Assembly (NCBI GenBank): GCA_001725155.1
Contig: MEFP01000004.1
Span: forward strand, 62,001 to 126,000
Direction: 5' to 3'
Source: Lysobacteraceae bacterium SCN 69-320
GTDB taxonomy: Bacteria; Pseudomonadota; Gammaproteobacteria; Xanthomonadales; Rhodanobacteraceae
Length of the DNA stretch: 64,000 nt
Part shown: piece by piece, positions 1-64,000 of the stretch
How positions within the stretch are numbered: the first letter of the stretch is position 1
How the letters are laid out: each line of letters starts with the position of its first letter
Position numbers and translations under genes: made by a program
The notes under the pieces: model-generated
The model's input: only the letters and a program-made list of their open reading frames with translations
The model's database searches: none
What the model was told of the DNA's origin: nothing

Positions 1-415
1 GCTGCGCATCGTCGGCCGGCGGCCGCCCCGGCATTGCGACGCGTTCGCGCAAGGTCGAGCGCAGCACGTCGAAGGCGCCGTCGAAGCCGCGGCGGCGGAT
101 CAGGCCCTGCAGGAAGCCGCCGACATAGCCGCCGCCGGAAATCGTCGACTGGTAGTGGAAGCTGCGCAGCAGGTTGTCGCGTGCCAGCGCCTGCAGCACG
201 CCGAGCGCGAAGGTTGCGCTGCGTATGCCGCCGCCGGACAGGGCCAGGCCCCAGACTGAGGGGTCGTCGTCGCGCGGCGCATCGGTGCCGCGGCCGAGAA
301 TCAGATCGAGTTCGGCGTTGCGCAGCGCCTCGGGGTCGATGCGCACGGCCGGAGCCGGTTCGGGCGTGATGCGGGCGGCTGCAGCAGCCGCAGCCTGCGT
401 TTCCGCGGAGACCAT
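1..415 (-). CDS. Patatin-like phospholipase, N-terminal part (runs off window start)
   Basis: This frame is open from an ATG at 415 to the window edge, giving 138 codons. After about 50 low-complexity residues it reads WGLALSGGGIRSATFALGVL: residues 60-65 (GGGIRS) match the patatin oxyanion-hole loop. Residues 89-95 read STISGGG, where Ser92 fits the nucleophile position. Patatins hydrolyse acyl esters with a Ser-Asp dyad; the Asp lies outside the window. The nucleophile elbow has Thr-Ile before the Ser instead of Gly-x, a form seen in large patatin-like proteins. There is no signal peptide at this start. It follows lysR in the same direction after a 401-base gap, so it is probably a separate unit. 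Confidence 0.75.
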   Translation of the reverse strand, partial: MVSAETQAAAAAAARITPEPAPAVRIDPEALRNAELDLILGRGTDAPRDDDPSVWGLALSGGGIRSATFALGVLQALARDNLLRSFHYQSTISGGGYVGGFLQGLIRRRGFDGAFDVLRSTLRERVAMPGRPPADDAQ

Positions 416-816
416 GGTGTTGCCCTCGCCGGCCGGACCGGCGGGCAGCCTACACCGGAAATGGCGCTTCGGCATCCTTGTCGCAATGTGCTCAAAGTCC
501 ACGGCTGCATCGTGGCGAGATCGCGCAGCGACAGCCGTAAAGGCAGGCGGGCGGAGCATCGCGGCGACTCCGCGTCGATGTCCGGCTTGCGGGTTCGGGT
601 TCGGCCGACGTCGGCGAGAGAGCTTTGCCGGCGTGACACCGGGGCGGGACAGGAACTGTCCCGCGCGCGACTCCGTGCCTGCGGAACGACGGCCGTTTGC
701 GTGGCCGGCTGGCCGGATCTTTGGCCGATCGACCGCCGCCTCACGCCACCGCGGAATCACCGCTCCGACCGCGACGCGAATCCGCAAGCCGCAGCACGCC
801 GCCGCAGCGGGCTTTC
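416..816. other. Gap between lysR and patatin gene
   Basis: No gene could be supported in these 401 bases; the open frames here are short, arginine-rich and resemble no family. The region should hold the patatin promoter (minus strand) and the end of the lysR transcript. The one clear structure is the perfect palindrome at 644-664. Confidence 0.5.
644..664. repeat. Perfect 9-bp inverted repeat with GGGACA/TGTCCC arms
   Basis: GCGGGACAG (644-652) and CTGTCCCGC (656-664) are exact reverse complements around GAA. There is no T-run on either side, so it is a weak terminator candidate. Its arms share the GGGACA/TGTCCC core with the operator-like palindrome upstream of lysR (1788-1809), so it may be a second LysR site. 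Confidence 0.45.
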
Positions 817-1776
817 CTAGGGACCGAAGCGCGGCACCTGCGCCATCTGCTGGCAGGGATGCCACCACTCGGTCAGGCTCATGCGTTCGAGCAGGAAGTC
901 GACGAACACGCGCACCTTGGGCAGTTGCGAGCGGCCGGGCGGGTAGACCGCGTTGAGATCGAAGGCCGGGCTTTGCCAGGCGCTGAGCACGCGGCGCAAT
1001 TTGCCCGCGGCGACCAGCGGTTCGACCAGGCCGTCGCTGATCAGCGCCAGGCCCTGACCGCCGATCAGCGCGGTGCGCAGCACGCCGGGATCATTGGTGA
1101 CGAAGACCGGCGCAACCGCGTGGTCGGTCGCTTCGCCGCCGTCGTCGCCGTTGCGCAAGGTCCAGCAGTAGCGGCCGTTCGCGCTGCGGTGCTGGCTCAT
1201 GGCAAGGGCGCGGTGATGCACGAGCTCGTCGGGCCGCAGCGGCTCGCCGTGGCGGGCGACGTAGTCGGGACTGGCATAGACCCGCGCGACGAAGCTGCCG
1301 AGCCGGCGCGCGCTGAAGGTCGAGTCGGCCAGCGGACCGACGCGCAGGGCGAGGTCGATGTCCGAGCCGATCAGGTCCAGCTTGTCGTTGCTGAGCACCA
1401 GTTCCACGCGCAGCTCCGGATGGCGCTGCAGGAACTCCGGCAGGATCGGCGCGACCGAGTTGCTGCCGAGGGAGTACGGCGCGGTCACGCGCAGCCAGCC
1501 GCGCGGCGCGCCGTGCAGCTGGTTCACCGCGCTTTCGGCCGCATCGAGGTCGCGCGCGATGTGCCGGCAGTGCTCGTAGTACAGCGCGCCGGCTTCGGTC
1601 AGGCCGATGCGCCGCGTGGTGCGCTTGAGCAGGTGCAGGCCGAGCCGATCCTCGAGTTCCTGCACCTTGCGGCTGACGCTGGTCTTGGGCAGGCCCAGTG
1701 CACGCGCGGCGGCGCTGAATCCGCCTTGTTCCACCACCCGCACAAAGATCAGCGTTTCATTGAAGTCGCGTAGCAT
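817..1776 (-). CDS. LysR-family transcriptional regulator, probable local regulator of the RND operon
   Basis: The 319-residue product has the usual LysR length. Residues 1-60 form the winged helix-turn-helix (VVEQGGFSAAARALGLPKTSVSRKVQELE), and about 90-300 the periplasmic-binding-protein-like effector domain. It is closest in style to the CrgA/DhcR/AaeR group, which senses aromatic or acidic compounds; that is inferred from the N-terminal pattern. It is divergent from the SDR-adaptor-pump genes, the arrangement in which LysR proteins such as MexT control RND pumps. A palindrome 12 bases upstream of the start (1788-1809) is the likely operator and suggests autoregulation. The effector is unknown. 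Confidence 0.93.
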   Translation of the reverse strand: MLRDFNETLIFVRVVEQGGFSAAARALGLPKTSVSRKVQELEDRLGLHLLKRTTRRIGLTEAGALYYEHCRHIARDLDAAESAVNQLHGAPRGWLRVTAPYSLGSNSVAPILPEFLQRHPELRVELVLSNDKLDLIGSDIDLALRVGPLADSTFSARRLGSFVARVYASPDYVARHGEPLRPDELVHHRALAMSQHRSANGRYCWTLRNGDDGGEATDHAVAPVFVTNDPGVLRTALIGGQGLALISDGLVEPLVAAGKLRRVLSAWQSPAFDLNAVYPPGRSQLPKVRVFVDFLLERMSLTEWWHPCQQMAQVPRFGP

Positions 1777-2098
1777 TTCTGTCCCTCATTGTCCCTGCTG
1801 CGGGACAATCATTCCCGAATCGACCCACTAATCAAAGCCAAGGTCGGGCCCACTTTTCCGTCCTGCTTCCCTGGCGTCGAGGAAATCTCCGAGCAAGCGT
1901 AACGCCCCGGCCGTTGGAGCCCCTTGGTTCAAGGGGCGGAGAAACGTCTGCAAAGCAGGCCACTGGCGGGGTTGTGGGGATGAGCAGCATGGCCTGGGAG
2001 CCTCGCTGCGCAGGCTTGCTCAGAACTTCCCTGGCAGGCGAGATCCGACGGATCCCGTCGCGGCGCACACGGACAGCTATCGCATGAGGTCGGTTTTC
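1777..2098. promoter_or_regulatory. Divergent control region between lysR and the SDR-RND operon
   Basis: This 322-base gap has no supportable gene. It holds the LysR-type palindrome (1788-1809) next to lysR, an extra TGTCCC half-site at 1781-1786, and a perfect 8-bp hairpin GCCCCTTG/CAAGGGGC (1919-1926 and 1930-1937) in the probable leader of the rightward operon. The hairpin lacks a T-run. No -35/-10 pair stands out on the plus strand. GAGGT at 2086-2090 is the ribosome binding site for the ATG at 2099. Confidence 0.6.
1788..1809. promoter_or_regulatory. Operator-like palindrome ATTGTCCC-N6-GGGACAAT
   Basis: This is a perfect 8-bp inverted repeat with a 6-bp spacer, centred about 22 bases upstream of the lysR start. 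It contains the T-N11-A core expected of LysR sites. A further TGTCCC at 1781-1786 gives a third half-site in phase. Its position suits autorepression and activation of the divergent operon. Confidence 0.65.
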
Positions 2099-2809
2099 AT
2101 GAAATCCAGCGTCATCGTCATCGGCGCCAGTGGCGGCATCGGCAGCGGCGTCGTCGCCAGCCTGCTGGCCGAGGGCTATCCCGTCGTCGCCGTCGGCCGG
2201 CATCGCGACACCCTGCTGAACCTGGCCGACCGTCTGGGCCGGCCGGCCGCGCTGACCCTGCTGACCGCCAGCGTCGAGAGCGACAGCGGCGCCAAGGATC
2301 TCGTGCAGCAGCTCGTCGCGTTGCGCCGCCGCTTTGCCGGCGCCGTCGTGGCCATCGGCCCCGAAGCCGACTGCGGCCGTCTGCTCGACCGCGACGGCAT
2401 CTTCCTCGAAGACCATCTGCATGCGCATGTGGTCGCCCAGTTCAACGCCGCGCGCGCACTGATCCCGCTGTTCGCGCAGCACTCGCCCAATGCGCTCTAC
2501 CTCGGCATCGCCAGCGCGGCGACCGAGCATCCCTGGTGCGGCTACGGTCATTTCTCGGTGACCAACGCCGCGCTGCGCATGCTGGCCAAGGTCGTCCACG
2601 GCGAAAGCCGCGACCTGCCCGTGCGCGTGCAGCAGCTCGCCCTCGCCGGCCTCGTGCGCACCTGGCGCAACGGCGACTGCGCCTGCAGCGAATGGATGGA
2701 CGTGGACAGCGTCGGCCGCGGCGTCATCGACCTTCTGCAGCACTCCGACGGCAGCGCGGCCGTGGTCCACCTGCGCGCCGGCGGCAGCCCCGAACCCGTA
2801 CCCGATTGA
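2099..2809 (+). CDS. SDR-fold protein lacking the catalytic Tyr/Lys (probable pseudoenzyme), first gene of RND operon
   Basis: The 236-residue protein begins with the Rossmann motif GASGGIG (9-15) and has short-chain dehydrogenase/reductase spacing throughout. Where active SDRs read Y-S-x-S-K-A-A-L it reads F-S-V-T-N-A-A-L (Phe152, Asn156), so both catalytic Tyr and Lys are replaced and reductase activity is unlikely. It may bind NAD(P) as a sensor or scaffold. ATG 2099 was chosen over ATG 2084 because GAGGT lies 8 bases before it. It ends 21 bases before the adaptor gene, so it is probably cotranscribed with the pump. An oxidoreductase-like gene beside a LysR-controlled RND pump recalls mexS-mexT-mexEF, but the family differs. 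Confidence 0.85.
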   Translation: MKSSVIVIGASGGIGSGVVASLLAEGYPVVAVGRHRDTLLNLADRLGRPAALTLLTASVESDSGAKDLVQQLVALRRRFAGAVVAIGPEADCGRLLDRDGIFLEDHLHAHVVAQFNAARALIPLFAQHSPNALYLGIASAATEHPWCGYGHFSVTNAALRMLAKVVHGESRDLPVRVQQLALAGLVRTWRNGDCACSEWMDVDSVGRGVIDLLQHSDGSAAVVHLRAGGSPEPVPD

Positions 2810-2830
2810 AGATCCGAAGGAGTGGAAACC

Positions 2831-4039
2831 ATGCAAGCCAAAACCACGATTCCCGTCTGGCCCGCGCTGGCCAATGCCGGCCTGCTGATGCTGCTCGGCA
2901 TTGCCCTGGCCGGTTGCAGCCACTCGGGGCCGCCGCCGCAGATGCCGCCGCCGCAGGTCAGCGTCGCGACGGTGGTGCAGAAGGACGTGACGCTCTGGGA
3001 CGAGTTCACCGGCCGCATCGAGGCCGTCGACAAGGTCGAAGTGCGCCCGCGCGTCGCCGGCTATCTCGACAAGGTCAATTTCGAGGAAGGCCGCCAGGTC
3101 AGGAAGGGCGACCTGCTGTTCCAGATCGACGACCGCGAATACCGCGCTGCGCATTCGCGCGCCACGGCCGAAGTCGAACGCGCCCGCTCGCGCGCCGCGC
3201 TGGCCCAGCGCCAGCTCGAACGCTCGCGCCAGCTCGTCGCGAACAAGCTCGTCGCGCGCAATGACGTGGACCTGCGCGAGGACGAGCTGGCCCAGGCCCT
3301 GGCCGACGTCAAGGCGACCCAGGCCGCGGCCGAGCAGGCGCGTCTGAACCTCGAGTTCACGCGCGTGACCGCACCGATCGACGGCCGCGTCGGCAAGGCG
3401 CTGGTAACACCGGGCAACCTCGTCGCGCCGGGCAGTTCGCTGCTGACGACGGTGGTCTCGATGGACCCGGTCTATGTGAGTTTCGAGGGCGACGAGAACA
3501 CCTATCTGCGCTACCAGGGCCTGGAGCGCGCCGGCGAGCTGCCGAGCGCGCGCGAGGCCGGCAATCCGGTGCGCATGGGGCTGGCCGACGAGGAAGGCTT
3601 CCCGCATACGGGCAGCATGAACTTCATCGACAACGAGCTCGATGCAGGCACCGGCACGATCCGCGCGCGCGCCGTGTTCTCGAACAAGGACGGCCGCTTC
3701 ACGCCGGGCCTGTTCGCGCGCGTGCAGCTGCTCGGCAGCGGCGCCCAGTCGGCACTGCTGATCAGCGACCGCGCCGTGCTGACCGACCAGGACCGCAAGT
3801 TCGTCTACGTGATCGGCCCGGAGAACAAAGCACTGCGCCGCGACGTCAAGCTCGGCGCCCAGGTCGACGGCCTGCGCATCGTGACCGACGGCCTCGCGGC
3901 GAACGACCGCATCGTCGTCAACGGCGTGCAGAAGGTGTTCTTCCCGGGCATGCCGGTGGATCCGCAGCCGGTTCCGATGGAGAAGCCCGAGCAGGCGCCG
4001 GCGGTGGCTGCGGTGGGCGGGGGGGCTTTGATTTTCTGA
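2831..4039 (+). CDS. RND efflux periplasmic adaptor (membrane fusion lipoprotein, MexE-like)
   Basis: The 402-residue product starts with a lipoprotein signal ending in the lipobox LAGC. It continues with the HlyD/AcrA pattern: a barrel-sandwich half (about 45-80, VRPRVAGYLDKVNFEEGRQV), an alpha-helical hairpin (about 95-170) rich in Ala, Arg and Glu, the second lipoyl half (TRVTAPIDGRVGKALVTPGNLV), then beta-barrel and membrane-proximal domains. It would link the inner-membrane pump to an outer-membrane channel. ATG 2831 follows AAGGAG (2817-2822) by 8 bases and is preferred to the GTG at 2822. The pump gene follows after 186 bases that hold a large hairpin repeat. Confidence 0.95.
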   Translation: MQAKTTIPVWPALANAGLLMLLGIALAGCSHSGPPPQMPPPQVSVATVVQKDVTLWDEFTGRIEAVDKVEVRPRVAGYLDKVNFEEGRQVRKGDLLFQIDDREYRAAHSRATAEVERARSRAALAQRQLERSRQLVANKLVARNDVDLREDELAQALADVKATQAAAEQARLNLEFTRVTAPIDGRVGKALVTPGNLVAPGSSLLTTVVSMDPVYVSFEGDENTYLRYQGLERAGELPSAREAGNPVRMGLADEEGFPHTGSMNFIDNELDAGTGTIRARAVFSNKDGRFTPGLFARVQLLGSGAQSALLISDRAVLTDQDRKFVYVIGPENKALRRDVKLGAQVDGLRIVTDGLAANDRIVVNGVQKVFFPGMPVDPQPVPMEKPEQAPAVAAVGGGALIF

Positions 4040-4050
4040 TCGATGGCTTG

Positions 4051-4153
4051 AAACCCATCCCCACCCACACCCTCCCCTTGAAGGGGAGGGCTTGAAGGCA
4101 GCCTCGCCAAAACCCTCCCCTTCAAGGGGAGGGCATGGGTGGGGATGGGTTTT
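4051..4153. repeat. Compound REP/BIME-like hairpin inside the RND operon
   Basis: Outer arms AAACCCATCCCCACCC (4051-4066) and GGGTGGGGATGGGTTT (4138-4153) enclose two nearly perfect 21-bp palindromes of the form CCCTCCCCTT-G/C-AAGGGGAGGG (4070-4090 and 4113-4133). The same arms recur at 26315-26379 and in shortened form at 31061-31089, so this is a dispersed repeat family. Its place between the adaptor and pump genes suggests it could stabilise the upstream mRNA or reduce pump expression relative to the adaptor. Confidence 0.8.
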
Positions 4154-4225
4154 CGCCTCGGATTCAAGCAAGAAAACCAGCCAAGCCCCGACAAAACAAA
4201 GCTTCCCCGGTAAAGGAGTACAACC

Positions 4226-7200
4226 GTGGATTTTTCCCGATTTTTCGTCGACCGCCCGATCTTCGCGGCGGTCCTGTCCATCATCATCTTCGTGGCCGGC
4301 CTCATCGCGATTCCGATGCTGCCGATCAGTGAATACCCCGACGTCGTACCGCCGTCGGTGCAGGTGCGCGCGGTCTATCCGGGCGCCAACCCCAAGACCA
4401 TCGCCGAGACCGTCGCCGCACCGCTCGAAGAAGCGATCACCGGCGTGGAGAACATGATCTACATGAAGTCGGTCGCCGGTTCCGACGGCGTCATGACCTT
4501 GACGGTCACGTTCAAGATCGGCACCGACATCGACCTCGCGCAGGTGCAGGTGCAGAACCGCGTGAGCCAGGCCACGCCGCGCCTGCCGGAAGACGTGCGC
4601 CGCCTCGGCGTGACCACGCTCAAGCAGTCGCCGAACCTGACCATGGTCGTGCACCTGCTTTCACCGAAGGGCAACTACGACATCACCTACCTGCGCAACT
4701 ACGCGGTGCTGCACATCAAGGACGAGCTCGCGCGCATTTCCGGCGTGGGCCAGGCGCTGATCTTCGGCGCCGGCGACTATTCCATGCGCGTCTGGCTGCA
4801 GCCCGACCGCGTCGCTGCGCTGGGCCTGACCGCCGGCGACGTCGTGCGTGCGATCCAGGAGCAGAACCTGCAGGTCTCGGCCGGTTCCATCGGCGCGCCG
4901 CCGCAGAAGAACAATGCCGAGCTGCAGCTGTCGATCAACGCCCAGGGCCGCCTGGTCACCGAGGAAGAATTCGGCAACGTCGTCATCAAGACCGACGCCA
5001 ACGGCACGGTCGCACGCCTCAAGGACGTCGCGCGCATCGAGCTCGGTGCGTCGGAGTACGCGCTGCGTTCGCTGCTGTCGAACCAGCAGGCCGTCGCGAT
5101 CCCGATCTTCCAGGCGCCCGGCAGCAACGCGATCGCCATGTCCGACGCCGTGCGCGAGAAGATGGGCGAACTGGCCAAGCAGTTCCCCGAAGGCGTGACC
5201 TGGGACGTGGTCTACGACCCGACCGTGTTCGTGCGCGATTCGATCAAGGCCGTCATCACGACCCTGTTCGAAGCCATCGCGCTCGTCGTCATCGTCGTGA
5301 TCCTGTTCCTGCAGACCTGGCGCGCGTCGATCATTCCGCTGCTGGCCGTGCCGGTGTCGGTCGTCGGCACCTTCGCCGTGCTGTGGATGCTCGGTTTCTC
5401 GGTCAACGTGCTGACCCTGTTCGGCCTCGTGCTCGCGATCGGCATCGTCGTCGACGACGCGATCGTCGTGGTCGAGAACGTCGAGCGCAACATCGAGGAA
5501 GGCCATGCGCCGCTGGAAGCCGCACACCGCGCGATGAGCGAAGTCAGCGGCCCCATCGTCGCGATCGCCCTGGTGCTCTGCGCGGTGTTCGTGCCGATCG
5601 CCTTCATCGACGGCGTGACCGGCCAGTTCTACCGCCAGTTCGCCGTGACCATCGCGATCTCCACGGTGATCTCGGCGATCAACTCGCTGACCCTGTCGCC
5701 GGCCCTGGCCGCGGCGCTGCTCAAGCCGCACGGCGCGCCCAAGGATCGCCTGACGCGTCTGATCGACGCGACCTTCGGCTGGGTGTTCCGCCCGTTCAAC
5801 CGCTTCTTCCGCCGCGCCAGCGAGGCGTATGCGAACGGCGGCCGGCCCGCACTCAAGCGCGCGCCGCTGATGCTGCTCGTGTACGCGCTGCTGGTCGGCC
5901 TGACCGTGATCGGTTTCCGCGCGGTGCCCGGCGGCTTCATCCCGACGCAGGACAAGCTCTACCTGTTCGCCGGCACGAAGCTGCCCGAAGGCGCGTCGCT
6001 GGACCGCACCGAGGCGGTGATCCGGCGCATGAGCCAGATCGCGCTGGAAACCCCAGGCGTGGCGACTGCGGTCGCATTCCCGGGACTCAACGCGATCCAG
6101 TTCACCAATACGCCGAACATGGGCACGATCTTCTTCGGCCTGAAGCCGTTCGCCGAGCGCAACGGGCAGAGCGCCGAACAGATCGTGCAGCAGCTCAACA
6201 TGCGCTTCTTCGGCGAGATCAAGGAAGGCCTCGCGTTTGCGGCCATGCCGCCGCCGGTGCTGGGGCTCGGTCAGTCGGCCGGCTACGAGATGTACGTGCA
6301 GGACCGTTCGGGTCTGGGCTACGGCGAACTCACGCGCCAGGTCGAGGCGCTCAGCGGCGCGATCATGTCCACGCCGGGCTTCGAGCGGCCGTTCAGTTCC
6401 TACCAGTCCAACGTGCCGCAGCTCAATGCCGACGTGGATCGCATCAAGGCCAAGGAGCAGGGCGTTGCATTGACCGATCTGTTCGAGACCCTGCAGGTCT
6501 ATCTGGGCTCGCGCTACGTCAACGACTTCAACCGCTTCGGCCGCACCTACCAGGTCATCGCCCAGGCCGACGCGAACTATCGCGACGAGGTCGACGACAT
6601 CGCCAACCTCAAGACGCGCAACGCCGCCGGCGAGATGGTGCCGATCGGCAGCGTGGTGAAGATCGGCCAGAGCTACGGCCCCGATCCGGTGATCCGCTAC
6701 AACGGCTATCCGGCGGCCGACCTGCAGGGCGGCGCCGATCCGCGCCTGCTGTCCTCGGCCCAGGCCGTGCAGGGCGTCGCCGCGTTCGCGCATCGCCAGC
6801 TGCCGGCCGGCATGAGCTTCGAATGGACCGCGCTGACCTACCAGCAGGTGACCCAGGGCAAGGCCGCGCTGCTGGTGTTCCCGCTCTGCGTGCTGCTGGT
6901 ATTCCTCGTGCTCGCCGCGCTGTACGAGAGCTGGTCGCTGCCGCTGTCGGTGATCCTGATCGTGCCGATGTGCATGCTCTCGGCGATCACCGGCGTCTGG
7001 CTGACCGGCGGCGACAACAACATCTTCACCCAGATCGGTCTGGTCGTGCTGATGGGGCTGGCCTGCAAGAACGCGATCCTGATCGTCGAGTTCGCGCGCG
7101 AGCTGGAACAGAAGCAGGGCCTGGGCATCGTCGACGCGGCGCTGGAAGCCTGCCGTCTGCGTCTGCGCCCGATCCTGATGACGAGTCTGGCCTTCATCAT

Positions 7201-7393
7201 GGGCGTGGTGCCGCTGGTGTTCGCCCACGGCGCCGGTGCGGAGATCCGCCACGCGATGGGCGTGACCGTGTTCGCCGGCATGCTCGGCGTGACCCTGTTC
7301 GGCCTGTTCCTGACGCCGGTGTTCTACGTGATCATCCGCAAGCTCGCGACGCGCCGGCGCAAGCCGGCGCTGCAGCCGGCGGCGGCGCACTGA
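4226..7393 (+). CDS. RND multidrug efflux permease, HAE1 family (MexF/OqxB-like)
   Basis: The 1055 residues match the usual HAE1 length. The protein starts DFSRFFVDRPIFAAVLSIII (first membrane helix), has the large periplasmic loop with the porter motif PRLPEDVRRLGV, the TM4 pair Asp410-Asp411 in GIVVDDAIVVVEN needed for proton relay, and a second membrane half from about residue 880. It is an inner-membrane proton antiporter that exports hydrophobic or amphiphilic compounds. The start is GTG, with AAAGGAG (4212-4218) 7 bases before it. No outer-membrane factor gene follows, so the trimer must use a TolC/OprM-type channel encoded elsewhere. The substrate cannot be read from the sequence. Confidence 0.96.
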   Translation: MDFSRFFVDRPIFAAVLSIIIFVAGLIAIPMLPISEYPDVVPPSVQVRAVYPGANPKTIAETVAAPLEEAITGVENMIYMKSVAGSDGVMTLTVTFKIGTDIDLAQVQVQNRVSQATPRLPEDVRRLGVTTLKQSPNLTMVVHLLSPKGNYDITYLRNYAVLHIKDELARISGVGQALIFGAGDYSMRVWLQPDRVAALGLTAGDVVRAIQEQNLQVSAGSIGAPPQKNNAELQLSINAQGRLVTEEEFGNVVIKTDANGTVARLKDVARIELGASEYALRSLLSNQQAVAIPIFQAPGSNAIAMSDAVREKMGELAKQFPEGVTWDVVYDPTVFVRDSIKAVITTLFEAIALVVIVVILFLQTWRASIIPLLAVPVSVVGTFAVLWMLGFSVNVLTLFGLVLAIGIVVDDAIVVVENVERNIEEGHAPLEAAHRAMSEVSGPIVAIALVLCAVFVPIAFIDGVTGQFYRQFAVTIAISTVISAINSLTLSPALAAALLKPHGAPKDRLTRLIDATFGWVFRPFNRFFRRASEAYANGGRPALKRAPLMLLVYALLVGLTVIGFRAVPGGFIPTQDKLYLFAGTKLPEGASLDRTEAVIRRMSQIALETPGVATAVAFPGLNAIQFTNTPNMGTIFFGLKPFAERNGQSAEQIVQQLNMRFFGEIKEGLAFAAMPPPVLGLGQSAGYEMYVQDRSGLGYGELTRQVEALSGAIMSTPGFERPFSSYQSNVPQLNADVDRIKAKEQGVALTDLFETLQVYLGSRYVNDFNRFGRTYQVIAQADANYRDEVDDIANLKTRNAAGEMVPIGSVVKIGQSYGPDPVIRYNGYPAADLQGGADPRLLSSAQAVQGVAAFAHRQLPAGMSFEWTALTYQQVTQGKAALLVFPLCVLLVFLVLAALYESWSLPLSVILIVPMCMLSAITGVWLTGGDNNIFTQIGLVVLMGLACKNAILIVEFARELEQKQGLGIVDAALEACRLRLRPILMTSLAFIMGVVPLVFAHGAGAEIRHAMGVTVFAGMLGVTLFGLFLTPVFYVIIRKLATRRRKPALQPAAAH

Positions 7394-7400
7394 GGCGAAG

Positions 7401-7436
7401 TCCGGCGCCCTGCCATTGAAGCGGGCGCCGGAATTT
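7401..7436 (+). terminator. Probable terminator of the RND operon
   Basis: A perfect 10-bp stem (TCCGGCGCCC 7401-7410 and GGGCGCCGGA 7423-7432) follows the pump stop codon by 7 bases. Only a short ATTTC tract comes after it. The stem is strong but the U-tract is weak. Confidence 0.55.
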
Positions 7437-7459
7437 CATCGACAGCGTAAACCCCCGAG

Positions 7460-7513
7460 AGCCCGTCTCTCCCGACGCCTCTTCCGCGAGGCGAACGGAG
7501 AGAACGGGCTTTC
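7460..7513 (+). terminator. Second long hairpin after the RND operon, TTT tail
   Basis: Arms at 7460-7472 (AGCCCGTCTCTCC) and 7497-7510 (GGAGAGAACGGGCT) pair with one bulged base, with an inner stem around 7477-7493. CGGGCTTTC at its right edge is a common form of terminator end. It separates the rightward RND operon from the leftward gene ending at 7538 and may act on both. Confidence 0.5.
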
Positions 7514-7537
7514 GCCGTTGCAGGGACATGACGCGGA

Positions 7538-8005
7538 TCAGTACCGCCGTCCCCACAGTAGTACCGGATCGAACTGGAATTCCACGCGCCGATTGCGCGC
7601 GCGGCCTTCCTCGGTGCCGTTGTCGTCGATCGGCTTCGTCTCGTCGTAGGTGATGACGGTCGGCAGCATCGCCGGGTCCATGCCGTTGGCGATCAGCCAG
7701 TCGTAGAGACCATGTGCGCGGCGCTGCGCCAAGGCCTCGCAGGCCAGGCCGCGGCGTTCGCGGTCGTCGGTGAAGCCGGCCAGCGCGAACGGATGCGGAT
7801 ACGCCTTCAGCAGGGCCACGTTCTGCTCGAGCATGGCGCGGCCGCCCTCGTCCAGCGATGCGGCGAAGGACTCGCTTTCGCGCGGGTGTCCCGCAAGAAA
7901 CGTGATTGACGGCAGTTCGGGAATTCCGCTGGCGAGCGCAGAGCGGCTTCCCCCGGCGAAACAGGTCAGCAGCAAGGCGGGCAGCAACGCATAGCGCGGA
8001 CTCAT
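7538..8005 (-). CDS. Small secreted OmpA-like domain protein
   Basis: The 155-residue product has a signal peptide (about residues 1-25). The rest is a single OmpA C-terminal-like fold: a strand-helix start (ITFLAGHPRES), the central helix with ALAGFTDDRERRGLACEALAQRRAHGLYDWL, and the C-terminal hallmark TEEGRARNRRVEF. OmpA-like domains bind the diaminopimelate of peptidoglycan; the Arg in the NRRVEF motif is present. There is no lipobox. It starts 11 bases after the LprI-ankyrin gene, with AAGGA overlapping that gene's stop codon, so it is probably translationally coupled to it. Its specific role is unknown. Confidence 0.8.
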   Translation of the reverse strand: MSPRYALLPALLLTCFAGGSRSALASGIPELPSITFLAGHPRESESFAASLDEGGRAMLEQNVALLKAYPHPFALAGFTDDRERRGLACEALAQRRAHGLYDWLIANGMDPAMLPTVITYDETKPIDDNGTEEGRARNRRVEFQFDPVLLWGRRY

Positions 8006-8016
8006 CGCGGATTCCT

Positions 8017-9630
8017 TCAGGGCGTCGGGGTCAGCAGCCGCATCATGGCCGCACGCTGCGTCTCGTCCAGCGCCGTATTGCGCGGCAGATAATCCAGCGC
8101 GCTTTCACCGTTGCTGTCACGTGCGGTCGGATCGGCGCCGGCGCCGAGCAGCGCCGCGGCGATTTCGGGCGTGGACTGCCAGGCCGCATAGATCAATACG
8201 CTGCGGCTGCCGGCCTTCAGCGCCGTGCAGCTCTTGCGCGGATCCGGATAGGTCGCGGCGTTCGCATCGGCCTGCGCAGCGAGCAGAGCCTCGACGCCGG
8301 CGCGGTTCTTTTCCGCGACCGCATGCATCAGCGCGGTCTTGCCGAAGGCATTGCGCCGGTTCGGGTCGGCGCCGGCGCGCAGCAGGATCGCGATCGCGTC
8401 GGCGCGCGCGGCCGCGCGCATCAGCGGCGTTTCCACGTCGGTGCCGGGCTTGGGATCCACGCGTGCGCCTTCGTCGACGAGACGCTGCACGACCGCAGCC
8501 GGATAGCCGTCGACGAGCGCCAGGTTCAGCAGAAAGCCGCGCAGACCGGCCGGCGAATGGTCGAGGAACTCGGCATACGGACAGCGGCGCGTCGGCAGCT
8601 CGCCGCTCTGCAGGTAACGGTCGAGATCCTCGCGCCCGTAGCAGGCGCTCGCATAGGCAAGGGGCGAGGTGTGGCCGGTGCGGCCGGTATACGTGTCGAC
8701 GATGCGCTGCACGTGATACGCGGCCAGGCGCTCGGCCGCAGCGCGATCGAGCGCGTGATCCTGCTGGTAGTGGTCCCGCAGCGCGTCGCGCGCGGCCGGC
8801 AGGTGCCGTTCGATGCGTGCGGCCTGACGCTTTTCCCAGAGCCCCTGCTGGGCCCAGTGGGCGAGATCCGGCGAATAGCCCAGATCGGCGAGGCGCCGGG
8901 CGCGTTCCGCCTCGTCCGCGGCCAAGTCGGGCTTCAGATCGACCAGCGCGAGAACGCGCGCGACCTGCTGGCGCCAGCGATACGAGCCGGCGATCGAGCC
9001 TTCGCAGACGAACTCGCCGGTGGAGCCGAACGCCGTCCAGAGCTCCTCGATCAGCGGCTGCAGCGCCGGCAGCCGCTTTGCCGCGTCCAGGCTGCGGCAC
9101 AGCGGCAGCCAGCCGTCGCGGAACGAGCCGGTCGGCGCGAACAGCCGCTCGGCGCGGCGCGGGTCGCGCTCGAAATAGCGGCACGACAGTTCGGACAGGT
9201 AGGCGTCGTTGGGGTGTACGGCGATGAGCTCGAGTTCGTCCGGTTCGAGCAGGTCGAACACGCGCAGCGCCGCGGCGATGTCCTCGGCGCCCGGTGACGC
9301 ATGCGGCTGCAGCGCCGGCGCCTCGGCGAGCAGCTCGCGCAGGCGCACCGCGTAGCTGCCATGCAGGCAGCCGGTGCTGGAGCCGCAGTCGCCGTCCCGC
9401 TGGCGCAGCCAGGCGCGCTGCGCGTCGCGCCGGGTCTCGCGGCCCTGTTCGTCGCGCTGCAGCTCGGCGTAGAGCTGGCCCAGGCGCCGGTCCTGCGCGG
9501 CGAGCCCGGTGTCGGCGCAGATCGCCTTTTCGCTCGCGCTCGCCGCGCGAGTGCAGTCGAAACTCGCCGTTGGCGGCGGCTCGGCGGCGGCCACGGCCAG
9601 ACCCAGCGCCAGCCCGATCAGCATGCTCAT
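8017..9630 (-). CDS. Secreted LprI-like (DUF1311) protein with C-terminal ankyrin repeats
   Basis: The 537-residue product starts with a signal peptide (MSMLIGLALGLAVAAAE). Residues about 22-100 follow the LprI/DUF1311 pattern with its conserved cysteines (FDC...AICAD...WLRQRDGDC), a domain found in lysozyme-inhibitor-like proteins. A middle region of about 260 residues was not recognised. From about 395 to 525 there are three to four ankyrin repeats (TPLMRAAARADAIAILLRAGADP, KTALMHAVAEKNRAGVEALL, SVLIYAAWQSTPEIAAALLGAGADP). A Sec-exported ankyrin protein beside an OmpA-like protein suggests a periplasmic binding function. It is divergent from mksF across a 131-base promoter region. Confidence 0.8.
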   Translation of the reverse strand: MSMLIGLALGLAVAAAEPPPTASFDCTRAASASEKAICADTGLAAQDRRLGQLYAELQRDEQGRETRRDAQRAWLRQRDGDCGSSTGCLHGSYAVRLRELLAEAPALQPHASPGAEDIAAALRVFDLLEPDELELIAVHPNDAYLSELSCRYFERDPRRAERLFAPTGSFRDGWLPLCRSLDAAKRLPALQPLIEELWTAFGSTGEFVCEGSIAGSYRWRQQVARVLALVDLKPDLAADEAERARRLADLGYSPDLAHWAQQGLWEKRQAARIERHLPAARDALRDHYQQDHALDRAAAERLAAYHVQRIVDTYTGRTGHTSPLAYASACYGREDLDRYLQSGELPTRRCPYAEFLDHSPAGLRGFLLNLALVDGYPAAVVQRLVDEGARVDPKPGTDVETPLMRAAARADAIAILLRAGADPNRRNAFGKTALMHAVAEKNRAGVEALLAAQADANAATYPDPRKSCTALKAGSRSVLIYAAWQSTPEIAAALLGAGADPTARDSNGESALDYLPRNTALDETQRAAMMRLLTPTP

Positions 9631-9643
9631 TGCCTATTCCCTG

Positions 9644-9662
9644 TACGGCACCGAGTGCCGTA
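9644..9662. promoter_or_regulatory. Perfect palindrome TACGGCAC-CGA-GTGCCGTA in the divergent promoter
   Basis: This exact 8-bp inverted repeat lies 13 bases upstream of the LprI-ankyrin start and 100 bases before mksF. It is shaped like an operator and could bind a dimeric regulator acting on either side. No regulator gene is adjacent. Confidence 0.45.
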
Positions 9663-9761
9663 TGCATTTTACGAAGTGCAACGGGTTGGACTGACGAAAG
9701 CCGGCGCGGAATCGGCCGGAATCCGGGCGGCGGCTTGCCTTGCCCGCCGTCATGCCCGACC

Positions 9762-11126
9762 ATGGCCGCCGCTTTTTCCCGCGATACCCGTGTGAGCGCA
9801 TCCGCGTCCGACGACGGCCTGCAGGATTTCCTGCGCCCCGGCCTGCTCGTCAACGACATTCCTGCCCTGTTCGGCCTGCGCAAGGCGCGCGAGCTGCTGC
9901 GCGCGTTCTCGACCCTGTTCCATGGCGGCGAGGATGCCGTCATGGTGCGCCTGCTCGTGCTGCGCACGATCGGCGAACGCGGCGCGGCGCCGGACTGGAG
10001 CCCGCAGGAGCTGCGCGAGCATTTCGCCTACGTCGACGCGACCAAGCTCGATACCGTGCTCGGCCGCCTGCGCGAGAACGGCCTGCTGGCCTGGGACGGC
10101 GAGACCCAGCGCTATCGCGTGAGCCCGGTCGGCCGCCAGGCCCTGTCGGCTCTGAGCCTGCTGCTGCAGTTTCAGGGCGACGGCGACGAACTGGCCTACG
10201 TGACCGCGCAGATCGCCGCCGGCGAGGCGACCGGCCGCATCGGCAGCGAGGATCTGCAGCACCTGCTGTCGCGCCTCAACGAATTGCGCGACGATTTCGA
10301 CCGCGCCGTGCTCAGCGGCTCCGAGCATCGCATCCACGCGGCCGCGGCTACCCTGAAGTCGGTCTGGCGCTGGGTCGAGAAAGGCACCCAGATCGTCAAG
10401 CTCATCGCCCAGGACGAAGAACTGGATCCGGCCACGCATCGCGTCGCGCAGCAGATCGGCCGCGCGCAGAGCGCCATGCTGCGCCAGGCCTCGGTGTTCC
10501 AGCGTGCGTTGAACCAGCTCGACCGTCATCGCGTGCATCTGGGCGGCAGCGGCCTGTCGTCCTCGGACGTGAACCAGTGGCTGCGCGCGCTGAGTGCGGA
10601 CCAGTTGGCCGCGCTGGCCGGCGACGTGCTCGCGCAGCGGCTCGCGCCGGCCTTCGTGCTTGGCGACATCGCGCTGGACGTGGCCGACTTCGAGCTGGTC
10701 GAGCGCGAGCGCGAAGTCGGTGTCGTCGAAACCTTGCCGCAGGCCAGCGACGCGCCGGAACAGGCCACGGCACCGATCGCGTCCAACGACTATGCGCTGG
10801 CGCAGGCCTGGCAGGCGCAGCTCGCCGGGCTGGCCGACGCCGTGCCGCTGGCCGGGCTCGTGCCGAGCGAGGATTTCGCGACCTCGGCCTATCGCCTGTC
10901 GCTGCTCGGCCTGCTCGGCGACCCGGCTGCGCACGCGCGCGAAGGCGCGCTGGCCGAGCTCGCGCGGCTGCCGCTGCGGCTGGAGCTCAGCGGCGCGCTG
11001 GAAGCCGTGAACGGCGCCGGCGTCGCGCAGATCAGCGCCGGCCGGCTGCGCCGCATCGACCCCGATCTTTCGCCAGACTCCGCGGCGCCGGTGCGCGACC
11101 GCGGCGAGGAACCGACGCATGAATGA
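9762..11126 (+). CDS. mksF: MksF/JetA-like kleisin subunit of an SMC anti-plasmid complex
   Basis: This 454-residue protein is first in a four-gene overlapping set typical of Mks/Wadjet systems. Residues about 20-130 look like an N-terminal winged-helix domain (LVNDIPALFGLRKARELLRAF and a LREHFAYVDATKLDTVLGRLRENGLLAW helix-turn-helix). The middle is helical, as in MukF-type kleisins that bridge the SMC heads. The short N-terminal signature does not look like the DUF3375 form of type I JetA. The function is inferred mainly from gene order and fold pattern. ATG 9762 was chosen; the frame stays open far upstream only because it shadows the divergent gene. GTG 9792 is an alternative start. It overlaps mksE by 8 bases. 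Confidence 0.72.
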   Translation: MAAAFSRDTRVSASASDDGLQDFLRPGLLVNDIPALFGLRKARELLRAFSTLFHGGEDAVMVRLLVLRTIGERGAAPDWSPQELREHFAYVDATKLDTVLGRLRENGLLAWDGETQRYRVSPVGRQALSALSLLLQFQGDGDELAYVTAQIAAGEATGRIGSEDLQHLLSRLNELRDDFDRAVLSGSEHRIHAAAATLKSVWRWVEKGTQIVKLIAQDEELDPATHRVAQQIGRAQSAMLRQASVFQRALNQLDRHRVHLGGSGLSSSDVNQWLRALSADQLAALAGDVLAQRLAPAFVLGDIALDVADFELVEREREVGVVETLPQASDAPEQATAPIASNDYALAQAWQAQLAGLADAVPLAGLVPSEDFATSAYRLSLLGLLGDPAAHAREGALAELARLPLRLELSGALEAVNGAGVAQISAGRLRRIDPDLSPDSAAPVRDRGEEPTHE

Positions 11127-11802
11127 CCCCGTGGCCGCGCTGATCGCGCGCCTGCTCGCCGAACGCTGGCTGCCGCGCGAGGACGAGCTGGCGCGCCAGG
11201 CGCTGACCGACGCCGGTTTCCGCGAAGAGCTGGACCGTCGTCTCTCCGCTGTCGGGCTGCGCCTGCTCGACCATCCGTACGCCGGCCATGTCGCCCTCGC
11301 CGTGGCCAAGGCCCAGGAAGCCGCCGTATTCGCCGGCCCGCGCGCGTGGTCGGCCAGCAACCTCGACCTGGACCGCGACAGCATCGCGCTGCTGGTCGTG
11401 CTCTGGAGCCTGCTGATCCTGCCCAAGCGCCAGCGCCAGATCCGCCGCGTCGACGCCGACCGCGACCAGGAGCAGGGCCAGATCTTCGCCGAGATGAAGC
11501 CGGTGCCGGTCGGCGCCGACGTGGCCGAGCCGCTGGCCGAGCGCACCTTGCTCGCCGACTTCGGCGACAAGCTCGGCGGCAAGATGCGCATCAACATCAA
11601 TCTCGGCGTCCTCGCGCGCCACGGCTTCATCGTGCGGCGCAAGGAACGCATCCACGAAGGGCCGCTGCTCGATCTCGCGTTCGACTACGAGCGCACGGCG
11701 CGGCGCGTGCTCGACGGCGCGCTGGCCTTCATCGTCGAGCAGGCGCGCAGCGAGCAGGCGGCGGACGACGGCGACACGGACACGGAGGCCGGTCATGTTT
11801 GA
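11119..11802 (+). CDS. mksE: MksE/JetB-like subunit of the SMC complex
   Basis: The 227-residue protein has the size of MukE/MksE/JetB. It has two winged-helix-like parts: a central hydrophobic helix with DLDRDSIALLVVLWSLLILPKRQRQ, typical of MksE proteins, and a second around residues 150-200 (FGDKLGGKMRININLGVLARHGFIVRR). MukE-type subunits dimerise, bind the kleisin and contact DNA. It overlaps mksF by 8 bases upstream and mksB by 8 bases downstream, so translation is probably coupled to give fixed subunit ratios. The assignment rests on length, the central motif and position. Confidence 0.75.
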   Translation: MNDPVAALIARLLAERWLPREDELARQALTDAGFREELDRRLSAVGLRLLDHPYAGHVALAVAKAQEAAVFAGPRAWSASNLDLDRDSIALLVVLWSLLILPKRQRQIRRVDADRDQEQGQIFAEMKPVPVGADVAEPLAERTLLADFGDKLGGKMRININLGVLARHGFIVRRKERIHEGPLLDLAFDYERTARRVLDGALAFIVEQARSEQAADDGDTDTEAGHV

Positions 11803-14617
11803 ATTCCGCGCGCTCGAAGTCGTGCACTGGGACTACTGGCAGCGCTTCACCCTGCCGCTGGACTCGGCCATCGTCACCGTGGTCGGACCCAACGGCTCGG
11901 GCAAGACCACTCTGCTCGACGCGTTGCGCACCCTGCTCGCGATCGAAGACCGCGAGACCGCGCGCGACTACAAGACCTATCTGCGCCACAACGGCAAGCC
12001 GTTCGCCTGGCTGCGCGGCGTGGTCAGCAACCGGCCCGACCGCAACGGCCGGCGGCCGTTCTTCCCGCTGATGGAGGCCGAGGTCACCCTGGCCTGCCGC
12101 ATCCGCAAGAAAGGCGGCGACTGGTCGCGCGACTACCAGATCCTCGGCGGCGACGTCAGCGTCGAGACGATAGAAGCCCAGGGCGGCGAGTGGCTGGGCC
12201 TGCGCGACTATCGCGTGCGTCTGGAAGGCGCCGGCCTCACGCGCGCGATACGCCGCGTGCTGACCCTGGAACAGGGCGCCACCGACAAGCTCTGCCAGTA
12301 CCCGCCGCGCGAACTGCTGCAGCTGGTCTGGGACGTGTTCGGCGAAAAGCCCGTGCTCGACGACTACCAGCGCGCGCGCGCCGAGCAGTTCGCGACCGAG
12401 CAGGAACTCAAGACCCTGGGCCAGGATCTGGCCGCGCTGCATACGCGTCTGGAAGCGGCCAAGGCCGACGTGCGTTCGTTCGAGGAATGCGGCGAGCTGC
12501 AGCGCGAGCGGCAGCGCCTGCAGGCCGAAGTCGCGCCGAAGGTCGCGCTGGCCGAGCGCCGCGCGAGCATGGCCGGCAGCCGTCCGCAGCTGACCGGCCT
12601 GCGCCGGGCGCTGCGCGAGATCGAACGTCGCGACGCGATGCTGGCCGACGAGCAGCGCCTCGCGTCGGCGAAACTCGATGCGGCGCAGGAAGCGCTCGGC
12701 GCCGCGCAGTCGCAGGCCATTGCCGCCGAGAGCGCGTTTCTCGCCGCACGCGACGCCGCGCGCGATGCGGAGCAGATCGACCGCCGCCGCGTACAGCTGG
12801 AAAACCTTGCCGCAAGCCAGGGCGCCGGCGACGTCGCTCAGCTGCTGCGCGCCGTGGAGACGGACCGGCGTCGTCAGGCCCAGCTCAAGCTCGCCGACGA
12901 GCAGGCTGCCGAGCGTGCGGCCGAGCTCGACGCGCAGATCGCCGCGCTGGCCAGCGGCCAGCGTTTCCAGCCGGGTTTCGAACGCGACTTCCGCGCGGCG
13001 CTGGATCGTGCCGGCATCGCCCATCGCATGCTGGCCGACTGTGTGGAGGTGACTGATCCGGCCTGGGAGGCCGCGGTCGAGGCTGTGCTGCAGCCCTATC
13101 GCCATCTGGTGCTGCTCGCCTCGCCGTCGGATGCCAAGGCGGCGTTCGGCATCGGCGAGCAGTTGCAGTATCGCCACTTCGTCGTGGCCGAACGTGCCGC
13201 GCCGCCGCCGGCGTCTCCGGGCTCGCTGCTCGAAGTGCTGCGCTTCGCCGGCGATCCGCCGTCCTGGCTGCCGCGCCAGCTCGACAAGCTGCGCCGCGTC
13301 GCCGACGTCGCCAAGGGCATGCAGCTGCCGGCCGGCCAGGACTGGATCACGCCGAAGGGCTATCTGCGCGAACACCGCGGCGGCCGCCACATCGGCACCG
13401 ACGAACGCAATTTCGGCGCCAGTGCGCGCGCGGCGCGGCTGCGCGACCTGCAGCTCGAACGCAGCCAGCTCAATGCATCCAATGAGGCGCGCCGGCGCGA
13501 GCGCAGCGAGCTGGAACAGCGCCTCGACACGAATCAGGCGCGCCTGCTCAAGCTCGACGCGGCGCAGGAGCTCGCCGCGCGCGCGGTCGAATTCGCCTCG
13601 GCCGCCGAAGCATTGCCGGCACTGCAGGCGGCCGCACAGGCCAGCGGCGCGGCGCTCAGCGCCGCGCGCAGCGCCGTCGACGACGTGCGCGAGGCGCAGA
13701 GCAACGAGCAGCGCGCCGCCGACCGCCGCGTCAGCCAGCGCGAACAGCTCGGCCGCGAGCGCGAGGAAAAGGCGCACAAGCTCGAACGCGATCGTCACGA
13801 ATACGTGCGCCGCGTGCTCGACTATCGCCGCCAGCGCAGCCTGATGCCGGCGGCCTGGCGCAGCAGCGAAGCGCTGGCCGCCGTGCTCGCGGAATTCGAG
13901 ACCGAGCACGAAGTGCAGCGCGAGCTCGACAAGATCGCCCAGCGCATCGAGCGCGGCGGCTTCGTCACCGATCCTTCCTGCGTCGCGCTGCGCGACAAGA
14001 TCGCCGCCGACCACGAGGCGCTGGAAACCACCTTGAGCCGGCGCGACGCGCATCTGCAGCGTGCTCGGCGCATCACCGACGAGGCGCGCGGCGCCTACAT
14101 CAACGTGCTGCGCGCGACGGTGCGCCAGTATGCGAAGAACCTGCGCGCGCTCGGCGAGCTGTCGGGCATCAACGTCGAAGTCGATCAGCCGGAGCTGGCC
14201 AACGACGACATCGCGCTGGCCCAGGCCGGCCTGAGCGTGCGCTTCGACTTCGACCGCAAGGGCTGGATAGGCCTCGACGACGGCGAAGCCTCCGGCGGCC
14301 AGCAGGTCATGAAGTCGCTGCTGCTGCTCGTCGCGCTGCTGCGCGACGAGACGCATCCGGGCGGCTTCGTGTTCATCGACGAACCGTTCGCGCATCTGGA
14401 CGTGTTCAACATCGAGAAAGTCGGCGGCTTCCTGCGCGCGACCGAAGCGCAGTACATCCTGACCACGCCGATCACCCACAACCTCAACGTGTTCCATCCG
14501 ACCGACCTCGTGCTGACGACGACCAAGCGCCGGCCCAACAGCCACTGGGCCGAACCGGTGGCCGTGCTCAAGCGCGCGGTCGCGGCCGAGGCGGCGCGGC
14601 GCGCGGCGACGGCGTGA
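11795..14617 (+). CDS. mksB: MksB/JetC-like SMC ATPase
   Basis: The 940-residue protein has SMC architecture. Walker A is at 31-39 (GPNGSGKTT). A coiled coil spans roughly 200-395, a small globular hinge-like domain about 403-548 (DPAWEAAVEAVLQPYRHLVLL), and a second coiled coil about 548-700. The ABC signature region is GEASGGQQVMKSLLLLVALL (about 830) and Walker B with D-loop is GFVFIDEPFAHLD (about 857-869). MksB proteins of pseudomonads are close to this length, whereas MukB is near 1490 and many type I JetC are above 1100, so the arms are short. In Wadjet/Mks complexes the ATPase extrudes DNA loops to recognise small circular plasmids, which the TOPRIM partner then cuts. Confidence 0.88.
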   Translation: MFEFRALEVVHWDYWQRFTLPLDSAIVTVVGPNGSGKTTLLDALRTLLAIEDRETARDYKTYLRHNGKPFAWLRGVVSNRPDRNGRRPFFPLMEAEVTLACRIRKKGGDWSRDYQILGGDVSVETIEAQGGEWLGLRDYRVRLEGAGLTRAIRRVLTLEQGATDKLCQYPPRELLQLVWDVFGEKPVLDDYQRARAEQFATEQELKTLGQDLAALHTRLEAAKADVRSFEECGELQRERQRLQAEVAPKVALAERRASMAGSRPQLTGLRRALREIERRDAMLADEQRLASAKLDAAQEALGAAQSQAIAAESAFLAARDAARDAEQIDRRRVQLENLAASQGAGDVAQLLRAVETDRRRQAQLKLADEQAAERAAELDAQIAALASGQRFQPGFERDFRAALDRAGIAHRMLADCVEVTDPAWEAAVEAVLQPYRHLVLLASPSDAKAAFGIGEQLQYRHFVVAERAAPPPASPGSLLEVLRFAGDPPSWLPRQLDKLRRVADVAKGMQLPAGQDWITPKGYLREHRGGRHIGTDERNFGASARAARLRDLQLERSQLNASNEARRRERSELEQRLDTNQARLLKLDAAQELAARAVEFASAAEALPALQAAAQASGAALSAARSAVDDVREAQSNEQRAADRRVSQREQLGREREEKAHKLERDRHEYVRRVLDYRRQRSLMPAAWRSSEALAAVLAEFETEHEVQRELDKIAQRIERGGFVTDPSCVALRDKIAADHEALETTLSRRDAHLQRARRITDEARGAYINVLRATVRQYAKNLRALGELSGINVEVDQPELANDDIALAQAGLSVRFDFDRKGWIGLDDGEASGGQQVMKSLLLLVALLRDETHPGGFVFIDEPFAHLDVFNIEKVGGFLRATEAQYILTTPITHNLNVFHPTDLVLTTTKRRPNSHWAEPVAVLKRAVAAEAARRAATA

Positions 14618-15876
14618 ACCGGCAGCGCGCCGACTCGCTGCTCTGGTCGGCTGCCGACGCCGACGGCATCGAGAGCGCCGCATTCGATGTCAGTTCGCGC
14701 TTTCCGCTCGGACGCCAGCGCTGGCGCCGCGCGGCAGCAGGGCGGCGCGAACCGCTCGACACCTGGTCGGCGGCGCAGCGCGAATTGCTGCGCGAATGGC
14801 TGGCCGGCGCGGCGGGTAGCCGGCGCTGGGACAGCCTGCTGAAAATCGCCGGCGGCATGCGTGTGGAACTGGCGCGGCAGCTCTGCGACGAACTGCTGCT
14901 GAATGGCTGGATAGAACGCTGCGAGTCCCGTGAGCCGCGCCGCGAGCACTGGCGCTGGACACAGATCGTCTGGTGCCGGCGCGATCGTCTGCACGCGGCC
15001 CTCGGCCTGCCGCCGCCGGATCTGCGCGAACAGGTGCGCGCCCAGCTCGCGCAGGCCGCGGCGACCTTGGGCGAATTCGCCGCGGCGCTGGACGACCTGC
15101 AGGATCGCGCCAGCGCCATCGCGCTACGGCGCCTCGCGCTGCTGCGCGCCCTGCAGGAGTGGAAAGCCCTGGCGCGCGACGGCACGCGGCGCGAATTCGC
15201 CCAGTTCGCGGGCGCGCACACCAAGTCCATCGCCGACGCCGACTGGCGCTGGCTCGACGAACGGGTCGATCTCGAAGCGTTCGGCGTGCGCCGGCACAGT
15301 CCCGCGCTGTGGCTGCGCGCGCCGCTGCGGCTGCGTCTGGCGCAGGGCGAACTCGACCTGCGCGCCGTGCCGGATCTGATCGGGTTGAGCCCGGCGACGG
15401 TCGATGCGCTCGCGGCGGCCGACGGTGAAATCGGCTGCTGGCGCCTGGTCGAAAATCGCACGAGCTTCGAGCAGGCCGCGCGTGCGTTCGGCGGACGCGA
15501 CGGCGTGATCTGGCTGCCGGGCCAGGCGCCGCCCTGGTGGTTCGCCGCCGTGCGCGCAGTGCTGCGGCTCGCGCCGGCGCCGCTGCGCATCGCCTGCGAT
15601 CCGGATCCGGCCGGCATCGAGATCGCCTTGAGCGTCGCGCGCTGCTGGGAGGAGCGTGGGCTGGGCTGGAGCGCCTGGCAGATGGACGCTGGCGCACTCG
15701 CGGCCCTGCCCAAGCGGCTGCCGCTCGTCGACGACGACCGCGCGCGGATCGCGCGGCTGCAGGTGCTGGCACTGCCGTCGACATTGCGCAGCCTGCTTCA
15801 GGCGATGCAGGAACGGGACGCCCGAGGCGAGCCGGCCAAGGGCGAGCAGGAAGGCCTGGATTTCACGCGCGACTGA
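14614..15876 (+). CDS. mksG: MksG/JetD-like TOPRIM subunit (DNA-cleaving partner)
   Basis: The 420-residue protein matches JetD/MksG in size and plan. The N-terminal half (about 1-250) corresponds to the arm/winged-helix region (DUF3322-like) and the C-terminal half to the TOPRIM (DUF2220-like). Catalytic residues are intact: Glu280 in CWRLVENRTSFEQ and the metal-binding pair Asp329-x-Asp331 in IACDPDPAGIEIA. In characterised Wadjet systems this subunit resembles topoisomerase VI A and linearises plasmids. The start is GTG in a GTGA overlap with the mksB stop, confirming a single operon. The strand then continues with an unrelated methyltransferase gene after 68 bases. Confidence 0.88.
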   Translation: MNRQRADSLLWSAADADGIESAAFDVSSRFPLGRQRWRRAAAGRREPLDTWSAAQRELLREWLAGAAGSRRWDSLLKIAGGMRVELARQLCDELLLNGWIERCESREPRREHWRWTQIVWCRRDRLHAALGLPPPDLREQVRAQLAQAAATLGEFAAALDDLQDRASAIALRRLALLRALQEWKALARDGTRREFAQFAGAHTKSIADADWRWLDERVDLEAFGVRRHSPALWLRAPLRLRLAQGELDLRAVPDLIGLSPATVDALAAADGEIGCWRLVENRTSFEQAARAFGGRDGVIWLPGQAPPWWFAAVRAVLRLAPAPLRIACDPDPAGIEIALSVARCWEERGLGWSAWQMDAGALAALPKRLPLVDDDRARIARLQVLALPSTLRSLLQAMQERDARGEPAKGEQEGLDFTRD

Positions 15877-15944
15877 TCGGTGCCGGGATCGCGGCAGCGC
15901 GCCGCGTGCGCGATCGGGCGAGGTCTTCAGGTAGGCTGCAGTGC

Positions 15945-16541
15945 ATGAACGACGTCAAACCTCATTCCGCCGCCTGCGAGCGCAACCGCGACCCGATACT
16001 CGGCGTGCTGCGCGAGGTCTTCGCCGAGCGTCGCGACGTGCTCGAAATCGGCAGCGGTACCGGCCAGCATGCGGTGCATTTCGCCGCGGCGATGCCGTGG
16101 CTGCGCTGGCAGACTTCCGATCGCGAGGAAAACCTGCCGGGCATACGCGCCTGGCTGGCCGACGCGAATCTGCCGAACACGCCGGTGCCGCTGCGCCTGG
16201 ACGTCGCGCAGCAGCCATGGCCCCTGCAGAGCTGTGACGCCGTGTTCAGCGCGAACACCTTGCACATCATGAGCTGGGCCGAAGTCGAGGCCCTGTTCGA
16301 CGGCATCGGCCGCGTGCTCGCCGCCGGCGGCGTGCTCGCGATCTACGGCCCGTTCAATATCGACGGCCGTTTCACCAGCGACAGCAACGAAGCGTTCGAC
16401 CGCGCGCTGCGCGCCGCCGTACCGCATCGCGGCATTCGCGACGCAGCCGAGGTCGATGCCCTGGCCGCGCGGCAGGGACTGAATCTGATGGCCGATCACG
16501 CGCTGCCGGCCAACAACCGCTGCCGGGTCTGGCGGCGCTGA
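15945..16541 (+). CDS. DUF938-family SAM-dependent methyltransferase
   Basis: The 198-residue product carries the class I methyltransferase motif I VLEIGSGTGQHAVHFA near residues 32-48, the acidic motif II region (WQTSDREEN) and motif IV-like FSANTLHIMSW. It ends NNRCRVWRR like other DUF938 proteins. The substrate is not known for the family. The start is ATG 15945; the Shine-Dalgarno is weak. It may be transcribed with mksG, but a 68-base gap and its wide occurrence away from Mks genes suggest independence. A diverged copy of its last 14 codons lies 166 bases further on. Confidence 0.85.
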   Translation: MNDVKPHSAACERNRDPILGVLREVFAERRDVLEIGSGTGQHAVHFAAAMPWLRWQTSDREENLPGIRAWLADANLPNTPVPLRLDVAQQPWPLQSCDAVFSANTLHIMSWAEVEALFDGIGRVLAAGGVLAIYGPFNIDGRFTSDSNEAFDRALRAAVPHRGIRDAAEVDALAARQGLNLMADHALPANNRCRVWRR

Positions 16542-16889
16542 TGCGCTTCGCGGAGTGTCGGCCGCAGCGCGGCGACGAGGGCCGCATGAGCCAGGAGCCG
16601 CCTGCCGGAGGAGTCGCGGAGTGCGACGGGATTGCGACGAGGCCGGATCCGAGGGATCTGATCACGCGCGACCGGCCGGCAATCGCTGCCGGGGTTGGCG
16701 ATACGGAACCTTGACATGAGCGCCGGGGCGATGCGACGTCGTGACCGATTGGCCGTCATCGGGCAGCGGCAGAATTTCCGGCGCCACAGTGATCCTGTTG
16801 CGTTTCGTATTGCGTTAGCCACAATGCGGCTGGACTGCTCCTTTACACGGCGCGTCAGCGCGCTTCCTGCAGTTCGTTCGGGGGTTTCC
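16542..16889. other. Gap with decayed repeat after the methyltransferase gene
   Basis: These 348 bases hold no supportable intact gene. A direct imperfect repeat of about 35 bases (cores CGCGGAGTG and GCGACGAGG, near 16550-16582 and 16616-16643) is followed by the degenerate copy of the methyltransferase 3' end at 16660-16719. The rest should contain the promoter of the beta-propeller gene; no clear -35/-10 pair was seen. Confidence 0.5.
16660..16719 (+). pseudogene. Degenerate duplicate of the DUF938 gene 3' end
   Basis: Read in frame from 16660 it gives DHARPAGNRCRGWRYGTLT then TGA. The intact gene ends DHALPANNRCRVWRR then TGA. Eleven of the first 14 codons encode the same residue, and 34 of 42 bases are identical, at an offset of 166. 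Nothing upstream of 16660 resembles the rest of the gene, so only the tail is present. It looks like a scar of insertion, duplication or recombination at the gene end. Confidence 0.55.
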
Positions 16890-18935
16890 GTGGGTCGTTT
16901 TCATCTGCTGTCGGGAGTGCTGCTGCTCTCGTTCGCTGCCGCAACGCAGGCGTCGGTATGGTCGTATCGCTCTCCGCAGGGCGCCAACGCGCGCAGCATC
17001 GCGCAGGCCGGGAACCGGCTGTTGCTCGGAACGCTGCAGGGCTTCCATGTTTCCGACGATAACGGTGCGAGCTGGTCGCGGCTCGCCTCGTTGCCGCGCT
17101 GGAGCTACGGCCATGCCAGCGTCGTCGATCCGAACGACGCGCAGCACTGGTATGTGCGCTACGTCGAGTTCGCGCCGCAGGGCGACGCGCCGTTTCTCTA
17201 TCTCGATCAGGTCGAACGGTTTCGCGAGACGCGCGACGGCGGCCTGACCTGGCAGGCGCTTGCGCTGCCGGGCGATGCGCTGACTTTGCCCATCGTGCAT
17301 CCGGTCGCGAGCAGCACGCTGCAGGTCTGGTATCGCGATGCACTGACCGGTTCGTCGACGATGGCGCTGTCGTTCGACGGCGGCCTGAACTGGACGCCGC
17401 AGAGCCGCGTGCTCAACGACCCCGGCGTCCGGCTCGGCGTCGCGCTCTCGGGCCGGCACTTCGTCGGTCTGCGCTACGACAACACGCCCGAGGGCGTCGA
17501 CGCCAAGCTGTATCTGAGCGCCGACGATCTTGCGTCCTGGAGCAGCGCCGTCGCGACCGTGCGCGTGTCCTACACCGACGTGCTGCAGCTGTTCCGTCGC
17601 AACTCCACTGCGCAGCAGCTGTTCTGGGCCGATGCGACGACCTGGGGACTGCCGGGGCGCTCGGGGACGGTCGATCTGGTCACCGGCGCGGTGGCGACGT
17701 TCCCCGAAACGCCGGGGCTGCTCACGCGTCTGCGCGAGGATCCGGCCAATCCCGGCACCGTCCTGGCTCAGCACCTCGGCGGATATTCGAACTGCAATTA
17801 CTGCCTGCACGAGGATGTCGTGAGCCTTGCGCCCGGCGCCGGCCAGTGGCAACCGCGCGGCGGCATCCGTATCGGCGCCAAGCGCAGCTCGGACGATCCG
17901 TTCTTCAGCGGTCTGCTCGACGCAGGCAACGGCACGTTATGGCTGGCCGACAGCTCGATCGGCGCGCAGCGGTCCACCGACGGCGGAGCGACCTGGACCG
18001 CCCACACGGCCGGCCTGCGCGAAGCGGTGATCAACGCCGTCGCGGTCGATCCGCGCAACGCCGACCGGCTGCTTGCCGGCCGTGACATGCAGTCGCTGCA
18101 GCGCAGCGACGACGGCGGTGTCAGCTGGAGCGAAGTCAGTGGCCAGCGACCGCAGGACGTCCGTTCGCTGGCGCGTTCGCCAGTCGATCCGGATCACCTC
18201 GTCGCCACCGCGGCAGACGGTTTCTACCGTTCGCGCGACGCCGGCCTGACCTGGCAGCGCGTTCCCACCGCCATCGACACACCTGCCGACACGCGTGGCT
18301 GGCGCGAGCTCGTCTGGTGTGCGAACAACGACACTCATCTGCTCGCACTGGTCGGCGACGGCGTCTATCGTTCCCTCGACGGCGGCAGCACCTGGACGGC
18401 GTCCGCCAGCGGCACGTCGCTGCGGCTCGAATCCGCGCGCCGTGTGCCGGGCCGCGTCTATCTGCTGCGCTCCAACACTTATGCCGTCACGGCCGACTGC
18501 GGTGTGACCTACACCGAACTCGGCGGCTTCGGCGGGCAGTCGCGCACCCTGGCGGTCGACCCGAACGACGACCGCCATCTCGTGGCGACCGGCGTGACGA
18601 TTCCCAACGAGATACCGAGCCTGCGCATCAGCAACGACGGCGGTGCGAGCTGGATCACCGTCATGAATCCGGGAATGTACAGCGGCCGCAACGGCTGGGT
18701 CGACGCCTGCGACCGCGAGCGCTATACGACCTACGATCTGCGCGTGCTGCGCGGCACCGTGCCCGAGCTGATCCCGGAGCTGCCGGCGCGGCTCAGCGGC
18801 ACTGCTCGCGCAAATGCCGTCGACAGCCAATGCATCGGCGGCGAATCCGTCAGTGTCGTCGGCACGTCGTCAGGTCTCTGGCTGCGGCGGGCGGCCGCCG
18901 ATCTGCTGTTCGCGGATGCTTTCGGTATCGACTGA
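16890..18935 (+). CDS. Secreted Asp-box (BNR-type) beta-propeller protein
   Basis: Starting at GTG 16890 the 681-residue protein has a clear signal peptide (MGRFHLLSGVLLLSFAAATQAS). It carries at least seven Asp-box motifs of the form S/T-x-D-G-G-x-T/S-W (such as RDGGLTWQAL, TDGGATWTAH, DDGGVSWSEV, LDGGSTWTAS, NDGGASWITV). Such repeats form sialidase, VPS10 or HCF136-like propellers. No sialidase Arg-rich active site (FRIP) was seen, so a hydrolase call is not justified. The C-terminus LLFADAFGID resembles the short F-A-D-x-F tails of many Lysobacterales secreted proteins. An alternative start, ATG 16824, would lengthen the N-terminus and spoil the signal peptide. Confidence 0.75.
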   Translation: MGRFHLLSGVLLLSFAAATQASVWSYRSPQGANARSIAQAGNRLLLGTLQGFHVSDDNGASWSRLASLPRWSYGHASVVDPNDAQHWYVRYVEFAPQGDAPFLYLDQVERFRETRDGGLTWQALALPGDALTLPIVHPVASSTLQVWYRDALTGSSTMALSFDGGLNWTPQSRVLNDPGVRLGVALSGRHFVGLRYDNTPEGVDAKLYLSADDLASWSSAVATVRVSYTDVLQLFRRNSTAQQLFWADATTWGLPGRSGTVDLVTGAVATFPETPGLLTRLREDPANPGTVLAQHLGGYSNCNYCLHEDVVSLAPGAGQWQPRGGIRIGAKRSSDDPFFSGLLDAGNGTLWLADSSIGAQRSTDGGATWTAHTAGLREAVINAVAVDPRNADRLLAGRDMQSLQRSDDGGVSWSEVSGQRPQDVRSLARSPVDPDHLVATAADGFYRSRDAGLTWQRVPTAIDTPADTRGWRELVWCANNDTHLLALVGDGVYRSLDGGSTWTASASGTSLRLESARRVPGRVYLLRSNTYAVTADCGVTYTELGGFGGQSRTLAVDPNDDRHLVATGVTIPNEIPSLRISNDGGASWITVMNPGMYSGRNGWVDACDRERYTTYDLRVLRGTVPELIPELPARLSGTARANAVDSQCIGGESVSVVGTSSGLWLRRAAADLLFADAFGID

Positions 18936-19121
18936 GCGCGCCGGGCGTTCAGTCCGCCGCGCACATGGGCGATGGCTTTCTCGTCACCCATGCCCTTCGT
19001 CGCGCAAGATTGACCGGGAGAGCAGGGCTGCATCGCAGCGATCGGTTGAAAATGTCATGCGAAATTCAATCGACTTTCGCAGCTGCCGGTCGGTCAATGG
19101 CGATATGGCGGCGTGCGCATT

Positions 19122-22100
19122 TCACTCCAGCCCGAACAGCTCCGCCAGGTCACTCTCGTCGAAGCGCAGCGCCTGCGTCGTGCCGCCTTCGAGCACGGCT
19201 TGGGCCAGGTCGGCCTTGCGCTGCTGCATGTCCTGGATCTTTTCCTCGACCGTGCCGGTGCAGATCAGCTTGTAGACGAACACCGGCTTGTCCTGGCCGA
19301 TGCGGTGCGCGCGGTCGGTGGCCTGGGCTTCGACGGCCGGGTTCCACCAGGGGTCGTAGTGGATCACGGTGTCGGCCATGGTCAGGTTCAGACCGACGCC
19401 GCCGGCTTTCAGGCTGATCAGGAACACAGGCACGCGGCCGGTCTGGAAATCGTCGACGAGCTCGGCGCGATTGCGCGACTGGCCGGTCAGGGTCTGGTAG
19501 CTGATCCCTTCGGCGGTCAGTGCCTGTTCGATGAGTTCGAGCATTTCGGCGAACTGCGAGAACACGAGCACGTGGCGGCCTTCGGCGACGAGCTCGCGCA
19601 GCAGGTCCAGCAGCAGGTCGAGCTTGGCCGATTCGGGCGCCTTGCGCGCGCGTTCGAGCTTGACCAGGCGCGGATCGCAGCAGACCTGGCGCAGCTTCAG
19701 CAGCGCATCGAGCACGACGATGCCCGACTGGGCCAGGCCGCGTTCGCGTATCGCCTCGCGGACGCGCTCGTGCTGGGCCAGGCGCAAGGATTCGTACAGC
19801 TCGCGCTGCTTGCCGACGAGTTCCACGCCGCGTTCGATCACGGTCTTGGGCGGCAGGTCCAGCAGCACGTCTTCCTTGCGCCGGCGCAGCATCAGCGGCG
19901 CTATGCGGCGGTGCAGCTTGGCCTGGCGTTCGGGGTCGGCGTGCTTCTCGATCGGCGTGCGGTAGTGGCGCACGAAGGCGCGCTCGTCGCCGAGCAGGCC
20001 GGGCTCGACCGCGTCGAACTGGGCCCAGAGTTCGCCGAGATGGTTTTCCAGCGGCGTGCCGGTCATGGCGACGCGGCGCCGCGCATTCAGTTCGCGCACG
20101 ACCTTGGCCGCCTGTGTGCGCGCGTTCTTGATCGCCTGCGCTTCGTCGAGGATCAGCAGCGAGAACGGCTGTTCGACCAGCACGTCGCGATCGCGCGCGA
20201 GCAGCGGATAGGTCGTGATGATCAGATGCTGTTCCGGCATCGCGGCGAAGTTCGCGTCGCGCGCCGAGCCGTGAAGGATCAGTACGCGCAGCTGCGGCGC
20301 GAAGCGCTGCGCTTCGGCGCGCCAGTTCCACACCAGGCTGGTCGGCGCGACGACGAGCGCCGGCAGGTCCAGTTCGCCGCGCTGGCGCAGGGTCTCCAGA
20401 TGCGCGAGCACCTGCACGGTCTTGCCCAGGCCCATGTCGTCGGCAAGGATGCCGCCGAGGCCGGACTGATGCAGGAACTCCAGCCAGGCCAGGCCGTCGC
20501 GCTGGTAGGGCCGCAGGCTGGCGCCGAACCCCGGCGGCTCGGCCACCGGCTGCCGTTCCGCGCGCAGCTGCGTCAGCATGTCCCTGAGCCGGTTCGCGCC
20601 GCGCCAGGGCAGCGCGGCGGCGCCGTGCGACAGCTCCTCGACCACGCCGGCCTGGGCGCGGCGCAGCTGCAGCCGCTCGCGGGCGTTGCCCTGTTCCAGC
20701 CATTCCAGCAGCGGCGCGATCAGCGCGCGCACGCGCGCGACCGGCAGCGGCACGCGCCGGCGCGCGTCGACCGGCGCGAGCCAGATCGCGTCGGGTGCCT
20801 CTTTCGCCGGCGGCGTCAGCGGAAATGCCGGATCGGTCAGCGCGCGCTGCAGGATCGGCAGCAGGTCCACGCGTTCGCCGGCGATGTCGATGCCCAGCGA
20901 CAGGTCGAACCAGGCATGGCCGCTGTCGTTGACGTCCGCATGCCAGGCGTCGGGCGCCGGCAGGATCTCCACCGGCGAGCCGGCGTCGAATTCGAGCTGG
21001 AAGCCGTCGGCCTGCAGGCGCAGGGCCAGGGCGAGCAGGTGATCCGGCGGCGCGAGCTCGCTGCGGCCGCGTTCGAGCACGAAGATGCCCTGCTCATGAT
21101 CGTTCAGGCGCAGGCCGTGGGCATAGGCCACGTCGCCGGCCTCGACCAGCTTGTGCCGGTCGAGCCGTTCGTAGGCCGCGATCTCGGCGCTGCGGTCGCG
21201 GCGGATGTCCAGGACGCGGCCGTCGACGAAGCGGCGCTCGCGCGCCTGCATGCCGGCGTAGTCGACGCGCTGGCCCGCATAGTCGAAGGTCAGATGCAGG
21301 CAGCCGGCGACGTAGCTGACGCCGGGCCGTGCCGCCGGCCGCGCCTTGAGCGTGCCCAGGCGCAGTACCGGCGTCGGCGCGACCTGGATGACTTCGATCT
21401 CGCCGTGGTCGGCCGGCATCGGCAGGTCGGCCAGCGATTCGGTGTTCTTCCAGCGTTCGCGCAGCAGCGGCGCCTGTTCGGGCTGCACCGACGGCGCGCG
21501 CAGCAGACGCTCGGCCATGGCCACGTCGCCGTCGACCGGGCCGATCTCGCTGGCGACCGGATCCCAGTACCAGAGGCCGGCGATGCGCAGCAGCTGGGTG
21601 GCCGGTGCCGCGTCGGCGATGTTCGCGGCCATGCGCTGGGTGCCGTCGGGCTGCGCCTGCCAGATCCATTCGACGCGCCGGCGCGGACCGGGCCTGAGCG
21701 CCGCGCTGCCGGGTTTGCCGAAATAGCAGGGCGTGTGCGCTAGCACGTCGGCCAGCCAGGCCTCATGCCGCGGCGACGCCAGGCGCTGCCAGCTGCCGTT
21801 GCGCAGGAACTCGGTCTGCGCCATGCGCAGCTCGGCGATGCGCTGGAATTCGTCGGGCGACAGGCCGACCCAGGGATCGCCGCGCCCAGGCACCGGCTGC
21901 ACCGGCCGCGGCGACACCAGGCCGCCGCGCTTGCCGTGGCGGAACCACATGGCCTGGGCGCAGAGGCCGGCCGGCATGCCCGGCGCGGTCTCGAACAGGA
22001 AGCCGAGCACGCGCTCCTCGCCGACGCCGCCGGCGGTCGCGGCGGGCAGGTTCAGGCTGGACAGCCATTGATCCCAGGGGCGCAGGTCCGGCTTGAGCTG

Positions 22101-22469
22101 CGCCGGCGAAGGCGGCGCGCTCAGCGCGAAACTGCCGGCCGCGTCGTCGTCCGAGAGCCAGTCTTCGCCGAGGGCTTCGAGCACGAGCGCGGCAACGTGC
22201 TTGCAGTTGCTGCCGACCGGGCAGCTGCAATAGGTGTCGGCGACAGCGCGGCGCCCTTGCGGCAGCAGGCGAAAGCCGCAGCGATAAGGTTCGACGGAAT
22301 TGCCCTGGACCAGGCCGAACAGGACGCCGGCGGAGTGCTCGGTGCGGTAGTCCTTTTCCAGCACGCGGCCGCTGTCGACGTAGTCCAACCCGCGCTCGAG
22401 CATGGCAGGGGTAAAGACGCTACCGAAGTCGAACCGCGCTAGCAGCTGGATGAACTGCGACCGATCCAT
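19122..22469 (-). CDS. SWIM-domain SNF2/HepA family helicase-like ATPase
   Basis: The 1115-residue protein has a SWIM zinc finger at its N-terminus (Cys81, Cys83, Cys89, His91 in CSCPVGSNCKH). A long linker of SNF2-associated type follows, then the Swi2/Snf2 ATPase core: motif I ILADDMGLGKT (about 672-684), motif II DEAQ (about 773), and motifs V-VI SLKAGGVGLNLTMADTVIHYDPWWNPAVEAQATDRAHRIGQ near the end. It would translocate on double-stranded DNA and remodel protein-DNA complexes. Related proteins occur in many proteobacteria with no fixed partners. It ends about 190 bases from the convergent beta-propeller gene. Confidence 0.93.
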   Translation of the reverse strand: MDRSQFIQLLARFDFGSVFTPAMLERGLDYVDSGRVLEKDYRTEHSAGVLFGLVQGNSVEPYRCGFRLLPQGRRAVADTYCSCPVGSNCKHVAALVLEALGEDWLSDDDAAGSFALSAPPSPAQLKPDLRPWDQWLSSLNLPAATAGGVGEERVLGFLFETAPGMPAGLCAQAMWFRHGKRGGLVSPRPVQPVPGRGDPWVGLSPDEFQRIAELRMAQTEFLRNGSWQRLASPRHEAWLADVLAHTPCYFGKPGSAALRPGPRRRVEWIWQAQPDGTQRMAANIADAAPATQLLRIAGLWYWDPVASEIGPVDGDVAMAERLLRAPSVQPEQAPLLRERWKNTESLADLPMPADHGEIEVIQVAPTPVLRLGTLKARPAARPGVSYVAGCLHLTFDYAGQRVDYAGMQARERRFVDGRVLDIRRDRSAEIAAYERLDRHKLVEAGDVAYAHGLRLNDHEQGIFVLERGRSELAPPDHLLALALRLQADGFQLEFDAGSPVEILPAPDAWHADVNDSGHAWFDLSLGIDIAGERVDLLPILQRALTDPAFPLTPPAKEAPDAIWLAPVDARRRVPLPVARVRALIAPLLEWLEQGNARERLQLRRAQAGVVEELSHGAAALPWRGANRLRDMLTQLRAERQPVAEPPGFGASLRPYQRDGLAWLEFLHQSGLGGILADDMGLGKTVQVLAHLETLRQRGELDLPALVVAPTSLVWNWRAEAQRFAPQLRVLILHGSARDANFAAMPEQHLIITTYPLLARDRDVLVEQPFSLLILDEAQAIKNARTQAAKVVRELNARRRVAMTGTPLENHLGELWAQFDAVEPGLLGDERAFVRHYRTPIEKHADPERQAKLHRRIAPLMLRRRKEDVLLDLPPKTVIERGVELVGKQRELYESLRLAQHERVREAIRERGLAQSGIVVLDALLKLRQVCCDPRLVKLERARKAPESAKLDLLLDLLRELVAEGRHVLVFSQFAEMLELIEQALTAEGISYQTLTGQSRNRAELVDDFQTGRVPVFLISLKAGGVGLNLTMADTVIHYDPWWNPAVEAQATDRAHRIGQDKPVFVYKLICTGTVEEKIQDMQQRKADLAQAVLEGGTTQALRFDESDLAELFGLE

Positions 22470-22505
22470 GGGCCTCCCGGCGCTTGCGCAGCGCCGGCGC
22501 CGGGC

Positions 22506-22589
22506 GCCGCCGCTGAGACAGATAAACGCCGATTATGCCGAGAATCAGCCGCCGTGGGCGCCGCGGTTCTCGCGGTGCTCAGCGGCGGC
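22506..22589. repeat. 12-bp perfect inverted repeat flanking a hairpin, between helicase and ior genes
   Basis: GCCGCCGCTGAG (22506-22517) and CTCAGCGGCGGC (22578-22589) are exact reverse complements, with further GC-rich pairing inside. It lies in the 133-base gap between two leftward genes and starts 13 bases past the upstream gene's stop, so it may end or protect the ior transcript. There is no T-run. Confidence 0.45.
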
Positions 22590-22602
22590 GTAAGGGCCTG
22601 GT

Positions 22603-25600
22603 TCAGGCAACCAGCTTGACTGCCACCGCTTTCGGATTGCGCCAGGTCGCCAGCAGCTCGTTCCAGCGCACCCTGGCGCCGGCTTCGTGCGCTTCCTTGA
22701 CGTGGCCGTAGCCGCGGATCTGCTCCGGCACGCTGGCGATGTCGACGGCCAGGCTGCGGTTGTCCGCATTCAGCGTGCGCAGCAGTTCGTCGATCGCGGC
22801 AAAGTAGTCGGCGATCCACTGCCGTTCCATGCGCCGCTCGGCGGTCTTGCCGAACACGTCGAACGCGCCGCCGCGCAGGCCCTTGAACTTGGCCAGCAGG
22901 CGGAACGCGCCGAGCATCCAGGAGCCGTATTCGCGCTTGACCAGGTGGCCTTCGCTGTCGCGGCGCGCGAGCAGGGGCGGCGCGAGGTGGAAGTGCAGTT
23001 TGTAGTCGCCTTCGAAGGTGTCGCGGATCTGTTCGAGGAACTGCGGCCGGGTGTACAGCCGCGCGACCTCGTATTCGTCCTTGTAGGCCATGAGCTTGAA
23101 GGCATAGCGCGCGACCGCTTCGCTGAGCGCCGTCGCGCCGGGCGCCTGGGCGGCTTCGGCCGCGCGCACGCGGTCGACCAGCGTGCGGTACTTCTGCGCG
23201 TAGGCGGCGTCCTGGTATTCGGTCAGGAAGGCGACGCGGCGCTTGATCACGCTGTCGAGGTCCGCCGAGATCAGACGGTCGTCGAGCAGGGCGTCGCCAC
23301 CGGCGGCCAAGGCATCCGGCACGTCGGCGCCACTGTCCTTGCCGGCGGCGGCAAGCACGGTCGCGACGTCGTGGGCGGCCATGCGGCCCCAGTTGAACGC
23401 CGCACGGTTCTGCTCGATCGCCGCGCCGTTGAGTTCGATCGCGCGGATCAGCGCGTCGAGGCTCAGCGGCACCCAGCCCTTCTGCCAGGCGTAGCCGAGC
23501 ATGAACAGGTTGCCCATGATCGAGTCGCCGAGCAGCGTGGTCGCCAGGCTCGTCGCGTCGACGAGCTCGGGTGCCTCGGCGCCGAGCGCGACCTTGACCG
23601 CGGCGATGATTTCCTCGGACGGGAACTGCATGTCCGGCCGCGTCGTGAACGTGCCCGGCATGGCTTCGTAGGTGTTCAGTACCGCGTGCGTGCGGCCGGC
23701 GCGGATCTTCGACAGCGCCCAGTAGTCGTTGACCACGACCATGTCGCAGCCGAGCACGAGGTCGGCCTCGCCCGCGGCGATGCGCACGGCGTGGATGTCC
23801 GACGGCGCACGTGCAATGCGCAGATGGCAGGTCACCGCGCCGCCCTTCTGCGCCAGACCGGTCTGGTCGAGCACGGTTGCGCCCTTGCCTTCCAGGTGCG
23901 CGGCCATGCCGACCAGCGCGCCGATCGTGACGACGCCGGTGCCGCCGATGCCGGTCACGAGGATGTTCCAGGGCTGGGCCAGATCGCTGGCGAAGCTCGG
24001 GTGCGGCAGCGCGTCGAAGTCGACCTTGCCGACGCCCTTGCGCTTCCTCAGGCCGCCGCCGTGCACCGTGACGAAGCTCGGGCAGAAGCCTTTGACGCAG
24101 GAATAGTCCTTGTTGCAGTTGGACTGGTCGATCTCGCGCTTGCGGCCGAACTCGGTTTCCTTCGGCAGCACCGACACGCAGAACGATTTCTTGCCGCAGT
24201 CGCCGCAGCCTTCGCAGACCTGGGTGTTGATGAAGACGCGCTTCTTGGGGTCTTCGAGCTTGCCGCGCTTGCGCCGGCGGCGCTTCTCGGTCGCGCAGGT
24301 CTGGTCATAGATGATGACCGTGGTGCCGGGCGTCTCGCGCAGGCGCTTCTGCACCGCGTCGAGTTCGCTGCGGTCGAGGAATTCCACGCCTTCCGGGAAG
24401 ATCTCCGGGCGCGACCATTTCTCGATGTCGTCCGACAGCAGCACGATGGTCTTGACGCCTTCGGCGCGGACCTGGTGCGCGATGTCGGGCACGGTCAGGG
24501 TGCCGTCGACGGGCTGGCCGCCGGTCATCGCGACCGCGTCGTTGTAGAGGATCTTGTAGGTGATGTTGACCTTGGCTGCGATGGCCTGGCGTATCGCCAG
24601 CGAACCGGAATGGAAATAGGTGCCGTCGCCGAGGTTCTGGAAGACGTGCTTGGTCTCGGTGAACGGCGCCTGGCCGCACCAGGTCGTGCCTTCGCCGCCC
24701 ATCTGGGTGAAGGTCTCGGTGCGGCGGTCCATCCAGGTCACCATGTAATGGCAACCGATGCCGCCGAGACCGCGCGAGCCTTCCGGCACGACGGTCGACG
24801 TGTTGTGCGGGCAGCCCGAGCAGTAGTGCGCGGCGCGCGGGAAGTTCGCGCGCGGCAGGGCGAGCTCCTTCTCCTTCGCGGCGAGGAACGCGAGGCGGTT
24901 TTCGATCGTTTCCGAGGTGAAGAAGCGCGACAGGCGCCGGGCGATCACGCGCGCGATGCGCGCCGGGGTCAGCTCGTTGGTCGACGGCAGGATCCAGTTG
25001 TCCTCTTCGTCGTACTTGCCGACGATGGACGGACGCGTCTGGTGATCCCAGTTGTACATGTGTTCCTTCATCTGCGATTCGATGAAGGAGCGCTTTTCCT
25101 CGACGACGATGATGTCTTCGAGGCCGCGCGCGAATTCGCGGATGCCGATCGGTTCCAGCGGCCAGGTCATGCCGACCTTGTAGACGCGCAGGCCGATGTC
25201 GGCCGCCTCGCGCGCGCCGATGCCGAGGTATTCCAGTGCCTGCAGCACGTCGAGGTAGCTCTTGCCCGTGGTCACGATGCCCAGGCGCGCCTTCGGCGAA
25301 TCAATGACGGTGCGGTCGATGCGGTTGGCGCGGGCGAACGCGACGGCGGCCTGCACGGCGTACTGGTGCAGGCGCATTTCCTGATCCAGCGGCGGATCGG
25401 GCCAGCGTATGCTCAGGCCGCCGGCCGGCAGCATGAAGTCTTCCGGCATCACGATGTCGAGCTGATGCGGATTGACGTTGACCGAGGCGGAGGATTCCAC
25501 CGTCTCGGCGATCGTCTTGAAGCCGACCCAGCGGCCGGTGAAGCGCGACATGGCCCAGCCGAGCAGGCCCATGTCGAGAATGTCCTGCACGCCGGCCGGA

Positions 25601-26142
25601 TTCAGCACCGGCATCATGGCCGAGACGAATTCCAGTTCGGAACCATGCGGCAAGGTGGACGAGCGGCAGGCGTGGTCGTCGGCCGCCAGCGCGAGCACGC
25701 CGCCATGCCGGGAGGTGCCGGCCGCATTGCCGTGCTTGAACACGTCGCCGCAGCGGTCCACGCCCGGGCCCTTGCCGTACCACATCGCGAACACGCCGTC
25801 GTATTTCGCGCCCGGGAACAGATTGGCCTGCTGCGAGCCCCAGACCATCGTTGCGCCGAGATCCTCGTTGAGGCCCGGCGTGAACTCGATGTTCGAGGAC
25901 TTCAGGTGCTTGCGCGCTTTCCACAGTTCCAGATCGAAGCCGCCGAGCGGCGAGCCGCGGTAGCCCGAGATGAAGCCGGCGGTGTTCAGCCCGGCGGCGC
26001 GGTCGCGCATCTGCTGCATCAGCGGCAGGCGCACGAGAGCTTGCACGCCGGACAGATAGATGCGGCCTTCGCTACGTGTGTACTTGTGCTCCAGGCTGTA
26101 GTCGCGGTCGATTTCGGCGGGCTGAATGGCTGGCACGGACAT
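22603..26142 (-). CDS. Indolepyruvate ferredoxin oxidoreductase, fused alpha-beta type
   Basis: The 1179-residue protein fuses all parts of the 2-oxoacid:ferredoxin oxidoreductase. An N-terminal pyrimidine-binding domain (GFISGYRGSPLGGFD) is followed by a TPP-binding region around residues 437-460 (CSGCPHNTS...GGIGCHYMV) and an iron-sulfur cysteine cluster at about 640-690 (CEGCGDCGKKSFC, CNKDYSCVKGFCP). The C-terminal gamma domain is VTGIGGTGVVTIGALVGMAAH. It oxidatively decarboxylates aryl- or branched-chain 2-oxoacids from amino-acid transamination, reducing ferredoxin in the cytoplasm. Length and order match the family annotated as indolepyruvate ferredoxin oxidoreductase in aerobic proteobacteria. 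Confidence 0.94.
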   Translation of the reverse strand: MSVPAIQPAEIDRDYSLEHKYTRSEGRIYLSGVQALVRLPLMQQMRDRAAGLNTAGFISGYRGSPLGGFDLELWKARKHLKSSNIEFTPGLNEDLGATMVWGSQQANLFPGAKYDGVFAMWYGKGPGVDRCGDVFKHGNAAGTSRHGGVLALAADDHACRSSTLPHGSELEFVSAMMPVLNPAGVQDILDMGLLGWAMSRFTGRWVGFKTIAETVESSASVNVNPHQLDIVMPEDFMLPAGGLSIRWPDPPLDQEMRLHQYAVQAAVAFARANRIDRTVIDSPKARLGIVTTGKSYLDVLQALEYLGIGAREAADIGLRVYKVGMTWPLEPIGIREFARGLEDIIVVEEKRSFIESQMKEHMYNWDHQTRPSIVGKYDEEDNWILPSTNELTPARIARVIARRLSRFFTSETIENRLAFLAAKEKELALPRANFPRAAHYCSGCPHNTSTVVPEGSRGLGGIGCHYMVTWMDRRTETFTQMGGEGTTWCGQAPFTETKHVFQNLGDGTYFHSGSLAIRQAIAAKVNITYKILYNDAVAMTGGQPVDGTLTVPDIAHQVRAEGVKTIVLLSDDIEKWSRPEIFPEGVEFLDRSELDAVQKRLRETPGTTVIIYDQTCATEKRRRRKRGKLEDPKKRVFINTQVCEGCGDCGKKSFCVSVLPKETEFGRKREIDQSNCNKDYSCVKGFCPSFVTVHGGGLRKRKGVGKVDFDALPHPSFASDLAQPWNILVTGIGGTGVVTIGALVGMAAHLEGKGATVLDQTGLAQKGGAVTCHLRIARAPSDIHAVRIAAGEADLVLGCDMVVVNDYWALSKIRAGRTHAVLNTYEAMPGTFTTRPDMQFPSEEIIAAVKVALGAEAPELVDATSLATTLLGDSIMGNLFMLGYAWQKGWVPLSLDALIRAIELNGAAIEQNRAAFNWGRMAAHDVATVLAAAGKDSGADVPDALAAGGDALLDDRLISADLDSVIKRRVAFLTEYQDAAYAQKYRTLVDRVRAAEAAQAPGATALSEAVARYAFKLMAYKDEYEVARLYTRPQFLEQIRDTFEGDYKLHFHLAPPLLARRDSEGHLVKREYGSWMLGAFRLLAKFKGLRGGAFDVFGKTAERRMERQWIADYFAAIDELLRTLNADNRSLAVDIASVPEQIRGYGHVKEAHEAGARVRWNELLATWRNPKAVAVKLVA

Positions 26143-26488
26143 GGACGGGAATCCGGTGGCGAGCGAAGGGAATCCGCGATTTTAGCGGTCGCCGGATGGT
26201 GCCACGACTGGCGCAGGTCCGGACAAGTGGCGGCCTCAGCGACGTTCGCGCTGTCGCTCCTGTGCCGTGCTGCGCGTTCGACACGGATCAATGCGGTACG
26301 CGCTGCGAGTGCACGGCAACCCCATCCCCACCCATGCCCTCCCCTTGAAGGGGAGGGCATGGGTGGGGATGGAGTTGCCTTTGCGGTGGATATAGCAGCA
26401 AAAGCCGCAGAAGTATCAGGGATTTAGAGGCCAAGGCCGTTTCGTCGCCACGACTCGCGTATACGCCCGGATTCGGCGCGGTCGCCGA
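26143..26488. other. Gap between acyltransferase and ior genes
   Basis: These 346 bases lie between two leftward genes. No gene is supportable. The main structure is the 65-base REP-like hairpin at 26315-26379. The ior promoter should lie within about 100 bases of 26142, but no convincing -10 was found. Confidence 0.5.
26315..26379. repeat. REP-like 65-base near-perfect hairpin (family copy 2)
   Basis: Left and right arms of 32 bases pair at all but one position around a single central G at 26347. The arms begin GGCAAC and end GTTGCC and include CCCACCCATGCC and CCCTCCCC blocks with their complements. It shares the extended TGCACGGCAACC lead-in with the copy at 31061-31089, and the CCCTCCCCTT core with the copy at 4051-4153. 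Confidence 0.8.
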
Positions 26489-27418
26489 CTAACCAGCCCG
26501 CCTCGTCGCCTCGGACGGGTCCGCCGCCGCAGCGGCATCGGCGATCCAGCGCGGCCATTCGGGCCAGAAGAACCAGGCACTCGGAGTGAGGCGGATGGCG
26601 CGGTCGAGCAGGTCGGCGAGCTTCTGCAGGGTCGCCGGGTCGGCCGGGTCCAGCGGCTCGCCGATGACGAAGCGGCGGACGCCGCGGTCGAGGTCGAACT
26701 CCATCCAGTACGGCACGATAGTGACGCCGGCGGCCTTGGCCAGCTCCAGTGTGCCGTCGGGAAAGCTCGCGTCCCGGTCGAGCAGGCGCACCGGGCGCTG
26801 GCCGCGCGGCGCCATGCGCGGCGGCATGTCGAGCACGCTGACGACGGCCGCGCCTTCGTCGAGCGCGCGCGCGAGCTGGGCTTTGGCACCGGGCCGGAAC
26901 ACCACCGGCCGGCCGCTGAGGCGCTGCACGTCGCCGCCGCGCAGGCGGCCGTACCAGTAGCGCAGCGGCAGGCCCGGATAGTCGGCGCGGTCCCAGCGCG
27001 CGGAGACCAGGCTGGCGTCGAAGCCGGCGCGCGCGAGGGTGCGGAACACCCAGTGGCCGTGGCCATGATGGAAGCCGGCGGCGATGAAATGCGAATCGCG
27101 CGGCCACGCGCCGACCTGCTGCACGTGCCAGGGCAAGGCGGCGTGGCGGCCGCGCAGCAGCGACAGATACAGGTCGGCCGTGTCCCAGAGGCAGTTCAGC
27201 CGGACGTTCGCGGCAAAGGCCTCGCGGTCGGCGATGGCCAGATAGTCCGGCGCTGTCGCGGCGGCGGCCTGGGCCGGTTCGTCAAAGGCGCTGCGCGAAT
27301 GCCGGCTGAGCCAGCGCAGCCAGCGATAGGCGAGTTTCCAGGGCAGTACGGCGGCCAGTGCCGGCGCTACGAAGAATTGCCAGGCGTCGGGCAGCTGGGA
27401 GCGGAGCTTGGCGATCAC
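26489..27418 (-). CDS. LpxL/HtrB-like lipid A or glycolipid acyltransferase family protein
   Basis: Taking GTG 27418 as start gives 309 residues, close to LpxL-family size. It has an N-terminal hydrophobic/amphipathic segment (WQFFVAPALAAVLPWKLAYRWLRWL), a central acyltransferase block, and the C-terminal PSAWFFWPEWPRW that resembles the family's W-x-W-x-x-x-R-W ending. The usual H-x4-D/E catalytic box falls in GFHHGHGHWVFR, where no acidic residue sits five positions after a His, so activity is uncertain. A longer form from ATG 27505 would overlap the divergent gene's start and promoter and is less likely. It has no cotranscribed partner. Confidence 0.65.
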   Translation of the reverse strand: MIAKLRSQLPDAWQFFVAPALAAVLPWKLAYRWLRWLSRHSRSAFDEPAQAAAATAPDYLAIADREAFAANVRLNCLWDTADLYLSLLRGRHAALPWHVQQVGAWPRDSHFIAAGFHHGHGHWVFRTLARAGFDASLVSARWDRADYPGLPLRYWYGRLRGGDVQRLSGRPVVFRPGAKAQLARALDEGAAVVSVLDMPPRMAPRGQRPVRLLDRDASFPDGTLELAKAAGVTIVPYWMEFDLDRGVRRFVIGEPLDPADPATLQKLADLLDRAIRLTPSAWFFWPEWPRWIADAAAAADPSEATRRAG

Positions 27419-27451
27419 GGGCGGCGCGGCAGTCGGACGAAACCCGAATGC

Positions 27452-27457
27452 TACACT
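27452..27457 (+). promoter_or_regulatory. -10 element TACACT for the gene at 27504
   Basis: TACACT lies 46 bases before the ATG in the 85-base divergent gap. The same G/C-T-A-C-A-C-T form precedes several other genes here (tatA, rmuC, the DUF465 gene). A -35 near TCGGAC is weak. Confidence 0.5.
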
Positions 27458-27503
27458 CGCCGGCTCCGCGCGCCGCAGCGGCGCCTGGTCGCAGGCCCGT
27501 CTC

Positions 27504-28673
27504 ATGTCCGAACCCTTGCACAGTCCCGGCGTTCTCGCGCTGGAGCTTCCCGCCGGCGTCGCGCCGGCCCGCCATGCCTTGAGCCGCGACGAAGCCGACG
27601 CGCTCGCGCGGCATATCGCCGACGATCTCGCCCGCCTGCTGCCGCACAGCGAAGGCAAGGCCGGCGCCGAACAGGCCGACCTGCTCGTGCTCGGCGCGCT
27701 GTACGACCCGGTGCAGCTGCTGCGGCCGGGCTGGCCGCTGTTTGCGGCGCTGGCCGAACTGGCCCATCACGCCCAGGCGCTGCGCGGTGGCGAAGGCGGC
27801 CGCATCGTCGCGTTCGGCAGCCACGAGGGCATCATGCCGGGCCAGGGCCTGCAGCCGCAGCCGGATACGGTGCCCGGTGCGATGCTGCTGCTGCCGTGGA
27901 CCTTCAGCGCCGCCGCGGACGTGGCCGAGGACCTCGGCGCGCGCATGGAGTCGGTGTTCATGACGCGCGGCGAAGCCGGCCCGCACACGGCGGATTTCCT
28001 CATGCGCAGCCTCGGCGTGCCGCTGGAACATGCGCGCTACCTGACGCGCCACGATCTGTGCGCACTGGTCTGCACGCAGCTGGAACACGCCGGCTATTCG
28101 GCGCTGTGGCAGATGCTGGAATTCGCCCTGCTGTATCCACACCGCGAAGGCGAGGCCCTGACCTCGCGCGGCCGCCGCCTGCGCTTCGCCGCGGGCCAGG
28201 TGCATAGCGCGCTGCCGATCTATGCCGACTGGGCGCGCGAATTCGCGCACGGCGAGGACGCCGCCGAACGGGTCCTGGGCTATGCGGGCTGGCTGTTCGA
28301 GCTGCGCCAGTGCGCGGCCCTGCTCGCCGCGCACGGCCTGCCGCTGCGATTCGACGGCAATGCCGGCGACGGCTCGCTGCCGGTACAGGCGCTGGCCGAG
28401 GCCGATCCGGCCCTGCCGCAGCCGCAGCTGTTCGCGCACGAGGCACGTGGCCTCGGCATCGTCGTGGTCAGCGTCGCCCAGGCCATCCCGGGCGGTGGCG
28501 CGCGACTGCTCGCCCAGGCCTGGCCGCTGGATCAGGTCGGACTCGAACAGGGCGTGCCGCAGCTCGCGACGCGCTACGGCGCCGATCCGGCGCTGCAGCG
28601 GCTGGGCCGCATCGTGCTCGATGCCGACGGCAAGGAACTGGCCGTCGCCGCGGCGCCGCCCATGGTGCATTGA
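27504..28673 (+). CDS. Conserved-looking protein of unknown function
   Basis: The 389-residue product was not recognised. It is cytoplasmic in character, with no signal peptide or membrane segment. It is acidic and Ala/Leu-rich, with an N-terminal 190-residue part (LVLGALYDPVQLLRPGWPLFAALAELAHHAQAL, FGSHEGIMPGQGLQP) that looks globular and a C-terminal part ending LGRIVLDADGKELAVAAAPP. Codon use and third-position GC match the neighbours, which supports a real, resident gene. ATG 27504 was chosen because a TACACT -10 lies 46 bases upstream and the upstream in-frame region overlaps the divergent gene. No catalytic motif is evident. Confidence 0.8.
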   Translation: MSEPLHSPGVLALELPAGVAPARHALSRDEADALARHIADDLARLLPHSEGKAGAEQADLLVLGALYDPVQLLRPGWPLFAALAELAHHAQALRGGEGGRIVAFGSHEGIMPGQGLQPQPDTVPGAMLLLPWTFSAAADVAEDLGARMESVFMTRGEAGPHTADFLMRSLGVPLEHARYLTRHDLCALVCTQLEHAGYSALWQMLEFALLYPHREGEALTSRGRRLRFAAGQVHSALPIYADWAREFAHGEDAAERVLGYAGWLFELRQCAALLAAHGLPLRFDGNAGDGSLPVQALAEADPALPQPQLFAHEARGLGIVVVSVAQAIPGGGARLLAQAWPLDQVGLEQGVPQLATRYGADPALQRLGRIVLDADGKELAVAAAPPMVH

Positions 28674-28984
28674 GCCAGAAAACCCCGGCGGCCGGCGCGC
28701 GCGACGCAACGGCGTTCGTCGCGACGCAACCGCGAGCCGGCAACGATGGCCGTGCTTGCGCGATGAGCCTGCCCCGTCGCTGGCGCGCCTGCGCCCGCTG
28801 TCGCAGCGCCTGGATTCCCCGTTCCGGAAAAGCCGAAGGCGCGGAATCCGCGCCTTCGTCTGCCGGGAAAAGATCGGCGCTTCCCTGCACCTGGGCACGC
28901 CGTGCGCATCCCGCACGCCGGGCCCGTCCATCCGCTCAAGCATCCTTGCAGCACGTCCGTGTGCTGTGAAACTCCGTGGGAAGC
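28674..28984. other. Convergent gap with terminator
   Basis: These 311 bases lie between a rightward gene and the leftward beta-helix gene. The only supported element is the strong hairpin at 28826-28858. No coding frame here resembles a protein. Confidence 0.5.
28826..28858 (-). terminator. Rho-independent terminator of the beta-helix gene
   Basis: An exact 11-bp stem (CGAAGGCGCGG at 28834-28844 and CCGCGCCTTCG at 28848-28858) with a 3-base loop is followed on the minus strand by GCTTTTCC. It lies about 125 bases past the beta-helix gene stop. Confidence 0.7.
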
Positions 28985-30742
28985 TCAGCGCGGCAGGTTG
29001 AACACCCAGCCGCGGGTCCAGTCGTCGTTGGAATCGCGGAACGCGCCGATGTAGGCGACCGGCGTGAACCACGCGCTGCTGGCCGAAGCGCCGCCATCGA
29101 GCAGCGGCGAACCCGCCTTGGGCAAATAGCCGTCGAGCAGCGGCTCGCCGACCTTGTTGCCGCTCTGCGCGTTGTAGAACGCCTGCGCCGTCCACGGCGC
29201 GTCGGCGGCCTGGTTGAAGTTCGTCGCGCACTGGACCAGGTTGTGGTCCATGGTCAGGTTGCCGGTCAGCGCGGTCGGCGTGCCGGCCGAAGCGAAGGTC
29301 GGCGCGTTGGTGATGTAGAGGCAGCCGTTCTTGAAGCCGGTGAACAGCGAGTTCTTGATGTGGCCGCCGGTGCCTTCCTTGAAGTACACGCCGTAGCCGC
29401 CGTTGCCGTTGCCGATCATGGTCAGGTTCGACACGGTCGGGATCGCGCGCGGCGAGGCGTCCTGGTTCGCGTTCTGGTTCGACGCTTCGATGCCGTTGTC
29501 TTCGCCGAGGCCCTGGCCGTGCTGCAGCAGCACGTACTGGATGTTGCCGCTGTAGCCTTCGTCCCAGTCCAGACCGTCGTCGCCGCCCTCGGTGATGACC
29601 GCGTACTTGACGTTGACGTTGCCGCCGAAGAACTCGATGCCGTCGTCCTTGCCGCGATAGGCCTGGATGTGGTCGACCACGGTGCCGTCGCCGACCGACT
29701 GGAAGGTGAAGGAATTCACTTCGCGGCCGGTCTGGAAGATGTAGCCGGCGTAGCGCGACTGCACGTACTGGATCACGCCCGAGCTTTCGCGCGGACTGTT
29801 GCCGCCGTAGCGCAGGGTCGGATCGAATTCGCTGCGGCAGTCGAACGGCGCGGTCAGGCACTTGTTGTTCGGCGCATTGCCGGAGATGACGATGCCGCCC
29901 CAGTCGCCGGGCTTCGGCGCCGTCGTGCCGACGCCGTCGGCCGGGCTCGTGAAGATGATCGGCGCATACGGCGTGCCCTGGGCGAAGATCTGCGAGCCCG
30001 GCTCGACGTAGAGGTAATCGGCCGCCTGGCCCGAACCGGTGATCAGCGTGCCCGGTTCGATCGTCAGCTTGACCTTGTTGCTGTTGTCCGTGCCGACCTT
30101 GACGAGGCCCTTGAGCACCCAGGTCGTCTCGTTGGTCAGGGTCAGGTTCGACGCGATCGTGCCGGTGATCTGGCAGGTGCGGTCGGCGACCAGGGTCGTG
30201 CCGGTCGGGCAGCCCGTGAACTTGCGCTTCTGCACGCACTGCTGGTTGACCGTCGCGCCGCCGAGCGAGTTGACGTAGTCGGAACTGGCGACCAGGGTCT
30301 GGGTCGAGGTCGGCAGGCCCGTCGCGGCATCCGGCTTGACCGTGATCTTCAGTTCGCCGCAGCTCAGCAGCTCGACGTCGAGCTTGCCGTTGACGACCGG
30401 CGTCACCGCGCCCGGCCAGGTGTCGCCGAAGCGGCCGCCGGTCGGCATGGCCATCGGCGCATCGGTCTTCTTGAACTCGAATTCCTTGACCTCGAAGTTG
30501 CTGGTGATCCAGGCCTGCTTGCCCGTTTCGTCGTAGGCGGCGCCGTAGAGATACAGGATGCCGCCGCCGTCCTTGCGCGGAATGAAGTCGACCACCCAGC
30601 CGCGGCCGCCGTGCGTCGCGTCGGAATACAGGCCGTCGGTCGCTTCGGAGAAGCGGATCGCCGCATTGGCGGCCGGAACCGCGAGCATCGCGGCGGCCAT
30701 TGCGCCGGCAAGCGCGCTCAGCTTAGGAATCGTGAATCGCAT
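28985..30742 (-). CDS. Secreted right-handed beta-helix protein, partner of the TonB-dependent receptor
   Basis: The 585-residue product has a signal peptide (residues 1-27, ending ANAA). The first ~160 residues form an unrecognised domain (RGWVVDFIPRKDGGGILYLYGAAYDETGKQAWITSNFE). From about 210 on there are beta-helix-like rungs (LTIEPGTLITGSGQAADYLYVEPGSQIFAQGTPYAPIIFTS; DHIQAYRGKDDGIEFFGG; VITEGGDDGLDWDEGY). It ends GWVFNLPR. Proteins of this type commonly sit beside TonB-dependent receptors in Lysobacterales and other gram-negatives. A role as a cell-surface ligand-binding partner is inferred from position only. The receptor gene is 373 bases upstream on the same strand. Confidence 0.8.
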   Translation of the reverse strand: MRFTIPKLSALAGAMAAAMLAVPAANAAIRFSEATDGLYSDATHGGRGWVVDFIPRKDGGGILYLYGAAYDETGKQAWITSNFEVKEFEFKKTDAPMAMPTGGRFGDTWPGAVTPVVNGKLDVELLSCGELKITVKPDAATGLPTSTQTLVASSDYVNSLGGATVNQQCVQKRKFTGCPTGTTLVADRTCQITGTIASNLTLTNETTWVLKGLVKVGTDNSNKVKLTIEPGTLITGSGQAADYLYVEPGSQIFAQGTPYAPIIFTSPADGVGTTAPKPGDWGGIVISGNAPNNKCLTAPFDCRSEFDPTLRYGGNSPRESSGVIQYVQSRYAGYIFQTGREVNSFTFQSVGDGTVVDHIQAYRGKDDGIEFFGGNVNVKYAVITEGGDDGLDWDEGYSGNIQYVLLQHGQGLGEDNGIEASNQNANQDASPRAIPTVSNLTMIGNGNGGYGVYFKEGTGGHIKNSLFTGFKNGCLYITNAPTFASAGTPTALTGNLTMDHNLVQCATNFNQAADAPWTAQAFYNAQSGNKVGEPLLDGYLPKAGSPLLDGGASASSAWFTPVAYIGAFRDSNDDWTRGWVFNLPR

Positions 30743-31115
30743 CGTTTCAACCCTCTGTCTGCACGGAACGGAGCGCCGGACGGGCGCGGTAGCCGCAAGA
30801 AATTAACGGCCCGGCATGACGGTCCTGGTGCGGACAGATGACGCTTCGGAGTCAGCGTCGCTGCCGATGTGGGCGACGCGTGAAATGTGCGCGCGCGCTG
30901 CGTTGCGCGTGGGATTTGCGGGCGTACGGCAGGCGCTCATGGCCTTGCGCGCGCCGCTCGCTGCGACCGGCGCGATGTTCAACGCTCGAAGCGGAAGGGG
31001 GAATGATGCAGGTATCAGTGTGGGCGAGCGGCACGAGCCGTGCCTGCACGGCAACCTCGTCCCCACCCATGCCCTCGGCATGGGTGGGGTTGCTTGTGCA
31101 GCCGAATCGAACGTC
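30743..31115. other. Gap between TonB-dependent receptor and beta-helix genes
   Basis: These 373 bases hold the short REP-like hairpin (31061-31089) near the receptor stop and, nearer 30742, the expected beta-helix promoter, for which no clear boxes were seen. No gene is supportable. The hairpin implies the two genes may be separately transcribed or differentially stable. Confidence 0.5.
31061..31089. repeat. REP-like hairpin (family copy 3, shortened)
   Basis: CCCCACCCATGCC (31061-31073) and GGCATGGGTGGGG (31077-31089) form a perfect 13-bp stem with loop CTC. The 5' lead-in TGCACGGCAACC at 31045-31056 matches copy 2, but the CCCTCCCC core arms are missing. It lies 27 bases past the receptor stop and probably also serves as its terminator. 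Confidence 0.7.
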
Positions 31116-34073
31116 TTACCGCGGCTTCCACTCCAAGGTCAGCATCAGCGCGCGGCCCTTCTTGTATTCGCGCGTGGTCCTGTCGCCCTGGGTGTAGCGC
31201 ACGGCCGGATCGAGCAGGTTGCGCAGGCGCAGCTTGAACGACCAGTCGTCGGCGAGCGCGTGGCGGTACTGGAAGTCGAGCTGGCGGAAGGCTTCCTCGT
31301 AGATGTCCGGCTGGCCGGCCACGCCGACGGCGGCGATGCGGCGGCCCGAGACGTTGAACAGCAGGGTCGCCTCGCTGGTGCCGTCGCCGGCCTGGTGGCC
31401 GAGCTGCAGGTTGGTCACGTAGGGCGACTGGCCCTGCATCGGGCGTTCGAGGTTGGTCTGGAAGCTCGCGTCCATCGGGTCGAGGCTGATCGACGACTTG
31501 ATCCGTGCGTAGTTGAAACCGACGCTCCAGTTGGCCCAGTCGCCATGGATGTGGCGGAAGCCCGGCCAGTCCGCGACGAATTCCAGGCCCTTGCTGACGT
31601 CGAGCTCGATGCCGTAGTTGCGCGCCGACTGCGCGTTGTCCAGGCTCAGCAGCACACCGGATCCCGGCAGGCGCGTCTTCTCGATCGGGTTCTCGAATTC
31701 CTTGAGGAACGCGCCGATGGAGAAGGCCTCGACCGGCGAGAAGTAATACTCCCAGCGCAGGTCGTAGTTGCGGATGCTGGCCGTGACCAGGGCCGGATTG
31801 CCGACCACCTGCACGTCGAGCAGCGGATCCAGGTACGGTGCCGGCGACAGTTCGCGGAAGTCGGGCCGCGACAGGGTCTTGGAGAAGCTCGTGCGCAGCT
31901 GGGCGCTTTCGCTGTAGGCCCAGGTGAAGGCGGCGGCCGGCAGGGTCGAACTCGCGTTCTCGCCGGCGACGACCGGCGGCGCTTCGGGATTGGACAGCGA
32001 GAACGTCGTGACCGCCTGGTCGTTGCGCTCGCGGCGCGCGCCGACCGCGATGCGGTACTTCTGCGCGATGTTCGTATCGACGCCGAGGAAGAGCGCGGTC
32101 AGGTTCTGGCGCGCGAAATAGTTGTCGGTCGGCAGGGTCGATTCGCTCAGCACGAAGCCGTCTTCGCCGATGTGGTCAGGGCTCAGCACCTGGTCGATCG
32201 GCAACGCGAGCACGGCCGGATCGCGCGCGATCGGACCGGCCGCGCTGAACGAGAAGCTGCGCAGGCTCGCGTCGCGGTTGCGCTCGGTGCGCTCGCCGCC
32301 GAAGGCCAGGTCCAGGGTGGCTGTGTCGAAATCGAAAGGCAGCTTGGCCTTGACGCTGAGATCCCGCTGGTAGTCGGACAGCTCGGCCCAGGTGGTCTGG
32401 TTGGAATCCGAGCGCTGCGAGAACGACAGCGAACCGTCCTGCGCGCGGTCGTAGCGGTACTTGCGCGTGTCGGGCTCGTCGCGGTTTGCGCGCGCCCAGG
32501 TGTACTGCCAGTCCAGCGACAGGTCGTGCGCGGCCGGGAACAGGTGATTGCCGCCGAGCTGCTGGGCGAACAGCTGGTTCTCGGTCCAGCGCAGTTCGGT
32601 GAAACGTGCCTGCTGCTCGTCCTGTATGCCTTCGGACAGCTTGGTGCGGTCTTCGCTCTGGCGCAACAGCACGCTGGTCGCGCTGAGCTTGTGCTGCGGC
32701 GTGATCTCGTAGCCGAGATTGAGGAATGCGGAGAAATCCACGTTGCGGCGCGTGTCGTCGATCGCTAGCACGTCGGCCGGCTCCAGCCCGGCCGAGGAGG
32801 CCTGGAAGGTGCGGCGCACTTCCTCGTTGCGGTCCCACGCGTTGTTGTAGCGCAGCGCCGCGGTGAAGCCGAGTCTGGAGGTTTCGCCGACCTCCCAGCG
32901 GTTGCCGACGGCGGCGGAAAATCCGAGGTCGGGGCTCAGGGTCTCGCGCTTGACGCCGTAGCCGCCGGCGGCCAGATCCTCGCCGTAGCGTTCGAGCTGC
33001 CCCGGCGTCGCGCCGTTGGGGTTCAGCGGCGTCTGCGGCCGCAGCACCTGGCCGCCGGCCGTCGCCGCCGCCAGCGAGGCGGGCAGTTCGCGCGTGCCGT
33101 CGTCATGGCCGGCCCAGTCGCGGCCGCCGCCTTCGTAGGTGTAGCCGTCCTTGAAGCTCGTGCCGTCCTGATAGCCGAGCGTGCCGTTGATGCGGAAGAA
33201 GAACTTCGACGGCACGTCGCGCGTGCGCAGCAGCACCGCGCCGCCGCCGAACTCGCCGGGCATGTCCGGCGTATAGCCTTTCTGCACGACGACGCCGTCG
33301 AGCAAGTCGGTAGGAAACAGGTCCAGCGGAACGACGCGGCGTGTCGGGTCCGGGCTCGGAATCGGCGCGCCGTTCAGCGCGACGCTGGAGTAGCGTTCGC
33401 CGAGACCGCGCACGTAGACGAAGCGGCCGTCGACGAGGGTCAGGCCGGTCACGCGCTTGAGCGTCGTTGCCGCATCCGAGTCGCCGGTGCGCGCGATCTG
33501 CTCGGCGCCGAGGGTCTCGGCCACGACCGGCGAAGCGCGTTTCTCGTCGAGATACAGCGCTTCGCCGCCGCGCTGGTAGCTGCCGCGCACATTGACGCCG
33601 CCGAGGCGCTGCGTGCCGTCGGCATCGGCCGCCGCGCCCGGGCTGACGCCGACATCCGGCGAGACGGCGCCGTCGGCGACCGTGTCGGCCGGCGGCGCGC
33701 CGAGGGTCAGCGTGCTCTCGACGGTCGCGCCGCTGCGCACCTTGAGGCCGTCCTGAATCAATAGGTCATAGCCGTCGGCCTGGGCGGTCAGGCCGAACTC
33801 GCCGGCCGGCACCGCGGCCTGGAAACGGCCTTCGGCGTCAGTGACCAGATCCAGCGAGGTCGATTCGGCACCGGCCGACATGCCCTGCACGGTCACGTGC
33901 GCGCCGGCCACCGGCTGGCGCGTGGCTGCCTGCAGCACCTGGCCGCGGATCAGCCCCTGGGACTGGGAAGCCGGCGCCGCCGCCGGTGCTTGCGCGAGTA
34001 CGGCAGAGTTCAGGCCGGCAGCGAGGAAAACGGAAAGCAGGGTGCGACGCAAAGGCAGACGTGGATACGACAT
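31116..34073 (-). CDS. TonB-dependent outer-membrane receptor with N-terminal carboxypeptidase-regulatory-like domain
   Basis: The 985-residue protein has a signal peptide (to about 27). A CarboxypepD_reg-like domain spans about 40-125 (GLIRGQVLQAATRQPVAGAHVTVQ). A plug domain lies at about 165-275 (GAEQIARTGDSDAATTLKRVTGLTLVDGRFVYVRGLGERYSSVALNG). A long beta-barrel follows, ending in the family's terminal aromatic pattern (LMLTLEWKPR). It would import a scarce ligand through the outer membrane using TonB. The ligand is not evident; no iron or vitamin genes are adjacent. The only linked gene is the secreted beta-helix protein downstream. GGA lies just upstream of the ATG. Confidence 0.94.
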   Translation of the reverse strand: MSYPRLPLRRTLLSVFLAAGLNSAVLAQAPAAAPASQSQGLIRGQVLQAATRQPVAGAHVTVQGMSAGAESTSLDLVTDAEGRFQAAVPAGEFGLTAQADGYDLLIQDGLKVRSGATVESTLTLGAPPADTVADGAVSPDVGVSPGAAADADGTQRLGGVNVRGSYQRGGEALYLDEKRASPVVAETLGAEQIARTGDSDAATTLKRVTGLTLVDGRFVYVRGLGERYSSVALNGAPIPSPDPTRRVVPLDLFPTDLLDGVVVQKGYTPDMPGEFGGGAVLLRTRDVPSKFFFRINGTLGYQDGTSFKDGYTYEGGGRDWAGHDDGTRELPASLAAATAGGQVLRPQTPLNPNGATPGQLERYGEDLAAGGYGVKRETLSPDLGFSAAVGNRWEVGETSRLGFTAALRYNNAWDRNEEVRRTFQASSAGLEPADVLAIDDTRRNVDFSAFLNLGYEITPQHKLSATSVLLRQSEDRTKLSEGIQDEQQARFTELRWTENQLFAQQLGGNHLFPAAHDLSLDWQYTWARANRDEPDTRKYRYDRAQDGSLSFSQRSDSNQTTWAELSDYQRDLSVKAKLPFDFDTATLDLAFGGERTERNRDASLRSFSFSAAGPIARDPAVLALPIDQVLSPDHIGEDGFVLSESTLPTDNYFARQNLTALFLGVDTNIAQKYRIAVGARRERNDQAVTTFSLSNPEAPPVVAGENASSTLPAAAFTWAYSESAQLRTSFSKTLSRPDFRELSPAPYLDPLLDVQVVGNPALVTASIRNYDLRWEYYFSPVEAFSIGAFLKEFENPIEKTRLPGSGVLLSLDNAQSARNYGIELDVSKGLEFVADWPGFRHIHGDWANWSVGFNYARIKSSISLDPMDASFQTNLERPMQGQSPYVTNLQLGHQAGDGTSEATLLFNVSGRRIAAVGVAGQPDIYEEAFRQLDFQYRHALADDWSFKLRLRNLLDPAVRYTQGDRTTREYKKGRALMLTLEWKPR

Positions 34074-34284
34074 GGTTCATCCGGGCGGCAATGGCCGGCC
34101 ATGCGGCCCGCGCCCGCGCCACTGCTGACTGCCGGGTCCAGGCCCCCTGACGCGGCGCGGTCCAAAGGGCGGGTATGGGCCGCGCAGCCTAGGCAGCTCC
34201 GGTTGCGCTTGCGTGACTGCGGTAGGTCAGTCAGAAGTCAGTCCGGAAGCGGACTGCGCCATTCGTCAAGCCTTGGACACAAGG

Positions 34285-34293
34285 TTATGCACA
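34285..34293 (+). promoter_or_regulatory. DnaA-box-like site TTATGCACA
   Basis: It matches the TTWTNCACA consensus. It lies in a 20-base context (CACAA-N2-TTAT-N-CACA) that recurs around the second site, with the AT-rich block between the two. Confidence 0.4.
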
Positions 34294-34453
34294 GCACGCG
34301 AGTACACCGGTCGTCGTAGACGCCGGAACCGTGATCGACCCCATGGATGAGCTGCAAAGCCATGTTTTTCAAATAAAAACTGAAAGTTGTCCGGAAAATT
34401 TTTGCGCCACCAAAACCCGGCCTCGCCGGGAGCTTCGCGGATTGCTCACAAAC

Positions 34454-34462
34454 TTATCCACA
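34454..34462 (+). promoter_or_regulatory. DnaA-box site TTATCCACA
   Basis: It is an exact match to the high-affinity DnaA box, 195 bases upstream of argS and in the same orientation as the site at 34285. It is not evidence of oriC, since dnaA, dnaN and gidA are absent. Confidence 0.5.
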
Positions 34463-34599
34463 AGCCTTTCGGGGCAGGGAGATCGGAATCCGCTCAAGCG
34501 CTTGGTGCCGGGTTTTGCCGCCTTCGCGAGATAAGCCGGCCAAGCCGCCGCCGGTTAACGATTTGTTGCAGCGCGCCACGCGGAAAACCCGTGTTCTGC

Positions 34600-34628
34600 T
34601 TGGGCCTCCGTGCGGGCCCGACTACAAT
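34600..34628 (+). promoter_or_regulatory. argS promoter
   Basis: TTGGGC (34600-34605) and TACAAT (34623-34628) are separated by exactly 17 bases, a good sigma-70 match 28 bases before the GTG start. Confidence 0.7.
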
Positions 34629-34656
34629 CGGCTCCTTTTCCCGCTCCGGGCCCCCC

Positions 34657-36342
34657 GTGAAAGACTTTCTCCGCGACCAGCTGCTGCAGGCGCTGGCAGC
34701 GCTGCAGCGCAATGGCAGCGTGCCGGCCGACATTCCCACCGGCTTCGTGATCGAACGCACGCGCAGCAAGGAACATGGCGATTTTGCCGCCAATGCCGCG
34801 CTGCTGATGTCCAAGCCCGCCGGAATGAAGCCGCGCGACCTGGCCCAGGCCCTGGTCGGCGCATTGCCGGCATCGGCGCAGGTGGCGAAGGTCGAGATCG
34901 CCGGTCCAGGCTTCATCAACTTCTTTCTGAGCCCGGCCGCCTACCGCGCCGAGCTGCGTCAGATCCTCGAACTCGATCAGGCCTACGGCCGCAACGCGAG
35001 CGGCGAAAACCGCAAGGTGCAGATCGAGTTCGTCTCCGCCAATCCGACCGGCCCGCTGCACGTGGGCCATGGCCGCGGCGCTGCGGTCGGCGACTGTCTC
35101 GCACGGCTGCTGCAGGCGACCGGCTGGGACGTCACGCGCGAGTTCTATTACAACGACGCCGGCCAGCAGATCGCCAATCTCGCGCTGTCGGTACAGGCGC
35201 GCGCGCGCGGCATCGCGCCGGAGCAGGACGGCTGGCCTGCCGACGGCTACCGCGGCGACTACATCACTGAGGTCGCGCGCGCCTACATGGCCGGCGAGAC
35301 CGTACACGCTGACGGCCAGGACGTGACCGGTGCGAAAGATACCGACGATCTCGAAGCGATCCGCCGCTTCGCCGTCGCCGCATTGCGCCGCGAGCAGGAT
35401 CTGGATCTGCGCGCGTTCGGCGTCGAGTTCGACGTCTATTACCTCGAATCGTCGCTGTACACCGAAGGCAAGGTCGAGGAAACCGTGCAGCAGCTCGTCG
35501 CCGCCGGCCATACCTACGAGCAGGACGGCGCGCTGTGGTTGCGCACGACCGAGTTCGGCGACGACAAGGACCGCGTCATGCGCAAGGCGCAGGGCGGCTA
35601 TACCTATTTCCTGCCCGACATCGCCTACCACGTGACCAAGTGGCAGCGCGGTTTCGGCCGCGTCATCAACGAGCAGGGCGCCGACCATCACTCCACCGTG
35701 ATGCGCGTGCGCGCCGGCCTGCAGGCGCTGGGCATGGGCATCCCCAAGGGCTGGCCCGAATACGTGCTGCACCAGATGGTCACCGTCATGCGCGGCGACG
35801 AGGAAGTGAAGCTGTCCAAGCGCGCCGGCAGCTACGTGACCCTGCGCGACCTCATCGACGAAGTCGGCCGCGACGCGACGCGCTGGTTCCTCGCCGCACG
35901 CAAGGCCGATTCGCAGCTGACCTTCGACATCGACCTCGCGCGCACGCGCAACCGCGAGAACCCGGTCTATTACGTGCAGTACACCCACGCGCGCATCTGC
36001 CGCGTGCGCGACAGGTTCGCCGAACAGGGCTGGAGCTGGAACCGCGACAACGGACTGGCTTCGCTCGACCGGCTCGACACGGCCTACGACCAGGACATGA
36101 TGGTCGCGATCGCGCGCTTCCCCGAAGTCGTCGACCTCGCGGCGCGCAATCTGGAACCGCACCTGGTCGCGACCTACCTGACTGAACTGGCGGCGGCGTT
36201 CCACACCTGGTACGACAACAGCCACATCCTCGTCGAGGACGCCGACCTGCGCGACGCACGCTTCGCGCTGGCCGACGCGGTCCGGACGGTCGTGGCCAAC
36301 GGCTTGGATCTGCTCGGCGTCACTGCGCCGGACAGCATGTAA
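34657..36342 (+). CDS. argS: Arginyl-tRNA synthetase
   Basis: The 561-residue enzyme charges tRNA-Arg. It has the N-terminal additional domain (about 1-110), the class I signature HVGH at 135-138 within [15 protein letters not shown], the KMSKS equivalent KLSK at 385-388, and a C-terminal anticodon-binding helical domain ending in LDLLGVT-type residues. Length fits ArgS (550-580). The start is GTG 34657, where the N-terminal domain homology begins ([13 protein letters not shown]) and 28 bases after a good -10; the frame upstream is open but unlike ArgS. The SPOR-domain gene follows after 16 bases, an order also found in pseudomonads. Confidence 0.97.
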
Positions 36343-36358
36343 TCAGGAGCAAGGCAAG

Positions 36359-37000
36359 ATGGCTGGCAAGCGCAAGCAAGCAACCCGCACCGGTACCGCG
36401 ACGGCGGCCTGGCCGGCCTGGGTATGGCTGGCCCTGGGCGTACTGCTGGGCCTGGGCCTGGCCACATTGATGCTGCTGCAGGGCTGGGCGCCAACTCTGC
36501 GCAAGCCCAATTCGCCGCAGCCCAATCCGCAGGCGACCGCGCCCAAGCCCAGCGAAACCGCCGTCGCCGACGAAGCCAGGAAGCCGCCGCAGAAAAAGAA
36601 CTACGAGTTCTATTCGGTGCTGCCGGAAATGGAAGTCGTCATCCCCGACACGGAACTCAGCGCCAAGGCCCGCGCCGAACAGCAGCGCCAGCAGGCCGCC
36701 GCGCAGAACCCGACCGCCGCCGGCACCACGCCGCCGCCCGAACCCGCGGTCGCCGCGAGCGGCGCGCGCTACATCCTGCAGGCCGGATCGTATCCCGACC
36801 CCAAGGCCGCCGAAGAGCTCAAGGCCAAGCTCGCCCTGTCGGGCTTCGTCGCGCGCGTGCAGTCGGTCAACGTCAACGGCAAGACCTGGCACCGCGTGCG
36901 CGTTGGTCCGTACGGCAGCGCGAGTGACGTCGAAGCGGCCAAGGCCGGACTGGCCGAAGCGGGTGTCAATGCGATTGCGTTGAAGGACGTGGGCGAGTAG
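36359..37000 (+). CDS. FtsN-like SPOR-domain membrane protein
   Basis: The 213-residue protein has a short basic cytoplasmic N-terminus, one membrane helix (about 18-43), a Pro/Ala/Gln-rich periplasmic linker and a C-terminal SPOR domain (about 137-213: YILQAGSYPDPKAAEELKAKLALSGF...RVRVGPYGSASDVEAAKAGL). This is FtsN architecture; SPOR domains bind denuded glycan at the division septum. It is preceded by AGGAGC and follows argS closely, so the two are probably cotranscribed. In pseudomonads hslVU follows this pair; here a Rhs gene does. Confidence 0.9.
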   Translation: MAGKRKQATRTGTATAAWPAWVWLALGVLLGLGLATLMLLQGWAPTLRKPNSPQPNPQATAPKPSETAVADEARKPPQKKNYEFYSVLPEMEVVIPDTELSAKARAEQQRQQAAAQNPTAAGTTPPPEPAVAASGARYILQAGSYPDPKAAEELKAKLALSGFVARVQSVNVNGKTWHRVRVGPYGSASDVEAAKAGLAEAGVNAIALKDVGE

Positions 37001-37458
37001 TCGTCGCTCCGACGATATCGCGTCGCCGGCTCTCTGCCGGCGCGCATGTTCTGATTCTGTTCGCCGCATTGCGCCGCATCTGCTGACCGGGCTTGGCTGT
37101 GGCTGGCCCCGTCCTTCCATGCTGTCCCCATGCTGTGCCGCGGCATCGGGATTCAGCACCAGATGAGCGCTGATTCGCCGCTCCGATCCATTCCGGGGCA
37201 ATCCGAATCGGCGCTGACCGGATCGACCTGGCGTTCCCGCAGATCCGCCGGTCGAGCGACCACTTCACTTGCGCCGGTGCGGCGAAATCCACGTTCGCGG
37301 AACGCGACAGTCGCGCCTTTGGCGAATTTCGGTTTAACCGAATTTTGTGATGACAGCGTGAAGAGCTCGCTTTAAGCTCGGTCCCGATCCAGCCCTTTCC
37401 GATCTTCGTTCATCAGCATGGCGCAATGCCGTGCTGCGACTGCCTGCGCGGGTTTTCC
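37001..37458. other. 458-base region between the SPOR gene and the Rhs gene
   Basis: No gene is supportable. A 7-bp hairpin CGCCGGC/GCCGGCG (37024-37042) 24 bases after the SPOR stop may end that transcript. An AT-rich palindrome sits at 37325-37345, about 115 bases before the Rhs start. The rest is GC-rich and unstructured to the eye. Confidence 0.5.
37325..37345. promoter_or_regulatory. AT-rich palindrome upstream of the Rhs gene
   Basis: AATTTCGGTT-T-AACCGAATTT pairs at 9 of 10 positions around one central base. It is operator-like and stands out in GC-rich surroundings. TTTAAGCT follows at 37371-37378. Confidence 0.4.
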
Positions 37459-40400
37459 ATGATCAGAACGTTCGTCGTCGTTGCGATTGCTTGCCTGGCC
37501 CTGATCGGCGTATCGCCGCCGGCGCTCGCGCGCTGCGACTTGCCGGGAAATGCCTCCAGTATCTACGGTTATCTGGCTCCTACCGGACAGCGTTGCACCA
37601 CGCTGGAGGAGGCCGAGGCTTTGATGCGCGCAGGAATGCCGCTGGCCGAGCAGGCCTTCGTCATGCTGCGACCATTCGATGTGACGACGCCGCAACCTGT
37701 CGTGCTGGACTATCGGACTTACGGTGCGCTGAGCACGGCCGCCGGCATACTCAGAGGGGGGCCGGCGACCAGTGTTTCCACCTGGCGTGCCTATGTAAAG
37801 AACTGGCCGCCGGCATCGCCGATGGGGGGCTGTACGTTCTCCGGCTGCGACGCCAGCGGCTGTGCGACGCCGGAACTGGAACGGCAGCGACTTCAGTGTC
37901 AACTCGATGCGACCTGGAACTTCGACCCGCGCTATTGCTGGACGCGAACCGCGCCGCTGTCCGTGAGCGGCAGCGTCACGCGATTCAGCAGCGTCAGCGG
38001 CGGCGGTAATGTCTCGGGTTCGCTGCTGTTCGCACCGCAATCGAGCACCGCCAACGATTCCGGCGCGCAAATCGCCGCCACTTTGCAGAGCTGTGCAGGG
38101 ACGTCGCAAGAGGGCGGTGACAAGGCCGCCACCGCGACCCAGACCGTCACCTGGGGCCTGGCGCGTCAGGATGCGATCACCTGCGACAGCGGCAGCACGG
38201 TCAATGCCGGCGCCACCGGCGCCGACAACGCCTGTCTGGCGGGCTTCGACAAACAGATCATCGAATCTCCGCAGCTTACGCAGACCCCGAACCAATGCAC
38301 GGAGGGCAATCCCTGCACTCCGGGAAACGGCAACAAGTCCGCCGATGTCGCCTTGTTCGACTACGGACGCATCCATCTGAACCTGCATTACGCCTCGTTG
38401 CGCCAGCTGCGCAACTATGCCTACATCGACACGAACTGGTCGCACAGCTTCGCCAAGCGCGTGCTGACGGAATGGAGCCATCCGGGACACCTCGGTACCA
38501 ATCCGGAAGCCAACCCTATTGATGCAGTGACGGTGATGTACGTCCAGGACGAGCGGCCGTCGCTGGAGGTCTATCGGCGTGACGGCAGCCTGCCTGCTGG
38601 CGTATTTCGCGCAACCAGCAACGTCGGAAGGATCCTGCGCTACGTAGACAACGGTGTCGCCCAGCCGTACTACGAGCTCACGGATCTCGACGGTCGGAAG
38701 GAGACTTACGATCGTGCCGGCCGTCTGGTCGCCGTGCGTCATCCGGACGACCCTGCCAAGGATCTGACCCTGAGCTATCGTGGCCAGCCCATCACCGGCG
38801 GCCCATATGGGACTCAGTCCTACCTAGAAGAAGCGTTCTGGCGCATAGACCGGGTCACCGATGCGAGCGGCCGCTACGTCAGTTTCAGCTACGTGGATCC
38901 GCGGCTGCAGAAACTCGAACGGATTACCGCCGATGACGGCACCGAGCTCGCGCGTCTGGCGTATGACGGCGACGGCCGCCTCGCGAGCGTTGCGCGTTTC
39001 GGCAAGAGCCAGGCGTTCCTCTACAACGAGCCTGCCTATCTCGGCGTGACCGCGACCGTGCGTGGTTCCTGGCTGACCGGCATCCAGGACGAGGATCTGC
39101 GCCGCTATGCGACCTATACCTATGACGACTGGGGGCGTGTGACCGCGAGCTGGCACGGCATCGACGCGGGCCGCGTCGACATCACGTATCCGCTGAAACC
39201 CGACGGGAAACAGGACGACAGTCGCGCGATCGCACGCACGCCGTCGCTGCGCGAAACCACCTATACCTTCGCCGCGAACCAGCCGTATCGCGTCCCGGCC
39301 AGCATCAGCGATCAGGCCGGCACCGTCCTGTTCGAATATCACCCGGTCCATCACCGCCTGAGTGCGCGCATCGACAAGCGCGGCGTGCGCACTGAAATCG
39401 AATACAACGCCGACGCCACGCATGAAATCGCGGTCACCGAAGCCAAAGGGCGGCCCGAACAGCGCCGGATCGAGCGCGACTGGGACTACGCAATCGGCCG
39501 CGTCGTCGCCGAGCGGTTGTATGCGGACCCACCGGGTGGTCCGCGTACCTTGCTGCGAGACCGGCGTCTTTCTTACGCGCCGGGTACGGCCCAGCTGATC
39601 GCCAGCGAACTGGTAGACCCAATCGACAGCCGCAGCCGCAAGACCAGTTATAGCTATTGCAGTACCGCCGACGTCGCCAATCCGAATACCGGCTGCGCGC
39701 TGGTCGGGCAGCTAAAGCGCATCGACGGCCCGCGCACCGACGTCGCCGACCTGACCGATTACGTCTACTACACCAGCGACGCGCTGAGCGGCTGCGGCAC
39801 GCCGGGCGGCTCCTGCCGGCGCAAGGGCGATCTGCGCAGCATCGCGAATGCCTTGGGCCAGGTTACCGAAATCCTTGCCTACGACCGCGCCGGCCGTCCG
39901 ACACGGGTGCGGGATGCCAACGGCGCGATCGTCGACTACACCTATCACGCCCGCGGCTGGTTGCTGACGCGCACCTCACGTGCGAATGCCGACGGTACCT
40001 CGTCGGCTGCCGATGCGACGACGACCTTGGCCTACGATGCCAGTGGGAATGTGGTTCAGGTCAATTCACCTGACAACGCGGCCTCACTGACCTATTCCTA
40101 CGACAGCGCGCACCGCCTGATCGGTGTGGCAGACGCACTCGGCAATCAGATCGCCTATACGCTGACGTCCAATGGCGACAGCCGCTTCGAGCAGCGCATG
40201 ACGCAGCGCGGCGTGACGACCTGGCAATTCACGCGCGAGTTCGACGAACTCAATCGCCTCGTGCGCGAACTCGATGGGCTTGGCAGGCCGACGCAGCGCC
40301 TGGAGCTCGACGATGCCGCCCAAGGAATACTCAACGGCTACGATGCCAACGGCAACCCGCGCCGCAGCATCGACGGCCGCAACGTGGAGACCGAACGGCA

Positions 40401-42792
40401 GTACGACGGCCTGAATCGCCTCGTCAAGACTCTGCAAGACGTGGGCGGCAGCGACACGGCGACTGCGAATGTGCAGACCCAGTTCGGCTACGACGCGCTG
40501 GACCGGTTGACCGGCGTCGTCGATCCCGACGGCATTGCGACCGACTACGTCTACGACGGTCTCGGCGACCTGCGCCAGGAAAAAAGCAAGGATGCCGGCA
40601 ATCGCAGCTTCACCTACGACCTCGCCGGCAACCGCACGGGCGAGACCGATGCGCGCGGCAAGGCGATCACCCACGTCTACGACGCGCTGAACCGGCGCAC
40701 GGATACGTTCTATCCCGACCTGACGCGCCGCATCCGCCGTGACTACGACCTGGCCGACAGCCAGACCGGCTGTGCGAGTTCCTATCCGAAAGGAAGACTC
40801 AGCCGCCTCGTCGACGTCAGCGGCACCACGATCTATTGCTACGACCGGCGCGGCAACGTCGTGCGCAAGCGCGTGCTCGCGCCGGGCCAGAGCAGCGGCG
40901 GCGACGTGCTCGACTACAGCTACGATCGCGCCGACCTGCTCAGGAGCGTGACCTATCCGGGCGGCGCCGTCGTGACGTATCTGCGCGACGCGAGCGGCCG
41001 CATCAGCGGCGTGCAGTGGCAGCCCAGCGCTGGCGGCGCGGTCACGAATCTCGTGAGCCTGGCCAGCTACTATCCGTTCGGTCCGCTGAACTCGATGACC
41101 TTCGGCAACGGCCGCAAGCTGACCAAGCGCTACGACAAGACCTACGCGATCGACCAGATCGAGAGCACCCTGCCCGGCGGCCTGTTGCTGGATTTCGACA
41201 ACGACGTGCTCGGCAACGTGACGCAGATCGCGACCACACTGGGCGGCGCGGCACAGCGCCGCTACGGCTACGACGCGATGAACCGCCTGACCCAGATGCG
41301 CGACGCCGCCGATCTGCCGCTGGAGACGTTCACCTATTCGCCGACCGGCGATCGCACGAGCAAGCGTCTCGGCGTGCAGCCGCCACAACCTTACAGCTAC
41401 GTGGCCGGTACCCACCGGCTGGCCAACAGCGGCAACGGCGCACGCAGCTACGACGGCAACGGCAATACCACCGGCTCGCCGATTTCCTCGTATCCGCTGG
41501 TTTACGACGATACGAATCGCCTGGCCATCGTTTCCCTTGACGGTCTCGGCAGTCGTCAGGACTACGGCTACAGCCATAATGGCCTGGGTCAGCGCACACG
41601 CAAGGATCTGCCGGGCGAGCGTATCGACACGGTCTATGACGAAAGCGGCCTGCGGCTCGTCGACAGTGCCTGGCTGCTCGACTGCGGCACCAGCGAATCG
41701 CTGATCGGCGGCGGAGGCGGTGGCGGAAGCGGCGGCCCCGGAACGACCGGCATGGGCGGAAGCGCGGGCGCCGGCTCCGCATCGAACGGCGGAGCCGCGG
41801 CCAACGGAGGCAGCGTCACGAATTCGATCTGCACGCAGACCGCAAAGAGCCGCACCGAATACATCTACCTCGATGGCTTGCCGATCGCGATCGCGCGCTA
41901 CGCGGGCGCGAGCACGACGGCACAGCTGAGCTATATCGAAACCGATCATCTCGGCACGCCTCGCCTGGCCTCGGATGCCGCGACGCAGGTCGTGCAATGG
42001 CGCTGGGATCTGCTGCAGACCAGCTTCGGCGATCACCCGGCTACGGCGCTCGTCAACGGCTTCGAATTGAACCTGCGGTATCCGGGGCAGTATTTCGATG
42101 CGGAGACGGGCTCTCACTACAACTACTTTCGCGACTACGATCCTCGAACATCGCAATACATAGAAAGCGATCCGATAGGACTGCGCGGAGGAGTGAGCAC
42201 CTATGTATACGCGCGCAGCAATCCGTTCGTTGGGTCAGACTTCTACGGCCTACAAGCCAATGGAGTCGGCTGCTTGGCTCTTGGAGCAGCGGGTGCTGTT
42301 GTGGGAGCAATCGTCTGCTCACCGACAGGGCCGGTTGCTGCCGGCTGCGCTGCTGGAGGAGGGGTTCTTGTCGGAGGACTTGTTGGTTGTGGCGCTGGGC
42401 TGCTTGTGCCGCAGCCAGAAACACCAGCTTTTCCTACAGACTATAACTCAGCACCAATTCGTGAGTATGAGCTGGATCCGCTTGAGAAACGAGCATACAG
42501 CCGATATTGCATAAATACGCAAGATCCATGTAGTGCTCTAAAAGCAGCGCTCGCTGCAGCTATTTCTAACGCATCGACGAAGATGAACAACATGCTCGCG
42601 GATAGTGGTTTTATGTACGAAGCCCCCGGCCGCCCTGGTTGGATTACGCACGGCAATGACCTCAGCGGGCGGCTGGCGAGCATCGCTGCGATGCTGTCGC
42701 TTGCGAGAAAACTCGGTTGCGATGTTTCGCAGGAAGCGAGAGATGCCGCTCTGCTCTATCTGCCACAAGTCCCACTGAGGCACATGCAATGA
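37459..42792 (+). CDS. Rhs/YD-repeat polymorphic toxin, Sec-exported
   Basis: The 1777-residue protein starts with a signal peptide (MIRTFVVVAIACLALIGVSPPALA); ATG 37459 fits it better than ATG 37426. An unrecognised N-terminal part of about 280 residues precedes dozens of YD-type repeats (such as YDALDRLTGVVDPDG, YDAMNRLTQMRD). A Gly-rich insert lies at about 1414-1455. The Rhs core ends at DPIGL (1571-1575) in YIESDPIGLRGGVSTYVYARSNPF. The last ~200 residues form the variable tip: a Gly-zipper hydrophobic segment (GAAGAVVGAIVC), then a helical domain ending GCDVSQEARDAALLYLPQVP. The tip coding sequence is less GC-rich than the core. There is no PAAR domain or type VI gene nearby. The toxic activity is unidentified. 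Confidence 0.9.
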   Translation: MIRTFVVVAIACLALIGVSPPALARCDLPGNASSIYGYLAPTGQRCTTLEEAEALMRAGMPLAEQAFVMLRPFDVTTPQPVVLDYRTYGALSTAAGILRGGPATSVSTWRAYVKNWPPASPMGGCTFSGCDASGCATPELERQRLQCQLDATWNFDPRYCWTRTAPLSVSGSVTRFSSVSGGGNVSGSLLFAPQSSTANDSGAQIAATLQSCAGTSQEGGDKAATATQTVTWGLARQDAITCDSGSTVNAGATGADNACLAGFDKQIIESPQLTQTPNQCTEGNPCTPGNGNKSADVALFDYGRIHLNLHYASLRQLRNYAYIDTNWSHSFAKRVLTEWSHPGHLGTNPEANPIDAVTVMYVQDERPSLEVYRRDGSLPAGVFRATSNVGRILRYVDNGVAQPYYELTDLDGRKETYDRAGRLVAVRHPDDPAKDLTLSYRGQPITGGPYGTQSYLEEAFWRIDRVTDASGRYVSFSYVDPRLQKLERITADDGTELARLAYDGDGRLASVARFGKSQAFLYNEPAYLGVTATVRGSWLTGIQDEDLRRYATYTYDDWGRVTASWHGIDAGRVDITYPLKPDGKQDDSRAIARTPSLRETTYTFAANQPYRVPASISDQAGTVLFEYHPVHHRLSARIDKRGVRTEIEYNADATHEIAVTEAKGRPEQRRIERDWDYAIGRVVAERLYADPPGGPRTLLRDRRLSYAPGTAQLIASELVDPIDSRSRKTSYSYCSTADVANPNTGCALVGQLKRIDGPRTDVADLTDYVYYTSDALSGCGTPGGSCRRKGDLRSIANALGQVTEILAYDRAGRPTRVRDANGAIVDYTYHARGWLLTRTSRANADGTSSAADATTTLAYDASGNVVQVNSPDNAASLTYSYDSAHRLIGVADALGNQIAYTLTSNGDSRFEQRMTQRGVTTWQFTREFDELNRLVRELDGLGRPTQRLELDDAAQGILNGYDANGNPRRSIDGRNVETERQYDGLNRLVKTLQDVGGSDTATANVQTQFGYDALDRLTGVVDPDGIATDYVYDGLGDLRQEKSKDAGNRSFTYDLAGNRTGETDARGKAITHVYDALNRRTDTFYPDLTRRIRRDYDLADSQTGCASSYPKGRLSRLVDVSGTTIYCYDRRGNVVRKRVLAPGQSSGGDVLDYSYDRADLLRSVTYPGGAVVTYLRDASGRISGVQWQPSAGGAVTNLVSLASYYPFGPLNSMTFGNGRKLTKRYDKTYAIDQIESTLPGGLLLDFDNDVLGNVTQIATTLGGAAQRRYGYDAMNRLTQMRDAADLPLETFTYSPTGDRTSKRLGVQPPQPYSYVAGTHRLANSGNGARSYDGNGNTTGSPISSYPLVYDDTNRLAIVSLDGLGSRQDYGYSHNGLGQRTRKDLPGERIDTVYDESGLRLVDSAWLLDCGTSESLIGGGGGGGSGGPGTTGMGGSAGAGSASNGGAAANGGSVTNSICTQTAKSRTEYIYLDGLPIAIARYAGASTTAQLSYIETDHLGTPRLASDAATQVVQWRWDLLQTSFGDHPATALVNGFELNLRYPGQYFDAETGSHYNYFRDYDPRTSQYIESDPIGLRGGVSTYVYARSNPFVGSDFYGLQANGVGCLALGAAGAVVGAIVCSPTGPVAAGCAAGGGVLVGGLVGCGAGLLVPQPETPAFPTDYNSAPIREYELDPLEKRAYSRYCINTQDPCSALKAALAAAISNASTKMNNMLADSGFMYEAPGRPGWITHGNDLSGRLASIAAMLSLARKLGCDVSQEARDAALLYLPQVPLRHMQ

Positions 42793-43109
42793 AAGCGACT
42801 ATAGACTTTTCGGTATTTACGAAAGAACCAGCGGCTTTTGGCAGGGTAAGTGGCTCTGTGGAGCTTCCAGTTATTCCAATGATCGGAGACTCCGTGTCTT
42901 TCTTGTTTCCAACAAGATCAAAAGTTTCCCCGGTCGAAGGCTTCATCGGCCAAGTCAGGATAGAGCATCGAATACTCATTCCGGACCAGAAAGAACCTGA
43001 GCTGCTGATAATGCTGGAGGATGTCACCATGCCAACGCTTGCCCACGCCGAGGCCCTTGCTGTTTACCTTGAGCGCGGATTTGATCTCTACGTCGAAAGA
43101 TACGACTGA
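42789..43109 (+). CDS. Putative immunity protein for the Rhs toxin
   Basis: The 106-residue protein starts at an ATG that overlaps the Rhs stop codon (ATGA), so it is translationally coupled. It has no signal peptide and a mixed beta pattern (ATIDFSVFTKEPAAFGRVSGSVELPVIPMIGDSVSFLF...VRIEHRILIP...PELLIMLEDV). No family was recognised. Immunity to the Rhs tip is inferred from position, size, coupling and shared low-GC composition. Confidence 0.7.
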   Translation: MKATIDFSVFTKEPAAFGRVSGSVELPVIPMIGDSVSFLFPTRSKVSPVEGFIGQVRIEHRILIPDQKEPELLIMLEDVTMPTLAHAEALAVYLERGFDLYVERYD

Positions 43110-43111
43110 GC

Positions 43112-43396
43112 TTGAAGCTTCAACAGGGCATCAAAAAGAGTCTCAATAGCGAGGTCAACGCCCGCGAGACCTACGCAGGCTTTTTCATTGAGCGAAGCTT
43201 GATCCGTACCGGCAATCCCGATGTTGTTTCCGCAGCAAAGCAGCGTTACGCCGACGGATCCTTCGTGGTCGAACTCAAGCTCAAAGAAAGTGCGTTCCAT
43301 CAGGATATCGTCGCCTTGCGCAGCACGGAAAAGCCGGCAGAGGAGCAGGAGTTGCTTGCTTTTGCAGAGCGGCTTAGGCGCTGTCGCATTCGGTGA
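43112..43396 (+). CDS. Small hypothetical protein or displaced toxin-tip fragment
   Basis: A 94-codon frame begins with TTG 2 bases after the putative immunity gene and has no in-frame ATG. The sequence (ETYAGFFIERSLIRTGNPDVV...FVVELKLKESAFHQDIVALRSTEKPAEEQELLAFAERLRR) is protein-like and of moderate GC, but was not recognised. No Shine-Dalgarno is convincing. It may be a second small gene of the cassette translated by coupling, or the remains of an older one, as often lies downstream of Rhs genes. Confidence 0.4.
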   Translation: MKLQQGIKKSLNSEVNARETYAGFFIERSLIRTGNPDVVSAAKQRYADGSFVVELKLKESAFHQDIVALRSTEKPAEEQELLAFAERLRRCRIR

Positions 43397-43500
43397 GATA
43401 TTCGTCGCAATCCACAGCAGAGACGAATTTCGCGCTCATTGGCGACATTTTGCGGCGAGCCGGATGTGGTTGCCGCCGACAGTTTTTCAGGGGAATGACG

Positions 43501-44982
43501 ATGTATCTGAAGATCGCTCGTGGACTTCTGACGTTTCTGGCGCTTGCCGTCGCAGTTGGCGCCGGCAGCACAGCCAACGCGCAGCTGGAAGAAGACCCCA
43601 GCGCTACCGAACAGCCTCCGATCGGCGGCAACCAGACGACGTCGATAACCCTGCCCGTGCAAGCAGCGGGCATGAACGCGAACTACTATCGCGTCCATGT
43701 GGACGGCGACAACTTTTCGTGGCAGATATCGGACGTCACCTACGAGCCCAACTCGACACGAAACGGCAGGACGATCTCGCTGGGTGGCAGCCCGTTGACG
43801 CTTTCGGTCAGGACCTGGGGGCTGGCGGTCACCGGATCGACTCCGACTTCCCAGTACATCGACTTCGCACCCTGCGTCGGACCCGTCGGCGAGTTTTGCA
43901 ACACGGCCGGCGCCCTGCGCTTTCGCTTCAAGGTTGATCCCACGCTGACCGCTTCGCCTGCGACGACGATCACGGCAGACGGCAGCAATGCGAGAACCGT
44001 GCAGTTGGTTTGGCCGACGACGCTCAGCGATACGGCGGTTACTGCAAGCTGTATGGCCAATAATGACGTGACACCGCCGCCCTCGATCACGGTCAACTCG
44101 GCATCAACAATGACCAACGCGAGTGGCCAGGCCACCTTCACGATCACGACCACAAATCTACGACGGATTGGAACCAGTAGTACGCCGCCTTCAGGAAGTT
44201 GCACATTCAGAGCTCATGCGAACAGCAATAACTTCGCGAAAGTTGATGTACTCGGCCAGTTCATCGCCCCTTCTTTGAACGTCAGCCCTAGCTCTGACGC
44301 AGCTCCGCCTCCAGGCACGACGACTACCGAACGCATTGTGACTGTCGGTACGCGCGTGCCGGTTGCGAGCGGGGTGACGGTGGATGCAACTTGCTCGGTC
44401 GAAGGCAGTGCCGCCACTGTAAGCCTGGACGGTTCGGCGCCAGCGGCCCTACAGACCGGGAGCAAGGTGACCGATATCAATGGCGAGGTTCAGTTCCGCG
44501 TCAAATCGGAGAAGCTGATTTCAGTACCGCCGACAGGCGCGCCTCACGCCCGCTGCACGTTCAAGGTGCGCGAACTCAACTCGACTTACGAATACTTTGC
44601 GGCGGGCAAGCAGATTGCGCCTTCCGTAAGTCTCAGCGTCGGGCAGATCACGCAGACCGGAACGACGTCACTGACGGCGACAATGTCGCCGTCCTATCCC
44701 GGGTTCGCGATCGTGCCTAACTGCACCGTCAATCAGTACATTGCGCCGGTAACGGCGACGCCGATTTCAGCGTCGACGAATGCGAATGGCCAACAGACTT
44801 TCGACATCGTGACGCCGGCGCTCGTGATCACCGATCCGAACACCAACGCGATGCCGTCGGCGTACTGCACGTTCCGCGCTGGGGGCACCGGCACAGCGGG
44901 CCTGCTGCAATTCCGCACCGGAAACAGCTGCGCGATGTCGTTGTCGCCGTTGCCGCCGGCCTGCGGCAATCCGGCACAGTAG
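43501..44982 (+). CDS. Secreted protein with Ig-like (Big-1-type) repeats
   Basis: The 493-residue product has a signal peptide (about 1-27, ending TANAQ). ATG 43501 is preferred to ATG 43495 because AGGGG (43489-43493) is 7 bases before it. After a ~135-residue N-terminal region, three repeats of about 110 residues follow. Each has an early Cys (VTASCMANN, VDATCSVEG, IVPNCTVNQ), a NASGQATF / INGEVQF / ANGQQTF strand and a late CTF (SCTFRAHA, RCTFKVRE, YCTFRAGG). The pattern resembles bacterial Ig-like domains of the invasin type with a repeated Cys pair. There is no sorting signal or membrane anchor. The function is unknown; it may be surface associated. It is followed by a strong hairpin. 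Confidence 0.75.
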   Translation: MYLKIARGLLTFLALAVAVGAGSTANAQLEEDPSATEQPPIGGNQTTSITLPVQAAGMNANYYRVHVDGDNFSWQISDVTYEPNSTRNGRTISLGGSPLTLSVRTWGLAVTGSTPTSQYIDFAPCVGPVGEFCNTAGALRFRFKVDPTLTASPATTITADGSNARTVQLVWPTTLSDTAVTASCMANNDVTPPPSITVNSASTMTNASGQATFTITTTNLRRIGTSSTPPSGSCTFRAHANSNNFAKVDVLGQFIAPSLNVSPSSDAAPPPGTTTTERIVTVGTRVPVASGVTVDATCSVEGSAATVSLDGSAPAALQTGSKVTDINGEVQFRVKSEKLISVPPTGAPHARCTFKVRELNSTYEYFAAGKQIAPSVSLSVGQITQTGTTSLTATMSPSYPGFAIVPNCTVNQYIAPVTATPISASTNANGQQTFDIVTPALVITDPNTNAMPSAYCTFRAGGTGTAGLLQFRTGNSCAMSLSPLPPACGNPAQ

Positions 44983-45012
44983 GGAGGCGATGCCGGCGAC
45001 CAGCTGGTTTCC

Positions 45013-45040
45013 GGACCTGGCGCCAGACGGCGCCAGGTCC
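45013..45040. terminator. Bidirectional hairpin between convergent genes
   Basis: GGACCTGGCGCC (45013-45024) and GGCGCCAGGTCC (45029-45040) form a perfect 12-bp stem with loop AGAC, 30 bases after one stop codon and 58 bases from the other. There is no T-run, but position and stability suit termination of both genes. Confidence 0.55.
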
Positions 45041-45098
45041 CGCGAGGCGTCGTCCGCCTTCTCGTCTCATCCAATGCGCAGACGCGTGGCCTGCACAG

Positions 45099-46592
45099 TC
45101 ACCACTTGTACCGCACCGTGTACGTGGTCTTGGCTTCGCCGTCGGCCGGAATGTCGAGCGGAAAGTCGATCGTCGCCGCATCGCGCTTGACGAAGTCGCG
45201 GTTCTTTTCGACGACGGTCCAGTCGCTCCAGCGGTAGAGGTATTCGCGTGCAATGACACGGGCCGCGGTCTTCTTGCGGTTGCGGATGCTGACTTCGAAG
45301 CTTTCGGTGATGGTCTTGGCCGCGGTGTCGACGGTGAAGCCGGTCTGGCGGCGTTCACCGACGACGTCGAAGGAGTTGCCGAGCTTGATGCGCAGGGTCT
45401 CGTTGCGCGGCGTGTGCTTGATCAGGTCTTCGCCGATGAATTCCAGGGTACCGTCGGCGGAGGCCTGGTTCACGCGGACGCGGCCGGCCGGCAGCGGCAT
45501 GCCGAGCTTGTTGGTTTCCTTGTTCTCGAATTCGAGGAAGGCGCCGACCGTGCCCTGGGTCGTCGCGCCGTAGTTCTGTTCCTGGATCGGCGCCGCCCAG
45601 TGGCTCCACGGCTGCGGCGAGGCGGTGAACACGAGCTGCTTGGTGCAGCCGGCCTTGGCCGCGGTCGGGAACAGCTCGAGCTGCTTGGTCGAGTTGTCGG
45701 GCAGGTCGCTGCGCCGGCCCAGCGTGTAGAGGTGGTACTCGAACAGCGAGGATTCCTGGAAGCCCTCGTCGGCCGCCATGGCCGGCGCGGCCATGGTCTT
45801 CATGCGCACCATCGGAGCGGGCGCCGGTGCCGGCGCGCGATTGACTTCGCCGGCGACGAGCTTGAGCTGGGCCTGCGGATAGCTCGCGCCGGACTGGTTG
45901 ACGATGGTGACCCAGGCCGACAGGTCCATGTCGCAGTTGTTGCCGCTCTCGCGCAGGGTGATGTTGTAGTCCGACCACCAGGTCATGCCGCGGGTCTGGT
46001 AGCTCACGCGCGTGTCGTGGGTGCCGGCCTGCTTGGCGTTGACGAGCCAGACCAGGGTGGGCCGCGTGATCAGGCCGCCCGGCAGGCTCGGGAACAGCAC
46101 GTTGCTGTAGCTGCCGATGCTGACGACTTCGCCGCTGTCGCGCTGCAGGATCAGGGTGCCGTCGGCAGAGGACAGCAGCACGCCGCTCAGGCGCTCCAGC
46201 GTGTCGCCGCGCTGTTGCTCGACCGTGACGTGCTCGCCGACGTAGCGCTCGAGCAGCTTGTCGCGGTTGACGAGGTCGAACTGGTAGTTCTGCTCGACGA
46301 CACGCGTGCCGGCCGGATCGGTCAGTGATTCGAACGCGACCGTCGTCGCGTCGATGCGCTTGGCGACGTCGGTGAACTTCAGCACGCCGTTGCCGGACTG
46401 CAGGGTCATCTTGCGGCCGTCGCGCACGAGCGCGTAGCCGGGCAGGCCCGCGCCGTAGTCGGCGATGTTCTCGGTGCTGATCTGACCGGGCTGGGCCGAA
46501 CTGTAGACGGTCAGCGAATAGTCGGGATTGTCGGCGGCGAGAGCGGCGGTAGTCATTGCGGCGGCGATTCCTGTGGCGAGCAAGGTGCGCAT
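45099..46592 (-). CDS. Secreted DUF4139-domain protein
   Basis: ATG 46592 has GGAG 6 bases upstream and gives a signal peptide (MRTLLATGIAAAMTTAALAAD), so it is preferred to longer starts that run into rmuC. The 497-residue product has the DUF4139 pattern in the C-terminal two thirds (VSYQTRGMTWWSDYNITL; LSAWVTIVNQSGASYPQAQLKLVAGEVNRAP; VFTASPQPWSHWAA; the terminal YTVRYKW). The family is beta-rich and its biochemical role is not established. It lies 142 bases downstream of rmuC on the same strand. Confidence 0.85.
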   Translation of the reverse strand: MRTLLATGIAAAMTTAALAADNPDYSLTVYSSAQPGQISTENIADYGAGLPGYALVRDGRKMTLQSGNGVLKFTDVAKRIDATTVAFESLTDPAGTRVVEQNYQFDLVNRDKLLERYVGEHVTVEQQRGDTLERLSGVLLSSADGTLILQRDSGEVVSIGSYSNVLFPSLPGGLITRPTLVWLVNAKQAGTHDTRVSYQTRGMTWWSDYNITLRESGNNCDMDLSAWVTIVNQSGASYPQAQLKLVAGEVNRAPAPAPAPMVRMKTMAAPAMAADEGFQESSLFEYHLYTLGRRSDLPDNSTKQLELFPTAAKAGCTKQLVFTASPQPWSHWAAPIQEQNYGATTQGTVGAFLEFENKETNKLGMPLPAGRVRVNQASADGTLEFIGEDLIKHTPRNETLRIKLGNSFDVVGERRQTGFTVDTAAKTITESFEVSIRNRKKTAARVIAREYLYRWSDWTVVEKNRDFVKRDAATIDFPLDIPADGEAKTTYTVRYKW

Positions 46593-46734
46593 GGGCGACT
46601 CCATAGGGCAGGTGGCGCCTCGAACGCCGCAGCGTCCGGGCCAGGGTTGGCGACATCGTGCATCAATCGCCGCCGCGGCGGGGTGAACGGCGACGATGTC
46701 GCCGCGGCGGCGCGATCGGCCCGCGCCGTGACCG

Positions 46735-48165
46735 TCATTCGTCCGCGTCCAGACCATCTTCGCCGAGCAGGCCGCGGCTTTGCTCGCTGCTCAACGACTC
46801 GACGCCGCGCAGCTTGCGCTCGATCGCGCGCGTGCGCACGCCGGCGGCGTCGATGCTGTTGCGTACGCTGTCGAGCTGGTTGCGGGTCTTCTCCAGCACG
46901 GCGCCGAACTTGCCGAACTCGGTCTTGACCGCGCCGAGCAGCTGCCAGACCTCGCTGGAGCGCTGCTCGATGGCCAGGGTGCGGAAGCCCATCTGCAGGC
47001 TGCTCAGGGTCGCGCTCAACGTGGTCGGGCCGGTCACGACGACGCGCTGGTCGCGCTGCAGTGCTTCGAATAGGCCGGGGCGGCGCAGCACTTCGGCGTA
47101 GAGGCCTTCGGTCGGTAGGAACATGATCGCGAACTCGGTCGTTGCCGGCACCGAAATATACTTGTCGCGAATGTTGCGCGCTGCTTCGCGCACGCGGCGT
47201 TCCAGCGCCTGTGCCGCCGCCGCTGCGGCCTCGGCGTCGGCGCGTTCCTGCGCATCGAGCAGGCGCTCGTAGTCCTCGCGCGGAAACTTCGCGTCGATCG
47301 GCAGCCAGACCGGCGTGTCGGGGCCGCCGCCGGGCAGGCGCACGGCAAACTCCACGCGTTCGCTGGAGCCGGGTACCGTGGCGATGTTGCTCGCGTACTG
47401 ATCGACCGTCAGCAATTGCTCCAGGAGCGCGGCCAGCTGCACTTCGCCGAGCATGCCGCGCGTCTTGACGTTGCCCAGCACGCGCTTGAGATCGCCGACG
47501 CCCTGGGCCAGCCCCTGCATTTCGCCGAGGCCGCGATGCACCTGTTCCAGCCGCTCGGAAACCAGCTTGAAGGATTCGCCGAGGCGAGTTTCCAGGGTCG
47601 CGTGCAGCTTCTCGTCGACGGTCACGCGCATCGCGTCGAGCTGCTTTGCATTGTCGGCCTGCAGCTCCTTGAGGCGTGTTTCCAGCGTTCCGCGGACCTC
47701 GGCCAGGCGCAGCTGGCTATGTTCGGCCTGTTCCTGCAGGCCCTGGCGCAGCTGGTCGCCGAAGCGCGACAGCGACTGCGCGTTTTCCTCGCGCGCGCGG
47801 CGCGCGTCTTCCTGCAGGGCCTGACGCAAGGCTTCGAGGCGCTGGTCGTTGCGCTGGCTGCTCTGTTCGATGCGCAGGCCGAAATCTTCGATGCGCCGGT
47901 GCTGCTGCTGGGCGAGCTGGGCGAACTGGGTCTGTACCGCGTCGCGCAGCTGCTCCAGGCGCTGCGACTGTTCGAGGCGGCCGGTGCGCTGATCGTCGCG
48001 CAGGCCTCGCTCCAGGCGCTCGCCGTCCTCGCGCAGGCCGGCCAGCGCCTGTTGCAGCGGCGCCAGCGTGTCCTCGCGGCTGCGGCGCAGCTGCAGGATC
48101 TGCAGCACGAGCAGGACGAGAAGCACGACGACAGCGGCGAGAACGAGGATTTCGAGCAGCGACAT
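46735..48165 (-). CDS. rmuC: DNA recombination protein RmuC
   Basis: The 476-residue product has an N-terminal membrane helix (LLEILVLAAVVVLLVLLVLQIL), a long coiled coil (about 30-215, Gln/Arg/Glu-rich) and the C-terminal RmuC domain (VKTRGMLGEVQLAALLEQLLTVDQYASN...LPIDAKFPREDYERLL...FAIMFLPTEGLYAEVLRRPGLFE...TGPTTLSATLSSLQMGF), which resembles restriction-endonuclease folds. It limits DNA inversions at short inverted repeats. ATG 48165 was chosen over the GTG 9 bases earlier. A TACACT -10 lies about 30 bases upstream. Confidence 0.95.
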   Translation of the reverse strand: MSLLEILVLAAVVVLLVLLVLQILQLRRSREDTLAPLQQALAGLREDGERLERGLRDDQRTGRLEQSQRLEQLRDAVQTQFAQLAQQQHRRIEDFGLRIEQSSQRNDQRLEALRQALQEDARRAREENAQSLSRFGDQLRQGLQEQAEHSQLRLAEVRGTLETRLKELQADNAKQLDAMRVTVDEKLHATLETRLGESFKLVSERLEQVHRGLGEMQGLAQGVGDLKRVLGNVKTRGMLGEVQLAALLEQLLTVDQYASNIATVPGSSERVEFAVRLPGGGPDTPVWLPIDAKFPREDYERLLDAQERADAEAAAAAAQALERRVREAARNIRDKYISVPATTEFAIMFLPTEGLYAEVLRRPGLFEALQRDQRVVVTGPTTLSATLSSLQMGFRTLAIEQRSSEVWQLLGAVKTEFGKFGAVLEKTRNQLDSVRNSIDAAGVRTRAIERKLRGVESLSSEQSRGLLGEDGLDADE

Positions 48166-48474
48166 GGAGCACACCGCGGATCAGGGCGGCGCCCAGTGTA
48201 GCCGCTGGCGTCGGCGGCCCGGCGCGCGCAAAAAAGAAACGGCGGTCCTGCCGGACCGCCGCTTCGTCCCCATGCACCGTACTGCTACACCCCAGACCGT
48301 ATGCCCGGCGCCGGAACCCCATCACGGCGCCACGCTGCCGGGTCGGACGGTCATAAGACCGCTCGTGACCTTCGGCACTCCCTGCGGCTGAACGTAGTCA
48401 AAACGTTAAGACGCGTCAATGGGCAGTGCACCAATGGCCAGGGGGCGAATCGGGCTCGTCGGCGGCCGGCGTAC
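48166..48474. other. Gap between rmuC and glyS
   Basis: These 309 bases contain the rmuC -10 (minus strand TACACT, plus-strand 48195-48200) and the glyQS terminator (48230-48262). From 48263 to 48474, the trailer of glyS, nothing else is recognisable. Confidence 0.55.
48230..48262 (-). terminator. Rho-independent terminator of the glyQS operon
   Basis: On the minus strand an exact GGCGGTCC/GGACCGCC stem (48241-48248 and 48253-48260) with a 4-base loop is followed by GTTTCTTTTTT. It lies about 210 bases past the glyS stop and before the rmuC promoter. Confidence 0.85.
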
Positions 48475-50616
48475 TCAGCCGGCCGGCTGCAGCAGCGAAA
48501 CGTCGGCGACCTGCAGGAACTGCTGGCGCAGCTCGCGCAGCAGGCGCAGGCGGTTCGTCCGCACGGCGAGGTCGTCGGCCATGACCATGACGTCGTTGAA
48601 GAACGCATCGACCGGATCGCGCAGGCGGCCCAGGGTGCGCAGCACGGCGACGTAGTCGCGCTGCTGCGCCAGCGGTGCGGTCTCGGCCTGGGCGGCAGCC
48701 AGCGCGGCCTGCAGGCTGGCCTCGGCGCCCGGCGCAAGCAGACCGGCGTCGATCGCGCCGGCTTCGACCTCGCCCGCCTGACGCAGGATGTTCGCGATGC
48801 GCTTGTTCGCCGCGGCCAGCGCCTCGGCTTCGGGCAATGCGGCGAACGCGGCCGCGGCGCGCACGCGCGCGTCGAAGTCGCCGAGATCGGCCGGGTTCAG
48901 TGCGCGCACGGCCTCGAAGCGGTCGGCGGCGACGCCGGCATCACTGTAGTAGCCGCGCAGGCGGTCGACGATGAACTCGTGCAGTTCGGCCGCGAGTTCG
49001 CGCCGGCGCGCGCCAGCGTCGAACACCGGCGCCTTGCCGTCCTTGCTCTTGGGCAGGCCGGCGACCAGTGCGGCTTCCGGCAATTGCGCCAGGGCTTCGG
49101 CCAGCAGCGGCGGCAGTTCCAGCGCGAGGCCGCTTTCGATCAGGGTGCGCGCGAGACCCAGCGCCGCACGACGCAGCGCGAACGGATCCTTGTTGCCGCT
49201 GGGCTTGAGGCCGACCGCGAAGATGCCGCAGAGCGTGTCGACGCGTTCAGCGATCGCGAGCACCTGGCCGACCTTGCCGCTGGCAATGCCGTCGCCGGCG
49301 AAGCGCGGACGGTAGAACTCGTCCACGGCCAGCGCGACGTCGGCGGGTTCGCCGCCGGCGGCCGCGTAATAGCGGCCCATGACACCTTGCAGCTCGGGGA
49401 ACTCGCCGACCATGCGCGTCATCAGGTCGCACTTGGCCAGAGCTGCGGCGCGCGTGGCCAGGGCCGCGTCGACGCCGACGCGGTTGGCGATGACGCGGGC
49501 GAGCTCGCCGACGCGCACGACCTTGTCGAACACCGATCCCAGCGCCTGCTGGTAGGTCACGTTCTTCAGGGTTTCCAGCTGAGCGATCAGCGGCGTCTTG
49601 AGGTCTTCGTCGTAAAAGAAGCGCGCATCGGCGAAGCGCGGCCGGATCACGCGCTCGTAGCCCTTGCGGATCTCGCGCGGATCGCGGCTCTCGATGTTGG
49701 CCACGCCGATGAAATGGCGCGTCAGCCTGCCGTCGCCGTCGACGACCGAGACGAACTTCTGGTTGGTCTCCATCGTCATGACCAGCGCTTCCTGCGGCAC
49801 GCGCAGGAAATCCTCGTCGAATGCGCAGGCAATCGCGACGGGCCACTCGGTCAGGTTGGCGATCTCGTCGAGCAGCGATTCGCTGAGCTGAGTGCGGCCC
49901 CCGGTTTCGGCCGCGGCGCGGGCGACTTCGTCGCGGATGCGCGCACGCCGCTCGGCCGGGTCGGCCAGCACGCGGGCTTCGCGCAGGCTGGCGAGCCAGT
50001 CCGTCGCGGTCGCGATCGGCACCGGCTGGTTGTGGTGGAAGCGGTGGCCGCGCGAGTCGCGGCCGCTGCGCAGGCCCAGCAGCTGCGCGTCGATGACACG
50101 TTCGCCGTGCAGCACGACCAGCCAGTGCGCCGGGCGCACGAAGGTGTAGTCGTGGTCGCCCCAGCGCATCGGCTTGGGAATCGGCAGCGCCTTGAGCGCC
50201 TCGGCGATGACGTCGGGCAGCAGCGCGTCCAGCGACTGGCCGGGCTGCTCGCTACGGTACACGTACCAGGCGCCCTTGTCGGTTTCGAGCTTCTGCAGCT
50301 GCTCCACGGTCGTGCCGCAGGATGCGGCGAAGCCGGTCAGCGCCTTGCTCGGCTGGCCGTCGGCGCCGAAGGCGGCGTTCGCGGCGGGGCCGCGGCGTTC
50401 TATGGTCTGGTCCGGCTGTGCTGCGGCGACGGCGGGCAGCAGCACGGCCAGGCGCCGCGGCGTACACCAGATCGCGGCAGCGGCCGCGTCGATCGCGAAA
50501 CCTCGCTTGTTCAGGCCGTCGACGATGCCGCCGGCGAAGGCCTGGGCCAGTTCGTCGACGGTGCGGGTCGGCAGCTCTTCGGTGCCGATCTCGATCAGCA
50601 GCGCCTGCTCAGCCAT
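48475..50616 (-). CDS. glyS: Glycyl-tRNA synthetase beta subunit
   Basis: The 713-residue subunit has the expected length (about 690-715). It begins [15 protein letters not shown] like other GlyS proteins, has the conserved core [17 protein letters not shown] and a C-terminal helical anticodon-binding domain. Together with GlyQ it forms the alpha2-beta2 enzyme that charges tRNA-Gly; the beta subunit recognises the tRNA. The start overlaps the glyQ stop by 8 bases, so translation is coupled. Confidence 0.97.
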
Positions 50617-51526
50617 GGGCCTTCTCCTGGCGGTTCTTCAGTCCCGGAAAGCCGAGCCTTTCGCGCTGCGCGTAATACGCTTCGGCAACGGCGCGGGCCA
50701 GGGTGCGTACGCGCAGGATGTAGCGCTGTCGCTCGGTCACGCTGATCGCGCGGCGCGCGTCCAGCAGGTTGAAACTGTGTGAGGCCTTGCAGACCTGCTC
50801 GTAGGCCGGCAGCGGCAGCTGCGCCTCGATGAGCTTCTTCGCTTCGCCTTCACAGACGTCGAACCAGTGCAGCAGCTCGGTCACGTTGGCATGCTCGAAG
50901 TTGTAGGCCGACTGCTCGACTTCGTTCTGATGGAACACGTCGCCGTAAGTCACCACGCCGTGCGGCGCGACCGTCCAGACCAGGTCATAGACGTTGTCGA
51001 CGTTCTGCAGATACATGGCCAGGCGTTCGAGGCCATAGGTGATCTCACCGGTGACCGGTCGGCATTCGAGGCCGCCGGCCTGCTGGAAATACGTGAACTG
51101 CGTCACTTCCATGCCGTTGAGCCAGACCTCCCAGCCCAAGCCCCAGGCGCCGAGGGTCGGCGACTCCCAGTTGTCCTCGACGAAGCGCAGGTCGTGGGTC
51201 AGCGGATCCAGGCCGAGTGCGCGCAGCGAGCCGATGTACAAGTCCAGAATGTTGTCCGGATTCGGCTTCAGCACGACCTGGTACTGGTAGTAGTGCTGCA
51301 GGCGGTTCGGATTCTCGCCGTAGCGGCCGTCGGTCGGGCGACGCGAAGGCTGCACATAGGCCGCGGCCCAGGGCTCCGGACCGAGCGCACGCAGGAAGGT
51401 GGCCGGATGGAAGGTGCCGGCGCCGACTTCGGTGTCGAACGGCTGGATCAGTACGCAGCCCTGGTCCGCCCAATAGCGGTTCAGGGTCTGGATCACGTCC
51501 TGGAACGTGGGCGTGGGCGTGGACAT
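50609..51526 (-). CDS. glyQ: Glycyl-tRNA synthetase alpha subunit
   Basis: The 305-residue catalytic subunit shows [46 protein letters not shown], the hallmark of GlyQ, followed by class II synthetase motifs ([29 protein letters not shown]). It binds glycine and ATP. It is first in the glyQS operon and divergent from a GspE-type gene. The -10 TATACT overlaps the -10 of the divergent gene. Confidence 0.97.
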
Positions 51527-51562
51527 GGGGGGGGCTCGCGGAAGGCCTACGGCAAAGCGCGC

Positions 51563-51569
51563 TAGTATA
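51563..51569. promoter_or_regulatory. Overlapping divergent -10 elements for glyQ and the GspE-like gene
   Basis: TAGTATA reads TAGTAT (51563-51568) on the plus strand and TATACT on the minus strand (51569-51564). Starts lie 33 bases to the right and 38 to the left in a 74-base gap, so the two promoters probably compete for RNA polymerase. Confidence 0.6.
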
Positions 51570-51600
51570 GCCAGCAGTCTGCCGTCCCACAGGAACCGTC

Positions 51601-53436
<1,836 letters not shown>

Positions 53437-53439
53437 GCC

Positions 53440-54165
53440 GTGTCGCGCATTCTCGTTCTGCAGACCGGCACCACCCTGCCGCAGATCGCGGCGCGCCATG
53501 GCGATTTCGCCGCCTGGTTCCTGCGCATGGCCGGGCTCGCGCGGCACGAAACCGACATCGTCCGTGCCGATCGCGATGAGGCGCTGCCGTCGCCGGGTCG
53601 CCATGGGGCGATCCTCGTGACCGGCTCGGCCAGCATGGTCACCGAGCGCGAAGACTGGAGCGAACGCAGTGCCGAATGGCTCGCGGCGATCGTGCGCAGC
53701 GCTGCCGCGCCGGTGCTGGGCGTCTGCTACGGCCATCAGCTGCTCGCGCACGGTCTCGGCGGCCGTGTCGACTGGAACCCGCGCGGCCGGCAGATCGGCA
53801 CCAAGTCGCTGCAGACGACGGCGGCGGCCGCGGACGACCCGCTGTTCGGCGCGCTGGTACCGCAGTTCCGCGCACAGACCACGCATCAGCAGTCCGTCGT
53901 CGAAGCGCCCGCCGACACGCAGGTACTGGCATCGTCCGCTATGGATCCGCATCAGGCCCTGCGTTTTGGCGAACGGGCCTGGGGGCTGCAATTCCATCCG
54001 GAGTTCAGCGCCGGCGTCATGGCCGGCTATATCCGCGGGCGGCGCGAAAGGCTGCTGGCCGAAGGACTGGATCCGGCAGCGCTGCTGCGCGAATGCGGTC
54101 CGGCTCCCGAAGCGCGGCGCCTGCTGCGCCGCTTCGTGCGCAAGGCGCGCGACGGGGCGCTCTGA
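53440..54165 (+). CDS. Class I glutamine amidotransferase
   Basis: The 241-residue protein carries the whole triad: nucleophile Cys96 in GVCYGHQL, His186 and Glu188 in FHPEF. The oxyanion region ILVTGSASMV is also present. Such stand-alone proteins transfer ammonia from glutamine, or hydrolyse gamma-glutamyl compounds, in purine or polyamine metabolism; the synthase partner is not evident. The start is GTG 53440, 3 bases after the preceding stop. There is no biochemical link to that secretion ATPase. Confidence 0.88.
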   Translation: MSRILVLQTGTTLPQIAARHGDFAAWFLRMAGLARHETDIVRADRDEALPSPGRHGAILVTGSASMVTEREDWSERSAEWLAAIVRSAAAPVLGVCYGHQLLAHGLGGRVDWNPRGRQIGTKSLQTTAAAADDPLFGALVPQFRAQTTHQQSVVEAPADTQVLASSAMDPHQALRFGERAWGLQFHPEFSAGVMAGYIRGRRERLLAEGLDPAALLRECGPAPEARRLLRRFVRKARDGAL

Positions 54166-54489
54166 GCGCAGATTGCTTCAGCTGTCGTCGGCGTGATTCT
54201 TTCCATGCCAAAGGTCATGCCTGACGAAGGCTGGTCATGGAAGTGCGAGTTCGATTTGCTGCGCGCTCCATGCGACAGATGGCTGACCACGCGCGCCCAG
54301 TACGGAATTTCCGCGCGATCGTTTCTGCGAGTCGCCCCCTGCCAAAGGTAATGCCTGAGGGTAAAACCAAACTCTGTTGAGGAATTACCCGCAAATCGGC
54401 GGAGCCAAAAAAGCAAAAGCCGCGCTAGGCGCGGCGTTTTGAATGCGCTTGCAAACGGCGCAATGCCGTTGGCGGAAATCGTTGCGCGA
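54166..54489. other. Gap with a 19-base direct repeat and a bidirectional terminator
   Basis: These 324 bases lie between convergent genes. TGCCAAAGGTcATGCCTGA (54206-54224) and TGCCAAAGGTaATGCCTGA (54340-54358) are identical except for one base, 134 bases apart. A terminator follows at 54405-54440. No protein-coding frame is convincing; a decayed or non-coding element is possible. Confidence 0.5.
54405..54440. terminator. Bidirectional rho-independent terminator
   Basis: An exact GCCGCGC/GCGCGGC stem (54419-54425 and 54429-54435) with loop TAG is flanked by GTTTT on the right and an A-rich tract on the left. On the minus strand that tract reads CTTTTGCTTTTTTGG, a strong U-tract, so it chiefly serves the small gene ending at 54490. 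Confidence 0.8.
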
Positions 54490-54708
54490 TTACTTGCGGC
54501 TCTTGGTGCCCTTGCGCAGGCCAGCGAGCGGATCCGGCAGCTTCAGGCCGCCGAGATAGTCGTTGATCGCTTCGTTCGTCACGTCATAGAGCGGGCGGCC
54601 CATCACCGCGGCGGCGGCCTTCAGGCTGTCGCGCATGCGCTTGGAAACGCGCAGGCTAGCGTCGCGGGTATCTTCGTCAACAGCGGCGGCTGCGGCGGAC
54701 TTTTTCAT
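54490..54708 (-). CDS. Small antitoxin-like or DNA-binding protein
   Basis: ATG 54708 gives 72 residues, with AGGG 8 bases upstream; a GTG 9 bases earlier is possible. The sequence has a flexible Ala-rich N-terminus and a core DASLRVSKRMRDSLKAAAAVMGRPLYDVTNEAINDYL that looks like a short strand followed by two helices, as in ribbon-helix-helix or related antitoxins. It ends with a basic tail. No toxin gene adjoins it. A palindrome overlapping its -10 (54739-54764) suggests autoregulation. The family was not identified with certainty. Confidence 0.7.
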   Translation of the reverse strand: MKKSAAAAAVDEDTRDASLRVSKRMRDSLKAAAAVMGRPLYDVTNEAINDYLGGLKLPDPLAGLRKGTKSRK

Positions 54709-54738
54709 GATCTTCACCCTGAGTTAAGAAGTGCTGCT

Positions 54739-54764
54739 ACGTGTACTGCGGGATTAGTATACGT
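54739..54764. promoter_or_regulatory. Palindromic operator overlapping the promoter of the small gene
   Basis: ACGTGTACT (54739-54747) and AGTATACGT (54756-54764) pair at 8 of 9 positions with an 8-bp spacer. The right arm contains, on the minus strand, the -10 TATACT, so a bound dimer would block RNA polymerase. It lies 31 bases upstream of the ATG. Confidence 0.6.
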
Positions 54765-54879
54765 GGCAGGTCCATGAAAAAAACGCTACATGCCGGACGC
54801 ACATGTTACGAATTGTAAATCCCCGGTAATGGTGAGCCGTTGCGGCTTCGAATTCCGGGATGCCGTCATTCGCAGGGCC

Positions 54880-54906
54880 GCGGACATAGCTGTCCGCTGA
54901 TTTTTT
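54880..54906 (+). terminator. Plus-strand intrinsic terminator with no annotated gene before it
   Basis: An exact GCGGACA/TGTCCGC stem (54880-54886 and 54891-54897) with loop TAGC is followed by TGATTTTTT (to 54906) on the plus strand. The only upstream plus-strand candidate is the 110-base stretch after 54765, which contains a 14-codon frame (ATG at 54774) after GCAGGTCC. It points into the end of tatC and may also insulate it. Confidence 0.5.
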
Positions 54907-55667
54907 CAGGCGTCGCGTCCGGCCGTATCGGCGGGACGATTCGCGACGGCGCGCGCCGCGACGATGCCGACTTCGTACAGCAGGCACATCGGAATCGCGA
55001 GCAGGATCTGCGAGACCACGTCTGGCGGCGTCAATATCGCCGCGACGACGAAGGCACCGACGATGACGTAGCCACGACTCTCGGTCAGCTGCCTGGGCGT
55101 GACCCAGCCGAGCGCGACGAGAATGACGACGGCGACGGGGACTTCGAAGCAGAGTCCGAATGCGAAAAAAATCACTAAGACAAAATCGAGATATTTGCTG
55201 ATGTCCGTCATCATCGCCACGCCCTGCGGTGTGATCCGGGCGAGGAACGAGAACACCATCGGCAGCACGAGGAAATACGCGAACGCCCCGCCGAGATAGA
55301 ACAGTACGACGCTCGATACGAGCAGCGGCAGGCCCAGGCGCTTTTCATGGCGATACAGGCCCGGCGCGACGAATGCCCACAGCTGATACAGCACGACCGG
55401 CATGGCGACGACGAGCGCGGTGCAGAATGCCAGCTTCAGCGGCGTGAAGAACGGCGATGCCACTTCGATCGCGACGAGCTGGCCGCCGGCCGGCAGGTTG
55501 CGCAGCAGCGGTTCGGCCAGCCAGGCATAGAGCTTGTTCGCGAACGGCAGCAGACACAGCAGTACGAGGCCGACGGCGAGCACAGCCTTGAGCAGGCGTT
55601 CGCGCAGTTCGATGAGATGCGAAAAGAACGAGGCTTCCTCGCCGGGTTCCTGTTCAGTGGCGCTCAT
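54906..55667 (-). CDS. tatC: Twin-arginine translocase subunit TatC
   Basis: The 253-residue membrane protein has six predicted helices and the family landmarks: [16 protein letters not shown] at the N-terminus, VEVASPFF-type loop ([14 protein letters not shown]), [17 protein letters not shown], and [11 protein letters not shown]. It is the receptor for folded proteins with twin-arginine signals. Its start lies 14 bases inside the end of tatB, so the genes are coupled. The C-terminal tail is short and hydrophilic. Confidence 0.97.
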
Positions 55668-55971
55668 CGAGCTTCCTGCCCATGTCTTCAGTGTTCTCGC
55701 GGACCTGGTCGGCGGTTTGGCGTAGCTGTTCGCCGGCGGCGCGCAGTTCTTCGCGCGGGTCGGCCGCCGCGGCGGCGTCGCGCAGGTTGCGTTTGAGTTC
55801 TTCCGCGGCGAGTTCGCGTTCGACCTCGTTGCGCAGGCTGGCCCAGCTCGTGCGGGCGCGACGCAGCAGGGCGCCCACCGTGCGTGCGGCGCCCGGCAGG
55901 CGTTCCGGACCCAGCACGATCAGCGCGACGACGCCGATCAGCACGAGCTCGCTGAAACCGATGTCGAACAT
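55654..55971 (-). CDS. tatB: Twin-arginine translocase subunit TatB
   Basis: The 105-residue protein starts [26 protein letters not shown], the classic TatB membrane helix and hinge with the conserved Glu, then an amphipathic charged helix. It partners TatC in substrate recognition. It begins 9 bases after tatA ends and overlaps tatC. Confidence 0.96.
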
Positions 55972-55980
55972 CGCGGCGGA

Positions 55981-56202
55981 TTACTCGGCTTTTTCGCGCT
56001 TGGGCTCGCTGGCAGCCTTCTCGGCATCGGGAGCCGGATCGGCCTTCAGCTTGGGCGCTTCTTCATCGCCCTGCAGACCCTTCTTGAAATCGCGCATCGC
56101 GCTGCCGAGATCGCCGCCCATGTTGCGCAGTCGCTTCGTGCCGAAGACGAGCACGACGATCAGCAGAACGATCAACCAATGCCAAAGGCTAAAACTACCC
56201 AT
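55981..56202 (-). CDS. tatA: Twin-arginine translocase subunit TatA
   Basis: The 73-residue protein has a short periplasmic N-terminus, one membrane helix ([19 protein letters not shown]) and the amphipathic helix with the [23 protein letters not shown] signature. It oligomerises to form the transport pore. It is first in the tatABC operon. Confidence 0.96.
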
Positions 56203-56252
56203 TGCCCCACTCCTGCAGAGAATTCGCGCCGCCGGGAGCGGCTGAGCGCGAC

Positions 56253-56258
56253 AGTGTA
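56253..56258 (-). promoter_or_regulatory. -10 element TACACT for tatABC
   Basis: The minus strand reads TACACT here, about 50 bases before the tatA start. The same form recurs at other promoters in the window. No good -35 was seen. Confidence 0.45.
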
Positions 56259-56293
56259 GCCGCGCCTAGCGATGGGGTCATGGAGTCGCCATG

Positions 56294-56986
56294 CTAGTCG
56301 GCCGATTGCGCAGTGTACTCCTCGAGACGGTCGCGGAAATCGACCACGACTTCCGGCACATTGCCGACGCCGCCCTCGAAAATCCGTCGCGGCGTCACGC
56401 CGTCGCCGTAGACGATCTGGTTGGCGTCGTTGTCGATGGCCAGCACCGAGCCGTCGAGCGCGACGCCGGCGAACAGGCCGCGTGCGCGCGAGTAGGAATA
56501 GATTTCGGCCTTGAGCTGCGCGTCGGTCGACGCCTGCGCCGAGCGGCCGACCGGGCCAGCCGCGACCGAGGCGTCGCCGCCGAGCGTGAACTTGCCGTGC
56601 ACGATGGAATCGACGCCGCGCTGGCTGCGAAATACGAGCACGACGTCGGTGGACTGCACGCCGGCCTGGAAGCCGATGCTGCCGCCGGTCATCGTCAGGT
56701 AGCTCGGGTTGGACCAGGTGCCGTCGGGCCCCCTGACAACGATGAGGCCGTGGCCGCGGCGGCCGCCGACGAGCAGGCCTGCCTTGATCACGTCGGGAAT
56801 CACCGCGATTGCCTGTGCTTCGTGCAGCAGGTTGCCCGGCACGCGGCGGTCAGGCGCCTGCATGATCTCGTCGAGGACGCGAACCGCTTCGCGTGCACGC
56901 TTGAATTCGGTTTCACCGGCGCCGGCAGCACCAGCGGCGCAGAGGCACAACATCATCATCAGCACGCGCATCAGGGCTCGGCTCAC
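56294..56986 (-). CDS. Secreted SYLF/YSC84-domain lipid-binding protein
   Basis: GTG 56986 lies 5 bases after GAGG and gives a signal peptide (MSRALMRVLMMMLCLCAAGAAGAG); ATG 56971 would also serve. The 230-residue product has the SYLF pattern: IPDVIKAGLLVGGRRGHGLIVVR, WSNPSYLTMTGGSIGFQAGVQSTDVVLVF, GKFTLGGDASVAAGPVGR, and YSYSRARGLFAGVALDGSVL. SYLF domains bind phosphoinositides in eukaryotes; bacterial members are periplasmic and of unclear function. It is in the same direction as tatABC, with its own gap upstream. Confidence 0.9.
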   Translation of the reverse strand: MSRALMRVLMMMLCLCAAGAAGAGETEFKRAREAVRVLDEIMQAPDRRVPGNLLHEAQAIAVIPDVIKAGLLVGGRRGHGLIVVRGPDGTWSNPSYLTMTGGSIGFQAGVQSTDVVLVFRSQRGVDSIVHGKFTLGGDASVAAGPVGRSAQASTDAQLKAEIYSYSRARGLFAGVALDGSVLAIDNDANQIVYGDGVTPRRIFEGGVGNVPEVVVDFRDRLEEYTAQSAD

Positions 56987-57091
56987 GGGAACCTCGTTCG
57001 GAAAGGGAGTTCGCTGCCGCGTCGGCTGTCGCGGAATGTCGTCGCGACGCGGCGACGACCGCATGGTGTCTGCGGTCGCGGGAATCCGCGC

Positions 57092-58042
57092 TTAACGCGC
57101 GCGGCGGCGCAGGCCCAGGCCGGCGACGAACGCAAGCAGGCCGGCGAGCAGCGCATAGCCCGACGGCGAGGCGGCCGGGATCGGCTGCGCCGTCGCGGTG
57201 CCGCCGCCATTGCCGTTGTTCGGGCAGGTCGTTGGCGGAGCGATCGCGAAACCGAACAGCGGCACGCTGCGCAGGTCCTCGGGGCCGGTGATGGCGCCGA
57301 GCAGGGTCATCGCGCCGGTGTTCGGATCGAGCCGGGCCAGATCGCTCCAGTCCGGCGGGAACGCATTCGCCGCGGGCGGCGGCGGCGGGATGTAGCTGAC
57401 CGCGGCCCAGAGCTGGCCACTGCTGTCGAAGGCGGGCCAGACCGAGCTGATCTTGCTGCTCGCGACATTGAACGAACCGATCGCCGTCGCGGCGCCCGTG
57501 CTCGTGTCGATGCGGAACAGCGAGGGATTCTCGTAGTCGCCGGCGCCGAACAGCTCGCGGCCGCGGGCCGCAAGGCCGGTCACGCGGGAGCCGGTGGGGC
57601 CGACATACGTGGTCATGCCGGTGGTCGGGTCGACCTTCCAGAGCTTGCGCGTGACGCCCGAAGCCAGCCAGGCAGAACCGTCGCAGGTCACCGCATAGGA
57701 CAGGTCCATTGCGTCGAGGCGGGCCGGATCGCCTTGTCCGGCCAGGCCCAGGCTGCCGACAACGGTCGGCGACGAGCCCAGGAAGTCCAGGCGGAACAGT
57801 GACTTGGTGTTGTCAGACGAGGCATACAGCACACCGTTCGGTGCGTAGGCCATGCCTTTGAGAACAACGGGGCGTCCGGCGAATGAACCGGTCTGACCGA
57901 CGAGCGTCGCGCGACGCGTATTCAGGTCGACGCGGTAGACCTGGTCATAAGCCGGCGCATAGGCGACCGACTGCGCTGTCGCCGCCGAAGCGACCGACAG
58001 GGCAAGCAGTGCCGCAGCTGCAGGGCATGCGCGCAGGCTCAT
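57092..58042 (-). CDS. Secreted propeller-like protein with IPTL-CTERM-like sorting tail
   Basis: ATG 58042 gives 316 residues with a signal peptide (to about 23). The body has propeller-like repeats (VYRVDLNTRRATLVGQTG, LWKVDPTTGMTTYVGPTG, LFRIDTSTGAATAIGSF, LARLDPNTGAMTLLGAI). The C-terminus IPAASPSGYALLAGLLAFVA then GLGLRRRAR is a short motif, membrane helix and basic cluster, like the IPTL-CTERM signal that is thought to be processed by a sorting protease. The motif reads I-P-A-A-S rather than I-P-T-L-S. It is divergent from hemH across 156 bases. Confidence 0.78.
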   Translation of the reverse strand: MSLRACPAAAALLALSVASAATAQSVAYAPAYDQVYRVDLNTRRATLVGQTGSFAGRPVVLKGMAYAPNGVLYASSDNTKSLFRLDFLGSSPTVVGSLGLAGQGDPARLDAMDLSYAVTCDGSAWLASGVTRKLWKVDPTTGMTTYVGPTGSRVTGLAARGRELFGAGDYENPSLFRIDTSTGAATAIGSFNVASSKISSVWPAFDSSGQLWAAVSYIPPPPPAANAFPPDWSDLARLDPNTGAMTLLGAITGPEDLRSVPLFGFAIAPPTTCPNNGNGGGTATAQPIPAASPSGYALLAGLLAFVAGLGLRRRAR

Positions 58043-58198
58043 TGTCCACCGTCTTTTGTTATCGTTTCTGGTAATCGTCGGCCGGGTCGGGCGCTGACAC
58101 GGCCGGACCAGTCTAGCAGCTTCCGGCCCGCCGACAAGGTCGTACCTCCCAGGCCGCGGCGCCTCGCCGCGACGACCCAGGCCATCAGCCGGAAAATC

Positions 58199-59248
58199 AT
58201 GTTCGGAACCAGGCAATACCATGCCGCGCCGCCCGGCGCGCCCAGCGTCGGCGGCACTGCCGTCCTGATCGTCAATCTCGGCACGCCGGCGGCGCCGACC
58301 GCATCCGCCGTGCGCCGTTACCTCGGCCAGTTCCTGTCCGACCCGCGCGTGGTGGAGCTGCCGCGCTGGTTCTGGTGGCCAATTCTGTACGGCGTGATCC
58401 TGCGCCTGCGCCCGGCGCGCTCGGCGCGGGCCTACGCGAGCATCTGGACCGAAGCCGGTTCGCCGCTGCTGACCCACAGCCAGGCTCTGGCCGCCGCGCT
58501 GCAGCAGGCGCTGCAGCAGGAAGGCACGGCGCCGGTACGGGTCGAGCTGGCGATGACCTACGGCGAGCCGGCGCTGCCGGCCGCCTTGCGCCGCCTCGTC
58601 GATGCCGGCTACCGCCGCGTGCTCGTGCTGCCGCTGTATCCGCAGTATTCGGCGACGTCGACCGGCGCGGCGCTGGACGCATTGGCCGACGCGCTCAAGA
58701 CCCTGCGCTGGCCGCCCGAGCTGCGCACGATAGGCGACTACCACGACCAGGACGCGCACATCGAGGCACTCGCGCGCAGCGTCGAGCGCCACTGGACCGC
58801 CAACGGCCGCGCCGAGCGCCTGCTGCTGTCGTTCCACGGCATTCCGCAGCGCTGTGTCAGGTCCGGCGATCCGTACGCAGCCCAGTGCCGGGCGACGGCC
58901 GCGCTGCTCGCGGCAAGACTCGGGCTGGATCAGGACCGCCTTGTCGTCAGTTTCCAGTCCCGCGTCGGCCGCGAGGAGTGGCTGCGGCCGTACACCGACG
59001 AAACCCTGCAGCAGCTCGCCCGCGACGGCGTGCGCTCGGTGCAGGTGCTGTGTCCGGGTTTCGCCGTGGACTGCCTGGAAACCCTGGAGGAAATTGCCGT
59101 GGAGAATCGCGAGCGTTTCCTGCATGCCGGCGGCGAACGCTATGAGTACATACCGGCGCTCAACGACGGCGCCGACCAGGTCAAAGCGCTGACCGCGCTG
59201 ATCCGGCGCCACCTGCAGGGCTGGACTGCTGCGGACGCGGGCTCGTGA
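58199..59248 (+). CDS. hemH: Ferrochelatase
   Basis: The 349-residue enzyme inserts ferrous iron into protoporphyrin IX, the last step of heme synthesis. It shows VLIVNLGTPAAPTASAVRRYLGQFLSDPRVVELP at the N-terminus, MTYGEPALPAAL, LPLYPQYSATSTGAALDAL, the catalytic His region LLLSFHGIPQRCV and CPGFAVDCLETLEEIAVENRE. ATG 58199 is used; GGAAAATC precedes it. The next gene overlaps the stop (GTGA). Confidence 0.97.
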   Translation: MFGTRQYHAAPPGAPSVGGTAVLIVNLGTPAAPTASAVRRYLGQFLSDPRVVELPRWFWWPILYGVILRLRPARSARAYASIWTEAGSPLLTHSQALAAALQQALQQEGTAPVRVELAMTYGEPALPAALRRLVDAGYRRVLVLPLYPQYSATSTGAALDALADALKTLRWPPELRTIGDYHDQDAHIEALARSVERHWTANGRAERLLLSFHGIPQRCVRSGDPYAAQCRATAALLAARLGLDQDRLVVSFQSRVGREEWLRPYTDETLQQLARDGVRSVQVLCPGFAVDCLETLEEIAVENRERFLHAGGERYEYIPALNDGADQVKALTALIRRHLQGWTAADAGS

Positions 59249-60102
59249 CGCCGCGCGAACTCACGCTCGAACTGCCGCAGCTGACCCTGGCGGCGCAGAG
59301 CTGGGGCGATCAGGCTCTGCCGCCGCTGCTGGCCGTGCACGGCTGGCTCGACAATGCGGCCTCGTTCAGCACATTGGCGCCCCTGCTGGCCGAGCGCTTC
59401 CATGTCGTCGCGATCGACCTGCCGGGGCATGGCCGTTCGGCGCATCGGCCGCCGGGCGGCTGGTACCACTACGTCGAATACCTTGCCGACCTGCAGGCCG
59501 CCGCCGCCGCACTGGGCTGGTCGCGCTATTCCCTGCTCGGCCATTCGCTGGGCGGTGCGACCGCGAGCATTTTCGCCGCGGCCCAGCCCGAGGCCGTCGA
59601 AACGCTGCTGCTGATCGAATCGCTCGGGCCGCTGACGGCCGCACCGGAAGCAGCGCTGGAACAACTGCGCCGCGGCCTGAGCCAGCGCGCCGGTTTCGCC
59701 GCGAAAGCTCTGCGCGTGTTCGGCGCCCCCGCCGAAGCCGTGCGCGCACGCATGCTGGCCAATGATCTCAGCGAAGCGGCCGCGACGGCGCTGGTCGAGC
59801 GCGGTCTCGCCGCGGTGGCGGGCGGGTGGTCCTGGTCCAGCGACGCGCGTCTGACTCTGGCCTCGCCCCTGCGCTACACCGAGGCGCAGATCCGCAACAT
59901 CCTTGCCGGCATCAGTGCGCCCACGCTGGTGCTGCTGGCCGCGCCGGCCACGTCCTACCTGCCCGACGCGATGATGCAGGCGCGTGCAGCCTGCGTGCGC
60001 GACATCGTCGTGCAGCACCTGCCCGGCAATCATCATCTGCATCTGGAAAACGCCGCGCCGGTGGCGGCGGCGATACACGCATTCTGCGAGCGGCTGCGCT
60101 AG
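59245..60102 (+). CDS. Alpha/beta-fold hydrolase
   Basis: The 285-residue protein has the nucleophile elbow GHSLGG (about residues 97-102), the oxyanion motif HGWLDNAASF, the strand-turn IDLPGHGRS and a C-terminal His in GNHHLHLENA. It is typical of alpha/beta hydrolases of the serine hydrolase or esterase kind. The start is GTG overlapping the hemH stop by 4 bases. The substrate is unknown; cotranscription with hemH is likely. No membrane anchor. Confidence 0.9.
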   Translation: MTPRELTLELPQLTLAAQSWGDQALPPLLAVHGWLDNAASFSTLAPLLAERFHVVAIDLPGHGRSAHRPPGGWYHYVEYLADLQAAAAALGWSRYSLLGHSLGGATASIFAAAQPEAVETLLLIESLGPLTAAPEAALEQLRRGLSQRAGFAAKALRVFGAPAEAVRARMLANDLSEAAATALVERGLAAVAGGWSWSSDARLTLASPLRYTEAQIRNILAGISAPTLVLLAAPATSYLPDAMMQARAACVRDIVVQHLPGNHHLHLENAAPVAAAIHAFCERLR

Positions 60103-60241
60103 GCGCCTGCCGCGTAGCCGTGGCTTGTGCAGTTCGTGCATCCCGCTCCGGCACAGGCGGGTTTGCGCCGGTCGTGCGATCGCACTGCGATTCCGGCCGC
60201 ACTCGTCGTCGCTTCGCTTCGTTGCCGACGCCGGCGCGGAC

Positions 60242-61000
60242 TTACGGACCGATCAACCGCGCGAGTTCGGCCTTGAGCGCATGGCCCTTGTCGCGCAGCC
60301 AGTCGCGCTGTTCCTTCCATTCCGGATAGAAGCTCGCGACGAGGTTCCAGTAGCGCGGCGAATGGTTGCGGATCTTCAGATGGCAGAGCTCGTGCACGAC
60401 CACGTACTTGAGCGCGGCGGGCGGCGCCAGCGCGAGGGCCAGGTCGAGAGTCATGCAGTCGCGCGTGTCCAGGCTGCCCCAGAGGCTCTTCAGCGGCCGC
60501 ACACGCACGGCGACCGGCGAGGCCTGCAGATCCGAGGTATAGCGCGCCAGCAGACGTGAGACGTCGCGGCGGATCTGCGCGTCGAGGAACGAGCGCAGCA
60601 GTGCGCGCGCCGCCGGCAGGGCGCGCTTGCCGTGGACCTGCGGCAAGGTCAGCACGAGCTTGTCGGCTTCATGGGCGATGCTCGGATACGGCCCTTCGCG
60701 CCAGAGCAGGTGCGTGGTCTCGCCGCGCAGCGGAATCAGGGTCGGTGCGCCGGGCAGCAGCGGCGGTGGGCCGGAGCCGTCGAGCTGCAGCTGGTCGAGC
60801 TTGCGTTCCAGCCAGTCCACGTGTTTGCGCAGGAACGCGAACACCTGGGCCGGATGGGTGCCTTCCGGATAGGACAGGCGCGCGCCGTGGGACGTCACGG
60901 TCAGACGCAGGCGACGGGCCTGCGGGTGGGCCTTCTTGAGTACCTTGATCGTCTCCCCGTTCGGGGTCGACAGCTCGAGATAGTGGTCGTCCGGGGTCAT
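60242..61000 (-). CDS. YgjP-like (M48-related, DUF45) metallopeptidase
   Basis: The 252-residue protein has HELCH (203-207) in VVVHELCHLKIRNHSPRYWNLV, the zinc-binding HExxH with the third ligand region HSPRYW, and the upstream LKSLWGSLD motif typical of the family. These are cytoplasmic minigluzincins of poorly known substrate. It is convergent with the hydrolase gene across 139 bases. Confidence 0.9.
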   Translation of the reverse strand: MTPDDHYLELSTPNGETIKVLKKAHPQARRLRLTVTSHGARLSYPEGTHPAQVFAFLRKHVDWLERKLDQLQLDGSGPPPLLPGAPTLIPLRGETTHLLWREGPYPSIAHEADKLVLTLPQVHGKRALPAARALLRSFLDAQIRRDVSRLLARYTSDLQASPVAVRVRPLKSLWGSLDTRDCMTLDLALALAPPAALKYVVVHELCHLKIRNHSPRYWNLVASFYPEWKEQRDWLRDKGHALKAELARLIGP

Positions 61001-61118
61001 GCCAGTTCCTCAGCCCAGCCGTGCGCCGAGGCGCACGCGGTCAAGACGGACAATCCCTTGCATGAGCCGGCGGCGTCGCCGCACCGCCGGAATTCCTGCA
61101 TTGTCTGCGCGCCGTATG

Positions 61119-62033
61119 TCAGCGATCTGTCGGGCGCGGCAGGCGGAACCATTCGTCGAGCTTGCCGAGCAGGCGCTCGACCTCCAGCGTCATCAGCGCC
61201 ATGCGCGAGTCGAGCTCGGCAGCGGCGGAATCGGCGTCGGTTTCCTTCAGCTCATCCAGCACCTGGTCGAGGAATCGCAGCTTGCGGATGACGAGGTCTT
61301 CGCCAAGCACAAGGCCGATGCGGTCGTCGAAGGTCAGGCCGAGCTGGTACACCTGCTTGCCGGTCTTGAGGTGCTCGCGCACCTCGTCAGTTTCAAGGTC
61401 CTGGCGGCGGCAGCGCACGACAGCGCCGGATTCGGCCGGGTCGCGCAGCTCGCATTCGTCGGCCAGGACCAGGCCGGCCGGTAGCTTGCCACTAACCACC
61501 CAGTCCGTCATCAAGGTGCGCGGCGACTCTTCCGGCGCCATCGGCGTGGCCGGGAAGGTGCCCGTGGCCTCGCGTAGCTGGGACAGGACTTCCTCGGCCG
61601 ACTTGCGGCTGGCGCTGTCCACGACGAGCCAGCCGTTCTTGAGGTCCAGATAAGCCAGCAGCCGGTACGGCTTGACGAAGGCGCGCGGCAGGAAATCGGT
61701 CAGGATTTCCTCTTTCATGCGCTTGCGTTCCTTGGCGCCGACGCGTCTGCCCTGTTCTTCGTTGATCTTCTGTAAACGTGCAGACAATTCTTCGTTGACT
61801 ACCGAGCCCGGCAGTAACTTGTCCTCGCCGCCCAGGGCGACCAGCGTGTAGGGCCCGACCTTGTGCACCAGCATCTCGGCGTTGCGCCCGTGCGGCGAGA
61901 CGAAGCCGCGCGTGGACTGCTCCAGCGGCCCGCAGGGGCGCAGGCGCTTGTCTTCGAGCTGGGTTTCGAGGTCGGCCAGGGATTCGGCCATGGCTTCGGA
62001 GAAGCGGAACAAGCTCAGATTGCGGAAGAACAT
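61119..62033 (-). CDS. rdgC: Recombination-associated protein RdgC
   Basis: The 304-residue product matches RdgC in length and in MFFRNLSLFRF, LRPCGPLEQSTRGFVSP, EEILTDFLPRAFVKPYRLLAYLD, WLVVDSASRKSAEEVLSQLR and LGLTFDDRIGLVLGEDLVIRKLRFLD. It forms a ring around double-stranded DNA and restrains RecA. It lies downstream of ttcA in the same direction, 69 bases away. Confidence 0.96.
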   Translation of the reverse strand: MFFRNLSLFRFSEAMAESLADLETQLEDKRLRPCGPLEQSTRGFVSPHGRNAEMLVHKVGPYTLVALGGEDKLLPGSVVNEELSARLQKINEEQGRRVGAKERKRMKEEILTDFLPRAFVKPYRLLAYLDLKNGWLVVDSASRKSAEEVLSQLREATGTFPATPMAPEESPRTLMTDWVVSGKLPAGLVLADECELRDPAESGAVVRCRRQDLETDEVREHLKTGKQVYQLGLTFDDRIGLVLGEDLVIRKLRFLDQVLDELKETDADSAAAELDSRMALMTLEVERLLGKLDEWFRLPRPTDR

Positions 62034-62102
62034 GAAACCCCGTGGGGTGGGAGCAGGCCCACCGGTGTGAGAAAGGAACGGTGACAGCGGCGGCCGGCGA
62101 GG

Positions 62103-62978
62103 CTAGTCCGCGGTTGTCTCGGAAGCTGAGTCGGCCGGCTCGCCGCGCAGCCAGTCGCCGGCGCTGAGCGGCTGCTCGCTGCGCCGGCCCAGCGCGGCGA
62201 AATCGAACAGGTTGCGGTCGGCCAGCTGCGACGGCGACACGTCGCCGATCGCGCGGAATACGTTTTCGATGCGACCCGGAAACCTGCGCTCCCAGTCGCC
62301 GAGCATGGCCTTGATCGCCTTGCGCTGCAGGTTCTCCTGCGAGCCGCACAGATTGCACGGCATGATCGGAAAGCTGCGCGCCTGGGCGTAGTCGGCGATG
62401 TCGTCCTCGCGGCAGTAGGCCAGCGGCCGGATCAGGACGTTGCGGCCGTCGTCGGAGCGCAGCTTCGGCGGCATGGCCTTGAGCTTGGCCTGGTGGAACA
62501 GGTTCAGGAACAAGGTCTCGACGATGTCGTCGCGATGATGGCCCAGCGCGATCTTGGTGAAGCCCTCGGCCGCCGCGTGATCGTAGAGATTGCCGCGGCG
62601 CAGACGCGAGCACAGGCTGCACATCGTGCGGCCCTCGGGCACCACGCGCTTGACCACGCTGTAGGTGTCCTGCTCGAGGATGGTGTACGGCATGCCGATG
62701 GACTCGAGATAGTCCGGCAGGGTACGCGGGTCGTAGCCCGGCTGCTTCTGGTCCAGATGCACCGCGTGCAGCTCGAAATCCACCGGCGCCTTGGCCTGCA
62801 GCTGGCGCAGCAGATCGAGCAAGGTGTAGGAATCCTTGCCGCCGGACAGGCAGACCATGATGCGGTCGCCGGCCTCGATCATCCGGAAGTCGGCGATGGC
62901 CTGGCCGACCTGGCGGCGCAGCCGCTTGGCCAGCTTGTTGGCGTTGATTTCCTGCTTGCGTGCGGCGGAACTGCTCAT
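62103..62978 (-). CDS. ttcA: tRNA 2-thiocytidine biosynthesis protein TtcA
   Basis: The 291-residue enzyme has the PP-loop SGGKDS (45-50) and two CxxC motifs for its iron-sulfur cluster (MCSLC and PCNLC). It also shows [20 protein letters not shown]. It adds sulfur to cytidine 32 of tRNA. Its start is 125 bases from a divergent DUF465 gene. The minus-strand -10 TACAAT (plus-strand 63005-63010) lies 27 bases upstream. Confidence 0.97.
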
Positions 62979-63004
62979 GGACGGCGGGCCGGGATCGGAC
63001 GCGC

Positions 63005-63010
63005 ATTGTA
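63005..63010 (-). promoter_or_regulatory. -10 element TACAAT for ttcA
   Basis: ATTGTA on the plus strand reads TACAAT leftward, 26 bases before the ttcA ATG, in the 125-base divergent gap. Confidence 0.6.
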
Positions 63011-63071
63011 GCAGCGCCGGCCATCGCGGCCCGGGGCCGCGGCGGGCCTACGAGCCGCTGCCGAAGCCCGC

Positions 63072-63077
63072 TACACT
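63072..63077 (+). promoter_or_regulatory. -10 element TACACT for the DUF465 gene
   Basis: TACACT lies 27 bases before ATG 63104, in the same CTACACTCG context as the element at 27452. Confidence 0.55.
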
Positions 63078-63103
63078 CGGCAGACCTCCCATGCCGCGCG
63101 CCC

Positions 63104-63310
63104 ATGCATAGCCCGGACCCTGCCGAAATCACGCGTCAGCTGATCGAACTGCGCCTGGAGCATCGGGACCTCGATGCCGCGATAGCGCGTCTGTCGGTGG
63201 ACAATGCCAGCGACGAGCTTCAGCTCAAGCGCCTGAAGAAACGCAAGCTGCGCCTCAAGGACATGATTGCTTACCTGGAGAACCAGCTGATTCCCGATCA
63301 GCCGGCCTGA
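63104..63310 (+). CDS. Small YdcH-like DUF465 protein
   Basis: ATG 63104 gives 68 residues. The sequence forms two antiparallel helices (LIELRLEHRDLDAAIARL; LQLKRLKKRKLRLKDMIAYLENQLIPDQ), the DUF465/YdcH pattern ending in LKDEI-like residues. The family is small, abundant and of unknown role. Its last 13 bases overlap the end of the convergent antiporter gene. Confidence 0.88.
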   Translation: MHSPDPAEITRQLIELRLEHRDLDAAIARLSVDNASDELQLKRLKKRKLRLKDMIAYLENQLIPDQPA

Positions 63311-64000
63311 AGCGCCAGCCGCGGCCGCAGCACCGCGCGCGGCAGTCCGAACACGATGGAGGCCAGCGCGGTCAGCGCGAGCAGCCAGCCATAATGCACT
63401 TGCCCGACGAGCTCCAGCGGCGAGGCCCTGGCGATGGACGCGGCCAGCAGGATCTGCGCGCCGTATGGCAGCACGCTCTGCGTCACGCAGGCGAACACGT
63501 CGAGCAGGCTGGCGCTGCGCGCCGGGCTGACCTCGTGCTTCTCGGCGATGTCGCGCGCCGTGCTGCCGGCGATCAGCAGGGCGACGGTGTTGTTGGCCGT
63601 GAACACGTCGGTCAGGGTCGAGATGGCGGCGATCGACAGTTCGCCGCTGCGCCGGCCCGCACGGCCGCCGGCCAGCTTCGCGATGCGCGCGGCCAGCCAG
63701 GCCAGTCCGCCCTGCGCGCGAACGAGCGCCGCGAGACCGCCGATCAGCAGCGACAGCAAGGTGATTTCGAACATGCCCTCGAAGCCTGCATAGATGTCGT
63801 TGCTGAACGCCGTCGGCGTATAGCCGCCCTTGAGCAGCAGCCCGGCCAGGCCGGCCAGCAGCAGGCCGACGCTGAGCACGACGAGCACGTCCACGCCGAT
63901 CAGCGCAAGCACGAGCACGACCAGATACGGCATGGCCAGCCACGGCGAAGCCGGCGGCACTTCGGGCGTGGCCGTGCCGCGGCCGAGGAAGGCGAGCAGG
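63298..64000 (-). CDS. NhaC-type Na+/H+ antiporter, C-terminal part (runs off window end)
   Basis: The frame stays open to the window edge. At least 233 residues are present, with about six membrane helices. The stretch TDVFTANNTVALLIAGSTARDIAEKHEVSPARSASLLDVFACVTQSVLPYGAQILLA is characteristic of NhaC antiporters. NhaC exchanges Na+ for H+ in the inner membrane. Only the C-terminal half is visible. Confidence 0.88.
   Translation of the reverse strand, partial: LLAFLGRGTATPEVPPASPWLAMPYLVVLVLALIGVDVLVVLSVGLLLAGLAGLLLKGGYTPTAFSNDIYAGFEGMFEITLLSLLIGGLAALVRAQGGLAWLAARIAKLAGGRAGRRSGELSIAAISTLTDVFTANNTVALLIAGSTARDIAEKHEVSPARSASLLDVFACVTQSVLPYGAQILLAASIARASPLELVGQVHYGWLLALTALASIVFGLPRAVLRPRLALQAG

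What the first reader, a model, noticed from the sequence alone, without database searches (positions are those of the whole stretch)
9762..15876. Compact MksFEBG / Wadjet-class anti-plasmid operon
Seen: four overlapping genes (8, 8 and 4 bases) with an SMC ATPase (Walker A 31-39, Walker B near 857), a MukE-like and a kleisin-like partner, and a TOPRIM protein with intact Glu280 and Asp329-x-Asp331. Known: Mks/Jet/Ept complexes of this layout recognise and cleave plasmids. Inference: this is an active plasmid-restriction system with short SMC arms. The kleisin does not show the type I DUF3375 signature, so it may belong to the MksBEFG branch or a divergent subtype.
Basis: partly seen in the sequence, partly recalled or inferred. 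Interest (0 to 1): 0.7.

Follow-up and report, generated by a model that had tools for sequence, protein, structure and literature searches.

The report
DNA-looping motor with optional nuclease
A bacterium related to Lysobacter carries a compact DNA-looping machine coupled to a DNA-cutting enzyme that probably destroys plasmids, but most of the relatives that have this machine lack the cutter, so it looks like a chromosome-organising complex that can be armed or disarmed by one gene.

Summary
The four overlapping genes are real and intact: kleisin-like protein, kite, 940-aa SMC and TOPRIM nuclease, overlapping by 8, 8 and 4 nt, with ATPase and nuclease residues in place. They belong to the Wadjet/Mks group but form their own SMC clade, apart from the Wadjet I, Wadjet II, MksB, MukB and Smc references used. 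AlphaFold2 plus Foldseek supports the kite (JetB-like) and, only weakly, the kleisin (MukF-like).

The main result changes the reading. The kleisin, taken as proxy for the motor, is near-universal in Tahibacter (8 of 8 genomes), Dyella (19 of 20) and Luteibacter (23 of 23), but the nuclease is optional: 7 of 53 kleisin-bearing genomes of the family have it, 2 of 8 in the window's genus. Nuclease-less SMCs keep the nine ATPase positions checked (64 of 64 rows), with dN/dS 0.02-0.10 in 8 pairs. Nuclease and SMC trees share their main clades, so the nuclease is probably old, often lost and sometimes regained.

Most likely this copy is a loop-extruding motor armed with a JetD-type nuclease against circular DNA, built on a motor that does nuclease-independent, condensin-like work in most relatives that have it. 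Function is inferred; nothing was assayed.

The parts
9762..11126 (+). Subunit A, kleisin-like (454 aa); no family match of note
   Evidence: 0 of 35 homologues match any Pfam model at E<=0.01; AF2 model pLDDT 78.7, pTM 0.48; best Foldseek hits are chains of MukBEF entries at E 0.005-0.04, MukF by chain length (inferred), among generic winged-helix proteins: weak
11119..11802 (+). Subunit B, kite (winged-helix, JetB-like, 227 aa), overlaps A by 8 nt
   Evidence: DUF4194 E 0.0038, below its cut-off; AF2 model pLDDT 79; the three best Foldseek hits are chains of JetABC entries (JetB by chain length, inferred), E 4e-6 to 2e-5
11795..14617 (+). Subunit C, short-armed SMC ATPase (940 aa), overlaps B by 8 nt; Walker A 31-38, SMC_hinge match 410-479, signature 833-837, Walker B D862/E863
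   Evidence: SMC_N and SMC_hinge over Pfam cut-offs; conserved ATPase residues; own clade
14614..15876 (+). Subunit D, JetD-type TOPRIM nuclease (420 aa), overlaps C by 4 nt; E280, D329, D331, E411, E413
   Evidence: PADLOC JetD1 E 1e-10; hhalign to type II JetD 97%, E 1e-10; DUF2399 in 7 of 18 homologues; invariant residues
15936..16541 (+). Flanking DUF938 methyltransferase; follows C at a short distance in nuclease-less L106, L057 and L076, so it marks the empty site
8017..9630 (-). Divergent upstream neighbour (ankyrin repeats, LprI domain); context only, also found upstream in L024

Best explanation
A-B-C is an SMC-kleisin-kite motor of the Wadjet/Mks group, from a compact clade with its own kleisin and kite sequences. 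By homology it should entrap DNA and extrude loops using ATP. In this genome it is coupled to D, a JetD-type TOPRIM nuclease that would cut the DNA once a small circle has been fully extruded, which restricts plasmids. In most relatives that have the motor D is missing and A-B-C persists, so the motor must have a nuclease-independent role, most simply condensin-like chromosome organisation beside the separate Smc. D is an old partner that has been lost repeatedly and probably regained at times. Shown here: operon, residues, family placement, patchy D, constraint on nuclease-less copies, largely matching trees. Inferred: loop extrusion, plasmid cleavage, the condensin role, direction of each change.
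For: Operon and residues. Kite fold JetB-like; kleisin weakly MukF-like; D related to JetD. Near-universal kleisin: 8/8 Tahibacter, 19/20 genus g14 = Dyella (the miss is an 86% complete genome), 23/23 genus g11 = Luteibacter. D patchy: 7 of 53 kleisin-bearing genomes of the family, including 2 of 8 Tahibacter, 4 of 23 Luteibacter and 0 of the 19 kleisin-bearing Dyella; 7 of 51 in the order sample, partly the same genomes. On a tree of 87 SMCs 18 rows have D, 65 lack it, 4 are unknown; the label needs 11 changes, at least 9 on starred branches. Nuclease-less SMCs: nine ATPase positions unchanged in 64 of 64 rows; dN/dS of C 0.02-0.10 in 8 D-/D- pairs. D and C distances correlate (Mantel r 0.81 for 18 taxa, 0.91 for the 10 Xanthomonadales); main clades match. 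Presence/absence at one site: L077 against L070 and L081, shared flank starting 12-13 nt after D and 144-202 nt after C; window against L106, L057 and L076, 5, 19 and 69 nt after C; L037 against L095, 1 nt after D and 18 nt after C. No convincing D remnant in nuclease-less loci.
Against: No assay. The kleisin assignment rests on weak Foldseek hits (none at E<=0.001) and no profile match. With losses only, and the tree rooted arbitrarily on L127, 27 losses are needed, so either very many losses or some gains. D and C trees conflict at least once (D joins L060 with L077, C joins L060 with L062). The window's D sits inside a mostly D-less Tahibacter clade, which by itself fits a gain. Several empty-site comparisons are untidy or show no shared flank: L052 (926 nt after C), L031/L087, L062/L063, L107/L095; none found for L064/L068, L119/L063 and L109/L108. 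Synteny within Tahibacter is partial.
Confidence: 0.68

Rival explanations
1. A dedicated plasmid-restriction system; nuclease-less copies are decaying leftovers.
For: D intact with invariant catalytic residues and dN/dS 0.24 against T. caeni; Wadjet homologues with JetD/MksG restrict plasmids (PMC10586767 and PMC10123090, passages read).
Against: Nuclease-less copies are the majority and not decaying: ATPase positions intact in 64 of 64 rows, dN/dS 0.02-0.10 for C in 8 pairs; kleisin in nearly every genome of three genera. One nuclease-less row, L088, does have a broken C frame.
Confidence: 0.12
2. The motor is primarily a condensin and D is a cassette gained repeatedly, not an ancestral partner.
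For: D-bearing tips nest inside D-less clades in Tahibacter, Lysobacter, Luteimonas, Luteibacter and Dyella kin; mosaic C in L064, whose first two thirds are 93-98% like nuclease-less L068 but whose last third drops to 84-91% or less while L065/L068 stay at 89-94%; one D/C tree conflict.
Against: D distances scale with C distances and main clades match; in the 18 nuclease-bearing loci of the alignment D lies directly behind C. No mobile-element scars were noticed, but none were searched for systematically.
Confidence: 0.3
3. A-B-C alone is still defence, acting without cutting (DNA entrapment or silencing) or with an unrelated nuclease in trans.
For: Nuclease-independent SMC defence is described for Smc5/6 (PMC10586767 and PMC7617805, passages read). 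Not tested here.
Against: Near-universal presence in three genera is unlike the patchy spread I would expect of defence systems (the expectation is recalled); no D homologue at E<=0.001 in 46 of 53 kleisin-bearing genomes. Unrelated nucleases in trans were not searched for.
Confidence: 0.15
4. D is an independent gene that merely follows the SMC operon.
For: It is missing from most relatives.
Against: Overlap of 4 nt with C in the window and gaps of -14 to +3 nt in 16 other loci; the start codon nearest a 4-nt overlap was chosen, so exact gaps are by choice, and one further value (L041) was misassigned by the script. JetD homology; correlated distances.
Confidence: 0.03

Closest known systems
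Wadjet type II (PF18982 JetA, DUF4194 kite, JetC, JetD)
   Same: Gene order A-B-C-D; best profile matches of C and D among the classified references examined
   Different: Kleisin does not match PF18982 (0 of 35) or align by hhalign; SMC 940 aa against 1131-1195 aa; nuclease optional; separate SMC clade
Wadjet type I (DUF3375, DUF4194, JetC, DUF3322/JetD_C)
   Same: Gene order; JetC similarity (hhalign 99.4%; PADLOC JetC1); kite fold nearest the JetABC entries 8as8 and 8dk1
   Different: No DUF3375, no DUF3322; shorter SMC; a type I kleisin and kite lie elsewhere in the same genome
MksBEF (PF21980 MksE; P. aeruginosa type)
   Same: Nearly identical subunit sizes (452/233/943 aa in unnamed L177), short SMC; P. 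aeruginosa MksBEF lacks JetD and acts on the chromosome (PMC10586767, passages)
   Different: Kite not matched by MksE at E<=1; C outside the MksB clade; here nuclease state varies within a genus. P. aeruginosa sequences themselves were not compared
Corynebacterium glutamicum MksBEFG / mycobacterial EptABCD
   Same: Operon order mksFEBG and a TOPRIM nuclease with acidic metal-binding residues (PMC10123090, passages)
   Different: MksG carries DUF3322 and DUF2220 (PMC10123090); window D matches neither
MukBEF
   Same: Wadjet-group SMC without the nuclease (PMC7617805, passages)
   Different: MukB 1486 aa with its own hinge family; C not grouped with MukB
Wadjet type III
   Same: D homologues match DUF2399, which I recall as the type III nuclease family, in 7 of 18
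   Different: No Pfam match of kleisin or kite homologues to DUF2397 or DUF2398 (labels recalled)

Membership tests
Wadjet/Mks group (broad) | SMC with Walker A, signature and Walker B | tested here: met
Wadjet/Mks group (broad) | kite subunit | tested here: met
   AF2 fold nearest JetB chains
Wadjet/Mks group (broad) | kleisin bridging the heads | tested here: inconclusive
   Weak hits to MukBEF-entry chains, best E 0.005; no profile match
Wadjet/Mks group (broad) | TOPRIM JetD/MksG nuclease in the operon (absent in some members) | tested here: met
Wadjet/Mks group (broad) | ATP-dependent cleavage of circular DNA | not testable with these tools
   needs biochemistry or plasmid assays
Wadjet type I | DUF3375 kleisin | tested here: not met
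   0 of 35 homologues at E<=0.01; the same model detects references
Wadjet type I | DUF4194 kite over cut-off | tested here: not met
   window protein 17.4 bits against a cut-off of 32.7; 8 of 35 homologues match at E<=0.01, best 0.0004
Wadjet type I | DUF3322 plus JetD_C nuclease | tested here: not met
   JetD_C in 1 of 18 (not the window copy) at E 0.0036, DUF3322 in none; references match
Wadjet type II | PF18982 JetA kleisin | tested here: not met
   0 of 35; references L188-L190 match
Wadjet type II | SMC groups with type II JetC | tested here: not met
   separate clades, each at 100 SH-aLRT, with long-branch warnings on deep joins
MksBEF/MksBEFG | MksE (PF21980) kite | tested here: not met
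   no match at E<=1 for window B; none among 35 homologues at E<=0.01; reference L177 matches
MksBEF/MksBEFG | SMC groups with MksB | tested here: not met
Wadjet type III | DUF2397/DUF2398 partners | tested here: not met
   no match among A or B homologues; type labels recalled
Wadjet type III | DUF2399 nuclease | tested here: inconclusive
   7 of 18 homologues, not the window copy, best E 4.5e-8
Housekeeping Smc | TIGR02168 over cut-off | tested here: not met
   window C 94.4 bits against 567; the Smc over cut-off is at G000:C9

The most novel reading that the evidence does not exclude
A near-universal chromosomal SMC motor that switches between chromosome organisation and plasmid killing by gain or loss of a single downstream gene, repeatedly and recently, within genera. 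The clade would be a further branch of the Wadjet group caught in the transition between defence and housekeeping, in either direction.
Probability: 0.4. Interest if true: 0.75.

Novelty: new variant of a known kind. Interest (0 to 1): 0.58.

Why it matters
How plasmid-cutting Wadjet complexes relate to chromosome-organising ones such as MukBEF and Pseudomonas MksBEF is described as unresolved, with loss of JetD suggested (PMC10586767, passages read). Here closely related species carry the same motor with and without the nuclease, in some pairs at demonstrably the same site. That is a natural experiment: compare sister species, add or remove D in a laboratory host, and ask whether one gene turns a chromosome organiser into a plasmid restrictor. 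It also suggests that defence-finding tools may miss this clade (only weak, partial PADLOC hits for the window proteins), and that the SMC alone should not be read as anti-plasmid activity.

Tried and rejected
Type I, II, III and MksE assignments were tested by Pfam, PADLOC, NCBIfam and hhalign and not met. Search of solved structures by sequence gave no convincing relative of A, B or D, and for C generic SMC/Rad50 hits plus a weak JetC. A viral-contig scan with C found nothing. The kleisin had no match on plasmids; D had three, two behind a truncated C and one a fragment. D remnants in nuclease-less loci: only noise. I asked whether nuclease-bearing SMCs evolve faster than nuclease-less sisters: mixed (faster in L064, L107, L119, L031, L109 and slightly L037, L077; slower in the window, T. 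caeni, L060, L062 and the betaproteobacteria), so not used. One count was redone: a de-duplication on the first 140 residues merged species with different D status and was replaced by one on the whole matched C. Rows dropped before the tree count: 10 exact duplicates and the 144-aa fragment L030; L124, L130, L131 and L093 were unknown because contigs end too close; the separate T. caeni fragment L041 and plasmid loci L020/L021 were not tree rows. L088, with a broken C frame, is counted among the 65 nuclease-less rows but not among the 64 of the residue check. Literature: search listings (30 of 53 papers listed; 10 of 11 listed) showed no paper that by title or abstract start describes this clade; JetD-less Wadjet-group members are known from PMC7617805 (section 52 read, other passages). 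Its Data S1 operon list could not be read and may contain this clade.
Full report
Observation. C carries GPNGSGKT at 31-38, SGGQQ at 833-837 and D862/E863; D carries E280 and D329-x-D331. The window lies in a 230-kb contig of a 5.7 Mb genome. In single-contig relatives such as G004 (6.5 Mb) and G052 (4.3 Mb) the operon is on that one contig, the chromosome. Contigs shared between unnamed genus members and named records show that the genus is Tahibacter (T. caeni, T. harae, T. aquaticus, T. soli).

What the proteins are. A has no curated family match: 0 of 35 homologues match any Pfam model at E<=0.01, and window A matches no PADLOC model at E<=1. Its AlphaFold2 model (pLDDT 78.7, pTM 0.48) finds chains of MukBEF entries at the top of Foldseek (MukF by chain length, my inference), but only at E 0.005 to 0.04 with low TM-scores, followed by many generic winged-helix proteins. 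Kleisin is likely, not proven. B is a kite: DUF4194 is sub-threshold (8 of 35 homologues at E<=0.01), while the model (pLDDT 79) has three chains of JetABC entries as best PDB hits, E 4e-6 to 2e-5. C passes the Pfam cut-offs for SMC_N and SMC_hinge; the hinge match is modest and found at E<=0.01 in 7 of 16 members. D matches JetD in PADLOC at E 1e-10, type II JetD by profile comparison (97%) and, in 7 of 18 homologues though not the window copy, DUF2399.

Placement. Reference operons were collected from unnamed gammaproteobacteria by Pfam signature: type I (DUF3375), type II (PF18982) and MksE-type, plus E. coli mukFEB and the window genome's own Smc. On a tree of 28 SMCs the 15 family members form one clade at 100 SH-aLRT, apart from type I (4), type II (3) and MksB (4), each also a clade; family and Smc join at 88, and deep joins carry long-branch warnings. 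C and D score best against the type II references (an unclassified DUF4194-locus SMC, L184, comes next for C), A and B against none. The family is therefore a distinct branch of the Wadjet/Mks group. Its SMC (940 aa) is shorter than the type I and II references (1131-1195 aa) and as long as the MksB references (917-943 aa).

The nuclease is optional. In a search of 99 genomes, own included, the kleisin is found in 18, among them 8 of 8 genus members. D is found anywhere in only 4 of those 18 genomes. Across 233 genomes of the family the kleisin is in 53 and a strong D match in 7 (G000, G005, G026, G039, G173, G176, G190), all kleisin-bearing, so 46 of 53 lack it at E<=0.001; the same search found weak, remote JetD-like matches in 8 genomes without the kleisin, which shows its reach, though it scored at most 7 candidates per genome. 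In an order-wide sample the kleisin is in 51 of 378 and a strong D in 7, five of them the same genomes. Genus-wide searches give the kleisin in 19 of 20 genomes of g14 (Dyella; the miss is 86% complete) and 23 of 23 of g11 (Luteibacter) (names through shared contigs). These whole-genome counts use the kleisin as proxy; the neighbouring genes were inspected in 17 fetched and 80 named loci.

Constraint without the nuclease. Nine ATPase-related positions are unchanged in 64 of 64 nuclease-less and 17 of 17 nuclease-bearing rows (rows under 70% of C length left out). dN/dS of C is 0.02-0.10 in the 8 D-/D- pairs examined. D is also under purifying selection, 0.13-0.24 in four pairs, with higher dN than C in three of the four and lower in L113/L114. 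So nuclease-less motors are not relics, L088 with its broken frame excepted.

History. On the tree of 87 SMCs (18 with D, 65 without, 4 unknown) D status needs 11 changes, at least 9 on starred branches. The D tree repeats the main clades of the C tree (Luteibacter/Dyella kin; Tahibacter; Lysobacteraceae; betaproteobacteria), and distances correlate (r 0.81 for 18 taxa, 0.91 for the 10 Xanthomonadales, permutation p 0.0001; the rows are not independent). This favours an old partnership with many losses: 27 if only losses are allowed and the root is put, arbitrarily, on L127. But D joins L060 with L077 where C joins L060 with L062, and in L064 (Lysobacter changpingensis) the last third of C is less like its sister L068 than the rest, as if a 3' segment with D had been imported. 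Gains therefore probably happen too, and the direction in Tahibacter itself is undecided. Some empty sites are clean: L077 against L070 and L081 (shared flank 12-13 nt after D, 144-202 nt after C), the window against L106, L057 and L076 (DUF938 region 5, 19 and 69 nt after C), L037 against L095 (1 nt after D, 18 nt after C). Others are untidy (L052, L031, L062, L107 comparisons), and for L064/L068, L119/L063 and L109/L108 no flank match was found.

Mechanism. By homology with reconstituted Wadjet complexes, A-B-C should load on DNA and extrude loops, and D should cut once extrusion of a circle is complete (PMC10586767 and PMC12647877, passages read). That is inference. The nuclease-less majority most resembles P. 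aeruginosa MksBEF, a JetD-less complex that contributes to chromosome organisation (PMC10586767 passages). JetD-less Wadjet-group members are already known, MukBEF among them (PMC7617805, passages and section 52). What is new here, as far as the listings searched show, is the variation within genera on a near-universal motor, and a clade that the curated models tried do not name.

Same genome, second system. The window genome also has a type I kleisin (DUF3375) and kite (DUF4194) on the 11.8-kb contig G000:C27, where the jetC-like reading frame runs into a transposase (rve) domain. If that system is broken, the window operon may be the genome's only intact nuclease-armed SMC system of this kind; no second D-like gene reached E<=0.001.

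Verdict. This is a new variant of a known kind, interesting mainly because it makes the defence-to-condensin question testable between sister species.

Noticed in passing
L176 (G000:C27:1-11764), about 6186-9475: A second SMC system in the same genome: type I Wadjet kleisin and kite, with a jetC-like frame that runs into a transposase (rve) domain on a short contig; another transposase-like ORF lies downstream and a ThiF/E2-type gene upstream.
   Followed up: partly
L020 (NZ_LR594663.1) 4483-10104 and L039 (NZ_LR594690.1) 10316-15937: Two Variovorax megaplasmids carry, directly behind an IS1071 transposase, an SMC-like gene and a D relative; in L020 (the one scanned) only the 3' half of C is present.
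   Followed up: partly
L021 (NZ_CP049912.1) 1030-1731: A Diaphorobacter 42-kb mobilizable plasmid carries only a C-terminal part of a D relative; no A, B or C match in the 9.7 kb read.
   Followed up: no
window 1832-4654 and 4661-7390, minus strand: Two adjacent large proteins (940 and 909 aa) without a Pfam match at E<=1e-5; the 909-aa one also lies upstream of the operon in L024, L027 and L028.
   Followed up: no
L107 and L099: Two assemblies both named Luteibacter jiangsuensis differ in nuclease status and sit apart in the SMC tree.
   Followed up: no
L088 6001-8775: In a Luteibacter MAG the SMC frame is broken after about residue 614 of the model; it may be a sequencing error.
   Followed up: no
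L187 3727-9355: A DUF3584 SMC (1259 aa) with an MksE-like kite and a 406-aa third protein without a Pfam match at E<=0.01: possibly another unclassified SMC operon.
   Followed up: no
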